From Eubacteriales bacterium (lineage in GTDB: Bacteria; Bacillota; Clostridia; Oscillospirales; CAG-382): DNA of 64,000 nucleotides. Shown piece after piece: positions 1 through 64,000 of this stretch (within the stretch, counting starts at the first letter, position 1; each line of letters starts with the position of its first letter). Where the stretch lies: the NCBI GenBank assembly GCA_028702135.1, contig JAQVPJ010000003.1:62001-126000 (forward strand), read 5' to 3'. The position numbers and the translations under genes are program-made. The notes beneath the pieces are model-generated. The model saw nothing but the letters and a program-made list of their open reading frames with translations. It did no database searches and had not been told where the DNA came from.

Positions 1-536
1 TCACTAATACCGTGTCCGAGAGCTCCGAATTCTCCGGTAGACGGATCTATGAATGTTATCGTGCCGATGCCTGCTGTCGAATCCCGAACCCAGATACCTA
101 ATTTATAAGTGTTGTCGCCCTTATCCACAACCGGCGATATTGTCAGGCTGTTCTCGGCACCGTCGCGCAAAAATTTTAATTCTATCCCGCTGCCGCCGCT
201 GCCTGCAACCGTTTTTTGAAAATCCTCTGCGCTTTTTATATCCTTTCCGCCGACAGTTGTTATAATATCTTTCACCTGCAAGCCGGAATCCCTTGCCGGT
301 GCTCTAAGTCCCTCCGCTGTTTCTACGTCTGTCAGTCCCACAACCAACACACCCTTGGTGAAGTATTTTACTCCGAAAGCTTCTCCGCCCGGCGATAGAG
401 TGATTCTGCCGGAGTTTCTATTCGCCATTGTTGTAATCGATAATAAATTATGATTACCCGGATTGAAAATTGCCGCACCAATTAAGACGGAAAGGGTTAT
501 TACTGCAAAAATTAAAGACTTTACCTTGTTCTTCAT
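1..536 (-). CDS. spoIVB: SpoIVB-type sporulation peptidase (S55), PDZ domain, truncated by window edge
   Basis: Reverse-strand translation from ATG at 536: MKNKVKSLIFAVITLSVLIGAAIF...VKDIITTVGGKDIKSAEDFQ (PDZ)...YKLGIWVRDSTAGIGTITFIDPSTGEFGALGHGIS, the SpoIVB S55 signature; runs off the window. Confidence 0.9.
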   Translation of the reverse strand, partial: MKNKVKSLIFAVITLSVLIGAAIFNPGNHNLLSITTMANRNSGRITLSPGGEAFGVKYFTKGVLVVGLTDVETAEGLRAPARDSGLQVKDIITTVGGKDIKSAEDFQKTVAGSGGSGIELKFLRDGAENSLTISPVVDKGDNTYKLGIWVRDSTAGIGTITFIDPSTGEFGALGHGIS

Positions 537-739
537 TCCCTTTACCTACCTCATTTTTTGATTTTTGCATCAATTCTAATTTGCACAAACCACCAAAAAA
601 TATGTGAGGTAAAGTTTATAAGAACATTTAAATTTTCGAAAACAGCATATAATATCTGTATATGTTTTCGATATAAAATCTTACCTTTGTTGCCGTTTTT
701 TCTCTTTTAATTGTTTTGATTTTTCCACAAGAGGCTTTT

Positions 740-1080
740 ATAAATGACTTTTTTTATATATTCGCTCGCCGTGATTTAGCGGTAAAACCAGGTAATCCAT
801 CAAAAGGATTTATCTCTATGTAAAATATACAGGTCGAAGCAGTTGTGGCAGTTGTTAAAAATCATGTACCTGCTCGGGATTTAAGTTGTTTATTTTAAGA
901 TACAGTACGAGCTCGATCAAACCGTCAAGAGTGCTCTTCCAATCGTGCTGTGGAATTACTGCGATTGAAAATCCCTTTGCTTCAAGGACTCTGCCGATTA
1001 TTGCTGAACAGAAAGACAGATAACCATATGAGCATCTTCCGTTATTAAGAAGAAGTCAGCTGTACTTTGACCTTTTTCAT
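740..1080 (-). pseudogene. Decayed remnant of YgiQ-family radical SAM protein with internal deletion and frameshifts
   Basis: Minus-strand fragments in shifting frames: TADFFLITEDAHMVI / SFCSAIIGRVLEAKGFSIAVIPQHDWKSTLDG joined to LIELVLYLKINNLNPEQVHDF and CIFYIEINPFDGLPGFTAKSRRANI, resembling the N- and C-terminal parts of YgiQ with the middle missing. Confidence 0.65.
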
Positions 1081-1176
1081 ATAATTCTTCAAATGCTATA
1101 GGTAAAAAGCTATTATAAATCCGTTTTTCAAACTGTGTTATTTTTTATATGATTAAATCCTGTTAACTATTTTTCA

Positions 1177-1294
1177 ATAAAAAAGCCCTGGGATATATCC
1201 ATACGGATAATGCAGGGTCGGTTGCTCTATATACTAAAAACGCTGCAAGTGCCCAATTAAGCAGCATCCCTCATCGTATCCCTTTTCATCATAC
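1177..1294 (-). ncRNA. Candidate small RNA of about 118 nt (promoter to intrinsic terminator, no convincing ORF)
   Basis: Follows the promoter at 1301-1329; contains GCTGC-loop-GCAGC hairpin and ends with CCCTG...TATCCGTATGGATA...CAGGGCTTTTTT. Confidence 0.45.
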
Positions 1295-1300
1295 ATATAA

Positions 1301-1329
1301 ATGATATCAAATATTTGTTTTTTTGTCAA
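1301..1329 (-). promoter_or_regulatory. Sigma-A-type promoter (TTGACA-17-TATCAT) for the small RNA candidate
   Basis: Minus strand: TTGACA (1329-1324), 17-nt spacer, TATCAT (1306-1301). Confidence 0.6.
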
Positions 1330-1472
1330 GAATTTTTTGTATTTTTTTCAAAAACTATAAAAATAATGTTCTTTTTGTATATATCGGTCTCTTTTATCGA
1401 AAATGAAACAAAGCATTTTTAACTTTATTTTTTTAAGTAACACAATAAAAACAATATTATCAGAGAAAAGCG

Positions 1473-1501
1473 TTGACAAAAAAAACAGATTATGGTATAA
1501 T
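1473..1501 (+). promoter_or_regulatory. Consensus sigma-A promoter for fur-family/rubrerythrin genes
   Basis: TTGACA (1473-1478), 17-nt spacer, TATAAT (1496-1501), upstream of the gene at 1538. Confidence 0.75.
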
Positions 1502-1537
1502 CAAATTAGCAATTAATACTATTAAGAGGTGTATCGT

Positions 1538-1924
1538 TTGAACAAAAGAAACACAAGACAAAAGAATCTTATTCTCAAAGCGGTCCAAAGTTCAATGATA
1601 CACCCTACGGCAGAGGATGTATATAAAACTGTGATGCGCGAGTTGCCCAATATCAGTCTTACAACCGTGTATCGAAACCTTAACCAACTCGCTGCCGACG
1701 GTGTTATAAAAAGGCTTCAGGTGCCGAATAAGAGCGACCGTTTTGAAAAAAATCCCGATAAGCATTATCATGTATGCTGCGATATATGCGGAAAATTTGA
1801 GGATTTATCCGAACCGGGTTATAATTATAATCTTGATAATATAGAATGTCCGGATAACGGTTTTTTGATAAAAAGCCACGATATAATTTTTAACGGGCTG
1901 TGCGCTCGGTGCAAAAATCAATAA
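1538..1924 (+). CDS. perR: Fur/PerR-family peroxide-responsive transcriptional repressor
   Basis: TTG start after AGAGGTG RBS; IHPTAEDVYKTVMRELPNISLTTVYRNLNQL helix-turn-helix, HYHVCCDICGK and CARC Zn motifs; followed by rubrerythrin. Confidence 0.8.
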   Translation: MNKRNTRQKNLILKAVQSSMIHPTAEDVYKTVMRELPNISLTTVYRNLNQLAADGVIKRLQVPNKSDRFEKNPDKHYHVCCDICGKFEDLSEPGYNYNLDNIECPDNGFLIKSHDIIFNGLCARCKNQ

Positions 1925-1949
1925 AAAATAAAATATAAGGAGATTTGAT

Positions 1950-2504
1950 ATGGATTACAAGGTTGAGAATTTAAAGGGTACAAAAACTGAGGCTAATCTA
2001 TTAGCCGCTTTTGCCGGAGAATCACAAGCAAGAGTCAAGTATGACTATTACGCAAGCGTAGCTAATAAGGAGGGTTATACGGTTATAGGCGACATTTTCG
2101 CCGAGACCTCCAAAAACGAAAAAGAACATGCGAAAATCTGGTTCAAAATTCTACATGACGGTGGCATTCCCGCTACGATGGATAACCTTAAAGATGCTGC
2201 TGCCGGAGAGAATTATGAGTGGACGGAGATGTATGCCGGCTTTGCCAAAACGGCAAGGGAAGAGGGCTTTGAGAAGATTGCTTTCCTTTTTGATTCAGTT
2301 GCAAAAATAGAGCAACGGCATGAGGAAAGATACAGAGAGCTTTTAAAAAAGGTTGAATCTAAGACAATCTTTATCCGTGAGGATGTAGTTATATGGCAAT
2401 GCTCCAACTGCGGTCATGTTTATGTAGGTAAAACAGCTCCTGAAATCTGCCCCGTATGCAATCATCCACAGTCTTACTTCCAAATCCACGCTGAAAACTA
2501 CTAA
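1950..2504 (+). CDS. rbr: Rubrerythrin
   Basis: [18 protein letters not shown]...EHAKIWFK...EERYREL plus C-terminal rubredoxin-like [29 protein letters not shown]. Confidence 0.95.
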
Positions 2505-2511
2505 ATTTATC

Positions 2512-2540
2512 AAAAAAGAGCCTTTTAAAGGCTCTTTTTT
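2512..2540 (+). terminator. Rho-independent terminator after rubrerythrin
   Basis: AAAAAAGAGCCTTTTAAAGGCTCTTTTTT hairpin with T-run. Confidence 0.85.
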
Positions 2541-2578
2541 AGCGTTATATCATTATTTGATGATATTGATAAAAGCAA

Positions 2579-4684
2579 CTATTTCTTCCTCTTTTTGTTT
2601 ATCAAAAAAACCACGAACGCAACTGCTGCCACAGCAACCAAACCGACAATACCGTAAATCAGTCCTTTTCCAAGCGGTTTGTTTTTTGGTTTTTCCGAAG
2701 AAACATCGCTTGAGTCCCCGCTTTCATCAATACCCTCTGATACGGCGTTTGCAGGTGTAACGGTAACCTTAACAGGTACTTCGATTTGCTCACCGTCCGG
2801 ATTCATATATTTAAGAGTAAAGCTGTCATCCCCCGAAAATCCCCTGTCAGAGCGGTAAACATATATGCCCTCATCCAGTACCACGGTTATTATCCCGTGC
2901 TTAGGACGTTTGGAAATTGATAGCATGTACTCGCTGTTGCTCCAATCCCCATCGATATCGAAGGTGCCTTGGAATTTTTCGTTCTCTACTACCGTCACCT
3001 CGGTTGTTATATCAATCTTAAACTCCGGAAGATACAGCGTTCCCTTAATAAACTTATAAAGCGCATCATAGAACCACCTGACATAAGCATCGTCCGAATA
3101 GGCGAATTTATAAAAAACTCCGTATCCGGCACCCTGATAATAAGCATGTATAGCATCGGTCATCATACCGCTTTTTACAGAGGACACAAGGTATTGCTTA
3201 AAAAGCGGCCCATTTTTCTTAAGATCATATATAAAGCCATCAGCAGCCTCCATCTGTATACCCATATGATATTTAGCCGCTGTCTTTGCAAAATCCTCCA
3301 TCATCTTTTCGGGATTCTTCTGCAATGTCTCTTTAAATGCTAAATTCGCCTGCATTATTGTCGCATCGAAACCAATCTTCTGCGCTTTTTCTATACCCGT
3401 CGCCTGATAATACGGAATGAACACGCATTTCGTATTTCTTTTATGCAGCTCCTTGATACAGAGCTCGGCAAATTCCGGCTCCTGCTCGTAATACTCTGCG
3501 CTAAGAGATTCGTTTGACCAGAAAAATCCCTTTAACTCAATGTTTTTATAATTGTTACTGTTGAACTTCTCAAGCACAAGATCCACATACCAGGCGTATA
3601 CGTCAACACAGTCCTCAAGCGTAAGAATTTTGTTGTCGATACCATCCCCGTCATAATCCCCGAATACAAGCTCGCTGATCTTAGGATGCGGAACAGTCAG
3701 ATAAACGCCTGTTTTGTGTGTTTCGGGCAGGTTGAGCTCCTGCTTCATATCGGCAGTTGCCTGGTCGAGCGCATCAAGATTTATGTCTTTACCAAAGGTA
3801 TTGTCAAAAAGACACAGCCAGTCGCTCATCACCGTTGGTCCGCCATCGACGGTCAGTTTTCCTCCGGATGGGCATTTACCCTGTAAAGTCAGGAACATAA
3901 CGGCATCAAACATAGTGTCTATCATTTTTCCGTCTTTGTCAACATAGCTTATGTAGGGTTTGAAAACATCCTTTTTATTATTTACGAACAATTCTTCATC
4001 AGGATTATATCCGTTATGAAAACAGATTATATCCTTCGATCCTACACCCTCGCCATTATCATAGTAACTCTTTTCCTCCACTTTCTCATCAGGAGTGATT
4101 TCTAATGCGTTACCGGCATCTTCTCTGCCGAAAACCTTTATCTCATCAAGGAAAGTATTTACCTGAACATCAAAATAAAACCTTACATACCGTGCCTTGT
4201 AGCTCTTTCCCGCAGAGGCGTTATATACGACGCTCGTCGGTATTTCGACAGTATTGTCAACGCTGTTGCTTATGGTATTTAGCGTCATGTAGCTTATACC
4301 ATCCTCTGATACCGATATAACCAGCTCCTGCGGACAGTAAATTCCGAATCTTTTATTCTGAATAAAGGTAGCTTCAAAACCATCTACCGCCATAACAGCA
4401 CCGAGGTCAAGCGTAATGGTACGACTTACTCCCCTGATAAAATGACTCCATAAGCCGCTATAACAATTCGCCGGATCACCGTGTACACCATCGGTAAGCT
4501 GATCCTTGCTCCCCTTTTCCTCGGGGGTGTAGCTATAATCGTTCGCCGCTCCGCTTACAATCGTATATTTCTTATTTAAAGCAAGGTTGGTTCCTGACGC
4601 CTTTCCTGCGGCACAGACAGCATCTCCGGATAATGCTGACAATAAAAATATGCTCATAATAGCAGATATCACTTTCCTCTTCAA
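2579..4684 (-). CDS. Secreted membrane-anchored DUF4855 protein with N-terminal discoidin-like region
   Basis: Signal peptide; discoidin-like NLALNKKYTIVSG...LGAVMAVDGFEATF; DUF4855-like HKTGVYLTVPHPKISELVFGD...LKGFFWSNES; C-terminal TM with KKRKK tail. Confidence 0.75.
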   Translation of the reverse strand: MKRKVISAIMSIFLLSALSGDAVCAAGKASGTNLALNKKYTIVSGAANDYSYTPEEKGSKDQLTDGVHGDPANCYSGLWSHFIRGVSRTITLDLGAVMAVDGFEATFIQNKRFGIYCPQELVISVSEDGISYMTLNTISNSVDNTVEIPTSVVYNASAGKSYKARYVRFYFDVQVNTFLDEIKVFGREDAGNALEITPDEKVEEKSYYDNGEGVGSKDIICFHNGYNPDEELFVNNKKDVFKPYISYVDKDGKMIDTMFDAVMFLTLQGKCPSGGKLTVDGGPTVMSDWLCLFDNTFGKDINLDALDQATADMKQELNLPETHKTGVYLTVPHPKISELVFGDYDGDGIDNKILTLEDCVDVYAWYVDLVLEKFNSNNYKNIELKGFFWSNESLSAEYYEQEPEFAELCIKELHKRNTKCVFIPYYQATGIEKAQKIGFDATIMQANLAFKETLQKNPEKMMEDFAKTAAKYHMGIQMEAADGFIYDLKKNGPLFKQYLVSSVKSGMMTDAIHAYYQGAGYGVFYKFAYSDDAYVRWFYDALYKFIKGTLYLPEFKIDITTEVTVVENEKFQGTFDIDGDWSNSEYMLSISKRPKHGIITVVLDEGIYVYRSDRGFSGDDSFTLKYMNPDGEQIEVPVKVTVTPANAVSEGIDESGDSSDVSSEKPKNKPLGKGLIYGIVGLVAVAAVAFVVFLINKKRKK

Positions 4685-4782
4685 TAAATGTTCACGCCTT
4701 TCTGAATACTTTATTCAAATATTTTATTTTAAAAATAAAGGACAGCGCAAAGGCTATCCTTATTTTGTTTTTTATTTACGCT

Positions 4783-5643
4783 TTACTTCTTCTTTTTAGT
4801 AGCAATGACAACGATTGCAATGATAATTATTACGCCAGCTGCAATAACGACTATAACCCAAGTATCAAGTCCGTCACTCTCTACCTCAGACGTAGAATCG
4901 CTTGAATCGGATTTTTTACTTGTGTCTTCCTTCGAAGTAGTGCCTTCGCTGCTAGTGTCTTCAGCCGCAGAGGATTCATCACCCTTCGACTCAGATGCGG
5001 AGGATTCATCGTCTTCGCTTACAGCTGAAACAGGATCTCCTGTCTCACCACCGGTAATAATCTCCAACTCGGATACAAAGCACCATGATGATGATTGCTT
5101 AATAACATATTTAACATATCTTGCGCTCTTCTCCTCGGGAGCGTTAAGGGTGAAAAGGAAAATACCATCGCCCTCAACAGCCGCTTCGTAAATCTTCTCG
5201 CCGGTCGCAGTTCCAACACTCTCATAATTTGTTTTATCAGATGAGACCTGAATCTCAATTGACTCTGGAGCTGATATACCGACAGCATTACTGTTCAGTA
5301 CATTAATTTTGTAGTTTGTGATACCCTCAGTAACTGCGCCGAGATCTACAACAATCTCGTTGAGCATATCAACCTTAGAAATTACATCGGGAGCATTGAT
5401 GTTCAGACCAGCCCAAACGGTTGCAGTGTAAGCATAATCAGCCTCGGTTGCTGCGGAAACACCGTCGGTAAACTTTGTTCCCTCGGGATCGGGATACAAT
5501 CCAATTCCGTTTTCGTCTGTGTAAAAGCCTGTAAAAGTATAGGCTTTACCCGCTGCCACATTCTTCTCTTCTGCGGTAACAAAGGTTGCGCATAATGAGA
5601 CGACAAGAATTGCAGCTAAAGCAAATACAATGATTTTTTTCAT
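4783..5643 (-). CDS. Secreted discoidin-like protein with Ser/Asp/Glu-rich linker and C-terminal TM anchor
   Basis: Signal peptide; EIVVDLGAVTEGITNYKINVL...SARYVKYVI; S/E/D-rich linker; TM WVIVVIAAGVIIIIAIVVIATKKKK. Confidence 0.65.
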   Translation of the reverse strand: MKKIIVFALAAILVVSLCATFVTAEEKNVAAGKAYTFTGFYTDENGIGLYPDPEGTKFTDGVSAATEADYAYTATVWAGLNINAPDVISKVDMLNEIVVDLGAVTEGITNYKINVLNSNAVGISAPESIEIQVSSDKTNYESVGTATGEKIYEAAVEGDGIFLFTLNAPEEKSARYVKYVIKQSSSWCFVSELEIITGGETGDPVSAVSEDDESSASESKGDESSAAEDTSSEGTTSKEDTSKKSDSSDSTSEVESDGLDTWVIVVIAAGVIIIIAIVVIATKKKK

Positions 5644-5752
5644 ATAAATTTACTCCTTTTAATTTGTTTGTTTAATACTAAGACAAGTATATCATAACAG
5701 AATTTAAAAATCAATGTTTTTTTCATTTTTAAGCGAAAACATTAATAGGTTA

Positions 5753-7777
5753 TTAAACTTCTTTATTCTGTTTAATAGTAAAAGTGCCGAGATATTGCCT
5801 TTTTATCATTATGTAATCAACAACAGAAATATTACTTTTTCCGGCAACAAAAGCGGCTTTTAATCCGTTACCTTCTATCGTAATTGTACCCAGTAAGCTC
5901 CTTTTCAGCAGAAGATAATCAAGCGGGTCTATCTTTCCGTCGCAATTTATGTCTCCTCTTATAATTATGATTGCAGAGTTTACCACTCCACCGCCCGAAA
6001 GCATTTTTAAAGCACATCCCGTTGTCAGCATATTGTCGGGAGACATAAGTAATCCGTTTTTATCGTAAACGGCAAGATCCCCGCCCGTTACATGGGCAAG
6101 AAGCTCCCCTGCCGTGCAGTTCTCGAAGGCTCCGTAAATGCATCCCTCTTCTTCGGCAAAAACCGTATCGACAAATATAAAGGAGTGTTCCGGAGGTGGC
6201 GGAGCTGCTTTTTCTGTTATGACGATATAATTTGAGTTGGAGTATCCCGTACCGAACTCCCCGGTTCTCATAATGCCTTCAACATAATACCACTCGTCGT
6301 CAATGAGTCCCTCAGCGTTATAATAATTATCGGTCACGATGATATTCTGATTTGTAATACTTTTTTTATCAAAAAATCCAACAGCCTTTGCAGAAGCAGA
6401 GTCGTCCGATCTTATATAAAGCGATGTTACTGCATGCGCTGTGTATTTTACCTGCTCGGTTGTCACATTTACCACACATGAAGCAGAAGCACCTCCGACT
6501 GCGGTCGCCGTAATCGTCGCTGTTCCGTATTTATGCATAGTTACCAGACCGCCCTGATCCACGCTTGCCACCGTCGGATCGGAGCTCGTCCATGTCAATG
6601 TCTTATCGATCGGATACGTTGAACCTACGGCGTATCTGAACTGATATGTTTTACCGACATCCCTGTTTATTTCAAAACGGCTTAACCCGACTTTTATGTT
6701 GTTCTCTGTCTCTATTACAGGAGTGAGAGTAATATATTCAGCAAACGACCATCCGGTTACTCCGATACCGTCCGTGGAAACGCCGGACACAGGATACCAG
6801 CCGTCTACTGCATCGCCCGTAACATTTATAGCCTGATCTTTTCGGAACTCGCCGAGCTTTGCACCGTCTGTGCCTGCCTTATCCCTTACGTTCAGGTTCA
6901 CCGTCACCCTTGCGTTATATCTGCTTAATACCTTTACAATACAGCAGGCCTCCCTGTTACCTATGCTCGCAGTAATGAGCGTGTAACCTTCCGATTTTGC
7001 AGTAATGATACCGTTCTGATCCACAGTCGCGACCTCTTCGTTAGCAGAAGCCCATGTCAGCGGCTGTGTAACGTCTGTGCTCCCCAGCACCTCGGCGGTA
7101 AGTGTCACGCTGCCGTCAAGGTCAAGCACCTTCTCTGCATCACTCATTTTTATAGCAATGACTTTGTGTTCGTTTGGGTTGATGTCATCGAAAACGGTAA
7201 GATCGTAATTTTCAATAGCAGCGATAAGACTCTCTATGTAATTGGCATCCTTTGTATAGTTACACTCCACTAAAGCGTTGCAGACCGCTTTGTAATCGGT
7301 CATACCGGGAATTATCGCATAACCCGAAGTGTTCAGCAACGCACTATGGTCATTGATACTATCCACCCAGCTGTCATAAGCGCGCCATCCCCAGCCCGAA
7401 TAATCTGCTCCGTCAATTATGCCGTACTCTATAAGGTTGCTGCAGATGATGTTATTCTCCGCATCATATATTTTTCCGCCCCAGTCACTGTAGGTTCTGA
7501 TACCAAACAGATTTTTTCCCACTTCGGGAAGGTCGGTTCTTGAACTCTGCCCCCATCCGCTCTCCAGGATCGCCTGAGCCACGGTTACCGAAGCGAGTAT
7601 ACGGTTTTCATACATATCTGCGCGTGCAAACGAACCTATGGTCCTTCTGAAATACTGCTTGTATGTAGATAGATTTGAAATATATTCCTCGCTTGCGTCT
7701 GCATTTATATTAAAAGCTGATGCCGGAAGTATAAGCAGCAGTGCGATCACTATTGCTATATATTTTTTAATCCTCAT
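5753..7777 (-). CDS. Secreted glucosaminidase with Big2-like and SH3-like repeats and C-terminal dockerin-like domain
   Basis: VTVAQAILESGWGQSS...GKNLFGIR (glucosaminidase); ATVDQNGIITAKSEGYTLITAS (Big2-like); GDINCDGKIDPLDYLLLKRSLLG (dockerin), second repeat degenerate. Confidence 0.85.
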   Translation of the reverse strand: MRIKKYIAIVIALLLILPASAFNINADASEEYISNLSTYKQYFRRTIGSFARADMYENRILASVTVAQAILESGWGQSSRTDLPEVGKNLFGIRTYSDWGGKIYDAENNIICSNLIEYGIIDGADYSGWGWRAYDSWVDSINDHSALLNTSGYAIIPGMTDYKAVCNALVECNYTKDANYIESLIAAIENYDLTVFDDINPNEHKVIAIKMSDAEKVLDLDGSVTLTAEVLGSTDVTQPLTWASANEEVATVDQNGIITAKSEGYTLITASIGNREACCIVKVLSRYNARVTVNLNVRDKAGTDGAKLGEFRKDQAINVTGDAVDGWYPVSGVSTDGIGVTGWSFAEYITLTPVIETENNIKVGLSRFEINRDVGKTYQFRYAVGSTYPIDKTLTWTSSDPTVASVDQGGLVTMHKYGTATITATAVGGASASCVVNVTTEQVKYTAHAVTSLYIRSDDSASAKAVGFFDKKSITNQNIIVTDNYYNAEGLIDDEWYYVEGIMRTGEFGTGYSNSNYIVITEKAAPPPPEHSFIFVDTVFAEEEGCIYGAFENCTAGELLAHVTGGDLAVYDKNGLLMSPDNMLTTGCALKMLSGGGVVNSAIIIIRGDINCDGKIDPLDYLLLKRSLLGTITIEGNGLKAAFVAGKSNISVVDYIMIKRQYLGTFTIKQNKEV

Positions 7778-7950
7778 TTTTTGCTCCTTTATTATAAGAA
7801 AACCCGAAAATGCGGGGAGTTAACAAATATTTATTCCCGATGTAATATATAAAATTGCCAATAAATGTACTCTTAAGACTGATTTTAACATTAAACCTTT
7901 AAAAAGTCAATAAAATATAAAAAAGACTGTTTACACAGCCTTTAATGTTT

Positions 7951-8955
7951 TCATACCTTTATGAACGTCAGCAGAACCGGAATCGTAATCACACAGAACA
8001 GAGTGCTTGTAAGAACAAGCTTTGCTGCGGTTTTTTGCCCTGTTCCGAATAATTCCGAAAAATTTAACACGGTCGATGCTGTCGGACAGCAGAATAGTAT
8101 TATCAGCGTCGCTTTGATATACGGCTCAAGCGGAAGAGTATACGCTGCTGCCATTCCCACGAGCGGAAACGCAATAAGCTTGAAAAACGCAACTATGTAA
8201 ACCTTTAAATCCATAAAAAGGTCTCGTACTTTCGTTAGTCCGAGCCTCATTCCGAGGATCAGCATCGAAATCGGAGTCGTCATTTTTCCCAGCAGAGCAA
8301 TAATATAGCTTAAAGTGCCGGGCAGTGCTTCGTTGTCCGCGCCGGTTCCCGGCAGCTTTGTACGGGTTAAGAACAGCGGCAAAGATATGATAAGGGTCAG
8401 CATTACGGGATTCAGCAAAATCTTTTTCAGGCTCATGTATTTTTTATCGCCGGTCAGTAAAGCGGACGAGAGCGTCCATGAAATAAGGTTCATACCGACA
8501 ATAAACACCGCAGAAAAAACAATCGCATTCGGATATTCGGGTAACAGCGCCTGTAACAGCGGAACTCCGAAAAAACCTGTATTTCCGAGTACGGATGCAA
8601 CTGTGCATATACGATACTCGGGATTTTCCTTGTATTTCCTTTTGAAAATCAAATATACGACAAAAAGCATCAAAACCTGTAAAATCAGGCTTGCAAAGAA
8701 AAATATCAACAGGGATATTCCCAACTCGGGAGTATAATCCGCTGTATTGAACGAATAAACCGAAAGACAGGGCTGGCAAACGAAAAGCAAAAACATTGCA
8801 AAAGCGCTTATTGCCTCCTGTTTTACCGATTTTGTTTTTATTAGAATAAAACCCGGTATCGCATACGCAAGCATTATCAGCACGTTGAACGCAGTTGTAG
8901 AGAAAGGCAAATAACCACATCCTAAAAAATATTTACACAAAAAAGTAAAGAGCAT
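7951..8955 (-). CDS. AEC (auxin efflux carrier) family transporter
   Basis: Multi-TM protein with VASVLGNTGFFGVPLLQALLP and C-terminal CCPTASTVLNFSELFG motifs. Confidence 0.8.
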   Translation of the reverse strand: MLFTFLCKYFLGCGYLPFSTTAFNVLIMLAYAIPGFILIKTKSVKQEAISAFAMFLLFVCQPCLSVYSFNTADYTPELGISLLIFFFASLILQVLMLFVVYLIFKRKYKENPEYRICTVASVLGNTGFFGVPLLQALLPEYPNAIVFSAVFIVGMNLISWTLSSALLTGDKKYMSLKKILLNPVMLTLIISLPLFLTRTKLPGTGADNEALPGTLSYIIALLGKMTTPISMLILGMRLGLTKVRDLFMDLKVYIVAFFKLIAFPLVGMAAAYTLPLEPYIKATLIILFCCPTASTVLNFSELFGTGQKTAAKLVLTSTLFCVITIPVLLTFIKV

Positions 8956-9035
8956 TACAAACTTTACAATTGAGCAGGGCTTTGCGAGCCATACCCCATA
9001 AAAGTCCTGCTTTTACTGCCCATACCCGATATCAA

Positions 9036-9620
9036 TTACTTTTTTGCTTCTATTATACTATCTATGATGCCATAAGTGAGAGCGTCCTCAGCATACATCC
9101 AGTTATCCCTCTCGGTATCCGAAGATACGGTTTCATAATCCTTGCCTACATTCTCCGCAAAGATTCTGTTTATTCTGTCCTTTGTCCTTTTTGCAAAATT
9201 AGTCGCAATAAGCATATCCGAAGCCTGACCCCCGATAGTGCCTATCACCTGATGTATCATAACCTCGCAGTTGGGCAATCCGAAGCGCTTTCCCTTAGTA
9301 CCCGCAGCGAGCAAAAACGCACCCATGCTGCATGCAGAACCGACACATATAGTCGAAACATCGCACTTCAGATTTTTTATAGTATCATATATGGCAAACC
9401 CGGCGGGAACGCTGCCTCCCGGTGAGTTGATATAAACCGTAATATCCTTATCAGGATCCTGAGCCTCAAGGTAGAGCAGCTGTCCTACCACTGTGCAGGC
9501 AAGATCATCGTTTATTTCGTTAAAAATCAGGACGATTCTGTCCTTTAAGAGTCTTGAAAACAAATCATAACCTATCTGTCTGCCGCCCTCGTTTTCAATG
9601 AATGTCGGTGAAGGTATCAT
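9036..9620 (-). CDS. clpP: ATP-dependent Clp protease proteolytic subunit
   Basis: DITVYINSPGGSVPAGFAIYDT...CVGSACSMGAFLLAAGTKGKRF...MIHQVIGTIGGQASD. Confidence 0.95.
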   Translation of the reverse strand: MIPSPTFIENEGGRQIGYDLFSRLLKDRIVLIFNEINDDLACTVVGQLLYLEAQDPDKDITVYINSPGGSVPAGFAIYDTIKNLKCDVSTICVGSACSMGAFLLAAGTKGKRFGLPNCEVMIHQVIGTIGGQASDMLIATNFAKRTKDRINRIFAENVGKDYETVSSDTERDNWMYAEDALTYGIIDSIIEAKK

Positions 9621-9793
9621 ATCGGATTTCCTTTCTTCATAAAGATAATCGGTAATAAAAGTTTAGACCGATTTTATCGATATTATGTCAGTTGCCGGAA
9701 TAAATATCTGTAAGTTATATAATATAATGAACAAATATCGGTTTTCATATATTATCATACGGACGCTTTTTTTACAATACCTTTTTTATGAAC

Positions 9794-9832
9794 AAAAAAC
9801 CCCGCTTCGGTTTTTTACCAAAAGCGGGGGAT
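9794..9832. terminator. Bidirectional intrinsic terminator
   Basis: AAAAAACCCCGCTTCGGTTTTTTACCAAAAGCGGGGG hairpin. Confidence 0.7.
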
Positions 9833-9845
9833 TTATTTGACTTAA

Positions 9846-10457
9846 TTACTTTATTTCAAATGATTCAATAACTTCATCGAATATGCTGCTTTCATCGGTC
9901 AGACCGGCAACAGATACGGTGATCTGATAATCCTCATCGAATATCATGCTGATATTATAATAGCACTTTATCTTTTGGGCTTCGCCGTTGAATTTTGCAT
10001 AAACTGCATTTCTGCCATCGACGGTATTTTCCTCAAAAAGGGTTAATTCTAAATTGTCAATAGATTCTTCATATACCTCTTTGAATTGTTCTTCTGTTAT
10101 TGTGGTTGCTTTCATCGTATTTGGCAACCTGATAACAGTAATAGATCCGCCTGTCGTTGCATCCATTAAAACAGCAAAGCTTTCATTCACAGATGCTGCG
10201 GTGAAACCCTCAGGAACATCAAAACAAAAGACATCGGAAATAAATACGCCGTCGACAATACCGGCCGACACTTCTGCTTCGCTCTGCTCTTCCACGGAGC
10301 TTTCCTCAGTGCTTTCCTCGGTGCTTACTACTGATATTTCGCTGACCTCGCTTTTTTCACTATTATCGCTTTCGGTGCTTACTGTTCCTTCTTTTTCACA
10401 AGCGGAAAAAGCAATGATAAGCATTAAAACAGATAATACAATTATTAGTTTTTTCAT
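9846..10457 (-). CDS. Lipoprotein, paralogue 1 of 3
   Basis: Lipobox LMLIIAFSAC; FCFDVPEGFTAASVNESFAVL; RBS AAAGGAG upstream of the internal ATG. Confidence 0.65.
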   Translation of the reverse strand: MKKLIIVLSVLMLIIAFSACEKEGTVSTESDNSEKSEVSEISVVSTEESTEESSVEEQSEAEVSAGIVDGVFISDVFCFDVPEGFTAASVNESFAVLMDATTGGSITVIRLPNTMKATTITEEQFKEVYEESIDNLELTLFEENTVDGRNAVYAKFNGEAQKIKCYYNISMIFDEDYQITVSVAGLTDESSIFDEVIESFEIK

Positions 10458-10566
10458 TATATTCTCCTTTTTTTCAATGGGCATTATTATACAATGTTTT
10501 GAATAACATGTCAACAACAATTTTTACAAAAAAGCTCTTCTTTAAAATTCGAAGAGCTTTTGTTAA

Positions 10567-11184
10567 TTAGTCGTCTGTTTTAAAGGTTCCCATCATATCG
10601 TAATATACATCTGAATAATCAACATCGAACGCTTCCATTGTAATAGTGAAAACATCATCGTCTGTAAATATTACGGTATTATACACTATTACAGTCACGC
10701 CGTCAGCCTCCATAGGGAAAACAAAATAGATTCTGCTTTTCCCCTCTATCTTTAAATCCACAAACTCCGTAAATTCGATTTCACCGTAAATTGCAGAAAA
10801 CCTCTCGTCAAGCTGCCCCTGCGTCATTGTTGATATTTTATCGTTGTTTTTCTCTTTTGTAACGCTTAGCTGTGAACCCTCCTTGGTGGTAAACGTTGCC
10901 ACGCCGTTTACCTCGTCGTAAAAAGTAAAACCTTCGGGTATTCCCAAGCTGTATCCATCACCCTTGAATATATCGCTGAAAACGGTTGAAATGTCATCCT
11001 CGCTCTGCACGCTCTTATCTGTATCAGAAGCCAATGGTTCCTCGCCGCTGACTGAACCCGAGTTGTCTGTGTACGCCGGTCTGCTTTCGGAATCGCTTAT
11101 ACCGTCCGTAGTTTCCTTGCCGCAGGCAGAAGAGATAAAAACAAGTAAAAAAGTGATTAGAATGAATAAATTTCTTTTTTTCAT
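10567..11184 (-). CDS. Lipoprotein, paralogue 2 of 3
   Basis: Lipobox LLVFISSAC; YSLGIPEGFTFYDEVNGVATF. Confidence 0.65.
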   Translation of the reverse strand: MKKRNLFILITFLLVFISSACGKETTDGISDSESRPAYTDNSGSVSGEEPLASDTDKSVQSEDDISTVFSDIFKGDGYSLGIPEGFTFYDEVNGVATFTTKEGSQLSVTKEKNNDKISTMTQGQLDERFSAIYGEIEFTEFVDLKIEGKSRIYFVFPMEADGVTVIVYNTVIFTDDDVFTITMEAFDVDYSDVYYDMMGTFKTDD

Positions 11185-11247
11185 AACTGATCTCCTATTT
11201 TTTTATAAGGGAATTATACTTTATTATATTATCCTTGTCAATGAAAT

Positions 11248-11904
11248 TCAGCTAAAGACTACCGATTCTGTAACGCTTTCAATCGTATGCGAAATATCCT
11301 CTCCCTCTGTATAAAAAGCGAGTGTAACTACTTTCGAGTTGTTCAAAAAAGTATACTGGTAAACAGTGGAATGCTCCTTTGTTTCGTCAAATCCGGCAGC
11401 TTGCGAATCATCTGCATCCGATACATCTCCGGATATCTCCTCTTCCGGTTGTTCAAGATATTTGTTATACACCAACAAAGCTCCCTGCACGTCGGAAATG
11501 GTTATTCTGTCATATGAAACGATAAAGGTGTCACTCGTTTCAAAGTCCTCGGCTTTTTTTCTGTCTAAATCTTCAATCGTTATATCAGTGTCCTTAACGC
11601 TCAATAATATCATGCTTATTATGTTTTTTTCATAAAAATAAGCAGATTCTTCTGTTTCCTCGTACAGTTCATATCCATCGGGTACATTAAAACTTATTTC
11701 GTTTCCGTAATAAATTCCATCGATTAAATTTGATGACTCAAAATCTGTTCTCTCGGACACATCGGCAGTATCACTCGAGTTGTAATCTTTATTATCCTCA
11801 GAAACAGCTCTGCTTACGGAATCAACCCCTCTTTCAGTAGCGCAACCGAAAAAAACGGTCGTCAACACAGCGACTAACAGTAGCGTATATATGTTTTTAA
11901 TCAT
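11248..11904 (-). CDS. Lipoprotein, paralogue 3 of 3
   Basis: Lipobox-like AVLTTVFFGC; ISFNVPDGYELYEETEESAYF. Confidence 0.65.
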   Translation of the reverse strand: MIKNIYTLLLVAVLTTVFFGCATERGVDSVSRAVSEDNKDYNSSDTADVSERTDFESSNLIDGIYYGNEISFNVPDGYELYEETEESAYFYEKNIISMILLSVKDTDITIEDLDRKKAEDFETSDTFIVSYDRITISDVQGALLVYNKYLEQPEEEISGDVSDADDSQAAGFDETKEHSTVYQYTFLNNSKVVTLAFYTEGEDISHTIESVTESVVFS

Positions 11905-12086
11905 TAAAAAATGCCTCCTGTACAGAACTCTTTTTTCATTCTAATGCATATTCTGGTAAAAATCAATATCACAGGAGTTTCAAATTTTAACAAATCATTG
12001 TATAACAAGCCATTATTTGTAAACAATAAACACAGCAGACAAGCATTTGTCAGCTTTATAATTTTAAATCAATCGGAGGATTATAT

Positions 12087-12626
12087 ATGAAAGCCACAGG
12101 AATTGTCAGAAGGATAGATGATCTTGGCCGGGTCGTGATACCAAAGGAAATCCGGCGCAGTTTAAGGATTCGTGAAGGTGAACCGCTGGAAATATATACT
12201 GATCAGGAAGGAGGCGTTGTGTTTAAAAAATATTCCCCGATCGGTGAGGTCGGAGATTTTACAATGCAATATGCAGAAGCGATAAACAAATCAAGCGGTA
12301 TATCTGTTGCGATATGCGACCTTGATAATGTGATAGCGGTAGCGGGTGTGCCTAAAAAAGAATATCTTGAAAAACCGATATCCAATCCGTTGTCGAATCT
12401 CCTTGAAAGGCGGCAGATATATTCATCCACTTCAACCGCCGACGAGCTGTCTGTAATTGATTCAGCAGACGGAAAGGTTTCGTATTTATCGCCGATAGTT
12501 TCTGAGGGCAGCGTAATAGGAGCGGTAATGTCCTTACAGAGTTCTGAAAAAACAGCGCCGGACGAAACCGAAAAAAAGCTCATCAACACCGGAGCGTTAT
12601 TCTTAGCCAAACAGATGGAAATATAG
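12087..12626 (+). CDS. spoVT: Stage V sporulation protein T, AbrB-family regulator
   Basis: MKATGIVRRIDDLGRVVIPKEIRRSLRIREGEPLEIYTD followed by a GAF-like C-terminal domain. Confidence 0.93.
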   Translation: MKATGIVRRIDDLGRVVIPKEIRRSLRIREGEPLEIYTDQEGGVVFKKYSPIGEVGDFTMQYAEAINKSSGISVAICDLDNVIAVAGVPKKEYLEKPISNPLSNLLERRQIYSSTSTADELSVIDSADGKVSYLSPIVSEGSVIGAVMSLQSSEKTAPDETEKKLINTGALFLAKQMEI

Positions 12627-12649
12627 AAATAGCAATACCTCAGAGAAAT

Positions 12650-12683
12650 CGCCGTTCGAATCCCAGCTCGAACGGCGGTTTTT
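12650..12683 (+). terminator. Intrinsic terminator of spoVT
   Basis: CGCCGTTCGA-loop-TCGAACGGCG followed by TTTTTT. Confidence 0.85.
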
Positions 12684-13381
12684 TATGCATACCAAGAAAG
12701 GTCATAGACATCCTCTTTAGAAATCAAGCCGTTATCAAAGGCGGTTTTTACATTATAGAACTCCGAATCTTTATAAATCATAAAGGTCTGACTGTTTGAA
12801 TAAACGAATTTATAACCCGCGATGATTTCAGTAGTGATTACAGTAAGAAACATTGTTTCCCTGTGGCATATAAACAGTGCATAACAGCCGTTATAATGTC
12901 CGCAGTACTCGTCAATAACAATATCCTCTTTGGTCAGGCTTGAAAAATGCTCTGCTCCTACTTTCAGTTTAATATATTCGGCATAATCCTCTTTGATTTT
13001 ATCGAACTGTTCATCCGTCGGAGGGATCTGTTCCTTCATTACCTCCGGAGAAAAGTAATAGGTTTTGAAAAAATATCTCTTTAGTACCATATAATCTACT
13101 GCGGTTATCTCTCCGTCGCTATTGGTATCGGCCGCATATGACTGTTTGATATTTGGTCTGTAAGTTCCCAGAAAAATCCTTTTGATTATCATATAATCGG
13201 CAGCGGTAATATTGCCGTCACCGTTTAAATCTCCCTTTGAATAAGCGGGTCTTTTCTCATCGTATGAAACCTCTGCGCTTACAAATGGTATGGAAACCGA
13301 AATAATCAGTGCAAAACATAAAAGCAGTCCTGTTATTCCCTTTGCCATTTTGCGTTTATTCAGTATGTTGTTTTTATTCAT
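12683..13381 (-). CDS. Secreted dockerin type I protein
   Basis: Signal peptide; GDLNGDGNITAADYMIIKRIFLGTY...ADTNSDGEITAVDYMVLKRYFFKTY (two dockerin repeats). Confidence 0.85.
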   Translation of the reverse strand: MNKNNILNKRKMAKGITGLLLCFALIISVSIPFVSAEVSYDEKRPAYSKGDLNGDGNITAADYMIIKRIFLGTYRPNIKQSYAADTNSDGEITAVDYMVLKRYFFKTYYFSPEVMKEQIPPTDEQFDKIKEDYAEYIKLKVGAEHFSSLTKEDIVIDEYCGHYNGCYALFICHRETMFLTVITTEIIAGYKFVYSNSQTFMIYKDSEFYNVKTAFDNGLISKEDVYDLSWYA

Positions 13382-13574
13382 ATCAACACGCAGCCTCCTT
13401 ATATGTTATAGTTATACCATTAATATAATAATCTTTTTTTACTGATATGACAATACTTTTTATTTATATCTGTAAATATTTTAATAATCGTATGTTAACC
13501 TTTATGTTTAATCACCGTCCGGTTTTACCCGGACGGTGAATATGCCATAATGCTTAATCAGCACAGTAAACCGC

Positions 13575-15107
13575 TTAATATGGCGGAAAATAATAGGTCT
13601 CGTTGCAATACCTTACCACCATGATATAATCTATCGAAGTAACAGTGCCGCTTTTATTAACATCAGCTGCCACCAGCTGCTTTGGAGTAGGCGTGTATGT
13701 ACCGAGATAAATTCTCTTTATAATAAGAGAATCGCTTGAAGTAATCGTGCCCGATCCGTTTACATCGCCCTTTGAATAAGCAGGTCTGGTTGCGCTGTAT
13801 AGAGCATTTACGGCATTGATGAGGCTTAGCCTCCCTCCCGTAACACATAATCCCGACAAAGCCGGCAAGGCGGCTACATTATTCAGCAACAGGTCCTTTA
13901 TCTGAATTACTGAAAGGTCAGTAGCGTGTGCCATCAGAACGGCTGCTGCCGCAACTACAAGAGGTGCGGCAAAAGAGGTTCCGCTGCCGCTGCCGTATGT
14001 ATTGTTCCGTTTTGTAGAATAAACAGAATATCCGGGTGCAAATAAATCGACATAGGTAGCGCCATAATTTGAGAAACTAGCTCTTGTGTCGTTAGACTGC
14101 GTTGCACCCACTACTATCCAGTTCTGAACATTATTACAGTGGCCGTTCATATTTACATCGATATCATCCCCGTCATTACCGGCGGAAGAAACAAACAAGC
14201 CGCCGTAGTTTTGTACTGCCTGCTCAAGGGTAGTGCTCATAGACGACAGAGTATAACTCAAATTCAGGATATCGATACCGTACAAAGCAGCGTAGTTTAC
14301 TCCGCTTATCATTGTACTGATAGTCGAGCTTCCCTGTGCATCGTGGGATATTTTTAAAGGAATCATGGTGACGGCCTTATTAACACCGACAACTCCGCTT
14401 CCGTTTAAATCAGCTCCTATAAGACCGGCAATGAAAGTACCGTGCCCGTTTACGTCTGTAACATCACTCGTATTAAGGTAAATGTCCCACGCTAAAGTAT
14501 AATCGACATTTGATACAAGATCAGTATGACCCGTGTCGATACCCGTATCAAGTATACCGACTTGCACATCGGATTTTCCTGTAAAGCCCTTGTCCCATGA
14601 AGCACCCGTCCCTATTTTATCGAGCTGCCACTGATTATTCGAAAGAGGGTCGTATGTAGCATCCGGATATAGGATATAATTAGGCTCCGCGATCTCTACG
14701 TCGCAGTTATTGATAAGTATCCCAAGAGCTTTCTTCATTTCCGACTCGTCCTTTAATTTCAGCAGATAAATATCCCTGTAATTATCCGTATTTACTAATA
14801 CACCCTCGGGATTGGATACTTCGGCACCTTTATCCGCAAAAGGATTGTCGGTGAGCTTAACAATCGATTCTGAGCTTATCGGCTCAAAAACCGATTCAAT
14901 CGTTTGACGGTTCGAATACAATCCGCTGACTTCTTTTTTTAATGTAACCAGAATTTCGTCTGCGATGTATTCACCGCTATTGAGCATTTTTGTAACAGAT
15001 TCGTTTACCTGTTCATCTACCGCTGCATTTACACTCACAGGAAACGATGAAACCGCAATAAGAATAACGAAGCAAATAAGTAAACTGATAATTTTACTAC
15101 TTTTCAT
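13575..15107 (-). CDS. Secreted subtilisin-like (S8) serine protease with C-terminal dockerin
   Basis: VQVGILDTGIDTGHTDL, NGHGTFIAGLIG, GSGTSFAAPLVVAAAAVL catalytic motifs; C-terminal GDVNGSGTITSSDSLIIKRIYLG...ADVNKSGTVTSIDYIMVVRY. Confidence 0.92.
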   Translation of the reverse strand: MKSSKIISLLICFVILIAVSSFPVSVNAAVDEQVNESVTKMLNSGEYIADEILVTLKKEVSGLYSNRQTIESVFEPISSESIVKLTDNPFADKGAEVSNPEGVLVNTDNYRDIYLLKLKDESEMKKALGILINNCDVEIAEPNYILYPDATYDPLSNNQWQLDKIGTGASWDKGFTGKSDVQVGILDTGIDTGHTDLVSNVDYTLAWDIYLNTSDVTDVNGHGTFIAGLIGADLNGSGVVGVNKAVTMIPLKISHDAQGSSTISTMISGVNYAALYGIDILNLSYTLSSMSTTLEQAVQNYGGLFVSSAGNDGDDIDVNMNGHCNNVQNWIVVGATQSNDTRASFSNYGATYVDLFAPGYSVYSTKRNNTYGSGSGTSFAAPLVVAAAAVLMAHATDLSVIQIKDLLLNNVAALPALSGLCVTGGRLSLINAVNALYSATRPAYSKGDVNGSGTITSSDSLIIKRIYLGTYTPTPKQLVAADVNKSGTVTSIDYIMVVRYCNETYYFPPY

Positions 15108-15416
15108 TTCAATTTCCTTTCTCATAAAATTTACAATACCCCTTTTAAACTGTTTGAGAATAAATGACCATTGGCATGATGTCGGTTAAGTGTGCTAAAG
15201 CAAGATGAGTCTCATTCAAGATTCCACCTTTCTGAATAGGATATACATATTTTACCATAATTGTATTTATTTGTCAATATGTTTATCAATATTTTTATTT
15301 ATTATTAATACTTATATTTTTTTCTGTGACTTAAGGTATATAAATTTAAAAAATAATTGACAAATCAGCATTCTATGATAGAATATAGTAAAAATATTGC
15401 TTATGAGGAGCTGTAT

Positions 15417-16481
15417 ATGAGAAAAATCAAAGTAGGTATTATTGGCACCGGAAATATCAGCGGTTGCCATATCGAGGGATACAAGGCACTCCCTGATTTA
15501 TGCGAGGTATCTGCGGTCTGTGATATCGATGAGGACAAGGTAAAAGCATATGCCGCAAGACACGGTGTGGCGAGATATTATACCGATTACAACGAAATGA
15601 TGGCAAAGGAACAGCTCGATGCCGTTTCCGTCTGCACATGGAATGCAGCACACAAGGGTGCAGCGATAGCTGCGCTCAGGGGCGGAGCTAATGTTATATG
15701 TGAGAAGCCGATGGCGATGAACGAATCGGAGTCTTTGGAGATGCTAAAAACAGCAGAAGAGACGGGAAAGCTTCTTATGGTAGGATTCGTGCGTAGATTC
15801 GGAAACGACGCCGATATACTTAAGAATTTTATAGATAGCGGGACTTTGGGCGACATATATTACGCTAAAGCGACTTATCTGCGGCGTAACGGCTGCCCCG
15901 GAGGTTGGTTTGGCGACAAGGAATACGCCGGTGGCGGTCCTTTGATCGACCTCGGTGTTCATGTTATCGATCTTGTTCGTTATCTTGCCGGAGGGCCTAA
16001 ACCTGTTTCGGTATATGGAGTTACTTACAGCAATTTGGGCGACAGCAGAGCTGTGGGCGGCCAAAGCTGGGTTTCCTCTACAAAGGGCTTTGACTTCAAA
16101 TATACAGTAGAAGATTTTGCCAGCGCGATGATCCGCTTTGACAACGGGATGACACTTGCCGTAGAAGCGAGCTTTAATCTGAATTTAAAAAAGGATATGG
16201 GAAACATCGAACTTTTCGGCACAAAAGCAGGTGCTAAAATCGATCCCCAGATCGAGTTTTTCTCGGACATGAACGGAATGCTTGTAGATATAAAGCCTCA
16301 TGGTGATACCTCCCTGAGCTTCAACGGGCTTTTTAACAGGGAGATCGCACACTTTGTCGACTGCGTACGCAACGGAACAAAATGCAAAAGCCCCGCCGAA
16401 GATGGCGTTGTTCTGATGAGAATCCTCGATGCTGTTTATAAAAGTGCTAATCTCGGCAGCGAGGTTAAATTGGATGTTTGA
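15417..16481 (+). CDS. Gfo/Idh/MocA-family oxidoreductase
   Basis: MRKIKVGIIGTGNISGCHIEGYKAL Rossmann motif, NVICEKPMAMN, GGGPLIDLGVHVIDLVRYL; RBS GAGGAG before ATG 15417. Confidence 0.9.
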   Translation: MRKIKVGIIGTGNISGCHIEGYKALPDLCEVSAVCDIDEDKVKAYAARHGVARYYTDYNEMMAKEQLDAVSVCTWNAAHKGAAIAALRGGANVICEKPMAMNESESLEMLKTAEETGKLLMVGFVRRFGNDADILKNFIDSGTLGDIYYAKATYLRRNGCPGGWFGDKEYAGGGPLIDLGVHVIDLVRYLAGGPKPVSVYGVTYSNLGDSRAVGGQSWVSSTKGFDFKYTVEDFASAMIRFDNGMTLAVEASFNLNLKKDMGNIELFGTKAGAKIDPQIEFFSDMNGMLVDIKPHGDTSLSFNGLFNREIAHFVDCVRNGTKCKSPAEDGVVLMRILDAVYKSANLGSEVKLDV

Positions 16482-16753
16482 TTTTCACATATGAAAATTA
16501 ATAAGCACGGACATCAGCTAAGTGTGTCCGTGCTTATCTTGTTGCAGTCATAATTTGTTAATCTTTTTCTCGTTTACATTTTCGGGTAGTTATGATATAC
16601 TATTTCCGCACTTGAAATCCTTCTGATATAAACGCATGTTTAGCCGGATTTTGGAAAAAACATCACATTTTCTGAACTCAAAAGCTGATTTAATATATAC
16701 TATATTGTAAGAATTGCAGAATGCATGACAATAACATATTACGAGGAGTGCTT

Positions 16754-17821
16754 ATGAAAAAACATATAGCCGTTCTTTTTGGCGGAGTATCAACCGAACA
16801 TGAGGTTTCCTGCATTTCGGCAGCCAGTATAATCGACAACATAGATAAAAACAAGTTTGATGTATCAAAAATAGGTATAACAAAAGATGGAGTATGGTAT
16901 CTTTATGACGGCGACACAGACGATTTACGCTCGCAGAAATGGTCTTTAAAAACAGAGAATCTGCGGGCGGCAATTATCTCTCCCTGTTCGGTTCACCATG
17001 GCTTTATGGTGCTCGACAAACCGAATAAGAAGTACGAGGTTTTGCGTGTCGATGCAGTATTCCCCGTGCTTCATGGGAAAAACGGAGAAGACGGCACAAT
17101 GCAGGGACTTTTAAGGTTATCGGGTATACCTTTTGTGGGCTGTGATACATATTCCTCGGCTATGTGCATGGATAAGGTCAGCGCGAAGATACTCTGCGAG
17201 AGGGAGAACATTCCGACCGTTCCCTTCATATGCGCACGGAACACTCCTGAACTCGATATCAACGCACTCGTCTGCCAGACTGAGGAGAGTTTTCCCTACC
17301 CTGTTTTCGTAAAGCCTGCGAATGCAGGGTCATCTGTGGGTATAACCAAAGCTGAAGACCGCGCTTCATTGATAATCGGTATTAAAACAGCGTTTGAAAA
17401 TGATGAAAAAATCCTCATAGAAAAAGCGGTTCGCGGCATAGAAATAGAAGTGGCAGTACTCGGCAATAATAACCCTGTCGTCTCCGCCTGCGGCGAGATT
17501 AATCCAAATGCGGATTATTACGACTACAACACAAAATACTTGTCTGATACCGCCGAATATTTTATACCCGCCCGAATAGATGAAGCACAAAGCAATAAAA
17601 TACGCAACACAGCGTTGAAAATCTATAAAACACTCGACTGTAAAGGCATGGCAAGAGTAGACTTTTTCGCTTGTGAGGACGGCGGCTTTTACTTCAACGA
17701 GATAAATACCATACCGGGTTTTACGCCTATCAGCATGTATCCGAGACTTATCAGGCACTTAGGTTATTCATATTCCGAACTTATCGGAAAACTTATTGCT
17801 CTTGCGCTCGGTGAGGAATAA
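16754..17821 (+). CDS. ddl: D-alanine--D-alanine ligase
   Basis: MKKHIAVLFGGVSTEHEVSCISA, VFPVLHGKNGEDGTMQGLLRLSGIPFVG, FNEINTIPGFT. Confidence 0.95.
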   Translation: MKKHIAVLFGGVSTEHEVSCISAASIIDNIDKNKFDVSKIGITKDGVWYLYDGDTDDLRSQKWSLKTENLRAAIISPCSVHHGFMVLDKPNKKYEVLRVDAVFPVLHGKNGEDGTMQGLLRLSGIPFVGCDTYSSAMCMDKVSAKILCERENIPTVPFICARNTPELDINALVCQTEESFPYPVFVKPANAGSSVGITKAEDRASLIIGIKTAFENDEKILIEKAVRGIEIEVAVLGNNNPVVSACGEINPNADYYDYNTKYLSDTAEYFIPARIDEAQSNKIRNTALKIYKTLDCKGMARVDFFACEDGGFYFNEINTIPGFTPISMYPRLIRHLGYSYSELIGKLIALALGEE

Positions 17822-17945
17822 CGTTTTTGTTATTTTTTGTTCTGTACTCTTCCCTCCGGCGGGGAAATGTGTTATAATGTTTGATACAGCAATCGTCCGA
17901 CTATGTCGGAGGAATTAATTATTGCCGGAGAAGTGGTTCGTTTAT

Positions 17946-18764
17946 ATGCAAAATCAACCTATCGGAATATTCGATTCGGGTTTAGGCGGTTTGACCGCCA
18001 TGAGCGAGATACAGCGCCTGCTGCCCGATGAGGATTTTGTTTATTTCGGAGACACGGCGCGTATACCTTATGGTACACGTTCCCGCCCTGTTATTGAGAA
18101 ATACTCGATGCAGGATTGCAAGTTTTTATTGTCAAAGGGCGTTAAGGCTATCCTGATCGCCTGCGGTACCGTCAGTTCAAATGCTCTCGATTTGCTTGAA
18201 GGGAGCTTTTCGCTGCCAATCATAGGTGTTATCGAAGGAGCAGCAGGACGTGCTGCCGAAATTGCGGAGGCGGGCAACGGTATTGTTTGCGTACTCGGTA
18301 CAGAGGCGACAATAAAGAGCAACTCATTTGTAAATGCAGTTAATAAAATAAATCCGCACCTTAAGGTCATTTCAAAGAGCTGTCCGATGTTTGTTCCTTT
18401 GGTGGAGAACGGTTATACAAATAAGGACAATATAGCGGCCAATGCCATAGCAGATGAATATCTCAGCGAAATTGCATTGCAAAAACCGTCTGCGGTAATT
18501 CTCGGATGTACCCATTATCCTCTGCTTGCGGATGTGATTGGGAACTATCTTCCCGATTCGGCTCTGATAGACTCGGGCAGAGAAGCCGCTTTAATTTTGA
18601 AGGAAAAGCTGTCCGCTTCCGGTCTGCTTACCGGCAGCGGCAGGGGAAATACTGAATATTATACAAGCGATGACATAACATTGTTCGCAAGCCTTGCCAA
18701 ACGGTTTTTGGGCAGCGACATCAGTATGAATACATATAAAACAGATATTGAGAATTTTAGTTAG
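17946..18764 (+). CDS. murI: Glutamate racemase
   Basis: QPIGIFDSGLGGLTAMSEI, VYFGDTARIPYGTRS, ILGCTHYPLL. Confidence 0.95.
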   Translation: MQNQPIGIFDSGLGGLTAMSEIQRLLPDEDFVYFGDTARIPYGTRSRPVIEKYSMQDCKFLLSKGVKAILIACGTVSSNALDLLEGSFSLPIIGVIEGAAGRAAEIAEAGNGIVCVLGTEATIKSNSFVNAVNKINPHLKVISKSCPMFVPLVENGYTNKDNIAANAIADEYLSEIALQKPSAVILGCTHYPLLADVIGNYLPDSALIDSGREAALILKEKLSASGLLTGSGRGNTEYYTSDDITLFASLAKRFLGSDISMNTYKTDIENFS

Positions 18765-18846
18765 CAATACTGTTTCACAGATTAGTTCTCGCCGGAAACT
18801 ATTATCTGCTTTGAATAACCACAGCGGCGAAGAAGAGGGATGAAAA

Positions 18847-19320
18847 ATGAAAATACCGATAGATATAAAAATAGATTCCGAACGTATTTACAGCGAGCTC
18901 GGATTTAGAAACGGAGAGGAAGTTCCGGCTCCTGAAACAAGCAGCATGCGTTTCAACGGCTTTATGAAAAAGACAAAGCAAGGCATACAGGTGGAGTACT
19001 CCGAAATCGGAGAGAGCGGGAAGAAGAGCTCGGTTACGACCATTAATACTTTTGGCGACAACAGAATAGTGTCCGTCAACCGTATAGGACAGCTCAACTC
19101 CCATATGGTTTTTGAAGAGGGAAAATGCCATACCTGCATATATGATACCGGATTTTTCCCAATGCACCTGCGAGTCTGCACAAAGGGTCTGACAAACAAC
19201 CTTTCGCTTCAGGGCGGTAAGATCGATATTGATTATTCAGTTGAAATTGTAGGCAACCTTGCAGAAAAAAACAAGCTATCCGTTTCGGTGTCACCTGACA
19301 AGAGCATAATTATCAGTTAA
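18847..19320 (+). CDS. DUF1934 (YwiB-like) beta-barrel protein
   Basis: 156-aa lipocalin-like protein, GKLSLQGGKIDIDYSVEI-type C-terminus, located between murI and dnaD. Confidence 0.6.
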   Translation: MKIPIDIKIDSERIYSELGFRNGEEVPAPETSSMRFNGFMKKTKQGIQVEYSEIGESGKKSSVTTINTFGDNRIVSVNRIGQLNSHMVFEEGKCHTCIYDTGFFPMHLRVCTKGLTNNLSLQGGKIDIDYSVEIVGNLAEKNKLSVSVSPDKSIIIS

Positions 19321-19354
19321 ATTATTAAGCAGTAAGGGAGCAGAAGTTTACAGA

Positions 19355-20257
19355 ATGTCCGAATCAACAAGAAAAAGGATTAAAACACCGAACGACAATA
19401 CCATACTTCTACCCCGTGAAGTCGAAAAGCTGCTGAAAAACGCGGGCGCTACGGAATTGAAGGTATTGATATACCTGTTTGCAACCGGAGATTATGCTCC
19501 CGGTGAAACAGCCCGTGAGCTCAGACTTACCGTAAGTGATGTGGAAAGTGCAGTGAGTTTTTGGAGAGGCGCCGGGATTATCGAGCTTTATACAGCAAAA
19601 GAAGCAAAAAAGATCGGTTCTGTCAATCTTTATCAGACCTATGACGCCGATATACTTTCTGCCGCCGTTGAAAAGGATGACGACTTCAAGAACGTCTGCG
19701 ACATGATAGGTGACCTGTTGGGCAGGCTTCTCAATAAAAACGATTATAATTCACTTTTTTATTTATACGATTATGCGGGTATGCCCGCCGATTTTATCTG
19801 CGGTGTCGCGGAATTCTGCTCGCAGGAAAAAAAGCTCAGCATGCAATACATAATGAAAACCGCACTGGGTCTTCACGACGATGGTATAGACAGCTATGAA
19901 AAGCTCGAGCAGCACCTTGCGCACAGAGAAAAAGCACGAACAAGCACCGGTATGCTCCGTAAGTTATGCGGGTTGGGTGAGCGGGAACTAACCACCAAGG
20001 AGAGCAATTTTGTATCAAACTGGTTTATTAAGTGGGATATTCCCTTTGAACTCGTCAGATTGTCATATGAAAAGATGATAAATGCGATCGGAAAGGTTCA
20101 GCTTTCCTATATGAACACTATCCTGAAAAGCTGGTACAACAACGGATACAAAACCCTCGAGGATGTTGAAAAGGGTGACGCAAAGGAATCTGTAGAGAGC
20201 AGTTTTGACACGGATGAATTTTTCGAAGCCGCGGTTAAACGCAGCAGGAATACATAA
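19355..20257 (+). CDS. dnaD: DnaD-domain replication initiation protein
   Basis: FVSNWFIKWDIPFELVRLSYEKMINAIGKVQLSYMNTILKSWYNNGYKTLEDVE is a DnaD_B domain signature. Confidence 0.85.
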   Translation: MSESTRKRIKTPNDNTILLPREVEKLLKNAGATELKVLIYLFATGDYAPGETARELRLTVSDVESAVSFWRGAGIIELYTAKEAKKIGSVNLYQTYDADILSAAVEKDDDFKNVCDMIGDLLGRLLNKNDYNSLFYLYDYAGMPADFICGVAEFCSQEKKLSMQYIMKTALGLHDDGIDSYEKLEQHLAHREKARTSTGMLRKLCGLGERELTTKESNFVSNWFIKWDIPFELVRLSYEKMINAIGKVQLSYMNTILKSWYNNGYKTLEDVEKGDAKESVESSFDTDEFFEAAVKRSRNT

Positions 20258-20280
20258 ACATTTAAGGCAGGTGAGCCGCT

Positions 20281-21252
20281 TTGAATATCAACGAAATTTT
20301 ACAGCAAAAGCTGGACAGCCGCATGCATGCCATCAAAGCGGCAGACGAACGCAGCGCTCAACTAAGGCTTGAAATACCTGAAATAGCAGCGATTGACAAT
20401 GACCTACATACCGTTTCGATTAGAATAATGAAAGCTGCCCTCGACGGTAGAGATGAGCTTGACGAGAGGATTACCGCAATAAAAAACGAGAACGACAGTC
20501 TTCTTTTAAAAAGAGCGTCGGTTCTCGAGCAACACGGATACTCCGCTGATTATGACAGCCCCGTGTTTACCTGTGTGAGCTGCTCCGATACGGGATATGT
20601 CGGCCTTAATTTTTGTGAATGTATAAAAAAGGCTTATAACAACGATAGATATACGACTTCCGGACTCGGCAGGGCACTATACGGAAAGGACTTCAACAAT
20701 TTTTCGCTAAAATATTACAGCGGCAAGGGTTCTATCGGAATATCGGATCTTGAAAATATGACAATGATAGTTAACCAGAGCAAGAGATACGCTCAGAGTT
20801 TCAGCCCTGAAAGCGAAAGTGTCCTGATGATTGGCGGAACCGGTCTTGGCAAGACGCATCTTTCTGCCGCTATCGCAAAGGAAGTACTTTCTAAGGGCTT
20901 TTTTGTGTATTATGACAGCGCACAGAGCATCTTTGACACTTACGAATCGGTCAGGTTCGGCAAGGAGAGCAGAGAGAGTGCTAAAAAATACGAGAACTGC
21001 GACCTTTTAATTATCGACGACTTGGGTGCAGAGTGTTTGACACAGTATACCATTGCGGTATTTTCCTCCCTTTTGAATTGGAGAATCACAAACCGCAAAC
21101 AGACGATTATAAGCACAAACTTTACTCCGCAACAGATAAAAAAAAGTTATGGAGAACGTATTTATTCAAGGTTGATGGGTGAGTTTCTTATTATGAAGTT
21201 TACAGGTCAGGATGTACGGCTGTTAAAGCTGTCTGAAAAGACTAAGGTGTAG
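20281..21252 (+). CDS. dnaI: DnaC/DnaI-like helicase loader ATPase
   Basis: LMIGGTGLGKTHLSAAIAKEV Walker A, DLLIIDDLGAE Walker B; Cys-rich N-terminal region; follows dnaD. Confidence 0.85.
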   Translation: MNINEILQQKLDSRMHAIKAADERSAQLRLEIPEIAAIDNDLHTVSIRIMKAALDGRDELDERITAIKNENDSLLLKRASVLEQHGYSADYDSPVFTCVSCSDTGYVGLNFCECIKKAYNNDRYTTSGLGRALYGKDFNNFSLKYYSGKGSIGISDLENMTMIVNQSKRYAQSFSPESESVLMIGGTGLGKTHLSAAIAKEVLSKGFFVYYDSAQSIFDTYESVRFGKESRESAKKYENCDLLIIDDLGAECLTQYTIAVFSSLLNWRITNRKQTIISTNFTPQQIKKSYGERIYSRLMGEFLIMKFTGQDVRLLKLSEKTKV

Positions 21253-21256
21253 CAGT

Positions 21257-21697
21257 ATGAAAAAAGTAAACATATATACCGACGGTGCGTGCAGGGGAAA
21301 CCCCGGAGCAGGCGGTTACGGAGTAATCCTTGAATACGACGGCAGGGAAAAGGAGTTGTCCGAGGGGTTCGCGGAGACTACCAATAACCGCATGGAGCTT
21401 ACCGCGGCGATTGTGGGGCTTGAAGCTCTAAAACAGCCTTGTGAAGTAACACTCTACAGCGATTCAAAATATCTTGTTTATGCGATAGAAAAAGGATGGC
21501 TTAAAAGCTGGCGTGCAAAGAACTGGAAAAAAAGCGACGGTAAACAGGTGCTTAACATCGACCTTTGGGAGCGCCTTATCCCGCTGATTGAAAAGCACCG
21601 CGTGAGCTTTGTTTGGGTAAAGGGGCACGACGGAAATAAGTATAACGAACGATGTGATACCATCGCCACTACTGCGGCGGATAAAATTATTGTATAA
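21257..21697 (+). CDS. rnhA: Ribonuclease HI
   Basis: NIYTDGACRGNPGAGGYG, NNRMELTAAI, WVKGHDGNKYNERCD. Confidence 0.95.
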   Translation: MKKVNIYTDGACRGNPGAGGYGVILEYDGREKELSEGFAETTNNRMELTAAIVGLEALKQPCEVTLYSDSKYLVYAIEKGWLKSWRAKNWKKSDGKQVLNIDLWERLIPLIEKHRVSFVWVKGHDGNKYNERCDTIATTAADKIIV

Positions 21698-21799
21698 CTT
21701 GTGTATTTTTTTTACTGGTGACTATTTTTCTTCAAAATATTGACATTATTCGTTATATGTGATATTATGAATTCAATAATTAAAAAGGAGCTTGATAAT

Positions 21800-22129
21800 A
21801 TGAATAACGGTTACAGTCCATATCAACAGCAGCAGCAACAACCTCAACAGCCGATGTATCAAAAGCCCCCGTCATTGATTGACAGAATATATGGTAGAAA
21901 GACAGACACTCTCCAGAGTCTTTTATCGATTGTCTCATTGATTTTGTTTATTATTGCACCAATAATCTTTTTATACTGTTTTATTATGGGAATAGTCGTA
22001 GCTTCCAATGCGAACCGTCAGGAATTCGCACTTTTTCTTAATTATTTCTTTGACGGGGTATATAAGACAGCCATTTTTATAGCTTTAGGAATGATTCTTG
22101 CGGCTTTCAAAAGAATTATCAGCAAATAA
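21800..22129 (+). CDS. Small Q/P-rich membrane protein
   Basis: MNNGYSPYQQQQQQPQQPMYQKPPS followed by two TM segments; RBS AAAGGAG. Confidence 0.55.
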   Translation: MNNGYSPYQQQQQQPQQPMYQKPPSLIDRIYGRKTDTLQSLLSIVSLILFIIAPIIFLYCFIMGIVVASNANRQEFALFLNYFFDGVYKTAIFIALGMILAAFKRIISK

Positions 22130-22152
22130 TACATAAATATTTTTTACAGCTA

Positions 22153-22190
22153 AAAATTCCCGGCATCCGAAAAGGAGCCGGGAATTTTTG
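22153..22190. terminator. Intrinsic terminator
   Basis: AAAATTCCCGGC-loop-GCCGGGAATTTTT. Confidence 0.8.
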
Positions 22191-22196
22191 TTATAT

Positions 22197-25100
22197 TCAT
22201 TCTTTCTTTATGGACTTTTTTACCCTTCTGCGGACTACGATATATATCAGAGCCGCTATAAGAGGCAGTACCACGCAGGCTATATATATGCCGTTTAAAG
22301 ATATTGGTTCTGCTTCGGAATTCTCAGGTTTTTGTGAAACTGATGTTTCTGCCTCCCTTGTAACCATGACGGTATAGATTTTTACATTTCCGTCTTCGGC
22401 TATGCAGGTTATTCTTATCGTATTTTCACCAACCTTCAAATCGGGATTTGAAAGCTCGGTATCGCAATTATCACTCTCGGGAGAAAACTCCAAAGTTAAC
22501 TTTTTAACCTCATAAGGTACGGTAAGAGAATAGCGCAGAGTGCTCCGGTGGAATTCGGGAGAAATAGAAAAACCTTTGACAAATAAATATGAAAGATAAC
22601 AGTTATTATCCGGTATTACCTCTTTTTCTCTCTTCACATTTATCGTATATGTAAAGCTCTCTCCCTCGGGATCTTTATAAATCACCATAATCTCAAGCAC
22701 ATCGTTGTCGGGAATAATCGTATTACCCACAATACAGCTTGCGCCGAATGGATACTCGTAGTCAATATCCAGAGCCGCCACACTTGATTTAACAATTATG
22801 TCATACTCGAAAATATCTTTTGAGAAAACAAAGTTATCCGCATTATTTATCTTCAGCTTAAATTCTCCGTTCGAACGCAGATTCACCCTTCTGAGTGTTT
22901 GGGACCCCAAAACGGAATAGCTAAGCCCACCGCTCACTGCGATTATATTATTCAAATCAAAGAGAACCTGCCTGCCCAAAGCTCCCTCTCTTAAAACAAA
23001 TTCAATTTCAAGCACTGTTCTTGTGTTTCTTGTGCTTCCGGTCTTGTCGCTATCGTATGCAATAAAGGATATAAAACCGTTTTCATTGTGAGTAATAAGA
23101 CTCCACGATTGTTCCCTGACGCCTTTATACTCTAACAAATCTGCATTGAAGTCAAGAGTACCGCTGACCGCGTATGCTCCCAACGCACCTTCAAGCTGGA
23201 TTGCGACGATAACCTTTTCTCGGTCGTATATCCTTGAGTTCATAAAGGCATATATTTTCATTCCGCTGGATACCGGTGGAAGGGCGACAACCTCTACACT
23301 CTTATCATACCCCATTATCTGGGCTCTTAGCGCTGAAACATCGCTTTCCGTAATATTGTTGCTCCCATCGATATCCGCCGCTTCTAAGACCGCTTGATTA
23401 AAATCCCCGCCTTTGAAAATCTCCCTATAAACATAGAGATCCTCCGTGCTGATATAACCATCTCCGCTTAAGTCGCCTAAGACACACAGGGAAAGTTTGT
23501 CTATCTCCTCTCCAATGGAATTCATCAGCACCAAAATCATGCCTGTACCCACAACTCCATCGAACGGATTACCCTCACTGTCAAGTAGCTGAACCTCCCC
23601 TTCTGCATCAAGCGCAGCGAGCACCTCTGACGCTTTTGTTCCGGCAGGTATGCCTTTAACAAGCAGGTCGTTCCTGTCTATTTTGTACTTCGCTCCGGCG
23701 TTGAATTTTAGCAGTGCCCTGCTTACCCTGATTTTACATTCTGTGATAAACCTGCCGTCTGTGCTCTCGGCGTAAACCGTAGCAGTACCCACATTCAACG
23801 CGGTAACTAATCCATTATTGTTAATCTTTATTATGTCGATGTCCTTAGTTCTGAAATTAACCGCCACAGGAGACGCTTCTTCGGGCAGATATTGAATATG
23901 AAGCATAATAGTTTCGTTTACGCTCATATACCTCTCGCGGTTGGCAAAACGGATGCTCTCTAATGCAGGAATTATATAGAAATCAACCTTTTTTGTAATA
24001 CCGCACGGAAGAACAATCGTCAAAGTATTCGCTCCTCCGACGGAAAAAATGCTTCCTGACCCAAATTGCTCCGTTCCGATGTATCCATAACCATAGTTAT
24101 ATTTTATTGTTATATTATCGTTAAAAATACCGTCCTGCTCAGATCCCTCGTTATCATGCTCAAGGAGTTCGACATCCGGCATCTCTGTAAGGTCGGTACC
24201 GTTGGCACTTGCGACACGCAATATTTTGTCTGCGGAAACCGAATAATAATTATATCTCTCATCAAGATAATGATATAATCCCCCGGCAGAGAAATCGCTG
24301 AGATATGCCAAGCTCTTAAGGCTGAAAAGTCCGTTTTGCGTAAAAACGGTATTGCCCCTGCCTGTAAGTATCTGTCCGCCGGTGTTATAAACCTGTTTTT
24401 TTGTTACAAGGTCATAAATTCTGCCCGCAGAATATATATAATTACCGCTTACTGAAAATGAGCTGATGTTTATTCCCGTATTAAAGCTGTCTGTCAGGGT
24501 AAGCGACGCAAGATCGTATATGCTCAATGTCCTGCTGTTATACACATAAATCAGGGAATTGTCAGCATATACGCCGCCTGCAGCTATTCCGGTATTATAT
24601 AGTATCTCCTCGACTATGTTGAATATTGTCACCGCTCCGTCGCGTACTGATATCAGTTTATTGTCTGCAACTACAAGCTCCTGCGGAATAAATCCGATTT
24701 CGGTATACTCGCCGTAACCACCCAAGCTCGCCTGTGCGGAATACACAAAGGCGGCTTCCTTAAAGCTAACATATACATTGTCGTCAGACACAAAGACCTG
24801 TTTGGGCATATGTAAAAGGGGAATTTGGTCGACCTGTACGAGCGTATCAGCGTTTATTTTATACAGTACGGGAATATTCTCGCACAGAATATACATCCAT
24901 TCGCCGTAAATGGCAAAGGAGGATATATTTCGTTCCCTGTATATATTACAAAAACTCATATAAAGGCTCTGCTCCGTACTCCCCGCCGAAATTACTTCGT
25001 TATAAACTGCGGCTCTGAACTTCGATGGCGAAAAATCAGATATCGGATTAGCGGAGTTTGAAATAACATCGATAAACCCGTTTTCGTAAAAAACATATAC

Positions 25101-27746
25101 CTTGTTATCAGCTCCGATATAAACGTCCGACACCTTTTCATAAAATACAGCAAGGCACTCGTTTGTAACCGTGTTTATTATGTGTTTGTCGGTAAAAAGA
25201 AGATTACCATAAAACTTTATTGGATTTTCCGATATATTTTCGCTTACTCGCCATAAGCTCTGCTCGTTAATGACAACGCCGCCTATCGCAAACATTCCGC
25301 TTCCGTAAACGATTTTCTTTTCATATGTGTTTGCCGGTAGAAGGTCGGTCAGCTCATTGATTACCGTCCCTGAAGCAATATTGAATATAATAATGCTGTT
25401 GATATCGTCACGGGTGTTGAACATATACAAAAAGTTGCCGTCATTGCTGAAGAACATTTTGTCTATCCGTATGTCAAGCTGCAAAATCGGGGTGATCCCC
25501 CTGTCAGACAGGCTATACTTTTTCAGCGAAGTACCCACAGTATAATAGATATTGTCCGCGATACGGACGCAGGCTGTCATGCTCTCGCCGATGTTAAACT
25601 CCTCTTTAGTACCAAAGCCGCTTTTTACCTTGCTTCTCAGTATACGGGTAATTTTACTGTCGTGGAATAAATATAAATAATCCTCGTCAATATCATAACC
25701 GGTCAGTTTATCCATACGAGTAAAGTACAGGGAGTTGGTAAGATTATTAATGCTGTAAACATTAATCCCCTGTGTGTTTTTTGTATATAAAACAACATAC
25801 CCGTGCTTTTCATCAACGATGGGCTTAACGCTGTCGTTCACATTTAATATATCCGAATCAAAGGTCTTTACATTATTGCTCTGTATTTTAAAAGTATATG
25901 TCCTTGATTGTGTTAGGGTGCTGTTGGTTACGACCAGCGTATGGCTGCCCTCGGTTCCGACTATAGTTTCTCCCGTAAAGCTTATCCCGTCGAGAGTGGA
26001 GCTTCCCGAACCGATTATACGGATACAGACCGGGGTGTCGTATATGCCGCCGTCTGTCACTCCGACAACATACGGCAAATCCAGATTAAGGGTAAACCTT
26101 TTAGAAACGCTGTTGCTGTATGGACCGGAAAGTACAAAAACATGATCCCCGGATTTTGTTATTTTTTGTCCCGAGGCATATGGAACACCGTCCAAAGTCG
26201 CACTGCCCCGTTCAAAGGTGAAGACGGTGTAATCGTCGCTGTGATTATATGTAAGCGGCTTGTTGTCAACGTAAAAGTTTATTGTCCGTGAGTATTCTCC
26301 GTAACTGACCACAAATGTGTGAGAGCCGTTTTTCATCACCTCCAGTGTTTTTGCATACTGGGGTATACCGTCCAGTATGGCATCGCCACGGTTATAGGTT
26401 ATATTCACTTTATTTATGTATGTTTCTCCGTCGAAGATTCCGGTTACTATCGGGTAGTTAACCTGCTCTAAAACTCTTGACGCATTTATAATACCGTAAC
26501 CTCGGAACCTGTTCCATTTGCCCCCGGTGTACTTTAGCAGCGACATGAATTCCTCCGAACCGAAGGTGACATCCTCATCAAGATAGGAAACCGCAAGAGC
26601 TGCGATACCGGATACATAAGCAGCGGAATAGGATGTACCGGAATCGGTGTAATACCTGCTCTCATTGTTTTCATACTTCATGATATATATGCTCTCACCG
26701 GGTGCGGCGATGTCTATGTATTCATTTCGTTGTGAAAATGTGCTTGCGTCGCCGTTTTCCCCAACTGAGGCGACACTGATAACACCGTCATAGGATGCCG
26801 GGTACTCGGGCATATCGCCGTAATCGGTTTCGCCGTGATTGCCTGCTGCGGCTATGAGTATGCAGCCCTTGTTCAGCGCATATTTTATCGCTCCCTCTTC
26901 AGTCGTCCGTTTCGACTGTCCGCTAAAAGACATATTAATTATATCTGCTCCCGCATCCGCAGCGAAATACAACCCCTTAATAACGTTGCTCGACTGAATA
27001 TAATTCGGATCATCAGTAATCTTTACCGGCATTATCGTAGCACCATAGCTGATTCCGGCGGAACCGATTTTGTTGTTTGCCGTTGCCGCTATTAGTCCGC
27101 AAACTGCGGTTCCGTGACCGGACGCATCGCTTGTAACATTTGCTTTCTGCGTTAAGGCGTCATAACCGGATAGTATCAAGCTTCCTGCAAAGTCCTCGTG
27201 GTCCCTGCTTATACCTGTATCAAGCACTGCTACCGTGACATCAGCGTCTCCGCCCGTATAATTCCATGCATCGTATACGTTCATCTCTCTGTAAGCCCAG
27301 ACCTGGGGAAGATATGGATCGTTTGTTGCCGCCGAAATCTGTCTGTTTTGTATATCCTCCTCAATGCAGGAAACCATATCTCCGTGTTCGTCCATAAATG
27401 AGTTGAAATCATCTAAAGTAATAAGAAAAATTCTCTGAGCGCTGTCCGCAAGAAGCGAATAATCCAGCTCTCTTACTATTTCATAAATTCGCGAAAGTGT
27501 AATCTCATCCCTGAACTTTACTATATATTTTTTATTCTCCGTACCGGCAGGCGACATAGTGCTGTTACGTTTAAGAGTGCCGAAAACCTCCGCACTCCCG
27601 CCCATGGATTTTTTTATTTCTTCCCTGCGCCTGCTGTCGAATTCCTCAAAAGGATTCCGGGCATAATCGTACGCTCCCGCCGATAACACAAGGAGCGGGA
27701 GTAACAACAGTATAGAAATAACGATTGCAAGAAAACGCTTTTGCAT
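22197..27746 (-). CDS. Giant (about 1849 aa) membrane-anchored subtilase with dockerin-like, cohesin-like and cadherin-like modules
   Basis: S8 motifs VTVAVLDTGISRDHEDF, SGHGTAVCGLIA, SGTSYSAAYVSGIAAL; dockerin GDLSGDGYISTEDLYVYREIF...ADIDGSNNITESDV; cohesin-like VIVAIQLEGALGAYAVSGTLDFNADLLEYKGV...FIAYDSDKTGSTRNTRTVLEIEFVL; two cadherin-like sandwiches; C-terminal TM VVLPLIAALIYIVVRRRVKKSIKKE. Confidence 0.85.
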   Translation of the reverse strand: MQKRFLAIVISILLLLPLLVLSAGAYDYARNPFEEFDSRRREEIKKSMGGSAEVFGTLKRNSTMSPAGTENKKYIVKFRDEITLSRIYEIVRELDYSLLADSAQRIFLITLDDFNSFMDEHGDMVSCIEEDIQNRQISAATNDPYLPQVWAYREMNVYDAWNYTGGDADVTVAVLDTGISRDHEDFAGSLILSGYDALTQKANVTSDASGHGTAVCGLIAATANNKIGSAGISYGATIMPVKITDDPNYIQSSNVIKGLYFAADAGADIINMSFSGQSKRTTEEGAIKYALNKGCILIAAAGNHGETDYGDMPEYPASYDGVISVASVGENGDASTFSQRNEYIDIAAPGESIYIMKYENNESRYYTDSGTSYSAAYVSGIAALAVSYLDEDVTFGSEEFMSLLKYTGGKWNRFRGYGIINASRVLEQVNYPIVTGIFDGETYINKVNITYNRGDAILDGIPQYAKTLEVMKNGSHTFVVSYGEYSRTINFYVDNKPLTYNHSDDYTVFTFERGSATLDGVPYASGQKITKSGDHVFVLSGPYSNSVSKRFTLNLDLPYVVGVTDGGIYDTPVCIRIIGSGSSTLDGISFTGETIVGTEGSHTLVVTNSTLTQSRTYTFKIQSNNVKTFDSDILNVNDSVKPIVDEKHGYVVLYTKNTQGINVYSINNLTNSLYFTRMDKLTGYDIDEDYLYLFHDSKITRILRSKVKSGFGTKEEFNIGESMTACVRIADNIYYTVGTSLKKYSLSDRGITPILQLDIRIDKMFFSNDGNFLYMFNTRDDINSIIIFNIASGTVINELTDLLPANTYEKKIVYGSGMFAIGGVVINEQSLWRVSENISENPIKFYGNLLFTDKHIINTVTNECLAVFYEKVSDVYIGADNKVYVFYENGFIDVISNSANPISDFSPSKFRAAVYNEVISAGSTEQSLYMSFCNIYRERNISSFAIYGEWMYILCENIPVLYKINADTLVQVDQIPLLHMPKQVFVSDDNVYVSFKEAAFVYSAQASLGGYGEYTEIGFIPQELVVADNKLISVRDGAVTIFNIVEEILYNTGIAAGGVYADNSLIYVYNSRTLSIYDLASLTLTDSFNTGINISSFSVSGNYIYSAGRIYDLVTKKQVYNTGGQILTGRGNTVFTQNGLFSLKSLAYLSDFSAGGLYHYLDERYNYYSVSADKILRVASANGTDLTEMPDVELLEHDNEGSEQDGIFNDNITIKYNYGYGYIGTEQFGSGSIFSVGGANTLTIVLPCGITKKVDFYIIPALESIRFANRERYMSVNETIMLHIQYLPEEASPVAVNFRTKDIDIIKINNNGLVTALNVGTATVYAESTDGRFITECKIRVSRALLKFNAGAKYKIDRNDLLVKGIPAGTKASEVLAALDAEGEVQLLDSEGNPFDGVVGTGMILVLMNSIGEEIDKLSLCVLGDLSGDGYISTEDLYVYREIFKGGDFNQAVLEAADIDGSNNITESDVSALRAQIMGYDKSVEVVALPPVSSGMKIYAFMNSRIYDREKVIVAIQLEGALGAYAVSGTLDFNADLLEYKGVREQSWSLITHNENGFISFIAYDSDKTGSTRNTRTVLEIEFVLREGALGRQVLFDLNNIIAVSGGLSYSVLGSQTLRRVNLRSNGEFKLKINNADNFVFSKDIFEYDIIVKSSVAALDIDYEYPFGASCIVGNTIIPDNDVLEIMVIYKDPEGESFTYTINVKREKEVIPDNNCYLSYLFVKGFSISPEFHRSTLRYSLTVPYEVKKLTLEFSPESDNCDTELSNPDLKVGENTIRITCIAEDGNVKIYTVMVTREAETSVSQKPENSEAEPISLNGIYIACVVLPLIAALIYIVVRRRVKKSIKKE

Positions 27747-27757
27747 ACTGCCCACCT

Positions 27758-28480
27758 TTATTTGAATTCGTCGTATATCTTTTTCATATCATCACTGTAT
27801 ACAGCGTGATCGGAATCTGTGTAAATATATAAATTTTTAGTTATTATTATCCCTTCCCGTGCATCCTTTTTAGCTTCAACTAAAAACAGAGAGGGTGATT
27901 TTTCCGCAGAGGGACAAACAAAGGTCAGCCGTTTCGGCTCCAAACGATTTTCGCGCAGCGCCGTTAGAAAACCTACCATACGTTCAGGGCGGTAAACTGC
28001 ATAAAACTTTCCGCCTGTTTTCAAACACCAGCTTGCAGATTTGCATATATCGTTTATATCACAACAGACCTCATGAAATGCAATATTTTTATGTTCCGCC
28101 TCATTTGGCTTTCCGCATGTTGATTTTAGATACGGAGGGTTTGTAAAAACAACATCGGCTGCCCCGGATTCATAGTACATCCTGATATCTTTGATATCCC
28201 CGTTTATTGCGGTGAACCTATCGGAAAAACCGTTCACACTCGCATTTTTGTTGGCGATTTCACAATATTCCTTTTGTATTTCTATGCCCGTAATCGTAGC
28301 GTTGACACCGCCACTTAGCAACAGCAGCGACAGTATTCCGCTTCCCGTGCCGAGATCCACTCCCCTCCCGGACCTCCAGCTCTTCATAAAATCAGCAAGA
28401 AGAATAGCGTCGGTACCGTAATAAATACCGCCTTCAGGTTCGCAAAGAACGAGCTTTCTGTTGATATGCGTCCGCTTCAT
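27758..28480 (-). CDS. trmN6: tRNA1(Val) (adenine37-N6)-methyltransferase-like
   Basis: GVDLGTGSGILSLLLL SAM motif and DVVFTNPPYLKS N6-adenine MTase motif. Confidence 0.85.
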   Translation of the reverse strand: MKRTHINRKLVLCEPEGGIYYGTDAILLADFMKSWRSGRGVDLGTGSGILSLLLLSGGVNATITGIEIQKEYCEIANKNASVNGFSDRFTAINGDIKDIRMYYESGAADVVFTNPPYLKSTCGKPNEAEHKNIAFHEVCCDINDICKSASWCLKTGGKFYAVYRPERMVGFLTALRENRLEPKRLTFVCPSAEKSPSLFLVEAKKDAREGIIITKNLYIYTDSDHAVYSDDMKKIYDEFK

Positions 28481-28678
28481 ATACACCCTTCATAAAACAT
28501 ACTATATATATAATACCATTAAACGACCCTAAAAGTTGCACAAACTGCAAATAAATAATAAACATTTTAATTTATAAAAGAACAAATGCACCCATAAATG
28601 AAATCTAATCCATCCATGAATGCACAGTCAAACGCTGTTGATATTTATAAAACAAAACTTAAGAAAATAAATTTAGTT

Positions 28679-28852
28679 TTATTCTTTTATAGCATCAACG
28701 GGACATACGCTTGCACACGCACCGCAGTCCAGACACTGCTCGGGATCGATAAGATACTTACCGTCTTCCCCAACGCTGATCGCTCCTGACGGGCATTCAC
28801 CTTCACAGGTTCCGCAACCGATGCAATCGTCTTTATTGATTGAATATGCCAT
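28679..28852 (-). CDS. 2x[4Fe-4S] ferredoxin
   Basis: CIGCGTCEGECPSGAI and CLDCGACASVCPVDAI. Confidence 0.93.
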   Translation of the reverse strand: MAYSINKDDCIGCGTCEGECPSGAISVGEDGKYLIDPEQCLDCGACASVCPVDAIKE

Positions 28853-28978
28853 TTTATGTACCTCCGTGTTCATTATTCAAAACATAATTTATTTTAACAT
28901 AACCACATTGTGAATTCAAGTGCTTTTTGATAAAAAAGCTTATAATATTATGTATTGCGGGTGTGGCAAAATGATCTG

Positions 28979-29914
28979 TTATCTGCCGTCCGCGGTTCTG
29001 AATGCTTTTACTGCCTTCTCCCAGTCATAAGTTGACGAAGCTGTTGATTTTGTAGGATAAACGACATTCTCTAACTGGTATACATCATAAGTGAACAAAA
29101 TGTCGATATATTCATCAAGTACAGCGGAATTTACATTCGTATTAGTGATTTTACTGAGAAGCTGATATGGTGCGCTGTCGTTTTTCGTGCCCGGATTCGT
29201 AAAGAACTGCATGAATATCGTCTCGTAAAGATGCTTTGTCTGTGTTTTATTCTGATTTCCGCTGTCAAAGTCGATAAGCTGCTTGAAGAGCTCCGCATTA
29301 AGCTCCTTCCTGCCCTGTCCGATATTTATATAGAACTCCTGCGGAATTTCATCCGGGTTTTCGTATAGCGCGGCTTCAGTCGCACGCTCGGGATTTATAT
29401 ATTTAATCTCCGATGCTATATCTATATACGGGTTTGTCATTTTGCCTGACACTTCCAAAAGCTCGTCTGTTCCGAGTATGCAATAATGATTGATTGTAAT
29501 ACCTGTCGCCGCAGAGATTTTTTGCGCTATTTCAGCACCCTGCATATCTGCAATCAGAAGTCTAAGCGGAACATCCACACCCACACTGTTTACCATTTTT
29601 AAATCTATAGGAATGAAGCTGTAAGAAAAGCGCTTTGTTATCTCGTTTGCACGAAAGTAAATAATGCTGGTTACCTGACCGTCCGAGGATTTTCCCACAA
29701 TTACCGCCGTAAAGATATCTCCCTCTATGGGAGCGGAAACCTCCGGTTCCGAGAGAATGTCACCGGGACTAACCGTCTCCTCCGATATGGTGCTCTCCTC
29801 AATTCCCGGTGTTATTTCGCCTATCAACGGATAAACGACAAATCTGCCGAGAAGCCCGAAAACGATCAGGCATATGCCAAAGGTAATCAGAAAATTTCTT
29901 AAAGAGGCTGACAA
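28979..29914 (-). CDS. Membrane-anchored LytR-CpsA-Psr-like protein
   Basis: N-terminal TM; FSYSFIPIDLKMV...LRLLIADMQGAEIAQKISAATGITINHYCIL resembles LCP motifs. Confidence 0.5.
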   Translation of the reverse strand: MSASLRNFLITFGICLIVFGLLGRFVVYPLIGEITPGIEESTISEETVSPGDILSEPEVSAPIEGDIFTAVIVGKSSDGQVTSIIYFRANEITKRFSYSFIPIDLKMVNSVGVDVPLRLLIADMQGAEIAQKISAATGITINHYCILGTDELLEVSGKMTNPYIDIASEIKYINPERATEAALYENPDEIPQEFYINIGQGRKELNAELFKQLIDFDSGNQNKTQTKHLYETIFMQFFTNPGTKNDSAPYQLLSKITNTNVNSAVLDEYIDILFTYDVYQLENVVYPTKSTASSTYDWEKAVKAFRTADGR

Positions 29915-30150
29915 CTGTTAGCAACTCCTTTATCAATTATTTAAAGGTCTTTTGATTATACTATAACTGATATCTTTTGTCAAACAGTTATTATTTAACA
30001 TTTTTACATACATTTATGTATATAATAAACTGGTATGTCTCCTATGCCTAAAACGACTTTTTACACGACTCGATTGTATTGACTTTATTGTAAAAATATA
30101 CTATAATTGAAGCATAATCGTGCTAAAAAATCATAAGGAGACCTAAACAA

Positions 30151-31614
30151 ATGAAAAAGCTGATAATCGCTTTACTTGCTCTTGTACTACTTCTTCCCTT
30201 TATCGCTTCCTGTAAAGAAGAGAAAGATAATTCGGGTTCTTCGGATACCGCTTCCAAAACTGATGAAAACGAAATAGTTGTCAAAGACATGGAGGGCAGG
30301 GATTTTAAAATACTGTGCTACAGCTTCGGACATGGTTCAAAGTCAATTGTTGGCTTTACCGGTGAGGTACTTTATAAAGAGGATTCCGCTTCCCCGCTTG
30401 ATGTAAAGAAAAAGGAAATTGTGGATTTAGTTCAGCAGCAGTACAACTGTACGATAACCGGTGATCTTTTTACAGGTACCCACCCGGAGCTCAACGAAAA
30501 GATAAGATTAATGGTAATGGGTGGCTCAAACGAGTATGATTTTTATTTTGATTGCTACCAGTTCAGCTCGGCAATGGTTGCGGATAATGTTCTTTATGAT
30601 TTGAACACAATATCGTCGATTGATTTTACAAACCCCTGGTGGGATCAGAACGCAAGAGAGGATTTTTCGATCGACAACAAGCTCTACTTTATGTGCGGCG
30701 ACATCAACACCTATGATAACGACGGCACATGGTGCGTGCTTTTCAACAAAAAGCTTAAGGAAACGCTTGGTATTACTGAGGATTTCTATCAGCTCGCAAG
30801 AGATTATGAATGGACCTTCGATAAATTTACCGAGATCTGCAAGCGCGGCATTTCCAAGGATATAAACGGTGACAACGTTCTGGATGAGAAGGATCAATGG
30901 GCGTTCGGCACGGAAACCTATAATATGTACGTTCATGTTGTCGCGGGCGGCGACAGAATCACTAAAAAAGACGAAAACGACATTCCTTATTTCACTATAA
31001 CAAACGAATCGACATACAACTCGCTCGGGAAAATACGTGATTTTTATCTCGATAAGACGACAGTTATGGTTGCAAACGCTCCGCCTTACACCGAAAAAGG
31101 CTTTGACAATTACTGGGAGGCAACCGTTCACAAGTCGTTTATGGAAGGACGGGAGCTGTTCTATATGTGCGGGCTCATCAATGCTCCCGGATTCAGGGAA
31201 ATGGAAGATGATTTCGGCATCCTCCCCGTTCCTCTTATGTACGAGGGGCAGGAATCCTACTTTCATACAGTTTCCATCAGCAATATGTCTGCGCTCTCTA
31301 TTCCCAAGAATGTAATCGGCGTTGAGGATGTAGGAATAATTATAGAAGCGCTGGGAAAATATTCAAAAAATATCTTAACTCCTGAATACTATGACAATCA
31401 GTTAAAATACAGAAACACCCGCGATAATGAAAGCAGTGAGATGCTCGATATTATATTTGCGTCACGTTCCTTCGATATCGGTGCGGCTTTCAACTGGGGC
31501 GGAGTGCTTAATGTTTATACCGAGATGGACAAAAATTATGTTTCTCATTTTGAGAGTATCATGACCTCGGCGCAGTCCAAATTAGACGCCGTTATAGAAG
31601 AAATCCAAAGCTGA
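30151..31614 (+). CDS. Extracellular solute-binding lipoprotein
   Basis: Lipobox LLPFIASC; NPWWDQNAREDFSIDNKLYFMCGD and FNWGGVLNVYTEM motifs. Confidence 0.8.
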   Translation: MKKLIIALLALVLLLPFIASCKEEKDNSGSSDTASKTDENEIVVKDMEGRDFKILCYSFGHGSKSIVGFTGEVLYKEDSASPLDVKKKEIVDLVQQQYNCTITGDLFTGTHPELNEKIRLMVMGGSNEYDFYFDCYQFSSAMVADNVLYDLNTISSIDFTNPWWDQNAREDFSIDNKLYFMCGDINTYDNDGTWCVLFNKKLKETLGITEDFYQLARDYEWTFDKFTEICKRGISKDINGDNVLDEKDQWAFGTETYNMYVHVVAGGDRITKKDENDIPYFTITNESTYNSLGKIRDFYLDKTTVMVANAPPYTEKGFDNYWEATVHKSFMEGRELFYMCGLINAPGFREMEDDFGILPVPLMYEGQESYFHTVSISNMSALSIPKNVIGVEDVGIIIEALGKYSKNILTPEYYDNQLKYRNTRDNESSEMLDIIFASRSFDIGAAFNWGGVLNVYTEMDKNYVSHFESIMTSAQSKLDAVIEEIQS

Positions 31615-31638
31615 TTTAAACCGGAAAGGAACACTCCC

Positions 31639-32484
31639 ATGACTGTTGCTCAAGCTGTTTTATTCGGCATTATACAGGGTATTGCGGAATTTTTGCCCAT
31701 ATCAAGCTCGGGACATCTTGCCCTTGCGCATAACTTTTTTAAGATAAACGATGACAACGGCTTTGCCTTTGACATATTTCTTCATCTCGCAACGCTGGTC
31801 GCTGTCTGCATAGTTTATTATAAGGACGTATGGCAGATTATAAAGGGCTTTTTCTCTCTTGTGAAAAAGCTCTTTACAGGCAAAATAAAGCTTGCAAAAG
31901 GCAAAAAGACTAATTTTGAATACGGCGAGAAGCTCTTTATTATGCTCGTAATCGCCTCTCTTCCGCTCATCCCCGCCGCACTTATTGAGGATAAGGTGGA
32001 ATACATTTCCAGTTATAGCTGGATTATCGGAATTTTACTCGTCATCAACGGCGCAATGCTCTATATATCCGACAAGCTGGTAAAGCATTCCGAGAGCCTT
32101 AGCGACAGCGATTATCAAAAGCCCTTCTACATAGGACTGTTTCAGTTATTCGGTGTTCTTCCCGGCATCTCCCGTTCAGGCTCGACGATAACCGGCGGAT
32201 TATTTTTTGGACTCAACCGTCAGGATGCGGTTAAATTCTCATTTCTAATGTCAATCCCTGCGATTCTCGGCGCATGTGTCCTGAAGATTGACGATTTTCT
32301 GGATGTAGGTATGACGGGCAAGCTTATGAATACCTATATTGCAGGTGCAGTCACTGCCATGGTTGTCGGATTTTTCGCAATAAAGCTGCTGCAATATGTA
32401 GCGAAGAAAAACGGGTTTTTCGTCTTCTCAATTTATTGCATTATAGTCGGAATCACAGCGGTTGTAGCTGATGTCCTTATTTAA
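31639..32484 (+). CDS. uppP: Undecaprenyl-diphosphatase
   Basis: GIIQGIAEFLPISSSGHLAL, GVLPGISRSGSTITGGLFFGL. Confidence 0.96.
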   Translation: MTVAQAVLFGIIQGIAEFLPISSSGHLALAHNFFKINDDNGFAFDIFLHLATLVAVCIVYYKDVWQIIKGFFSLVKKLFTGKIKLAKGKKTNFEYGEKLFIMLVIASLPLIPAALIEDKVEYISSYSWIIGILLVINGAMLYISDKLVKHSESLSDSDYQKPFYIGLFQLFGVLPGISRSGSTITGGLFFGLNRQDAVKFSFLMSIPAILGACVLKIDDFLDVGMTGKLMNTYIAGAVTAMVVGFFAIKLLQYVAKKNGFFVFSIYCIIVGITAVVADVLI

Positions 32485-32540
32485 TTTTATATATTGTGAG
32501 TTAATTTATGCTCCCAAAATAAAAGTGGTTGGAGATATTA

Positions 32541-35003
32541 ATGTCAAAAGCAACAAAAAAGACAAGTAAATCAACAAAAAAAGCACCGGTAAAGAATGCG
32601 AAGCAGCCCTCTGCGGTAAATATCAAAGCCGAAAAACAAAAAATGGCGACCGAGAGAAAACCAAACCCCGCCGTTCCTTATGTGATTGGCTTTTTCGCGT
32701 TGTTCGTAATACTTACCTTCTTTGTTGCCGATTCGGGATTCTTGGGAAAATACATACGCAGTACCCTGAGGGGGCTTTTCGGAGTCGGTTATTATTATTT
32801 CCCCTTCCTGCTTCTGCTCATCGCTTTCTACTGGAAGCGTGACAGCGTAAAAGGAGCAGTACGGGCAAAAATAATTCTTGGTCTTATAAATTTTATTTTT
32901 CTTTTGATCATATATAATACAATCGTCGCCGCAGACCCGTACGAATATGGCTGGAATTTATTTGAGATAGGAAAAACGCTTGATGGCTCAGGCCTTTTTG
33001 GCGGAAATATCGGTGCGCTTTTTGTTAAAATGCTCGGAAAAGTTCCTACTCTGATCCTGTCGTCTCTCGCAGTGTTCATTTCGACGGTATTTCTGTTCGG
33101 CAGCACCCCTAAGTCTACAGTCAAGGCGATCATCGATTTTTTCAGAGAGATAGATTTTGGCATAGAGAGCGACACCGAGGACAACCTCAACAGCAAAGCT
33201 ACCGTAAAAGCGGAAGAGGAAGAGGCTATAAAACAGGTAAAAGGGTCCTACAAAACCGCACCGGTAATTATTCCGGACGAGGTAGATACTTCACAGCAGC
33301 GTTTTGAGCTTCCACTGGAGGAAGAGGTTGTCCCTTCTTTTCCCGAAAGAGAGCTTGTCGGTTTTAAGGAGATAAACCGCGAGATGCCGTGGGACGAGCC
33401 TGTTTCGGTACAAAAGCCAGAAAACGCTGAAACTACGGATTCCGAAGATTCGGAAAAAGATGGTTTTACTATTGATAAAAAAGAAGAGGTCTTTTCGGAG
33501 GAGGAACAGGAAAATCCCCCGTATGTGTTCCCGCCTATCTCCCTGCTCGCCGAGAGCGAAAGCGACGGCCTTACGCTTACCGAAACCGATATACAAAGGA
33601 CAAGCCAGAAGCTGGTTGATACACTCGCAAGCTTTGGTGTTCACACAAGGGTCATCAGTACAAGCTGCGGTCCGACCATCACCCGCTATGAGCTGCAGCC
33701 TGAAACAGGAGTTCGGGTAAAATCGATTGCCAATCTTGCTGATGATATAGCCCTGCATCTTGCGACGACCAATGTACGTATAGAGACGATACCCGGAAAA
33801 GCTGCCGTCGGTATTGAGATACCCAACCGCAGCGTGACGACAGTTAGGCTTCACGGACTTTTAAACACAGCAACCTTCAGGGACAACAAGAGCAGTCTGT
33901 TTTGTGCGCTCGGCATGGATGTGGCGGGTAATCCCATATATATCGATATCGGAAAAATGCCGCATCTCCTTATCGCCGGAGCGACCGGAATGGGAAAATC
34001 GGTATGTATTAACTCGATCATAATTTCTCTGTTATACAGAGCCAAACCCGACGAGGTAAAGCTGATACTCATCGACCCGAAACGCATTGAACTTTCGGAA
34101 TATAACGGAATCCCGCACCTTATGGTACCAGTAATTACGGAACCTAAGAAGGCAGCAGGTACTCTAAACTGGGCATGTATCGAGATGGAAAAGCGATATA
34201 CTCTGATACAGGAGGTCGGTGTCCGTAACCTTGCGGAATATAATTCGGTAGTCAGGGACGATCCCGAGCGCGAGACAATCCCGTATGTAGTAATTATTAT
34301 AGATGAGCTTGCCGATTTGATGATGACCGCGCCGGATGATGTAGAAACCTCGATTTGCCGTCTTGCGCAAAAAGCGAGAGCCGCCGGAATGCATCTCGTC
34401 GTAGGAACTCAGCGGCCGTCTGTTGATGTAATTACAGGTCTTATTAAAGCAAATATACCCTCAAGAATCGCTTTTACTGTTGCCTCTCAGGTCGATTCAA
34501 GAACAATTCTCGATATGGCAGGAGCCGAAAAACTAATGGGACGCGGTGATATGCTGTATTATCCTGTTGGTGCAATGAAGCCGGTACGTGTACAGGGTGC
34601 TTTTGTCGACGGAAAGACGGAGGTTACAGCAATAACCCAGTTTATTAAAGACGCTGCCGAGGTGCAATATAACGAGGAAGTAATCAATATGATCGAACAG
34701 GAAGCAAAACTTTGCGGAGTCAAACACTCCAAACGTGATGTTTTTAACGACAAGGTCGACGACGAAAAGGACGATCCTATGATAATAAGTGCGCTCGAGG
34801 TCGCTTTCGACTGCGGTAATGTTTCTACCTCCCTGCTTCAAAGAAGACTGTCGTTAGGTTACGCAAGAGCCGCAAGAATCGTTGATAAACTGGAACGCAG
34901 GGGTTATGTGGGTCAGTTTGACGCCGCGACAAAGAAGCGTGCGATTTTAATTACCAAAGAGGAGTTCCTTGAGCTGAAGCTCAATTCTCAAAAAAACGAA
35001 TAG
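32541..35003 (+). CDS. FtsK/SpoIIIE-family DNA translocase
   Basis: N-terminal TM helices; LLIAGATGMGKSVCINSIIISLLY Walker A; VVIIIDELADLMM; QRPSVDVITGLIKANIPSRIAF; C-terminal gamma domain SLLQRRLSLGYARAARIVDKLERRGYVG. Confidence 0.96.
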   Translation: MSKATKKTSKSTKKAPVKNAKQPSAVNIKAEKQKMATERKPNPAVPYVIGFFALFVILTFFVADSGFLGKYIRSTLRGLFGVGYYYFPFLLLLIAFYWKRDSVKGAVRAKIILGLINFIFLLIIYNTIVAADPYEYGWNLFEIGKTLDGSGLFGGNIGALFVKMLGKVPTLILSSLAVFISTVFLFGSTPKSTVKAIIDFFREIDFGIESDTEDNLNSKATVKAEEEEAIKQVKGSYKTAPVIIPDEVDTSQQRFELPLEEEVVPSFPERELVGFKEINREMPWDEPVSVQKPENAETTDSEDSEKDGFTIDKKEEVFSEEEQENPPYVFPPISLLAESESDGLTLTETDIQRTSQKLVDTLASFGVHTRVISTSCGPTITRYELQPETGVRVKSIANLADDIALHLATTNVRIETIPGKAAVGIEIPNRSVTTVRLHGLLNTATFRDNKSSLFCALGMDVAGNPIYIDIGKMPHLLIAGATGMGKSVCINSIIISLLYRAKPDEVKLILIDPKRIELSEYNGIPHLMVPVITEPKKAAGTLNWACIEMEKRYTLIQEVGVRNLAEYNSVVRDDPERETIPYVVIIIDELADLMMTAPDDVETSICRLAQKARAAGMHLVVGTQRPSVDVITGLIKANIPSRIAFTVASQVDSRTILDMAGAEKLMGRGDMLYYPVGAMKPVRVQGAFVDGKTEVTAITQFIKDAAEVQYNEEVINMIEQEAKLCGVKHSKRDVFNDKVDDEKDDPMIISALEVAFDCGNVSTSLLQRRLSLGYARAARIVDKLERRGYVGQFDAATKKRAILITKEEFLELKLNSQKNE

Positions 35004-35037
35004 TATTTTTAATACAATTCGTAGGAGCATAACAGTA

Positions 35038-35583
35038 TTGAAAAAAATCAGCTTACGACATATTATTTTATTTTTGATTACTCTCTGTTTGTTGTTTTCT
35101 TCAGCATGCGGAACAAAAAATAAAGGTGACGAGACGACACAACCGCTTGATAAGATGATAAACGGTCTTTTGAGCGAGGATACCGGACTTTATAAATCCG
35201 CTTTCCCACCCGATTACATTACAGCTCTGACTGAAGAGCTGAGTAAGATAGGCGAAAATATTGACACTCTTATCTCCAATGCTTTTAAGGGTGGTCTGGA
35301 TGCTCATGTGGTAAATTACGGTGATGATACCAGAATAAACTATATCCTTATTTCAAAAGAGCCTATGACCCAAGAGGAGCTTAACGAACCTTATTGGGAT
35401 TATTATATTACTGATTATAATATCCCTGTCGGTGATATCACCGAAGCCTTTAAAGCCAACTTTGATCTCACCGTAAAAGGCGATGAATCCGGAAGCACAA
35501 AGCGTGCTGTATATAAGCTGTTGAAAATCGACGGTATATGGTATGTGCATCCCGAATCCTTTTTGAATATGTTCTCGGGATGA
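35038..35583 (+). CDS. Lipoprotein of unknown function
   Basis: Lipobox LLFSSAC; 181 aa. Confidence 0.6.
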   Translation: MKKISLRHIILFLITLCLLFSSACGTKNKGDETTQPLDKMINGLLSEDTGLYKSAFPPDYITALTEELSKIGENIDTLISNAFKGGLDAHVVNYGDDTRINYILISKEPMTQEELNEPYWDYYITDYNIPVGDITEAFKANFDLTVKGDESGSTKRAVYKLLKIDGIWYVHPESFLNMFSG

Positions 35584-35619
35584 TTTTTCCGCTTATATAG
35601 AATTGATTTTCCCATATCA

Positions 35620-35651
35620 AAAGCGTGCCGTGGTATATGCGGCACGCTTTT
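35620..35651. terminator. Intrinsic terminator between convergent genes
   Basis: AAAGCGTGCCG-loop-CGGCACGCTTT. Confidence 0.8.
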
Positions 35652-35671
35652 ATAATATTTATTATTCTTTA

Positions 35672-37165
35672 TTAAGTTATCAGATTTTTATAATCCTCAA
35701 TGGTTTGTTCCATCGCCATCTGTGCTCCGTTTTTAATTTTCTCATACGAGGAAACAAGGGTGTTTGAACCGGAACGCATTGTTGCCGAATAAATACCTAT
35801 AAGATTGCCACCCCAATTATAAATCGCTCCGATATCGTAAAGACGGTTATTGAATACATTATCGAGCATCTTCTCGTCCTCGTCAACGAAGTCAACAGAT
35901 TTCAGCTTAAGAGTTGTCTCGTAATATGCGTTGGTTACACTCTCTCCGGTGCTGGGATACTTGCTGAAATAACCGAGAGCTTCCATAAGATAAATTGTCG
36001 CATCTCTCTTTTCGACGTTGGTGGTCGGTACTGCCATAACGGTCGCCTGATATACGTTAACTCCGTTGAAATACTTCTCCTGCTCCTCATCATACTTAGG
36101 AATCGGAATAACCCCAAAATCCACCTTATCTTCGGACTTGCTATCCCTGATACCGCTGATTGAGGAGGTGGTAGTAAGATAGAACAATCCTCTGCCGCTT
36201 ACAAAAGCATTGCTGACATCGGTCCAGCCGGTCTCTCCGAGCTGCTCAACGCGAAGAGTCGTGGTTTTGTCGGTCATCAGATTGAACACTTTATCAAATG
36301 CATTCACGCTTTGCTCCGAATCTACAAGAAGCTCAATACCCCCATCATTCGTCTTCTGAGCGGAACAAACGCCCGAGCCCTCAACGAGTATGCCTGTGCC
36401 GTAACCCTCTCCTAAAAGTCCGTAGGTTCCGCCGGTTGTGCCGAACTGTCCGTTATCATCGGCTTTAGAAACGGACTTTGCCATCTCATACATGGCGTCA
36501 TATGTCCATTTCCCGTCATTAACAAAATCATATATATCGCCGTACTTTTCAGAAAGATTGGTATTCTGCTCATACATCTTTTTATTATAAAGGATCAGAT
36601 ATGTGTGGTCATCGTCGGTCAGCAATGCGTCACCGGCTACAAAATAAGTCTTTTCCGTGATGGACAGATTTTCTATAGCGTTCTGGTCCCACCAATCCCT
36701 GTCGAGCAATAAATCGTCCTGAAGGGATACATAATAGTTAGCAGTGGCGTTAGGCAGCATTTTGTATACTGCATCCGCGACTATCTGATATTCATCCAAT
36801 CCGGCTTCAACTGTTGTTTTAATATCGTCACCCGGATATCTTGTTGGCTTAACCTCTATGGTAATGCCAAAATTCTCCTTAATATAAGCGTTTCTTACCT
36901 TGACCGCTTCGTTAATGGCGTCGCCGTCCAATTCGTCATTGGGCACAAACTGCAGTTCGCCATATTTGTGTCTTGCTTTCTCGACGCATAGAATCTTTAT
37001 CGTCGTATCAAAATTTTCTACTTCAAGCGGGAATGAATTCGGTTCGCCCGAAACATTGGATTTGACATCCTTTGAGGTATCATCTCCTGTTTTACAAGCT
37101 GTCAGCAACGGTGCTGTTATAAGGAGTAAAGCCAATACACACAGCAAAAATTTCCTGTTAAACAT
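35672..37165 (-). CDS. Extracellular solute-binding lipoprotein, paralogue of the 30151 gene
   Basis: Lipobox LLTAC; DRDWWDQNAIENLSITEKTYFVAGD and YNWGGNLIGIYS match the same positions of the 30151 protein. Confidence 0.8.
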   Translation of the reverse strand: MFNRKFLLCVLALLLITAPLLTACKTGDDTSKDVKSNVSGEPNSFPLEVENFDTTIKILCVEKARHKYGELQFVPNDELDGDAINEAVKVRNAYIKENFGITIEVKPTRYPGDDIKTTVEAGLDEYQIVADAVYKMLPNATANYYVSLQDDLLLDRDWWDQNAIENLSITEKTYFVAGDALLTDDDHTYLILYNKKMYEQNTNLSEKYGDIYDFVNDGKWTYDAMYEMAKSVSKADDNGQFGTTGGTYGLLGEGYGTGILVEGSGVCSAQKTNDGGIELLVDSEQSVNAFDKVFNLMTDKTTTLRVEQLGETGWTDVSNAFVSGRGLFYLTTTSSISGIRDSKSEDKVDFGVIPIPKYDEEQEKYFNGVNVYQATVMAVPTTNVEKRDATIYLMEALGYFSKYPSTGESVTNAYYETTLKLKSVDFVDEDEKMLDNVFNNRLYDIGAIYNWGGNLIGIYSATMRSGSNTLVSSYEKIKNGAQMAMEQTIEDYKNLIT

Positions 37166-37356
37166 AACTACCTCCCATAATCGTGTTCATTGTCTTATAT
37201 TATAATATAATTTTTTACAATATGCAAGTATAACATTTATAAAAAATTGTGCGTTTTGTACATCATATATACCTAAGGCTTGCATTTTTCGCTTATAACG
37301 GATAATATATATAGTAGTATTGAATATAGATTTAAACTAAAAAACGGAGTTTGGCA

Positions 37357-38586
37357 ATGTATAATCGGATTTTTGATATATTGAATAAGCTGGGCACAGG
37401 TCAGTATGCAAGCCTTTTGACCTATATCGCGGTATTCCTGTTAATTCTGATAATATGTTTTATAACAATATGGTTGACAAGAGTAGCATTGATTAAGATT
37501 ATGATAAGAGTTTTTAAGCGGATTAATCCAGGCTGGAATACAATATTGCAAAAAAACGCTTTTTACCGCAGGTTATCATGGATCGTTGTTCCAATAATAT
37601 TTAATCTTTTTAACGGAAGCCTTCCGGATTATAACTTCGTATTGAAAAAATCCGCAGATATAATTTCCGCATTACTGTTTGTTTTTATAATCTCTTCATT
37701 CCTTAATGCCTTTGAAGAGATTTACAGGAGCTATGAAATTTCAAAAACAAGGCCAATCAAGGGCATAATTCAGGTAGTAAAGGTCATCCTATCGATAATT
37801 GGCGGTATTTTCCTTATATCTGTTTTTATAGGACAAAACCCGATCGTACTCATTGGGGGAATCGGTGCATTAACCGCAGTCATCAGCCTTATTTTCAAGG
37901 ATGCGATTCTGGGATTTGTTGCCGGAATACAGCTCACCTCAAACGATATGATACGGATAGGTGACTGGATAGAGATGCCGAGGTATTCCGCTGACGGAAC
38001 CGTTACGGATCTCTCGCTTACCACCGTGAAGGTCAGGAATTTTGATAACACTATCACAACCGTTCCCGCATATGCTCTTGTATCCGACTCTTTTATAAAC
38101 TGGCGCGGGATGGCGGAATCCGGAGGAAGACGGATAAAACGCTCTATCATGGTCGACGCTGCAACCGTCAGGCTCTGCGATGACGAAATGATAAGTAAAT
38201 TCAAAAGGATCGGACTAATCAGCGGTTATATGGAGTCAAAGCTTAACGAAATCGCCGAATACAATAAAAAACTGGATTTCGATACCAGCCTGCACATCAA
38301 CAGCAGGCATCTTACAAACCTCGGAACCTTCCGCGCCTATATTACCGAATACCTTAAGCACCACCCGGATATACGCAGTGATATGACGCTTATGGTAAGG
38401 CAGCTCGGTTATGAGGGCGAAGGTATACCGATTGAGTTGTATGCGTTTACGAATACGACAAAATGGAGCGAGTTTGAAATGATTCAGAGCAATATTTTTG
38501 ACCACCTTTATTCGGTAATATCCGAATTCGGACTCTCGGTTTATCAAAAGCCCTCGGGAAGCGATTTGCGTAAATCCGTAAAATGA
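37357..38586 (+). CDS. MscS-family mechanosensitive channel
   Basis: Multi-TM; LIGGIGALTAVISLIFKDAILGFVAGIQLTSNDMIRIGDWIEMPRYSADGTVTDLSLTTVKVRNFDNTITTVP. Confidence 0.88.
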   Translation: MYNRIFDILNKLGTGQYASLLTYIAVFLLILIICFITIWLTRVALIKIMIRVFKRINPGWNTILQKNAFYRRLSWIVVPIIFNLFNGSLPDYNFVLKKSADIISALLFVFIISSFLNAFEEIYRSYEISKTRPIKGIIQVVKVILSIIGGIFLISVFIGQNPIVLIGGIGALTAVISLIFKDAILGFVAGIQLTSNDMIRIGDWIEMPRYSADGTVTDLSLTTVKVRNFDNTITTVPAYALVSDSFINWRGMAESGGRRIKRSIMVDAATVRLCDDEMISKFKRIGLISGYMESKLNEIAEYNKKLDFDTSLHINSRHLTNLGTFRAYITEYLKHHPDIRSDMTLMVRQLGYEGEGIPIELYAFTNTTKWSEFEMIQSNIFDHLYSVISEFGLSVYQKPSGSDLRKSVK

Positions 38587-38682
38587 GCATCACCTGCTTA
38601 TTGCTTGTAAAACATTGTGTTTTATGATATAATATGTATAATAAAAAATGCTTTAAAACAGTTTTTTCGGGAGATGATACAG

Positions 38683-39048
38683 ATGCAGCTTCAAGAATCG
38701 GGCGAGAATTATCTTGAAACTATCCTTATTCTAATGAGGAAAAAACCCGTAGTGCGTTCTATTGATATAGTCAACGAAACGGGGTATTCAAAGCCGAGCA
38801 TAAGCCGTGCCGTCGGGATTCTTAAGGATAATGATTATATCGAAGTCGATGAATCAGGATGCATTACGCTTACCGCCCTGGGTGAAAAGATTGCGAGCAG
38901 CATTTATGAGCGACATACCATACTGACGCAGTTTTTAATAACAATCGGGGTAAACGAAAGGACCGCTGCCGAGGATGCCTGCCGCATTGAGCATGTCATA
39001 AGCGAGGAGACCTTCGACAAAATAAAGGATTTTTCATCAAGTAAATAA
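38683..39048 (+). CDS. DtxR/MntR-like metal-dependent transcriptional regulator
   Basis: MQLQESGENYLETILILMRKKPVVRSIDIVNETGYSKPSISRAVGILKDNDYI winged HTH; RBS before ATG 38683. Confidence 0.8.
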   Translation: MQLQESGENYLETILILMRKKPVVRSIDIVNETGYSKPSISRAVGILKDNDYIEVDESGCITLTALGEKIASSIYERHTILTQFLITIGVNERTAAEDACRIEHVISEETFDKIKDFSSSK

Positions 39049-39138
39049 TTAAAAATTGTTGCAACAACAGCGCAAAAAAGAGGCTGTGTGACCAAAAAAT
39101 GGTTGCACGGCTTGTCTTTTTGTTGATTCAGTATGATC

Positions 39139-39450
39139 TTAAGTATAATTTTTGCCTAAAAAAGTAAAAGATTTTTGTGGCAAATCATTTTCGATTTTTT
39201 CCGGAAGTTCCCCTTCCCATTCACCGGTATCTGTATACAACACAGTAAGTGGTTTGTAAGCATTTTTGTTGGTAATCTCCCCTCCGCTTTCATCGTTAGG
39301 TGTTGAGGTGCTGTTTTCTATAACACTCTCGTTTTGCTCAACGCTTTCATTCGGCAGGGTGTCTCTTGCACAAGAAGAAACAAGCAGGATAAGCGACCCC
39401 ATAATCGCCAAAAGCATGGTTTTATTTAATAAGACGCTAAGATGCTTCAT
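39139..39450 (-). CDS. Small lipoprotein
   Basis: Lipobox LILLVSSC; 103 aa. Confidence 0.5.
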   Translation of the reverse strand: MKHLSVLLNKTMLLAIMGSLILLVSSCARDTLPNESVEQNESVIENSTSTPNDESGGEITNKNAYKPLTVLYTDTGEWEGELPEKIENDLPQKSFTFLGKNYT

Positions 39451-39474
39451 AGCTTTATTCCTTTCTATGAATTC

Positions 39475-40377
39475 TTAATAATCGCCATAACTATAAGAAA
39501 GCATCTCGGAAAATCCGTTTTTGGAAATGTCGAGAATTACATACTTAAATCCGTAATCATGTGTGCATTCCACAATTTCCAACTTCCCGTCACCGTTTAA
39601 ATCCATAATATTCAGTGCATAATAGTCCCTTACATAAATGCCCGCGGCAGGAGGGGTATATTGCCTGACAAACTCGCTTCCGTTATATATAACAGTCATC
39701 TTTGTTTCAGATGAATCAATATCGTCATTCAGCCAGTGCTCCCAGTGTATTTCGTCCGGCACGCCGTTTCCGTCAATATCTACGATTGCTTTATTCTCAT
39801 CGAATACAGGTTTGCGTGGAAAAACATTCCAATCACATGATATTCCGATTAGAATCTCGTCAGATAAGGTTATTTCTTTAGAAATCTCAGCAGATATCTT
39901 TGGTGTGGTATGTTGAAAGAACAATTCTACACTTTCGCAAACAGTCTTGCACTCATCGGCGTTTCTATTATGAAAAGTCAACAAATCATTACTCTTTATA
40001 AGCTCTGTTTTTACATCGGATATTTCACACGGTTCATAATCCAAGGCTTCTTTATTATTGTAGGTGTAATCATATATGGTTGTGAAACTACCGTTTTCTG
40101 AGCCACCTATGAGATCAATGTCAAATCCTTTCTCTTCCCCATTTTCCCATTTGCTATATACCATAATCGGATGGTTTTCATTTATTACCGCATCATCAAA
40201 ATTAATTTCACTTTCGGATATAAATGATTCACCTGACGATTCTACGGCCCCCGCTTCAACGCTATTTGAGATAATCGATGAAGAAGATGAAATTTCATCC
40301 GAGTTGCTTTCATCTGTCATATCGCAACCGGCGACAAAAATTAATAATACAGTTAATACAATAATGGCATTTCTCAT
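39475..40377 (-). CDS. Lipoprotein with Ca-binding/FG-GAP-like motifs
   Basis: Lipobox LLIFVAGC; VDIDGNGVPDEIHWE and NIMDLNGDGKLEIVE. Confidence 0.6.
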   Translation of the reverse strand: MRNAIIVLTVLLIFVAGCDMTDESNSDEISSSSSIISNSVEAGAVESSGESFISESEINFDDAVINENHPIMVYSKWENGEEKGFDIDLIGGSENGSFTTIYDYTYNNKEALDYEPCEISDVKTELIKSNDLLTFHNRNADECKTVCESVELFFQHTTPKISAEISKEITLSDEILIGISCDWNVFPRKPVFDENKAIVDIDGNGVPDEIHWEHWLNDDIDSSETKMTVIYNGSEFVRQYTPPAAGIYVRDYYALNIMDLNGDGKLEIVECTHDYGFKYVILDISKNGFSEMLSYSYGDY

Positions 40378-40567
40378 CAGATTTTGCTCCTTTTATTAAT
40401 TGTTGTGACTCTGTCCGGCAGATATAATGTAAAAATATTATCTACATGGTATGTTTGAATTCTTGAATTTTTAGTGTTTACTTCTAAAATAACATTTGTT
40501 AGCCTGAATTCGTTTTTAAATCCGGATATTTAAATCACTTTTATTTATACATTGAACATTCTTGCAA

Positions 40568-40748
40568 GGGTTTCTGTGGTTGAAATTATCTTTTTTCATA
40601 CCTCAAATGAACATACTTTTACACGAATATTGTAAATTATTTTATATATATTGTCAAGCTGAATAATTCCTGTTTTTTTTGTAACATATTACATTTCGGG
40701 CATGAAAATACTGCTTATTCGGTTAAAAATAGGCAGTTTTTTGACATG
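40568..40748. repeat. Duplicated intergenic element, copy 1, with conserved hairpin and T-run
   Basis: Closely matches 51845-52026, including TAACATATTACATTT[C/T]GGGCATGAAAA and ACTGCTTATTCGGTTAAAAATAGGCAGTTTTTTGACATG. Confidence 0.8.
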
Positions 40749-40882
40749 CGGGAAATAATGTACTTAATGAGAGTTTATGTGAGAGGTTTTTGAGACTCTA
40801 ATTGAAATGATCATTTAAAAGACTGCATTTGTTTGTATAAAAGCAGACCCGATAATCAACTTTTCATTAAGTAAAGATTCTA

Positions 40883-41425
40883 TTAAGAGCTTTCTTCTAT
40901 TGAATTGTTGAAAAAAGATATGGGATTGCTACAAAAAGGATGGCTTGGTTGAAAATCGCTTCCTTCAACCTTAATGTTAAGCGACCCAAGATCATAACAA
41001 TCAATAACAGTATTTACTAAAGATACTATCATCGTATGCTCTATTGTAGTACCTATCATTGCATCGTTAAGTTCTTTTGAAAGGTCAATCGTTGCAGTAT
41101 TTTCATCAATACTGAAAGAAATAACAGACGTCCCAGCCGGTAAAGTGCCAAGATCAATTAATTTAGCTATTAATCCATCAATCGTACCGTCGTATTCGTA
41201 TCTAAAGACACTTATTTGATTTTTTTCGAAATTTTCAATGTAAAAATTAGCTATCTTATTGTTTTCAGTAAAATTATCGGGTTCAGATATACCTGACTTA
41301 TCTGATGACAAATCTTCGAAAATCTTGGCTTCTTGCATACTATTTGTCTCGGCTTCGATCATACCGCATGAGCAGAGCGTGACCGTGAGGATCGTAACTA
41401 TAATTGCAATGACACTTTTTTTCAT
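40883..41425 (-). CDS. GerMN-domain lipoprotein
   Basis: Lipobox VTLCSC; DGLIAKLIDLGTLPAGTSVISFSIDENTATIDLSKELND...TIEHTMIVSLVNTVIDCYDLGSLNIKVEG. Confidence 0.7.
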   Translation of the reverse strand: MKKSVIAIIVTILTVTLCSCGMIEAETNSMQEAKIFEDLSSDKSGISEPDNFTENNKIANFYIENFEKNQISVFRYEYDGTIDGLIAKLIDLGTLPAGTSVISFSIDENTATIDLSKELNDAMIGTTIEHTMIVSLVNTVIDCYDLGSLNIKVEGSDFQPSHPFCSNPISFFNNSIEESS

Positions 41426-41598
41426 ACTTATAACCATTCCTTTCTTGTGATTAAAAATGCTTTATAACTATATTCAATATAGCAAAATAATATTTAATTG
41501 TAAAGTAAAAATATATTAACAATTCAATAAACGTTAAATTGCATATCAAGTTGCGAAAATCGCTGTAAAGATTAGAGTAATAAATTTCTGCATAGGGT

Positions 41599-41736
41599 TT
41601 ATGTGCCGGATGCGAATAAACCCTGTGCGGTACGCCTCCGATAAATGATGTCCAGTTTTTCAAGGTATTCTAAAAAGTCGGCAAGGATAAGGAAAATGCC
41701 GATACCCGTTAGTATGCCAATTGATGTTTGAATCAA
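41599..41736 (-). CDS. Putative small membrane protein, 45 aa (not in supplied ORF track)
   Basis: TTG start after GAAAGGAGTGATATT: MIQTSIGILTGIGIFLILADFLEYLEKLDIIYRRRTAQGLFASGT*. Confidence 0.45.
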   Translation of the reverse strand: MIQTSIGILTGIGIFLILADFLEYLEKLDIIYRRRTAQGLFASGT

Positions 41737-41756
41737 AATATCACTCCTTTCAATGA

Positions 41757-41795
41757 AAAAACCGCCGGAGATTGATGTAATTCCGGCGACTTTTC
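41757..41795 (-). terminator. Terminator after AraC-GGDEF gene
   Basis: Hairpin CGCCGGAATTACATCAATCTCCGGCGGTTTTTT on the minus strand. Confidence 0.7.
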
Positions 41796-41804
41796 TACAA
41801 ATAC

Positions 41805-42602
41805 TTACTTCTTACTATCGGTTATTGCACGATGCATTTCGGTAAAAAATTCAGCGTATCTTAGTGATTCGGGTATTGTTGTTATGCCGCACCAGAGTGA
41901 AAGGGGATACTCTTTTCCTTCATGAAATATTGGGCTTCCATTTTTCGCAAGAACAGTATCGGCGATTTTCTTTGCTTCATTTTCGCTATACACGCCCGTA
42001 AGTAATGCAAACTCATCACCACCAATACGCATTGTGAGCATATCATCTGTTGCTACACTGTCAATCCGAGAAGCTTGTTCGAGTATTGCAGCGTCTCCCG
42101 CTTTGAGTGAAATGTTGTTGAACATTGTCAGATGCTGTATGTCAAAACACAAAACATAACTGCCCTTTTTTTCTTTCAAATAATCGTAAGCCTCGCTCAT
42201 ATCTACTCTTTTTCTTGCCATAAACAAATCATCTCCTTCTTTGAATTCATAATTGATCTTCGGAAAAATACCTGTAAAGGTCCATTTATTCTTAAACTCG
42301 GAAGGATTGACACCCCAGACAGTTTTGAAAGCTCTTGAAAAAACCTCAACAGAATTATATTGATATTTCATTGCAATATCCGTAATATTAAGCTCACCTT
42401 TGGCAATATCCTTTGCAGATTGCGTCATTCGACGTTTTGTAATATATTGCTTTATACTCATACCAAGTGCAAAGTGAAACAATTTTTCAAGCATAGAGAG
42501 TGATATATAACAATGCTTTGCAATGTCATTTCGTGTGATGTTCTCGTGCAAATTTTCCTCAATATAATTTATTGATTCGGTCAATATCATAAAATTTTTC
42601 AT
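41805..42602 (-). CDS. AraC-type HTH regulator fused to a C-terminal GGDEF-like domain
   Basis: ENITRNDIAKHCYISLSMLEKLFHFALGMSIKQYITKRRM...YQYNSVEVFSRAFKTVWGVNPSEF; then YVLCFDIQHLTMFN...LTMRIGGDEFALL. Confidence 0.8.
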   Translation of the reverse strand: MKNFMILTESINYIEENLHENITRNDIAKHCYISLSMLEKLFHFALGMSIKQYITKRRMTQSAKDIAKGELNITDIAMKYQYNSVEVFSRAFKTVWGVNPSEFKNKWTFTGIFPKINYEFKEGDDLFMARKRVDMSEAYDYLKEKKGSYVLCFDIQHLTMFNNISLKAGDAAILEQASRIDSVATDDMLTMRIGGDEFALLTGVYSENEAKKIADTVLAKNGSPIFHEGKEYPLSLWCGITTIPESLRYAEFFTEMHRAITDSKK

Positions 42603-43014
42603 CTTATCTTCCTTCCAAACGAATCAAGAGAATTGTGTCGACCCAATTCCATCGTTTTCAATAACATTATAACAAAGAATAAGCTTGTTGGCTTGATGAT
42701 TTGAGCATAATTTACCTGTCGTATCTATCATATTCTTTTTAATGCAACAAAAAATTGATTATCATAGGAAATACCGTACACATTAAAGACTTCATTTTGC
42801 GAACAAATTTACTTTTTTGTGGATGAATATTATATAAATAATCCTTAATAAATAATATCATAATCACCAGTTATATTCAATCTATTTTGTATACCTTTTG
42901 CTTCTTTGAAATACATTGCAAAAGCGAGAGCGATGACAACAGTTATAATCAACGGGAAAATGAAAAAGAAATATAATTGATAAAATCAATCGTAATCAGC
43001 TCCTTTGCATTAAT

Positions 43015-43059
43015 TTTTGGTATAAAAAAGCGAGCCGTTTTGACTCGCTTCGTGGGAAG
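43015..43059 (-). terminator. Shared terminator cassette, copy 1, downstream of GNAT gene
   Basis: Minus strand GCGAGTCAAAACGGCTCGC + TTTTTT; near-identical to 43941-43984. Confidence 0.75.
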
Positions 43060-43110
43060 ATTTGTTTTGCTTTAATCAGTATGTGGATTGTTATATACAA
43101 TTATTAATCA

Positions 43111-43692
43111 TCATGTTATTATTTCTTCTCTCGCTATACACATTATTAAGCTATCTTTTAATTCACCGTTGCATAATTCTCTTTTTTCTATAACTTTTAT
43201 TGGTTTAAAACCACATTTCTTGTAACACTTAATGGCCCGTATATTCCATGTTTGTGGATCTATAAATACTTTGTTGGCATTTTTTTGTTTAAATAAAAAA
43301 TTTAGAATTAACTTGATTGTTTTAGTACCAAACCCACAATTCCTATTTGTTTCGTCAGCTATAAATAAATCGAGACCATAAATAGTTTTTGAGAAGTCAA
43401 GTGTTATCTCACCTTTAAGATCATAATCTTCGTCACTCTTTATCGGATAATATTGAATATAACCCACAGGTTTATCGCAAATTTCGATTATATACGCAAC
43501 AACAGATTCTACCCCTGTAATTCTCGGACGGTATTTCTTGATGATATTTTGTAAATCAAACACACTATTCAAGCCTTCATAATATTTTAATACCACTGGA
43601 TTCGAAAGCCAATCAAGCATTAAATTATAGTCGTTAATACAATCTTTCATTTCCCGAATTCCTATAGATGAATCTTTACAGATATAATTCAT
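43111..43692 (-). CDS. GNAT-family N-acetyltransferase
   Basis: GLDLFIADETNRNCGFGTKTIKLILNFLFKQKNANKVFIDPQTWNIRAIKCYKKCGFKPI, AAC(6')-like. Confidence 0.85.
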   Translation of the reverse strand: MNYICKDSSIGIREMKDCINDYNLMLDWLSNPVVLKYYEGLNSVFDLQNIIKKYRPRITGVESVVAYIIEICDKPVGYIQYYPIKSDEDYDLKGEITLDFSKTIYGLDLFIADETNRNCGFGTKTIKLILNFLFKQKNANKVFIDPQTWNIRAIKCYKKCGFKPIKVIEKRELCNGELKDSLIMCIAREEIIT

Positions 43693-43940
43693 AAAATTTT
43701 CCTCGCGTAAAATAAAAATTTGCTTTGTTGCGTATTACTTACACAACGTGTTATGCAAGTTTTTCTTAAATATTGTATTATATCAAATAAATGTGACATT
43801 TTCAACCATAATTCATTTTCAACCAATAATGATTTTCAAAAACATATTTAACTCATCCTGCGGTACGCCGAACTGCATGAATTTTTTAAAGTTATCACTC
43901 AATTGGGAAAATCAATCGAAGCAACTACTTTACTTATATT

Positions 43941-43984
43941 TTTTGGTATAAAAAGCGAGCCGTTTTGACTCGCTTCGTGGGAAG
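43941..43984 (-). terminator. Shared terminator cassette, copy 2, downstream of AraC gene
   Basis: TTTTGGTATAAAAAGCGAGCCGTTTTGACTCGCTTCGTGGGAAG, as at 43015-43059. Confidence 0.75.
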
Positions 43985-44003
43985 TTTTAAATTGTAATAT
44001 GGG

Positions 44004-44918
44004 TTATTGTTCCTTTTCAAAGCTATTCAATTTTTTTATAGGACGCATGACTTGATATCCAAGTCCTTCCGGATAATGTCTTTGATAATCCTGACAAACA
44101 TCCTCGTTCCACTCGTACCCGATAACTGTAGGATCAAAATTCCAAGCAAGGTGCTCAACACGGCGCATTACTTCTCCGTTTTCAGATAGATAATCAAACG
44201 GTGGATGACAGAAAACAATGTAATAACTACCGGGAAATTCTCCGCGTAATTCAAAGCCCTCCGGGATATTTCCGGCATAATCAGTTTCAACTCCTAGACC
44301 GTAAAAATAACTCCTTTGTTTGTCTTTCCATGTCCATCCTGAAGTATGACCTGTGATAATTCTATGTGTGTCTTTGATACTGGATACAATTCCACAGAGC
44401 AAATCACAATCATGTCTGGGCCATATTTTCCCGTTTTTTGTTTCGGATTCTTTATAGACACCAAGATATTTGTGTTCGGGGATATACTCAAAACGATAGG
44501 ATGGTAATACTAAATTACTCATTGTTAAATCTCCTTCTTCAATATAATGTAAAGGAGTAATTACAATTTTTCTGAATGTCAAAGGGATGAGAACAGAATT
44601 CTTTCTGTATGCCGACGGTGCGCATCCGTAAGCATTTACGAAAGCTCTTGTGAAAGCTGACTGCGAGGAAAAACCATATTCCAGAGCAATATTGATTATT
44701 GGTATCTTTGTATCTCTGACTGCGAGTGCAGCCATACACAGACGACGTTTTGCCATATAATCCTTTATTGTCATACCTGAGACACGGTGGAACTGCTCTG
44801 AACAATAATACGGTGAATATCCGATTTGGTTAGATATTTCTGTTAAAGACGGATTATTAATCGCATTATCATCTATCCAGTCAATTAACCGTTGTACTGC
44901 ATATATCCATTCATACAT
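44004..44918 (-). CDS. AraC-family regulator with C-terminal GyrI-like effector-binding region
   Basis: NPSLTEISNQIGYSPYYCSEQFHRVSGMTIKDYMAKRRL...YGFSSQSAFTRAFVNAYGCAPSAYRK. Confidence 0.85.
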   Translation of the reverse strand: MYEWIYAVQRLIDWIDDNAINNPSLTEISNQIGYSPYYCSEQFHRVSGMTIKDYMAKRRLCMAALAVRDTKIPIINIALEYGFSSQSAFTRAFVNAYGCAPSAYRKNSVLIPLTFRKIVITPLHYIEEGDLTMSNLVLPSYRFEYIPEHKYLGVYKESETKNGKIWPRHDCDLLCGIVSSIKDTHRIITGHTSGWTWKDKQRSYFYGLGVETDYAGNIPEGFELRGEFPGSYYIVFCHPPFDYLSENGEVMRRVEHLAWNFDPTVIGYEWNEDVCQDYQRHYPEGLGYQVMRPIKKLNSFEKEQ

Positions 44919-45424
44919 ATTGTACTCCTCCTTTCACATTGATAATAGCATAAAAAGATAGCAGATTTCTTTACATGAATTGGGGAGATTATATAAATTT
45001 GTTTTGAAGTATAAACTACATTACAGGTTATGCATTGAGCCATCACGGACTAATCCCAAAAGCGGTGTATACAATAACCTGTGCTTCTTTTGAAAAGAAA
45101 AAGAAAAAAGTACGATACACCGGATGGAACCTTCACTTACCGTGACGTCCCTTCAGCTGTGTTTGTACCGGTGAGCTGTATGCTCTCCCGGGTAATGAAC
45201 GTAGCATTACGCCAGGGCAAAGCTAAATTACAGTACCGTTGTAGCTAATTGTAATTATATCGGAGTTGCTGTCGGTGTATAAAAGGACAATAGTAATCCC
45301 TCCGGGTTCCGGAAAAATCAGAACTCGGAAGAATAAAAAAGTAAAATAAATAATTAAAAAGGTGCATCAGACCGATAAATGGTTTTATACAAAAGTTCTA
45401 CTAAGATAAAACTACTTCCGAAAT

Positions 45425-47182
45425 CTATCTGTCCAATTCGCTAAGATTGCCTCCATCAAGATCCATGACATTGATAACGGCACTCATCACACCCGAAGAA
45501 TCGCTCATCGCATAATCCATTAACATCAGCTTATTGTTCACAAGATTCATATAGATTCCGTATGAAACACTGGAATAAACCGTTTTTTCATCGCTGCCGT
45601 CCATATTACAGCTCTTAATCGTGTAATTGTATCCGTATGCGGTATAGTTGAATTCGGTGTCATATTCGAAGAAGAAAATCCTGTCATTGTATGCGTTGAT
45701 ATTATAAATGGATGTCCCTGCTGCGCTTCTGATCAGCTGATTATTTCCTCCGTCCAGATCACAAGCATAAATGTTGTCGTTAAAATCTTTATATATAATT
45801 TTCTCTCCGCTTATAATATAAGTGTCCACCGTTGCAACCAGTAATACCTGAGGGTCTGTCCCATCCGGCTTGGTCCTATACATATTTCCTTGATTGTCAT
45901 AGTAATACAGCTGGTCTTTGTATATGAGCGGTGACAAACCATTGGTAAACAGCACTTCTTTGTTCTCGCCATTTATAAATGATCTGCATACTGACTTCGT
46001 ACCCTCGGAACCGGAACTGCTCTGTATGTAGTATAAGTAGTCTCCGTATAAAAACATACCGTAGCTATACTGATCATTGATCTTCTCTACCTGCGATCCA
46101 TCAAACTTCATTCTGAAAATATGATATGTTCCATCTATAGCTTCACCTTGATTTCCGGAAAAATACAACCAGTCGTCAACCACTACCAACGACCATCCGA
46201 ATCCATCAAATATAGACTTGACCTGTGATTCGTCTTTTTTCAATGCATAAATATGGGCTTTGTCGTTCACATCAAAGCTGGAATAGAAAATATACTGATC
46301 TGTGGCAAAATAGTATTGCCCGTTTAAAATATTACCTAAGTCTGATGCTTTAACACCTGATGAAACTACAGAAGAATTCGGACGGCTTGTAGAGTCCGAT
46401 GTTGTGGAGACTGTACTATCTAACTGGTCCTGTGACAGGTCTGTTTTTTTGTCTTTCAATCTGTTACCCAAAAAGATTCCGCCGACGATTAAACCCCCTA
46501 TGATTAATATTGATATAAGGATAATCGCTATAGTCGGAGTTTTCTTTTTTGGTTTGTTTTGCGCAGTATGCTGTACGGGCGGATATTGCTGAGCGTAAAT
46601 TGGTTGAGGGTCGCTCGAAACATATGGTTTTGGTCGCGCCGTTCCTTCTTGCCGTGAATCTGCTCCGCATGAAGGACAAAACCGAGAGTCTCCTGTCATT
46701 TTTGTCCCGCAGTTTGTGCAGAAACGCTCATACTTTTTGGGGTTTTGATTGATATTGGCATTTTCGATAACCACCGGCTTATAGCCCGGCGGATATGAAG
46801 CGTTTTGCTCATCATCGGTCTTTTGAAAAACAAACCCGCCTGATGCTGCAATAGCGGAAACCGAGTCAAGTATAGACCCGATTTTTATGAAGGCATCGGC
46901 ATCATCGCTATCTTTCGTTTTGACAATGATCTTACCGTAGTCCGGTTTTTTCGACAGCTCCTCGTCTCCCGCCATTACTTTTTCGTAAGCAAACACAGTG
47001 TTTTTTTCCTCATTCAAAAACAGCAGAGCAAAATACAGAATAGTAGCTGTATCCTCGTTCTCATCTTGCTGTTTTTTGAATGTCGCAGATATGGTGATAT
47101 CTGCTCTTTTCTCGGTTTGGAAGGGAACGTTCATCTCATTTAATCGCTTTGTCGTCTGCCGGATAAAGTAGTTTCTGTCCAT
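45425..47182 (-). CDS. Zinc-ribbon membrane protein with C-terminal DUF5050-like beta-propeller
   Basis: CTNCGTKMTGDSRFCPSCG zinc ribbon; TM IAIILISILIIGGLIVGGIFLG; repeated IYYxxxDGSxxKxL blades. Confidence 0.75.
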   Translation of the reverse strand: MDRNYFIRQTTKRLNEMNVPFQTEKRADITISATFKKQQDENEDTATILYFALLFLNEEKNTVFAYEKVMAGDEELSKKPDYGKIIVKTKDSDDADAFIKIGSILDSVSAIAASGGFVFQKTDDEQNASYPPGYKPVVIENANINQNPKKYERFCTNCGTKMTGDSRFCPSCGADSRQEGTARPKPYVSSDPQPIYAQQYPPVQHTAQNKPKKKTPTIAIILISILIIGGLIVGGIFLGNRLKDKKTDLSQDQLDSTVSTTSDSTSRPNSSVVSSGVKASDLGNILNGQYYFATDQYIFYSSFDVNDKAHIYALKKDESQVKSIFDGFGWSLVVVDDWLYFSGNQGEAIDGTYHIFRMKFDGSQVEKINDQYSYGMFLYGDYLYYIQSSSGSEGTKSVCRSFINGENKEVLFTNGLSPLIYKDQLYYYDNQGNMYRTKPDGTDPQVLLVATVDTYIISGEKIIYKDFNDNIYACDLDGGNNQLIRSAAGTSIYNINAYNDRIFFFEYDTEFNYTAYGYNYTIKSCNMDGSDEKTVYSSVSYGIYMNLVNNKLMLMDYAMSDSSGVMSAVINVMDLDGGNLSELDR

Positions 47183-47917
47183 AATTTCCCTCCTATGTAT
47201 AAATTAAAAAAATATTCATGAAGCAGAACCGTAAGAAAGGGTTGTTGCAAGACCTGATGGGGTATTTTTGGCCAACTCTGTTCCGCTATCTGACATACAT
47301 AAATAATTATAATTCATTATATCAGTATCTCTGACATTTTTCAAGATTTTTGTAACAATTTATCCGAAAATATCATTTTCGGATCTGGACGGTCTTTTTG
47401 TTCTTTCCTTAATTTGTCCTTCTTTACGGGCTGAGCCGTGTTTTGGTAAGGCTTTAACTATATAAGTAAGAATTGATAGTGCCAGGATAACGTTTTGTCG
47501 AGAAAATTATACCATATTTTTATATAAAATTATATACTTCAATGAAACACCGTAAAATTACCGGACGATCAACCCGATCGCCCGGCAAGGGAGTATTAAT
47601 TAACGAAAAGGTTCCAAATATTAGTGTGGGTGTATTAAGGATATAGTAAACATAGCACTAAACCGCCTGCGGCGATGGTATTGACAGTGACTTTATCATC
47701 TGATATAATAACATCACAATTTAAACCACGTTGCCTCTAGAGAAAAACGGCTGGAACGATACCAGTAGAGTTTTATTTGTTGTGCCCAAAAGTTTAATTT
47801 CTCTCTTCTCCATACGTTGAAAACCCTGATTTTTAAGCCTTTTGAGAATATTATACATGTCATAAATCAAGTAAGAGAGATTATACTTTCCCCATATACG
47901 GCGGTTTCGTGCTATGA

Positions 47918-47990
47918 AATTATCCAAAGTTGCGCTTAGAGACAGTTGTCTTGAAGCGTTTTTGTTTACGCAACTTCGGATAATTTTCTA
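47918..47990. repeat. Inverted repeat, about 18-bp imperfect arms, 36-nt loop
   Basis: GAAATTATCCAAAGTTGCG ... CGCAACTTCGGATAATTTTC. Confidence 0.6.
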
Positions 47991-48372
47991 TTCATAATGA
48001 GCAGTCTAAAAGATAGGGGAGACAGCAACGTTTTAAACATTACTCGTTACGCGAATCTTGTTCCGATTTTCCAAGCAAAGATTGCTTGGAGTCGAAAAAT
48101 GCCAGAAGATTCATAAACAACTTACACAATTATGGACTGTTTTTTAAGTGCAGGTATTTCGATAATCCGACAACATTATCAGTGACAATAATTACAACAG
48201 CTCCATTAGTATCCAGAAACAGAAATAAAAGTAGTTAAATCACAAAAAAGTGTGCGTCAAAGAAAGAAGGTAAACGTTTTTTCAGGTTTTTATCTTAATC
48301 ACTGGCTTTATCCAATCTTAATTATATCGAACAAGAGAAGTAGCTTTTAACTTTCTTAACAATCCATACATG

Positions 48373-49683
48373 TTAATTTAAAATAGCTATGTTGGTTGCA
48401 GATAAACCTTTCTCGGTCTCTATTGGAATAAATGACAGTATCATACCTTCAATAATTTTATTTTGAAGGTACTTTGGAGCATTAGAGATATGAAAGAAAT
48501 ATCGTCTATTATTGCATTCAATAAAACCAAAACCGCGTTTTGAATTATAATTCGAAACTTTTCCATTGAGCCTTGTAGTTGTTTGTGTTATTGATGAATT
48601 AGACAAAAATGTCTTAAGTGCCTCTTCATTATCAGATGAATATGATTTCTCTTCCATTTGTTGTTGTATAATCCCTGAGAATTCAACAGCCTCTGTAAAG
48701 GCGCTCGAATATTTAGTATTTTTTAAAGACGTTGCATGTTCAGTTGAATTTTTTGCTGCTGATAAAAATCCAGCTCTATATAAGATTTGTGCTTTTGCAT
48801 ATTGCGTTAAATGGTTTTTGGAATTCATTTTTTCAGCTTGCATGATGCAAGAAATAGCATCGTTTAGATTGCCTATCTCATAATATTGCATTCCAAGTTC
48901 CCTATAAAGATAATCTTTTTTTCTGTATTTCAGTAAAGCACTACATTTTTCTATAGCCTCATTGTGCTTTTTATCAGCTACTAAAATATCAATCTCCAGT
49001 TCCTTCACATAATACTTTTTTGAATCGGTAGGAAACACTTTTTTTGCTCTTTCAATATTTCCTAGAGATAAATAGCTTTTTGAAAGTTGATATTGGTATT
49101 CTTCCTCTTTCGGCTTTATAAAAAAAGCTTTCTCAAGATAATTAATCGCTTCTTCAATATGATTTCTGTCAATAAGTAATTTTGCATGCTGAAAGCAAAT
49201 CGCTGCATAGGTGTCCTCATTTTGCCTTTTTTGCTCAGGAGTATAATTATTCCATATAGGATCACACTCGGCAAGTGATTTTAGCGCTTTCCAAAATTCA
49301 TCCTTTTTTAACACCATCATGCTCCCACACATTTGCCTTAGAGAGTAAGCATACCTATATTTTACAACTAAGTATTCAGGATACAATAATAATGCTTTTT
49401 CAAACCATTGGTTCGCGGTTTTCCAATCTTTTTGCATATAATATTGATATCCTACACAATAAGACCACTTCGCACTTTGGGGCTCCTTCTCAACTAACAT
49501 ATTATAACGTTTAATTGCAAGGTCGTATTTTGACAACCGCGAAGCACACCAAGCTGTTTTTTCAATAAAAAATATTTTCTCAGGTAATTGCCCAAGTAAT
49601 TCTTCATAGATATCTAGCGCCAATTGCCATTCATTATTTGATTCGTGCTCTTCAGCATTTCTTATTAGCTTATCTTCAGTCAT
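48373..49683 (-). CDS. TPR-repeat protein with C-terminal cold-shock domain
   Basis: Multiple TPR units (WSYCVGYQYYMQKDWKTANQWFEKALLLYPEY); C-terminal LNGKVSNYNSKRGFGFIECNNRRYFFHISNAP cold-shock fold. Confidence 0.85.
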   Translation of the reverse strand: MTEDKLIRNAEEHESNNEWQLALDIYEELLGQLPEKIFFIEKTAWCASRLSKYDLAIKRYNMLVEKEPQSAKWSYCVGYQYYMQKDWKTANQWFEKALLLYPEYLVVKYRYAYSLRQMCGSMMVLKKDEFWKALKSLAECDPIWNNYTPEQKRQNEDTYAAICFQHAKLLIDRNHIEEAINYLEKAFFIKPKEEEYQYQLSKSYLSLGNIERAKKVFPTDSKKYYVKELEIDILVADKKHNEAIEKCSALLKYRKKDYLYRELGMQYYEIGNLNDAISCIMQAEKMNSKNHLTQYAKAQILYRAGFLSAAKNSTEHATSLKNTKYSSAFTEAVEFSGIIQQQMEEKSYSSDNEEALKTFLSNSSITQTTTRLNGKVSNYNSKRGFGFIECNNRRYFFHISNAPKYLQNKIIEGMILSFIPIETEKGLSATNIAILN

Positions 49684-51554
49684 TTCAGCACCTTCTCGGT
49701 TGTTTTGAAATGTAGCTTTGCAAAACAATTGAGCTTGTCTTTTCCCTTGTTCTGAATAATGCTACGAGCTACACTCTCTACTTCAGATGAAGCACCCTTA
49801 GGTAAATCTATGCTAGCCTTTTTACTAAGTAATTTCAACTGCTTAAGATACATATCGCGTGCAAGTATAGATGCCGCAGCAACGGCAACATCTCTTTCAC
49901 CCTTTGGAGTTTGAAATAATTCTATTTTTTTACCTTTTTCCATTAAGGCTTTTTTTATGTAGGATTCGTCTCCAAATTGGTCGGCAATTGCATGTTCACA
50001 ATCTGAATGAGATAAAATATTCTCAATGACACGCGCATGACCCCAAGCAAGCAATAGATTCAGATTTTTCATTCTGCTATATAATTCATTGTATTTTTCA
50101 GGTAAAATAAATATAATTTCGTATTTTTTATTTCCTAATATATCACGTATTTGAGTAGCTAACTCTCGATTTTTATTATCAGTATTTTTTTTGCTATCTT
50201 GAACCCCAATTGAAACTAATTTTTCTTCATCAATTTTATCAAGCAATACACCGGCTATCACAAGAGGACCAAAATAATCTCCTTTTCCGGATTCATCAGT
50301 GCCAATATGTTTTTTAAAAACAGGAATTATTTTTTCTGTTGTAGTAGCTGACTGGATTCGGGTTTGCTCTTTTGGCTTTTGGTTTCCATGGATTTCTTTA
50401 CGTTGCAATATCTCAGATTCGGTGTATCCATTTTTAACTAAGATCCGATATCCATCCATAATCGCACTTGATATTTCTCCAATTCTATTCTCAACTTGCA
50501 TAATATCTTGCAAATTAACTATATCGTCATCTTGAGCCGGATCAGCGTGTAATTCATGGCATCGAATACTTTCCCAAACAGTATTTAATTTATTTAATAC
50601 AAAACCATTTCTCGAAAGGTCTTTTATGTACTTTTCAAATTTTTTATTTCTTAGGCAATTTCCAATATCAGCTTTATTCGGGTTTTGTTTATAATCCTCA
50701 AATGAAATAAAGCACTTGTCAATCATTAATCGAATAATAAAGCCTTCAAATGTTTTTGCAAAAGGATATAAGATAGGATTATATAATGGGATTTTTAGAT
50801 CTTTTTCTTTTACAGCTTCTAAAATTCCGATCGCACTAACAAGTGTTATTTGATCATTTTGATACAGATAATCAAACGCATCTCTAGAAATACGTTCTTG
50901 TGCTCTTTGATAAATGTCTGAGAACACCTTAGGTATTTCTTCTATTGCTTTTTTTACCTGCTTTTGCTCTCTTTCTGGAACATATATTAAAGCATTTTCT
51001 ATCTCAGATAATGGATTGATAGAATGCACTATACCTAATATCTCCGTAAACAATGGAGATGATGCACCTTGTAGCAGTAATGTACCATTGGTAAATTGCG
51101 TAATTGAAAACCTTTGCGTGCCCTGCATTACATCAAATTTGTAGTTAATAGCTTCTCTGGGTTTGCTTTCTTCAATGTTTTTGTATTTAGCTTTAATTGC
51201 TGATTTTATTTCTTCTTGTTTTGTTTGTGTTGCAATCCTTATTGCTAAATGTATTGGGATGGTCTTTGTCAACGGAGTCGTTTCGTTTTGTTCAGGATAA
51301 GTCTGCTTCTTTTCATATTGCTGAGGCTCAAAAAGCAAATTTAATTCCTCTGGAGCGTTTTCTAATACGATTTTTGAAGATTTGCCAGCTTTGAAATACA
51401 GTACCACGCCAAAGCTTTCGCAGAAATACTTATATCCGTAACCATTATTAATCGCTTTTTCGTTCGTAATACTATAGTGAGCATCTGTTAGTATAGTTCT
51501 AACTTTATTAATTGCTATATCCCTTTCTAATACAAACGTAATGGTAGTTGACAT
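49680..51554 (-). CDS. Fusion of RnlA-like HEPN ribonuclease module and C-terminal RNase HIII
   Basis: C-terminal HIGTDESGKGDYFGPLVIAGVL...GERDVAVAAASILARD (RNase HII/HIII); two N-terminal TBP-like modules; central helical region with ESIRCHELHAD (R-x4-H HEPN motif). 4-bp overlap with the TPR-CSD gene. Confidence 0.75.
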   Translation of the reverse strand: MSTTITFVLERDIAINKVRTILTDAHYSITNEKAINNGYGYKYFCESFGVVLYFKAGKSSKIVLENAPEELNLLFEPQQYEKKQTYPEQNETTPLTKTIPIHLAIRIATQTKQEEIKSAIKAKYKNIEESKPREAINYKFDVMQGTQRFSITQFTNGTLLLQGASSPLFTEILGIVHSINPLSEIENALIYVPEREQKQVKKAIEEIPKVFSDIYQRAQERISRDAFDYLYQNDQITLVSAIGILEAVKEKDLKIPLYNPILYPFAKTFEGFIIRLMIDKCFISFEDYKQNPNKADIGNCLRNKKFEKYIKDLSRNGFVLNKLNTVWESIRCHELHADPAQDDDIVNLQDIMQVENRIGEISSAIMDGYRILVKNGYTESEILQRKEIHGNQKPKEQTRIQSATTTEKIIPVFKKHIGTDESGKGDYFGPLVIAGVLLDKIDEEKLVSIGVQDSKKNTDNKNRELATQIRDILGNKKYEIIFILPEKYNELYSRMKNLNLLLAWGHARVIENILSHSDCEHAIADQFGDESYIKKALMEKGKKIELFQTPKGERDVAVAAASILARDMYLKQLKLLSKKASIDLPKGASSEVESVARSIIQNKGKDKLNCFAKLHFKTTEKVLK

Positions 51555-51844
51555 TTTACTCTCCCCATTTCTTTGAATTCTGTGCTTCTTACAATTTACA
51601 AGCTTCCCACTATTGCTACATGATCTGACCCGTGAACGAACTTCACATTATTGCTAAAATGCGAATTTCCTTTTTTTATCTTATCAGAATATGCATTCAA
51701 CCTTTCCTTCAAAGCCGAATATCCAACTGAAAACACCTCCGTTTTTTATGCCGATAATGTCTTATTTACCTTTAAAAGTTTCAAATTCTCCATTACCATA
51801 AGGCTGTGATAACGGAAAAAGTTTCTGCGCCGAGCGTGTCTTCG

Positions 51845-52026
51845 GGGGTTTTTGTGGTAGGAAGTATCTTCTTTCAGAACGCAAATGAACATAATATTAC
51901 ACGGATATTATAAATCATTTTGTGCGTATTGTCAAGTTCAAAAAATCCTGTTATTTTTGTAACATATTACATTTTGGGCATGAAAAAACTGCTTATTCGG
52001 TTAAAAATAGGCAGTTTTTTGACATG
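51845..52026. repeat. Duplicated intergenic element, copy 2
   Basis: See 40568-40748; hairpin at 51988-52015 identical between copies. Confidence 0.8.
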
Positions 52027-52354
52027 TTTGAAAATAGTTATATAAACAACCGTTTATGCGGAGCAACACAAGTATAAAATGTTTCAACTTCCGAGCGGAA
52101 AAGGCACTTTGTTATAAAAAAATTACGCTTTTTGCGTTCATAATAAAGAAGCCTGCAATGCTTTTATGAACTGCACGGTTCACATTATGCTTGATTATGT
52201 TTTCGGGAATATCAGTATTTTCAGATACATACTAAAGATAATCCCTTTAAAATTGAGAACACGGAGAATAAATCTATATTTTTGTTGTAATTACAACATA
52301 CAATGTTATGCAAAACTTATATAATATAGAAAAATATTCAGGAGGTGTACTTCA

Positions 52355-52669
52355 ATGGTTGAACAGATATTCGAATTATCAAAAGGCAATGAAAAGGCTG
52401 TGGAAAAAGTCATATTTGATGAAAACCTTCACTATCTGCACATGGTATTCAACAAAGACGAGGGGCTTCCGGAGCACTTTACCAATTCTAACGTATACAT
52501 GACGGTAATACGCGGCAAACTCTCAATTGGCTTGAATGATCAGAATATTCACGAATACGAGGCCGGAACTCTGCTGAAAATCCCTTTTCAAACCAAAATG
52601 AATGTCAAAAATAAGCACAATGAAACCTTAGAGCTGATTATCGTAAAAGCTCCCGCTCCGAAAAGCTGA
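52355..52669 (+). CDS. Small cupin-like protein
   Basis: LHYLHMVFNKDEGLPEHFTNSNVYMTVIRGKLSIGLNDQNIHEYEAGTLLKIPFQTKMNVKNKHNETLELIIVK; RBS AGGAGGTG. Confidence 0.75.
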   Translation: MVEQIFELSKGNEKAVEKVIFDENLHYLHMVFNKDEGLPEHFTNSNVYMTVIRGKLSIGLNDQNIHEYEAGTLLKIPFQTKMNVKNKHNETLELIIVKAPAPKS

Positions 52670-52700
52670 GAGGACAGTACCGGAAGCATAAAAGATTGAC

Positions 52701-52803
52701 AGGGCAAATTCACGGTAATATTCAAGTCCGGCTTGACGGTGGATTCAGAGGAATAAGGGCAAAAAAGGCACTCTGCGAGATTACAACACAGGGTGCTTTG
52801 CTT
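52701..52803 (+). repeat. Repeat-family copy C1: recombinase tail remnant + conserved hairpin
   Basis: GKFTVIFKSGLTVDSEE* followed by AAAGGCACTCTGCGAGATTACAACACAGGGTGCTTTG. Confidence 0.65.
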
Positions 52804-53002
52804 ATAATTCAGATTAGGGAATTAGACAAAACATTCTGGTTCGTTAATCATTAATTTGGATCTCCCTTATCATATTCTGTGTTCCATTTCACAGCCACCC
52901 AGCAACAATACTATATAATAAATTAGAATGTCAATATCAAGAGTTTGTGAAACCTACGAAATACTGATTAGTAAACTTCCTTTTTGTATGGGATCACTTC
53001 TA

Positions 53003-53540
53003 TTATTCTATCCGAAGTGATATCAGTATTAATAGTACCGTCAAAGTGAGCAGGATAATAAAAATTCCAGAAATGCCGAGCAACAATCTGAGTTTGCCCC
53101 AATCAAACTCTATTTCTTCAATTTCCGGGTTTTTAATGCTGTGGTAAGCAGGAGGGACCATTTTATCCTTTGCGGGAAGATTCAGCCAGAGCTGCACACC
53201 AAGCAACCGCTCGGCAGCCGGTAATTTTTCTTCATGCATAATACCGGAGCCCGCCGTCATCCATTGAACTTCCCCATCACCGATCGTATCCTCATTACCC
53301 AAGCTGTCCTTATGAGTCATAAACCCACGATACACATAACTTATTATCTCGATACCTCTGTGCGAATGCATGGGAAACCCCGCTGTGTAGTCATCAGGAT
53401 TTATGCTATCAAAGGAATCTAGCATTAAAATCGGATCGTATTCCTGAACAGTTCTGTTTCCTAATACTCTGACCAGATTCACTCCTGCGCCATCCTGTTG
53501 TTCTGTAGCCTCTGACCTGTTGCCTGATTTTTCTTTCCAT
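53003..53540 (-). pseudogene. Pirin-family protein with N-terminal +1 frameshift and lost C-terminus
   Basis: RBS AGGAGGCTATCTAT-ATG gives MERKIRQQVRGYRTT, then the frame must shift to read DGAGVNLVRVLGNRTVQEYDPILMLDSFDS...FPMHSHRGIEIISYV; the C-terminal pirin domain is absent. Confidence 0.75.
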
Positions 53541-53588
53541 ATAGATAGCCTCCTATGAAATATTTTTAATAATATAAGTTTTTCAAAG

Positions 53589-53634
53589 CATCTAACCTGA
53601 CCACTCACGGGGCTATAATATCTAACCTGACCAT
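53589..53634 (+). repeat. Dispersed repeat units (two) ATCTAACCTGACCA
   Basis: GCATCTAACCTGACCACTCACGGGGCTATAATATCTAACCTGACCA. Confidence 0.7.
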
Positions 53635-53705
53635 ATGTCAAATACTGATTATCACCTTAAACGCTGAATATATCCTTGTCGGTAAAGTTTTACCCTCCTT
53701 CTATT

Positions 53706-54398
53706 TTATAAATTCATATATTTAGTTTTTAATTCACATAAATTTTTTATAACATCTTTAAAACCACGATTATCCCAAAGAAAATCATATAAATCTAGGA
53801 ACGACTGGTTAAGATAAAATCGCTGTGGATGTTTAGAATAGTCATCAGGACACATCTCACATAAAGCTACATATTTCCCATACTGGCGCGATACATAATC
53901 TGCAGCTTTATATCGCTCAATAACTGGCGCATTGAAAAATGCCTGCATATCACTGATAATTTTATCACATAGTCTGTCCGGTTTGTATATTATATCCTTA
54001 ACTAACAAGTACTTGCATACAAGGTAGTTTGCATGGAATTCTGACCACTTTACAAAGGCTTTATCATCCTGTAATTCCCGATATTGCTTGCCAGTCAGCT
54101 GCCGCATGTTATCAAAGTCATACAAATGCGTAATCTCATGAGGAATGTGTTCATAATAGTTGACATTCTCATCTCCTAATATATAAATTGTAACCTCGTC
54201 ATTAAATGTTGAATAGAACAGCCCATATAGCTGGTCTTCCGAACTCAAGAACGCTTCTGCATATTCCTTATCTATTTGAGCAACTGCCTCGAATATGTCT
54301 TTAACAAAAATGATGTTACAAACAGGCATATCATCCAACCTGTATTCTCCAGTCGTTTCCAGAAAATCTGCCAGCAACTTTATAATAGCATTGTGCAT
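53706..54398 (-). CDS. Hypothetical protein with HExxH metallopeptidase-like motif
   Basis: NVNYYEHIPHEITHLYDFDNM (HEITH). Confidence 0.5.
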   Translation of the reverse strand: MHNAIIKLLADFLETTGEYRLDDMPVCNIIFVKDIFEAVAQIDKEYAEAFLSSEDQLYGLFYSTFNDEVTIYILGDENVNYYEHIPHEITHLYDFDNMRQLTGKQYRELQDDKAFVKWSEFHANYLVCKYLLVKDIIYKPDRLCDKIISDMQAFFNAPVIERYKAADYVSRQYGKYVALCEMCPDDYSKHPQRFYLNQSFLDLYDFLWDNRGFKDVIKNLCELKTKYMNL

Positions 54399-54435
54399 TT
54401 ATTCCACTCCCTGCGACTTATATATTGCTTACGCT

Positions 54436-54703
54436 AACATCTAACCTGACAACTTAATTTATTATAACATATTCATTACGTTTAACAAGCAAAAAATAAA
54501 TATAAATGCTTATTTCACCGCCTGCAACGAATACGATTAGCAGCTCGTCCGGCGGCTGATTAAAAGGTTACATATACAAGGTATCTGCCGATGCCGCGGA
54601 CAAATTTACTGTGGAATTCAAGTTCGGATTGATGATTGATTTAAATAAATAGGGGCGAAAGTTAACAAGGTACTCTATGTTAATAAAAACTTAGGATGCC
54701 TTG
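54436..54703 (+). repeat. Repeat-family copy C2: unit + leader + internally deleted recombinase tail + hairpin
   Basis: ACATCTAACCTGAC...TTTATTATAACATATTCATTACGTTTAACAAGC...GTTACATATACAAGGTATCTGC...ADKFTVEFKFGLMIDLNK*...CAAGGTACTCTATG/TTAGGATGCCTTG. Confidence 0.7.
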
Positions 54704-54705
54704 CT

Positions 54706-55239
54706 TTATCTATGATTTTCTTGAAATTGGATTGCTATTTCTGCTGCCGTCTGCCTATAATCTTTAGTGCCATCCACATAGATGATGGGGCAATTAAGTG
54801 TTTCAGCCCACTTTTCAATATTCAACAGATTGCGTGAGCGGGCAAAATCAATAAACTTCAAGTGACTCTCATAAAGATCCCCGCCGTTGCAGATGCGCTC
54901 CCCATACTTAACATATTCCCGTTGTTCGATGCGTTGCATACGAATTTCAATTGGTGCAGATATCCATACCGCGAGTTCGTACATTGAAGATATCTCCTCT
55001 CCAAAATCCCCAGTAACTGCTGATAGCACAAATGATTTATATTTTCTTATGTCTGCAAGCATTAAATTCAAACAATCCTCATGTGAACGCTCTATGCTAT
55101 ATGGGATTTCTGACTTTTCAAAATGATAATCTTCAATATCCATATGCGTAAAATTCAAAACATAAGCAAGTTCTCGTCCAAGAGTTGATTTTCCACTACC
55201 GTTAGCTCCGAAAACAATTATACCGTGCAGTCCATTCAT
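54706..55239 (-). CDS. P-loop NTPase, shikimate/adenylate kinase-like
   Basis: GIIVFGANGSGKSTLGRELAYVLNFTHMDIEDYHF. Confidence 0.7.
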   Translation of the reverse strand: MNGLHGIIVFGANGSGKSTLGRELAYVLNFTHMDIEDYHFEKSEIPYSIERSHEDCLNLMLADIRKYKSFVLSAVTGDFGEEISSMYELAVWISAPIEIRMQRIEQREYVKYGERICNGGDLYESHLKFIDFARSRNLLNIEKWAETLNCPIIYVDGTKDYRQTAAEIAIQFQENHR

Positions 55240-56078
55240 TTCAATCCGATTCCTTTCAAAACCTCATTAGTCGTAACACCGCTATAATTGTAGGCAAGCT
55301 CCTCAAAAACAAACGGTAAAATTGCTTTATCCTCAAGTTTTATCAACTTATAGTTGATTTGTAAACGATCTGTGTTTCTTATGATAGATTCTTGGATAGA
55401 AGGCTTTTGAATCTTGTCTGCATTATTTATAATTTTATGTAAACTCCCAAATTGATTTAGTAGTGATGAAGCAGTCTTGGGGCCTACCTTCTCGGCACCT
55501 CTAATGTTATCGGAATTATCACCAGTTAAGGACTTGAAGTCAGCATACTGATAGGGAGATATGCCATATTTGTTTTTTATGTATTCGGTGTCGCAAACAA
55601 CCGTATTATTACCACGATATCGTAATACCTTTACATTATCGCTTATAAGCTGAAAGAAATCGCTATCAAAGGAAGCGATCACAATTTCTACTTCGTTTCC
55701 GTATGTATGTGTGTAGCTCGCGATAACATCATCTGTTTCAACTTCTTCAACCTCTGTGTGCTTGATATTCATAAAATCTAAAGCATCATATACATCCTGC
55801 AATTGCGAAAATGGACTTTCTTCCTCTGGCACAATAGAATAATCTATCCTATTAGCTTTGTATTCACCAAGTAGTTCGGCACGGTCATTGGGGTGTTCAC
55901 CGTCAAACAACACCACAATATGAGTTGGATTCGTCATTTTCATTATCTTAATAAAAGCTCCTACAAATCCCAAAGTTCCATGTATTGCTTTGCCATTAGT
56001 GTTTATGATTCTTGACGGCATTCCAAAGAACATCTGAAAATGCAAATTCAAACCGTCAATTATTAAAAGCTTTTCCAT
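55236..56078 (-). CDS. 5'-3' exonuclease (PolI N-domain/FEN-like)
   Basis: LLIIDGLNLHFQMFFGMP, HIVVLFDGEHPNDRAELLGEYKANR, DDVIASYTHTYG, LTGDNSDNIRGAEKVGPKTASSLLNQFGS. Confidence 0.9.
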   Translation of the reverse strand: MEKLLIIDGLNLHFQMFFGMPSRIINTNGKAIHGTLGFVGAFIKIMKMTNPTHIVVLFDGEHPNDRAELLGEYKANRIDYSIVPEEESPFSQLQDVYDALDFMNIKHTEVEEVETDDVIASYTHTYGNEVEIVIASFDSDFFQLISDNVKVLRYRGNNTVVCDTEYIKNKYGISPYQYADFKSLTGDNSDNIRGAEKVGPKTASSLLNQFGSLHKIINNADKIQKPSIQESIIRNTDRLQINYKLIKLEDKAILPFVFEELAYNYSGVTTNEVLKGIGLK

Positions 56079-56124
56079 GCCGCAACCTCGTTTAATATCT
56101 AATAAATTACTGTATCATGATATA

Positions 56125-56170
56125 TATCCAACCTGACCACTCGCGTGGCTATGACATCCAACCTGGCTAC
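56125..56170 (+). repeat. Dispersed repeat units (two) ATCCAACCTGACCACTCGCG
   Basis: TATCCAACCTGACCACTCGCGTGGCTATGACATCCAACCTGG. Confidence 0.7.
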
Positions 56171-56246
56171 TTTAACTAAAAGTACCGCTTTTATAGACAT
56201 CGCTTGTTGGTGATTGTATCCCGGTAAACTTCTGACAGAGTAAAAA

Positions 56247-57017
56247 TCACTTTCTGCCCATATATAAGTCGATCGTGTCTTTGATTTCAATTAAGCCATA
56301 ATCAGAAATAGCGTCAAAAATCTTTGAAAAAAACTCTTTTCTTTTATCTTCTGGCATCGCCATGTGATTCGAATAGGTATGAAGTAATTTTATGTATTCT
56401 ACTGTTGTAAATGTTCGATAATCATAATACAACTTGAGTTGAATATCAGAATAACCATACAGCTCGAAAGATTTATTCCTGTCATAACAGCGCTTTTGAT
56501 ACCAATCTTCCGTCAACCTTTCCCAAGAACCATCAGGGAGATGTATGTTATACAAATCAGCGATTCTTTTTTTCAACTCACTATTTTTATCTGAAATAAC
56601 CGGCGTGTTCCAGAATATCGCTAGTGCTCCGCCTTTTTCGAGCATGCTTAAACAATGTCTATAGGCATAATCGCTATTTATCCAGTGAAACGCCGTCGCA
56701 GAAAATATTAGGTCATACTTTTTATCAGTAATGAACTCCTCAAACGGCAGATTGACAATATGAAAGTTTTTTTCATTAGCAAATTTGTTCTTAACGAAAG
56801 TAGCCAGATTTTCTCCTATTTCTACCGCAGTCAGGTCTGCACCCGTTTTGAGGAAAGGCAAAGTGGCATTGCCCGGTCCGCATCCGATTTCAAGTATACG
56901 GCTTTTCTTGTTTATACCGGCATATGTAATTATATCATTGTAAATTTCTTTTCCATATGTCGGTCTGTATTTGTCGTAATAGACTATGTTTTCATCAAAA
57001 TATTTCTCGTTTCCCAT
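56247..57017 (-). CDS. Class I SAM-dependent methyltransferase
   Basis: SRILEIGCGPGNATLPFLKTGADLTAVEIG, YDLIFSATAFHWI. Confidence 0.85.
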   Translation of the reverse strand: MGNEKYFDENIVYYDKYRPTYGKEIYNDIITYAGINKKSRILEIGCGPGNATLPFLKTGADLTAVEIGENLATFVKNKFANEKNFHIVNLPFEEFITDKKYDLIFSATAFHWINSDYAYRHCLSMLEKGGALAIFWNTPVISDKNSELKKRIADLYNIHLPDGSWERLTEDWYQKRCYDRNKSFELYGYSDIQLKLYYDYRTFTTVEYIKLLHTYSNHMAMPEDKRKEFFSKIFDAISDYGLIEIKDTIDLYMGRK

Positions 57018-57084
57018 GACAGTCTCCTTTCCCTTTTACTGAGTAGTCTAATGTAATCAATTTTGAATTAACTAATCATCCTCA

Positions 57085-57120
57085 ACATCCAACCTGACCA
57101 CTCGCGTGGCTATGACATCA
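57085..57120 (+). repeat. Dispersed repeat unit
   Basis: CATCCAACCTGACCACTCGCGTGGCTATGACATCA, nearly identical to 56125-56160. Confidence 0.7.
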
Positions 57121-57315
57121 TTACCACGCACTCAACGTGGTACGATAGGCTCACCTTAATGTCTTTGTTATTTGTAACGATTCATCAGTTTTTAGTGATA
57201 TCGAAGCATGTGATAACATATCAACGATTTTATAATTTTAGGGAACATATCATCCTAATTATATTAAATTCGCTCCTTTAACGCTGTATACCTCAACACA
57301 ATTAGTAGGGATAAA

Positions 57316-58050
57316 TCACACTGCCGGAGGAGTCGCTTTTTTAATAGCACTCATAACAATCAGCGAAATGTCATTATTGGTATCGGAATTCAAAAACTCC
57401 ATATCGTTAAAACCCAGATTATCCTTTGCCCATTTTGCCCACGGATACCATATATCTTTAGGTTCTTCCATGTCGTAACAAACGGTGATGTCAACAATTC
57501 CGGTCTTTTCCCAAAGATGCTTCCACCAATTCTTGCTGTGAAAGCTGAACATGTCCCCTTCCCAATGCTCTTTAAGCGTATCTGGATAACCTTTTTCAAA
57601 TTCTCTCTTCAAACCCGGAACCACGATGCCAAATTGGCCATCGTTTTTTACCAACTTTGAGTATATGCAGGGAAAATACGTTTCATCCGCCCCATAATAT
57701 TGATAGCTGTCTATTGAGATTGCAGCGTCGAAAAATCCCTCGGCATAAGGCAGAGCATGGGCTTCCGCATGGATGGGAAAGACCAGTTCGGCCACACCGG
57801 CATTTTCAAAGCGTTGGAGGTTCTCCGTTGCGCTGATCCACAAGTCGTTGGCAAATACCGTTACGCCAAATTCTTTCGCCAGAAATATTGAAGTAATGCC
57901 CTTTCCACAACCCATATCAAGAACTTTCATACCCGGCTTCAAATCTATGTGTTCGCACAATTCCTCAAGCAGCCACAGAGGATTAGGTCCCATCCAGTTT
58001 TCACTAATCCATTCGTTATCGTATTTTTCTGTTCGCGGATATTTTTTCAT
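57316..58050 (-). CDS. Class I SAM-dependent methyltransferase
   Basis: LKPGMKVLDMGCGKGITSIFLAKEFGVTVFANDLWI. Confidence 0.85.
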   Translation of the reverse strand: MKKYPRTEKYDNEWISENWMGPNPLWLLEELCEHIDLKPGMKVLDMGCGKGITSIFLAKEFGVTVFANDLWISATENLQRFENAGVAELVFPIHAEAHALPYAEGFFDAAISIDSYQYYGADETYFPCIYSKLVKNDGQFGIVVPGLKREFEKGYPDTLKEHWEGDMFSFHSKNWWKHLWEKTGIVDITVCYDMEEPKDIWYPWAKWAKDNLGFNDMEFLNSDTNNDISLIVMSAIKKATPPAV

Positions 58051-58248
58051 TCGGTTTCCTCTCTATTCTCTTTAAGCAATATCTATACACAATCTACTAC
58101 TTACCATTTGGGATTAACAGCCGTCAGCCTTGTTAGAGCCGGCTCTTAATCTGATTAGCACTATTTGTACTCACATGACAATAAATACCTACGAGCTTTC
58201 TTTTTTCTGAGACAATGGTGGAATAAAGTGTATTCTTTATTATTTATC

Positions 58249-58272
58249 ACATCTTACCTGACCGCACAATCT
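58249..58272 (+). repeat. Dispersed repeat unit, degenerate
   Basis: ACATCTTACCTGACCGCACAATCTC. Confidence 0.5.
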
Positions 58273-58392
58273 CAGTAAAAGCAGAAAAAACATCTAAAAC
58301 AGTTGATGCTAAAGGATATTTGATTCGTTTTGTAATATTTTTATATCAAATCCGTTGCTTCAATTAAGTAGGCTATTCCCCATTTTAAGTGC

Positions 58393-58995
58393 CTAATAAA
58401 CCGGATTTTTACGGTCTATATGTACCCGTCCGACCACTTCATATATGCTTTTCCCTGCTTTTGCTTCAAAGTATGCTTTAAGTTTCATGTTTGAGTCCCA
58501 CTTTGACTTCGGGTAGTATCCGTATCGTTGTCTTACATCTTCCATCCTTTTTTCAATATCCAATACGCCCTCGCTACCTGCCAATGCATCGCATAATTGT
58601 ATTAGTCTGTCATAATCGTCTGTTTTTACAACTGCTAAAGAATCGTTAATCAATTCTAATTCCTCTTCAGTCGTATCAAAGTTTCCTATATATTCTTTTG
58701 TAGTTTGATTATTGAACGAATGGGTGAGACAAATCTGAGCCACCCTGTCATACCCCAGAGATAGCATATAGGTATAGCCGTCTGAAACATGTCCAAGATG
58801 TCTTACGCCAAATTTTCTTCCAATATCATGAAGCAGACCAAGAATATATGCTGTATCCGAGTCCAAATCTTTGCATGCCATTGCAATTTTTTCTGCACAA
58901 TGTGCAGCAACACGACTGTGGTTCCCCCAGGGACCAGGGTTGCAAATTTCTGCTTCTTTTAAAAGATTTTCTGCTTCTTCTCTCGTTGGCATCAT
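58393..58995 (-). CDS. HD-domain phosphohydrolase-like protein
   Basis: NHSRVAAHCAEKIAMACKDLDSDTAYILGLLHDIGRKFGVRHLGHVSDG. Confidence 0.8.
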   Translation of the reverse strand: MMPTREEAENLLKEAEICNPGPWGNHSRVAAHCAEKIAMACKDLDSDTAYILGLLHDIGRKFGVRHLGHVSDGYTYMLSLGYDRVAQICLTHSFNNQTTKEYIGNFDTTEEELELINDSLAVVKTDDYDRLIQLCDALAGSEGVLDIEKRMEDVRQRYGYYPKSKWDSNMKLKAYFEAKAGKSIYEVVGRVHIDRKNPVY

Positions 58996-59098
58996 AATAC
59001 AATCACCTCATAATGTTATGGCTTTTCTATTTCCTCTTTGAAAGGAAATCTAAAAATTTCATCCTTACTTGGGCTTAGATTTAATGGATCTTGTTAAA

Positions 59099-59384
59099 AC
59101 ATCCAACCCGACCACACAACCTCAACAAATCCCAAAAAAACATCCAAATCTACCACTCGCAACACCTGACATCCAACCCGACCTATTGATTTATTATAAC
59201 ATATTCGTTCTGTTAAACAAGCAGAAAATGAATTTTTATGCTAATCTCACCGCCTGCGTTAACAGAATCAAAAGGCTCTTTAAAAACTCCAACCGTGATG
59301 AACTCAAGTCCGGTTTGACTGTAAATGTGAAAAAAACAAGGTTAAAACAAGGCACTCTACGAAAATTACAACGTAGGGTGCCTT
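59099..59384 (+). repeat. Repeat-family copy C3: units + leader + internally deleted recombinase tail + hairpin
   Basis: ACATCCAACCCGACC...NKQKMNFYANLTACVNRIKRLFKNSNRDEL|KSGLTVNV...AAGGCACTCTACGAAAATTACAACGTAGGGTGCCTT. Confidence 0.75.
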
Positions 59385-59420
59385 AGTTCGTTTGCCAATA
59401 GAAGCTATGTTTATTTATAT

Positions 59421-59795
59421 TCATCTTGTTATAATTGCATTTTGGCACCATGTAAACAATAGGTCAAATGCATAATTAAAGTCATACTCCTTATTGTCTT
59501 TAAGCATTATCGCCATTTCCACTACTTCTTTGTCTTTATTTTTTAGATGTTTGATAAGTTCTCTCTTCTTGTCGATGAAGATTCCACTGTCTATATAATA
59601 CATATTTTGAATAATAAAAAATACTGATTTATAAGTAAGCGGTAACCGAACAACGTTTTTTTCTCTATCAGAGTGAATATAACAATGACATATTTCATGA
59701 AACAGGTTGCCTAAACCGACATAAAGAAGTCTTTTATCAAATTTTTCTTTTATTAATGCTAACAGATCATTTAAATACTTCTCTAATCTAAGCAT
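59421..59795 (-). CDS. Hypothetical protein, 124 aa
   Basis: 13-bp overlap with the preceding Nudix gene suggests translational coupling; no family recognised. Confidence 0.5.
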   Translation of the reverse strand: MLRLEKYLNDLLALIKEKFDKRLLYVGLGNLFHEICHCYIHSDREKNVVRLPLTYKSVFFIIQNMYYIDSGIFIDKKRELIKHLKNKDKEVVEMAIMLKDNKEYDFNYAFDLLFTWCQNAIITR

Positions 59796-60247
59796 TCAGG
59801 ATCACCTGCCTCTTCGTTCCCGAGATAGACCTGGTATGGCTTGCCTTCGTAATAGTTCATTATTTGCCGTCTGAGCTTTGATGGATATAAAGGTTGAATA
59901 TTAAGCGTTGATATGTCTAACCAGTCATAACCTATCTGGTTTGTGTCCTGGTGAAGCGCGGCATTTGGAATGTCACCAATATACTCACAAAGAAAGACCA
60001 AATCAACTCTATGAAAATTCTCTCCATGCAATCCTTCAACTACAAAGAGCAGTTCTTTACTTTCCGTGAGAATACCCATTTCCTCTGCAACTTCACGGCA
60101 AGCCGCAGATGACAATAATTCTTCCACATCCTGTCCACCACCTGGCATGATGTACCATTCGCCGTCAGAATCTTTCAATTTTATCGCTAACATTTTCCCA
60201 TTTTTAATAACAAGAGCCTTGGCAGAATTTCGTATGTTTCTTGCCAT
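59783..60247 (-). CDS. Nudix hydrolase
   Basis: GGGQDVEELLSSAACREVAEEMGI Nudix box; RBS GCGAGGTG before ATG 60247. Confidence 0.9.
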   Translation of the reverse strand: MARNIRNSAKALVIKNGKMLAIKLKDSDGEWYIMPGGGQDVEELLSSAACREVAEEMGILTESKELLFVVEGLHGENFHRVDLVFLCEYIGDIPNAALHQDTNQIGYDWLDISTLNIQPLYPSKLRRQIMNYYEGKPYQVYLGNEEAGDPECLD

Positions 60248-60340
60248 AACATCACCTCGCAAAATATAAATAAATATCATTATCGTAAATATCATTATCG
60301 ACTGAGATTATACAATACAAATCAACTTTATTACTTGTCG

Positions 60341-60772
60341 ACAACCAACCTGACCACACAACCTCAGAATTTTCTGAGAAAACATCCAAATCTACCACTC
60401 GCGAACACCTGACATCCAACCCGACCAATTGATTTATTATAACATATTCATTCTGTTAAACAAGCAAAAAATGAATTTTAATGCTAATCTCACCACCTGC
60501 GTTAACAGAATCAAAAGGCTCTTTAAAAACTCCAACCGTGATGAACTCGAAAAGTGTATGGCTGACATGAGCACATTCCTTAACAAGCAATCCTCCGCTC
60601 TTATCGAATACGATGATCAACTTGTCCGGCGTCTGATTGAAAAGGTTACATATACAAGGTATCTGCGGATAAATTTAATATGGAATTTAAGTCCGGCGTG
60701 ACGGTGGACGTGGATGAATAAATCAAGAAACAAACAAGGCACTCTACGATCAAATAAACGTAGGGTGCCTTG
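60341..60772 (+). repeat. Repeat-family copy C4 (most complete): units + leader + recombinase C-terminal remnant + hairpin
   Basis: NKQKMNFNANLTTCVNRIKRLFKNSNRDELEKCMADMSTFLNKQSSALIEYDDQLVRRLIEKVT(frameshift)SADKFNMEFKSGVTVDVDE*; hairpin CAAGGCACTCTACG...CGTAGGGTGCCTTG. Confidence 0.8.
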
Positions 60773-60833
60773 CTCATTTAATTATGATATGGGGTTAAAG
60801 CAAACTCGGGCAAATTTGCCCTTAAGCGATAAC

Positions 60834-63479
60834 TCATAGCCATTCCTTGTACCGTCTGATATAGATTTTTTTAATCAACTGGGCAAACACAAAGTATCCT
60901 GCTAAAATTAACACAAGCCACGGAGCAAAGGCAATAGGTAGCGGCATCATATCAATACCTATCGCTAGTTTAGTGAATCCAATTGCTAGCGCCACAACTA
61001 CTACAATTAAAGAGGATACTATAAGTGGGAGTGATGGCTTGCTCTGTAAAAAGGGAACCTTTCCCGTGCGAATTATATGAATAACCAGCACTTGGGATAC
61101 TGTGCCGAACACAAACCAACCACTTTGAAACAGTGGTGCCAACTCTATTCGGTTGGCGCCGATAGCCCACCACAAGACGGCAAAGCACAGAATATCAAAG
61201 ACAGAGCTAAGCGGACCCATGTACGCCATGAAAGACTTAATCGAACGCGTTTCCCATTTGCGTGGCTTTTTAACATACTCATTATCCACATTATCAAAAG
61301 GCATGCCCATTTGGGAAAAGTCACATAATAAATTTTGCGTTAATATCTGCACCGGCAGCATCGGTAAAAACGGCAGGAAAATACTAGCAACGATAACTGA
61401 TATCATGTTTCCAAAATTACCACTTGTCGCCATTTTAATATATTTGATAATATTCCCGAAAGTACGGCGGCCTTCGATTACGCCTTCTTCAAGAACCATA
61501 AGATCTTTTTCTAATAGGATAATATCAGCAGTTTCCTTGGCGATGTCAACGGCACTGTCTACCGATATTCCTACATCCGCCTGACGCAGTGCAGGAGCAT
61601 CGTTGATGCCATCTCCTAAATATCCGACCGTATGCCCGGCCGTTTGGAGAGCTTTTACCACCCGTTCCTTTTGAGATGGCGACAACTTGGCAAACAAGTC
61701 GCAGGTATTTACTGCATCAAGCAATGCGGTGTCATCCATTAGCTCTACATCGCGACCTGTTATCAGATGGGAAGTATTTACGCCCACTTTACCACAAACC
61801 TTCAAAGCCACACCTTCGCTATCTCCTGTGAGAACAACGGTACGCACCCCATGTTCTTTGAGCGCAGTAATGGCAGATTTGGCGCTCTCTTTAGGCGGAT
61901 CAAGAAAGCCCAAAAATCCAATCAAAACCATATTACATTCGTCTTTTACACCGAAAGAACCGCTGCCCGGAACCTCATTTTTCTGCGCAACAGCAACCAT
62001 CCGCAGTCCGTCAGCATTATGTTTTTCGTAGGTTGCCATTGCCATTCGCCGGGTTTCCGCATCCATAGGTAAAACGTGGCCATGGATCTCCACAAAAGAT
62101 GAGATTGCAATCATCTCCTCAACTGCGCCCTTTGTGACAAGTTGCCTTTTCCCCTTTTTATCTGTTAAGACCACACTCATTCTGCGGCGAGAAAAATCAA
62201 AGGGGATCTCATCCACACAGTTGTAATTATCTAAAATATTTTCCAAATTGTACTTTGCAGCCCGATTAATAATAGCAATGTCAATGAGATTTTTAAGGCC
62301 GGTTTGAAAATAGCTGTTGAGGTAAGCGTGGCGCAGGATTCGGACGTCGTCCTCGCCGTGTACATTCATATACTTTTCGAGTGCAATCTTATCTTCGGTC
62401 AGCGTCCCGGTTTTGTCAGTGCACAAAACATCCATTTCCCCAAACGTTTGTATTGCACCAAGGGTACGGACAATGACCTTGTGTTTTGACATGGTTATTG
62501 CTCCCTTGGCTAAGGTTGAAGTCATAATAACAGGCAACATTTCCGGTGTAAGCCCCACTGCAATGCTGACTGCAAAAAGGAGCGAGTTTGGCCAGTCATT
62601 CTTCATAAGCCCGTTAATCAGAAACACAATGGGAACCATCACTAACATCATGCGAAGCAATAGCTTGCTAACAGAACTTACGCCACGCTCAAAGCTAGTT
62701 TCTGCTCTGTTACCGGACAGGGTATTTGCCATTGACCCGAAATATGTGTTATTGCCTGTTGTTAATATAATGGCCGTCGCACTACCGCTGACAATGTTAG
62801 AGCCCATAAAGCCTATGTTACATAAATCCGTTAGCGCATCATCCTGCTTGTTTCGTATATCACTGAATTTTTCCACCGGATTGGATTCGCCTGTCAAAGC
62901 CGATTGTGCGACAAATGTATCCTTTGTAGATAAAAAACGCACATCTCCCGGGAGCATATCTCCCGCTGAAAGCCACACAACGTCGCCAGGGACAATTTCA
63001 TCCATTGGAATCTCAATTAGTTTTCCGTCCCTCCGCACACTCGATTTGTTTGAGATCATTTTTGATAGTTTTTCAGCAGCAGTGTTAGAGCGCTGACTCT
63101 GTATAAAAGAAACCAAGCTGGACAGAAAAACTAGCGATAAAATAATGATGACTGTGAGATAATCTGGATTTTTGGATGCCACAACATCAGTAAAATAGGT
63201 AACAACGGCAACAAGCAATAAAATGATGTTAAAGGGATTAATAACCGCTTCCTTTAATCGGTGAAGCGTTGTATTTTTATTTCCTGTGGTAATAACATTT
63301 TTACCGAATTTATCTTGCCTATTTTCTACTTCCTGATTTGTAAGCCCTGTGTATGCAGAGGATAGATGTGTGAACAACTCCTCCGCTGTCAAAGAAGCAT
63401 AGGAGCGGAGCTTGAGCTCGATGTCATGCTTGTTTTTTTGAATCTGCCTGCCGTGGTTTTTTCTGTTGATAAAGTTCAC
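60834..63479 (-). CDS. mgtA: Magnesium-translocating P-type ATPase
   Basis: GTG start after AAAGGAATG; DVLCTDKTGTLTEDKI, VLTGDSEGVALKVC, GYLGDGINDAPALRQADVGISVDSAVDIAKETADIILLEKDL. Confidence 0.93.
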   Translation of the reverse strand: MNFINRKNHGRQIQKNKHDIELKLRSYASLTAEELFTHLSSAYTGLTNQEVENRQDKFGKNVITTGNKNTTLHRLKEAVINPFNIILLLVAVVTYFTDVVASKNPDYLTVIIILSLVFLSSLVSFIQSQRSNTAAEKLSKMISNKSSVRRDGKLIEIPMDEIVPGDVVWLSAGDMLPGDVRFLSTKDTFVAQSALTGESNPVEKFSDIRNKQDDALTDLCNIGFMGSNIVSGSATAIILTTGNNTYFGSMANTLSGNRAETSFERGVSSVSKLLLRMMLVMVPIVFLINGLMKNDWPNSLLFAVSIAVGLTPEMLPVIMTSTLAKGAITMSKHKVIVRTLGAIQTFGEMDVLCTDKTGTLTEDKIALEKYMNVHGEDDVRILRHAYLNSYFQTGLKNLIDIAIINRAAKYNLENILDNYNCVDEIPFDFSRRRMSVVLTDKKGKRQLVTKGAVEEMIAISSFVEIHGHVLPMDAETRRMAMATYEKHNADGLRMVAVAQKNEVPGSGSFGVKDECNMVLIGFLGFLDPPKESAKSAITALKEHGVRTVVLTGDSEGVALKVCGKVGVNTSHLITGRDVELMDDTALLDAVNTCDLFAKLSPSQKERVVKALQTAGHTVGYLGDGINDAPALRQADVGISVDSAVDIAKETADIILLEKDLMVLEEGVIEGRRTFGNIIKYIKMATSGNFGNMISVIVASIFLPFLPMLPVQILTQNLLCDFSQMGMPFDNVDNEYVKKPRKWETRSIKSFMAYMGPLSSVFDILCFAVLWWAIGANRIELAPLFQSGWFVFGTVSQVLVIHIIRTGKVPFLQSKPSLPLIVSSLIVVVVALAIGFTKLAIGIDMMPLPIAFAPWLVLILAGYFVFAQLIKKIYIRRYKEWL

Positions 63480-63531
63480 TGGAATCATTCCTTTCTTTTT
63501 AGAATTCCCCAGTAAAAATACAATATAGCAA

Positions 63532-63557
63532 CAAAAAAGCCGCCCCAAAGGACGGCA
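63532..63557 (-). terminator. Attenuator-type terminator in mgtA leader
   Basis: Minus strand GCCGTCC-TTT-GGGGCGGC-TTTTTT between leader ORF and mgtA. Confidence 0.8.
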
Positions 63558-63582
63558 TCAAATACACAGGCAAACTACTCCA

Positions 63583-63693
63583 TCAGCGTAGGTGCACAAT
63601 GGACAACAGCCCGCTATAAGTAGCGTCACATTGGTTTATATTCTCACATGGGGGGTTGAAGCTGTTTATCAAACTTCGAGGGTCGCTGTCCAT
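63583..63693 (-). CDS. Putative 36-aa leader peptide MDSDPRSLINSFNPPCENINQCDATYSGLLSIVHLR
   Basis: RBS AAAGGAAGTGA before ATG; lies between promoter and attenuator; start region complementary to the end of the ORF. Confidence 0.6.
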   Translation of the reverse strand: MDSDPRSLINSFNPPCENINQCDATYSGLLSIVHLR

Positions 63694-63721
63694 TGTCTCA
63701 CTTCCTTTCAATTGAAATATT

Positions 63722-63750
63722 ATCTTATCATAATAGTACTAAAATGTCAA
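63722..63750 (-). promoter_or_regulatory. Promoter of mgtA leader (TTGACA-17-TAAGAT)
   Basis: Minus strand TTGACATTTTAGTACTATTATGATAAGAT. Confidence 0.65.
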
Positions 63751-63783
63751 TCAGTCGCCAATAGGCATCTGATAGGTATCTAC

Positions 63784-64000
63784 GTCCAACCTGACCACAC
63801 AACCTCAAAAAGTTCCGAAAAACATCTAACCTGACCACTCGCCAACGCTGACATCTAACCCGACCACTCGCGAACACCTCAACATCTAACCCGACCAATT
63901 GATTTATTATAACATAATCATTCCATTAAACAAGCAGAAAATGGATTTTTATGCTAATCTCACCGCCTGCGTGACCAGAGCAAATGTTGCAAGTTGAAAA
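63784..64000 (+). repeat. Repeat-family copy C5, tandem units, truncated by window end
   Basis: Units at 63784, 63822, 63851, 63882, then ATTGATTTATTATAACATAATCATTCCATTAAACAAGCAGAAAATGGA as in C3/C4. Confidence 0.75.

Follow-up and report, generated by a model that had tools for sequence, protein, structure and literature searches.

An RnlA-like HEPN module and RNase HIII in one predicted chain, with a TPR–cold-shock-domain partner, in an Eubacteriales genome

The window analyzed here is a stretch of 64,000 nucleotides on a contig from an Eubacteriales bacterium. Its reverse strand carries a gene in which an RnlA-like module with a predicted HEPN endoribonuclease domain is joined in one open frame to an RNase HIII (Table 1). 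RnlA proteins are a family of anti-phage toxins that cut RNA, whereas RNase HIII degrades the RNA strand in RNA:DNA hybrids. A second gene, which encodes TPR repeats and a cold-shock domain (TPR-CSD), lies directly downstream, and its ATG overlaps the stop codon of the fusion by 4 nt (ATGA). The leader of about 350 nt between a promoter match and the fusion contains an ORF of 46 amino acids (51596–51736, reverse strand) with a GTG start and GGAGG just upstream, which is possibly a leader peptide, a small antitoxin, or a gene remnant. The neighboring genes are housekeeping or unknown, and no obvious defense island was seen around the locus.

Table 1. Positions of the fusion gene, its parts, and its partner in the window
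Feature	Position	Strand	Details
Single-chain fusion of RnlA-like HEPN module and RNase HIII (P0001)	49680..51554	-	624 aa, ATG start
TBP-like module 1, residues about 1–85, like RNase HIII N-domain / RnlA NTD	51300..51554	-	N-domain profile match at 14–55
TBP-like module 2, residues about 100–190, RnlA NRD like	50985..51257	-	QRFSITQFTNGTLLLQG
RnlA-type HEPN endoribonuclease domain (predicted), residues about 245–380	50415..50822	-	alignments, profile, Foldseek match to RnlA
E270, predicted HEPN catalytic Glu	50745..50747	-	equivalent to E. coli RnlA E258
R331-x4-H336 (RCHELH), predicted catalytic Arg and His of the HEPN site	50547..50564	-	equivalent to RnlA R318 and H323
RNase HIII catalytic domain, residues 415–624	49683..50312	-	active-site D420, E421, D525, E553
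Partner gene (P0002), TPR repeats and C-terminal cold-shock domain, downstream of fusion	48373..49683	-	436 aa
Cold-shock (OB-fold) domain of partner, residues about 372–435	48376..48570	-	Pfam CSD 4.5e-08
Match to a sigma-70-type promoter (TTGACA-N17-TATAAT), upstream of fusion by about 350 nt	51907..51935	-	12/12 consensus match only

The C-terminal part of the fusion scored 193.5 bits against TIGR00716 (rnhC), for which the cut-off is 161.2, with the best stretch at residues 377–618, and the Pfam model RNase_HII matched residues 417–619 with an E-value of 1.1e-30. In a phmmer alignment, D420, E421, D525, and E553 corresponded to D97, E98, D202, and E232 of Bacillus stearothermophilus RNase HIII (2d0a), the DEDE active site of that enzyme. 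As judged from this alignment, the DEDE site of the fused domain is intact. A profile of the RNase HIII N-domain built from 17 sequences matched the fusion twice, at residues 14–55 and 134–172, and on this basis two TBP-like modules, both real, precede the predicted HEPN domain. The first match was weak (8.8 bits), while the same profile gave 56 bits at residues 11–89 of a second fusion, L056, described below, in which module 1 is 40–43% identical to RNase HIII N-domains from related genomes. In module 2, Q162 and G163 were invariant in alignment A6 and nearly invariant across 19 homologues. A preliminary description of this DNA had assigned the C-terminal ~210 amino acids to an RNase HIII catalytic domain and had seen two TBP-like beta modules ahead of it, and both assignments are borne out by the rnhC score, the DEDE residues, and the two profile matches. 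Compared to bacterial RNase HIII (RnhC), which also has an N-terminal TBP-like domain and a DEDE catalytic domain, the fusion has about 300 amino acids of RnlA-like NRD and HEPN sequence inserted between the two.

The HEPN active site of E. coli RnlA comprises E258, R318, and H323, of which R318 is mutated in PDB entry 6y2s. E270, R331, and H336 of the fusion shared columns with these residues in two separate MAFFT alignments, and RCHELH, the only Rx4H motif in the 624 amino acids, aligned with the RnlA active site. These three residues, together with Y258, were invariant in all 19 homologues. The motif differs from the RHxxFH of most RnlAs, and C332 of the fusion is replaced by His in nearly all other homologues. 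For structure prediction, a full-length mixed alignment was dropped, as it wrongly put the end of the HEPN part on RNase HIII, and residues 1–408 were used instead. The resulting AlphaFold2 model, with nine RnlA relatives as input, was of low confidence (pLDDT 54.5, pTM 0.42). When it was compared by Foldseek with 350,542 PDB chains, the nine best matches were all E. coli RnlA (E-values from 6.6e-07 to 1.3e-03, probability 1.00), but their TM-scores were low (0.23–0.42) and the input alignment of the model was itself made of RnlAs. The model is consistent with an RnlA fold and is no proof of a HEPN fold.

Three curated Pfam models of RnlA (PF19034, PF15935, and PF18869) were considered. In a scan against 24,736 models, RnlA-toxin_DBD (E=0.04, residues 247–314) and RnlA_toxin (E=0.093, residues 148–173) ranked directly below RNase_HII, with scores of 14.7 and 13.4 bits that lie under the gathering score of 27; PF18869 was not listed. 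A profile of four unfused RnlAs gave the fusion 15.3 bits, compared to a maximum of 10.5 among 1683 scored shuffles, hhalign of the fusion against four RnlAs gave P=0.00026, and BLAST against a Bacillus plasmid RnlA gave E=4e-05 for residues 148–273 in a single comparison. A profile built from L056 and 17 other RnlA homologues with the window protein left out scored the fusion at 48.8 bits (E=1.7e-13, residues 110–372) and matched no decoys. With a profile that contained neither fusion, the window protein was not reported at default filters. Membership of the window protein in the RnlA family is transitive but strong on these comparisons, through a chain that leads from the window protein to L056, to L072 (a locus with separate RnlA and RNase HIII genes), and to RnlA. 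Direct searches with the N-terminal 408 amino acids found no relatives among PDB sequences, plasmids, and 392 genomes of the class, where the sole match, G417, was a serine recombinase; viral contigs scanned with single protein sequences likewise yielded none. PADLOC returned nothing for the fusion itself at E<=1.

The second fusion was found when the RNase HIII domain was searched over 399 genomes of the phylum for long open frames. L056 encodes 621 amino acids with an RnlA-like N-terminus (Pfam RnlA_toxin 1.1e-05, DUF3378 1.5e-05) and an RNase HIII at residues 409–616. It is 31% identical overall to the window fusion, and only 25% identical in the N-terminal part. The two proteins have the same domain order in unrelated genomes, and the window fusion is therefore no assembly chimera. 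L056 also overlaps a TPR-CSD gene of its own (fusion end 3814, TPR-CSD start 3811), and TPR-CSD is the only gene kept beside both fusions. In an RNase HIII tree the two fusions, the only ones of the RnlA–RNase HIII type found, did not group together, and a common clade was not rejected (AU p=0.257). The central proposal of the preliminary description, that an RnlA-like HEPN module and RNase HIII form one chain with R-x4-H as the HEPN active-site motif, is thus upheld by homology to the second fusion, by the alignment of R331 and H336 with R318 and H323, by the invariance of both residues in the 19 homologues, by the RnlA matches of the low-confidence model, and by gene context. Neither finding that it had named as contrary evidence, a middle region lacking a HEPN fold or a failure of R and H to be conserved, was seen, although the pLDDT and TM-scores of the model are too weak to establish a HEPN fold alone. 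In the profile search that it had suggested, the RnlA Pfam models came next after RNase_HII, both below their gathering score. The TPR-CSD partner, the missing RnlB, and the 2013 description of RNase HI-type RnlA fusions go beyond what it had covered.

RnlA was found to be linked to RNase H elsewhere. In the 399-genome phylum sample, five genomes carried an RnlA above the Pfam cut-off, and all four loci with visible flanks included an RNase H, which was a fused RNase HI in two (G797 and G573), an adjacent RNase HI in one (G137), and an adjacent RNase HIII in one (G847); the fifth locus starts at a contig end. RNase HI–RnlA fusions were also found on four viral contigs (L104, L105, L106, and L108), and a linked RNase H was absent at six further viral-contig RnlAB loci (L020–L025). 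At L072, the RnlA and RNase HIII genes overlap by 4 nt. They are followed by a gene for 195 amino acids (L072:6551–7138, forward strand) that is weakly RnlB-like (17.7 bits), and its product is possibly a diverged antitoxin.

Two operons place the TPR-CSD family in RnlAB systems. First, a viral contig (IMGVR_UViG_3300042923_001807; L107/L120) carries the four-gene operon TPR-CSD–RNase HI–RnlA–RnlB. Its TPR-CSD protein is 38% identical to that of the window over the full length (273 bits) and likewise accompanies RnlA and an RNase H, but the RNase H is of the HI type and unfused, and RnlB is present. The TPR-CSD gene of this operon seems to be a fourth component of RnlAB systems that has not been reported. 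Second, a plasmid of Bacillus sp. BR3 (L012) carries the operon rnhC–TPR-CSD–rnlA–rnlB. It resembles the window locus in combining RNase HIII, TPR-CSD, and RnlA, and its rnhC product is 49% identical to the window protein in the catalytic domain; its genes are unfused, however, and RnlB is present. TPR-CSD, as a gene that recurs at these loci, is a candidate for a third component, and it appeared in no paper searched.

A search for RnlB was negative for the window, for the whole window genome (93% complete), and for the other fusion genome (G655, 96%), whereas it was positive for four of the remaining five RnlA genomes. It is possible that an antitoxin has gone unrecognized, both fusion genomes being incomplete. 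Both also encode a separate RNase HII. A stand-alone RNase HI lies within the window (21257–21697, forward strand; Pfam RNase_H 149 bits). The cell thus has further RNases H besides the fused domain.

Anantharaman et al. described RNase HI–RnlA fusions (Cauli_VI + RNase H) and RnlA with TBP-like domains in 2013 (PMC3710099). Like the window protein, those fusions, of which L104, L105, L106, and L108 are examples, combine an RNase H with an RnlA toxin of the HEPN type in a single polypeptide, with a predicted action near RNA:DNA hybrids. In contrast to them, the window fusion has no N-terminal Cauli_VI and RNase HI domain, and its RNase H is of type 2, structurally distinct, and C-terminal. What is new compared to 2013 is that an unrelated RNase H has been swapped in, the order of the domains is reversed, RnlB, which lies downstream of the earlier fusions, is absent, and a TPR-CSD gene is the partner. 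Beyond that HEPN survey and a TBP paper, the literature search found no paper in which RnlA is joined to rnhC, to ribonuclease HIII, or to a cold-shock domain.

E. coli RnlA–RnlB (RNase LS) shares with the fusion the TBP-like modules and the HEPN domain, with E258, R318, and H323 conserved, and E. coli RnlA also functionally needs an RNase H (PMC5308261). There, however, the RNase HI is chromosomal, encoded elsewhere, and acts in trans, and the antitoxin is RnlB. E. coli RNase HI binds the middle domain (NRD) of RnlA and stimulates cutting, and inhibition by RnlB also requires RNase HI (PMC5308261). Direct contact between RnlA and RNase HI was not reproduced in vitro, and Naka et al. postulated an unknown factor that links the two (PMC5308261). 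RNase HI (type 1) and RNase HIII (type 2) differ and are found at opposite ends of RnlA, and the association between RnlA and RNase H has thus been made at least twice. Because the linkage repeats with two unrelated types of RNase H in opposite fusion orders, it argues that RNase H function itself, rather than one protein surface, is part of how the toxin works. With a single chain and one small partner, the question of why RnlA toxins need RNase H becomes directly testable.

Collectively, these results make it probable, in our view, that the locus is a two-gene system of the RnlA toxin family in which the toxin chain carries its own RNase H, in the form of RNase HIII, and a TPR-CSD controller has replaced RnlB. 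The controller role is assigned to TPR-CSD because no other co-encoded gene is retained beside both fusions and because RnlB is missing. In such a system, the HEPN domain would be a metal-independent mRNA endonuclease kept quiet by the TPR-CSD protein, and the TBP-like modules and the RNase HIII domain would bind RNA:DNA hybrids. E. coli RnlA needs contact with RNase H for both activation and control; in the fusion, this contact would be supplied in cis and, within one chain, would be permanent. Infection or stress might stop the synthesis of the controller or create hybrids or ligands of the cold-shock domain; the HEPN site would then be released, mRNA would be cut, and growth would stop. Toxicity, the controller role, the trigger, and phage defense are thus what we infer for the fusion pair. 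The divergent RCHELH motif, the sub-gathering Pfam scores, the lack of an obvious defense island, and the blank PADLOC result all count against a two-gene toxin system. The suggestion in the preliminary description of a hybrid-responsive stress or anti-phage effector is plausible and fits the published biology of RnlA and RNase HI. A more far-reaching form of the proposal is tentative and rather doubtful. In it, TPR-CSD would be a new kind of antitoxin that also acts as a sensor and takes the place of RnlB, and the HEPN domain would respond directly to RNA:DNA hybrids through the fused RNase HIII, giving self-contained, hybrid-sensing abortive infection.

TPR-CSD need not be an antitoxin, since it coexists with RnlB in the Bacillus plasmid and L107 operons. 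It is conceivable, if not what we expect, that TPR-CSD in an RnlA-like system is instead an activator, a sensor, or the factor bridging RnlA and RNase H, and that inhibition comes from the fused RNase HIII or from a small unrecognized antitoxin. The same coexistence with RnlB, the linking factor postulated by Naka et al. (PMC5308261), and the 46-amino-acid ORF in the leader all agree with such a role, but TPR-CSD is the one gene kept with both fusions and is translationally coupled like an antitoxin, and no conserved small ORF common to the two loci was identified.

The protein could also be an RNase HIII with an accessory RNA-binding domain derived from RnlA that has lost its toxicity, acting as an R-loop or primer-processing enzyme aided by an RNA-binding TPR-CSD. 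The lack of RnlB in both fusion genomes, the divergence of the HEPN motif, the resemblance of module 1 to RNase HIII N-domains (clear in L056), and the absence of a visible defense island would suit such an enzyme. We consider it unlikely, as the invariance of E270, R331, and H336 despite an N-terminal identity of 25% would be unexpected in a dead nuclease, other RNases H (RNase HII in both genomes, RNase HI in that of the window) are at hand, and members of the partner family are found in genuine RnlAB operons. A fusion that arose by mis-assembly or by accident, with a fortuitous Rx4H motif, to which the sub-threshold RnlA Pfam scores of the window protein alone might point, is extremely improbable, being already contradicted by L056 as an independent fusion with the same partner, by the profile match with L056 included, and by the nine top Foldseek matches of the low-confidence model, all of them RnlA.

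Further RNase HIII genes were seen during these searches. In the Microcystis phage MaAM05 (L014), rnhC lies among the bacterial housekeeping genes gatA, coaE, and yitJ, and host sequence may be included there. Two other long RNase HIII ORFs, L057 (512 aa) and L058 (430 aa), proved on checking to have no RnlA part. In L057 (1163–2701, reverse strand), the N-terminal TBP-like region is seemingly doubled, and a helical-repeat-like ORF adjoins the gene.
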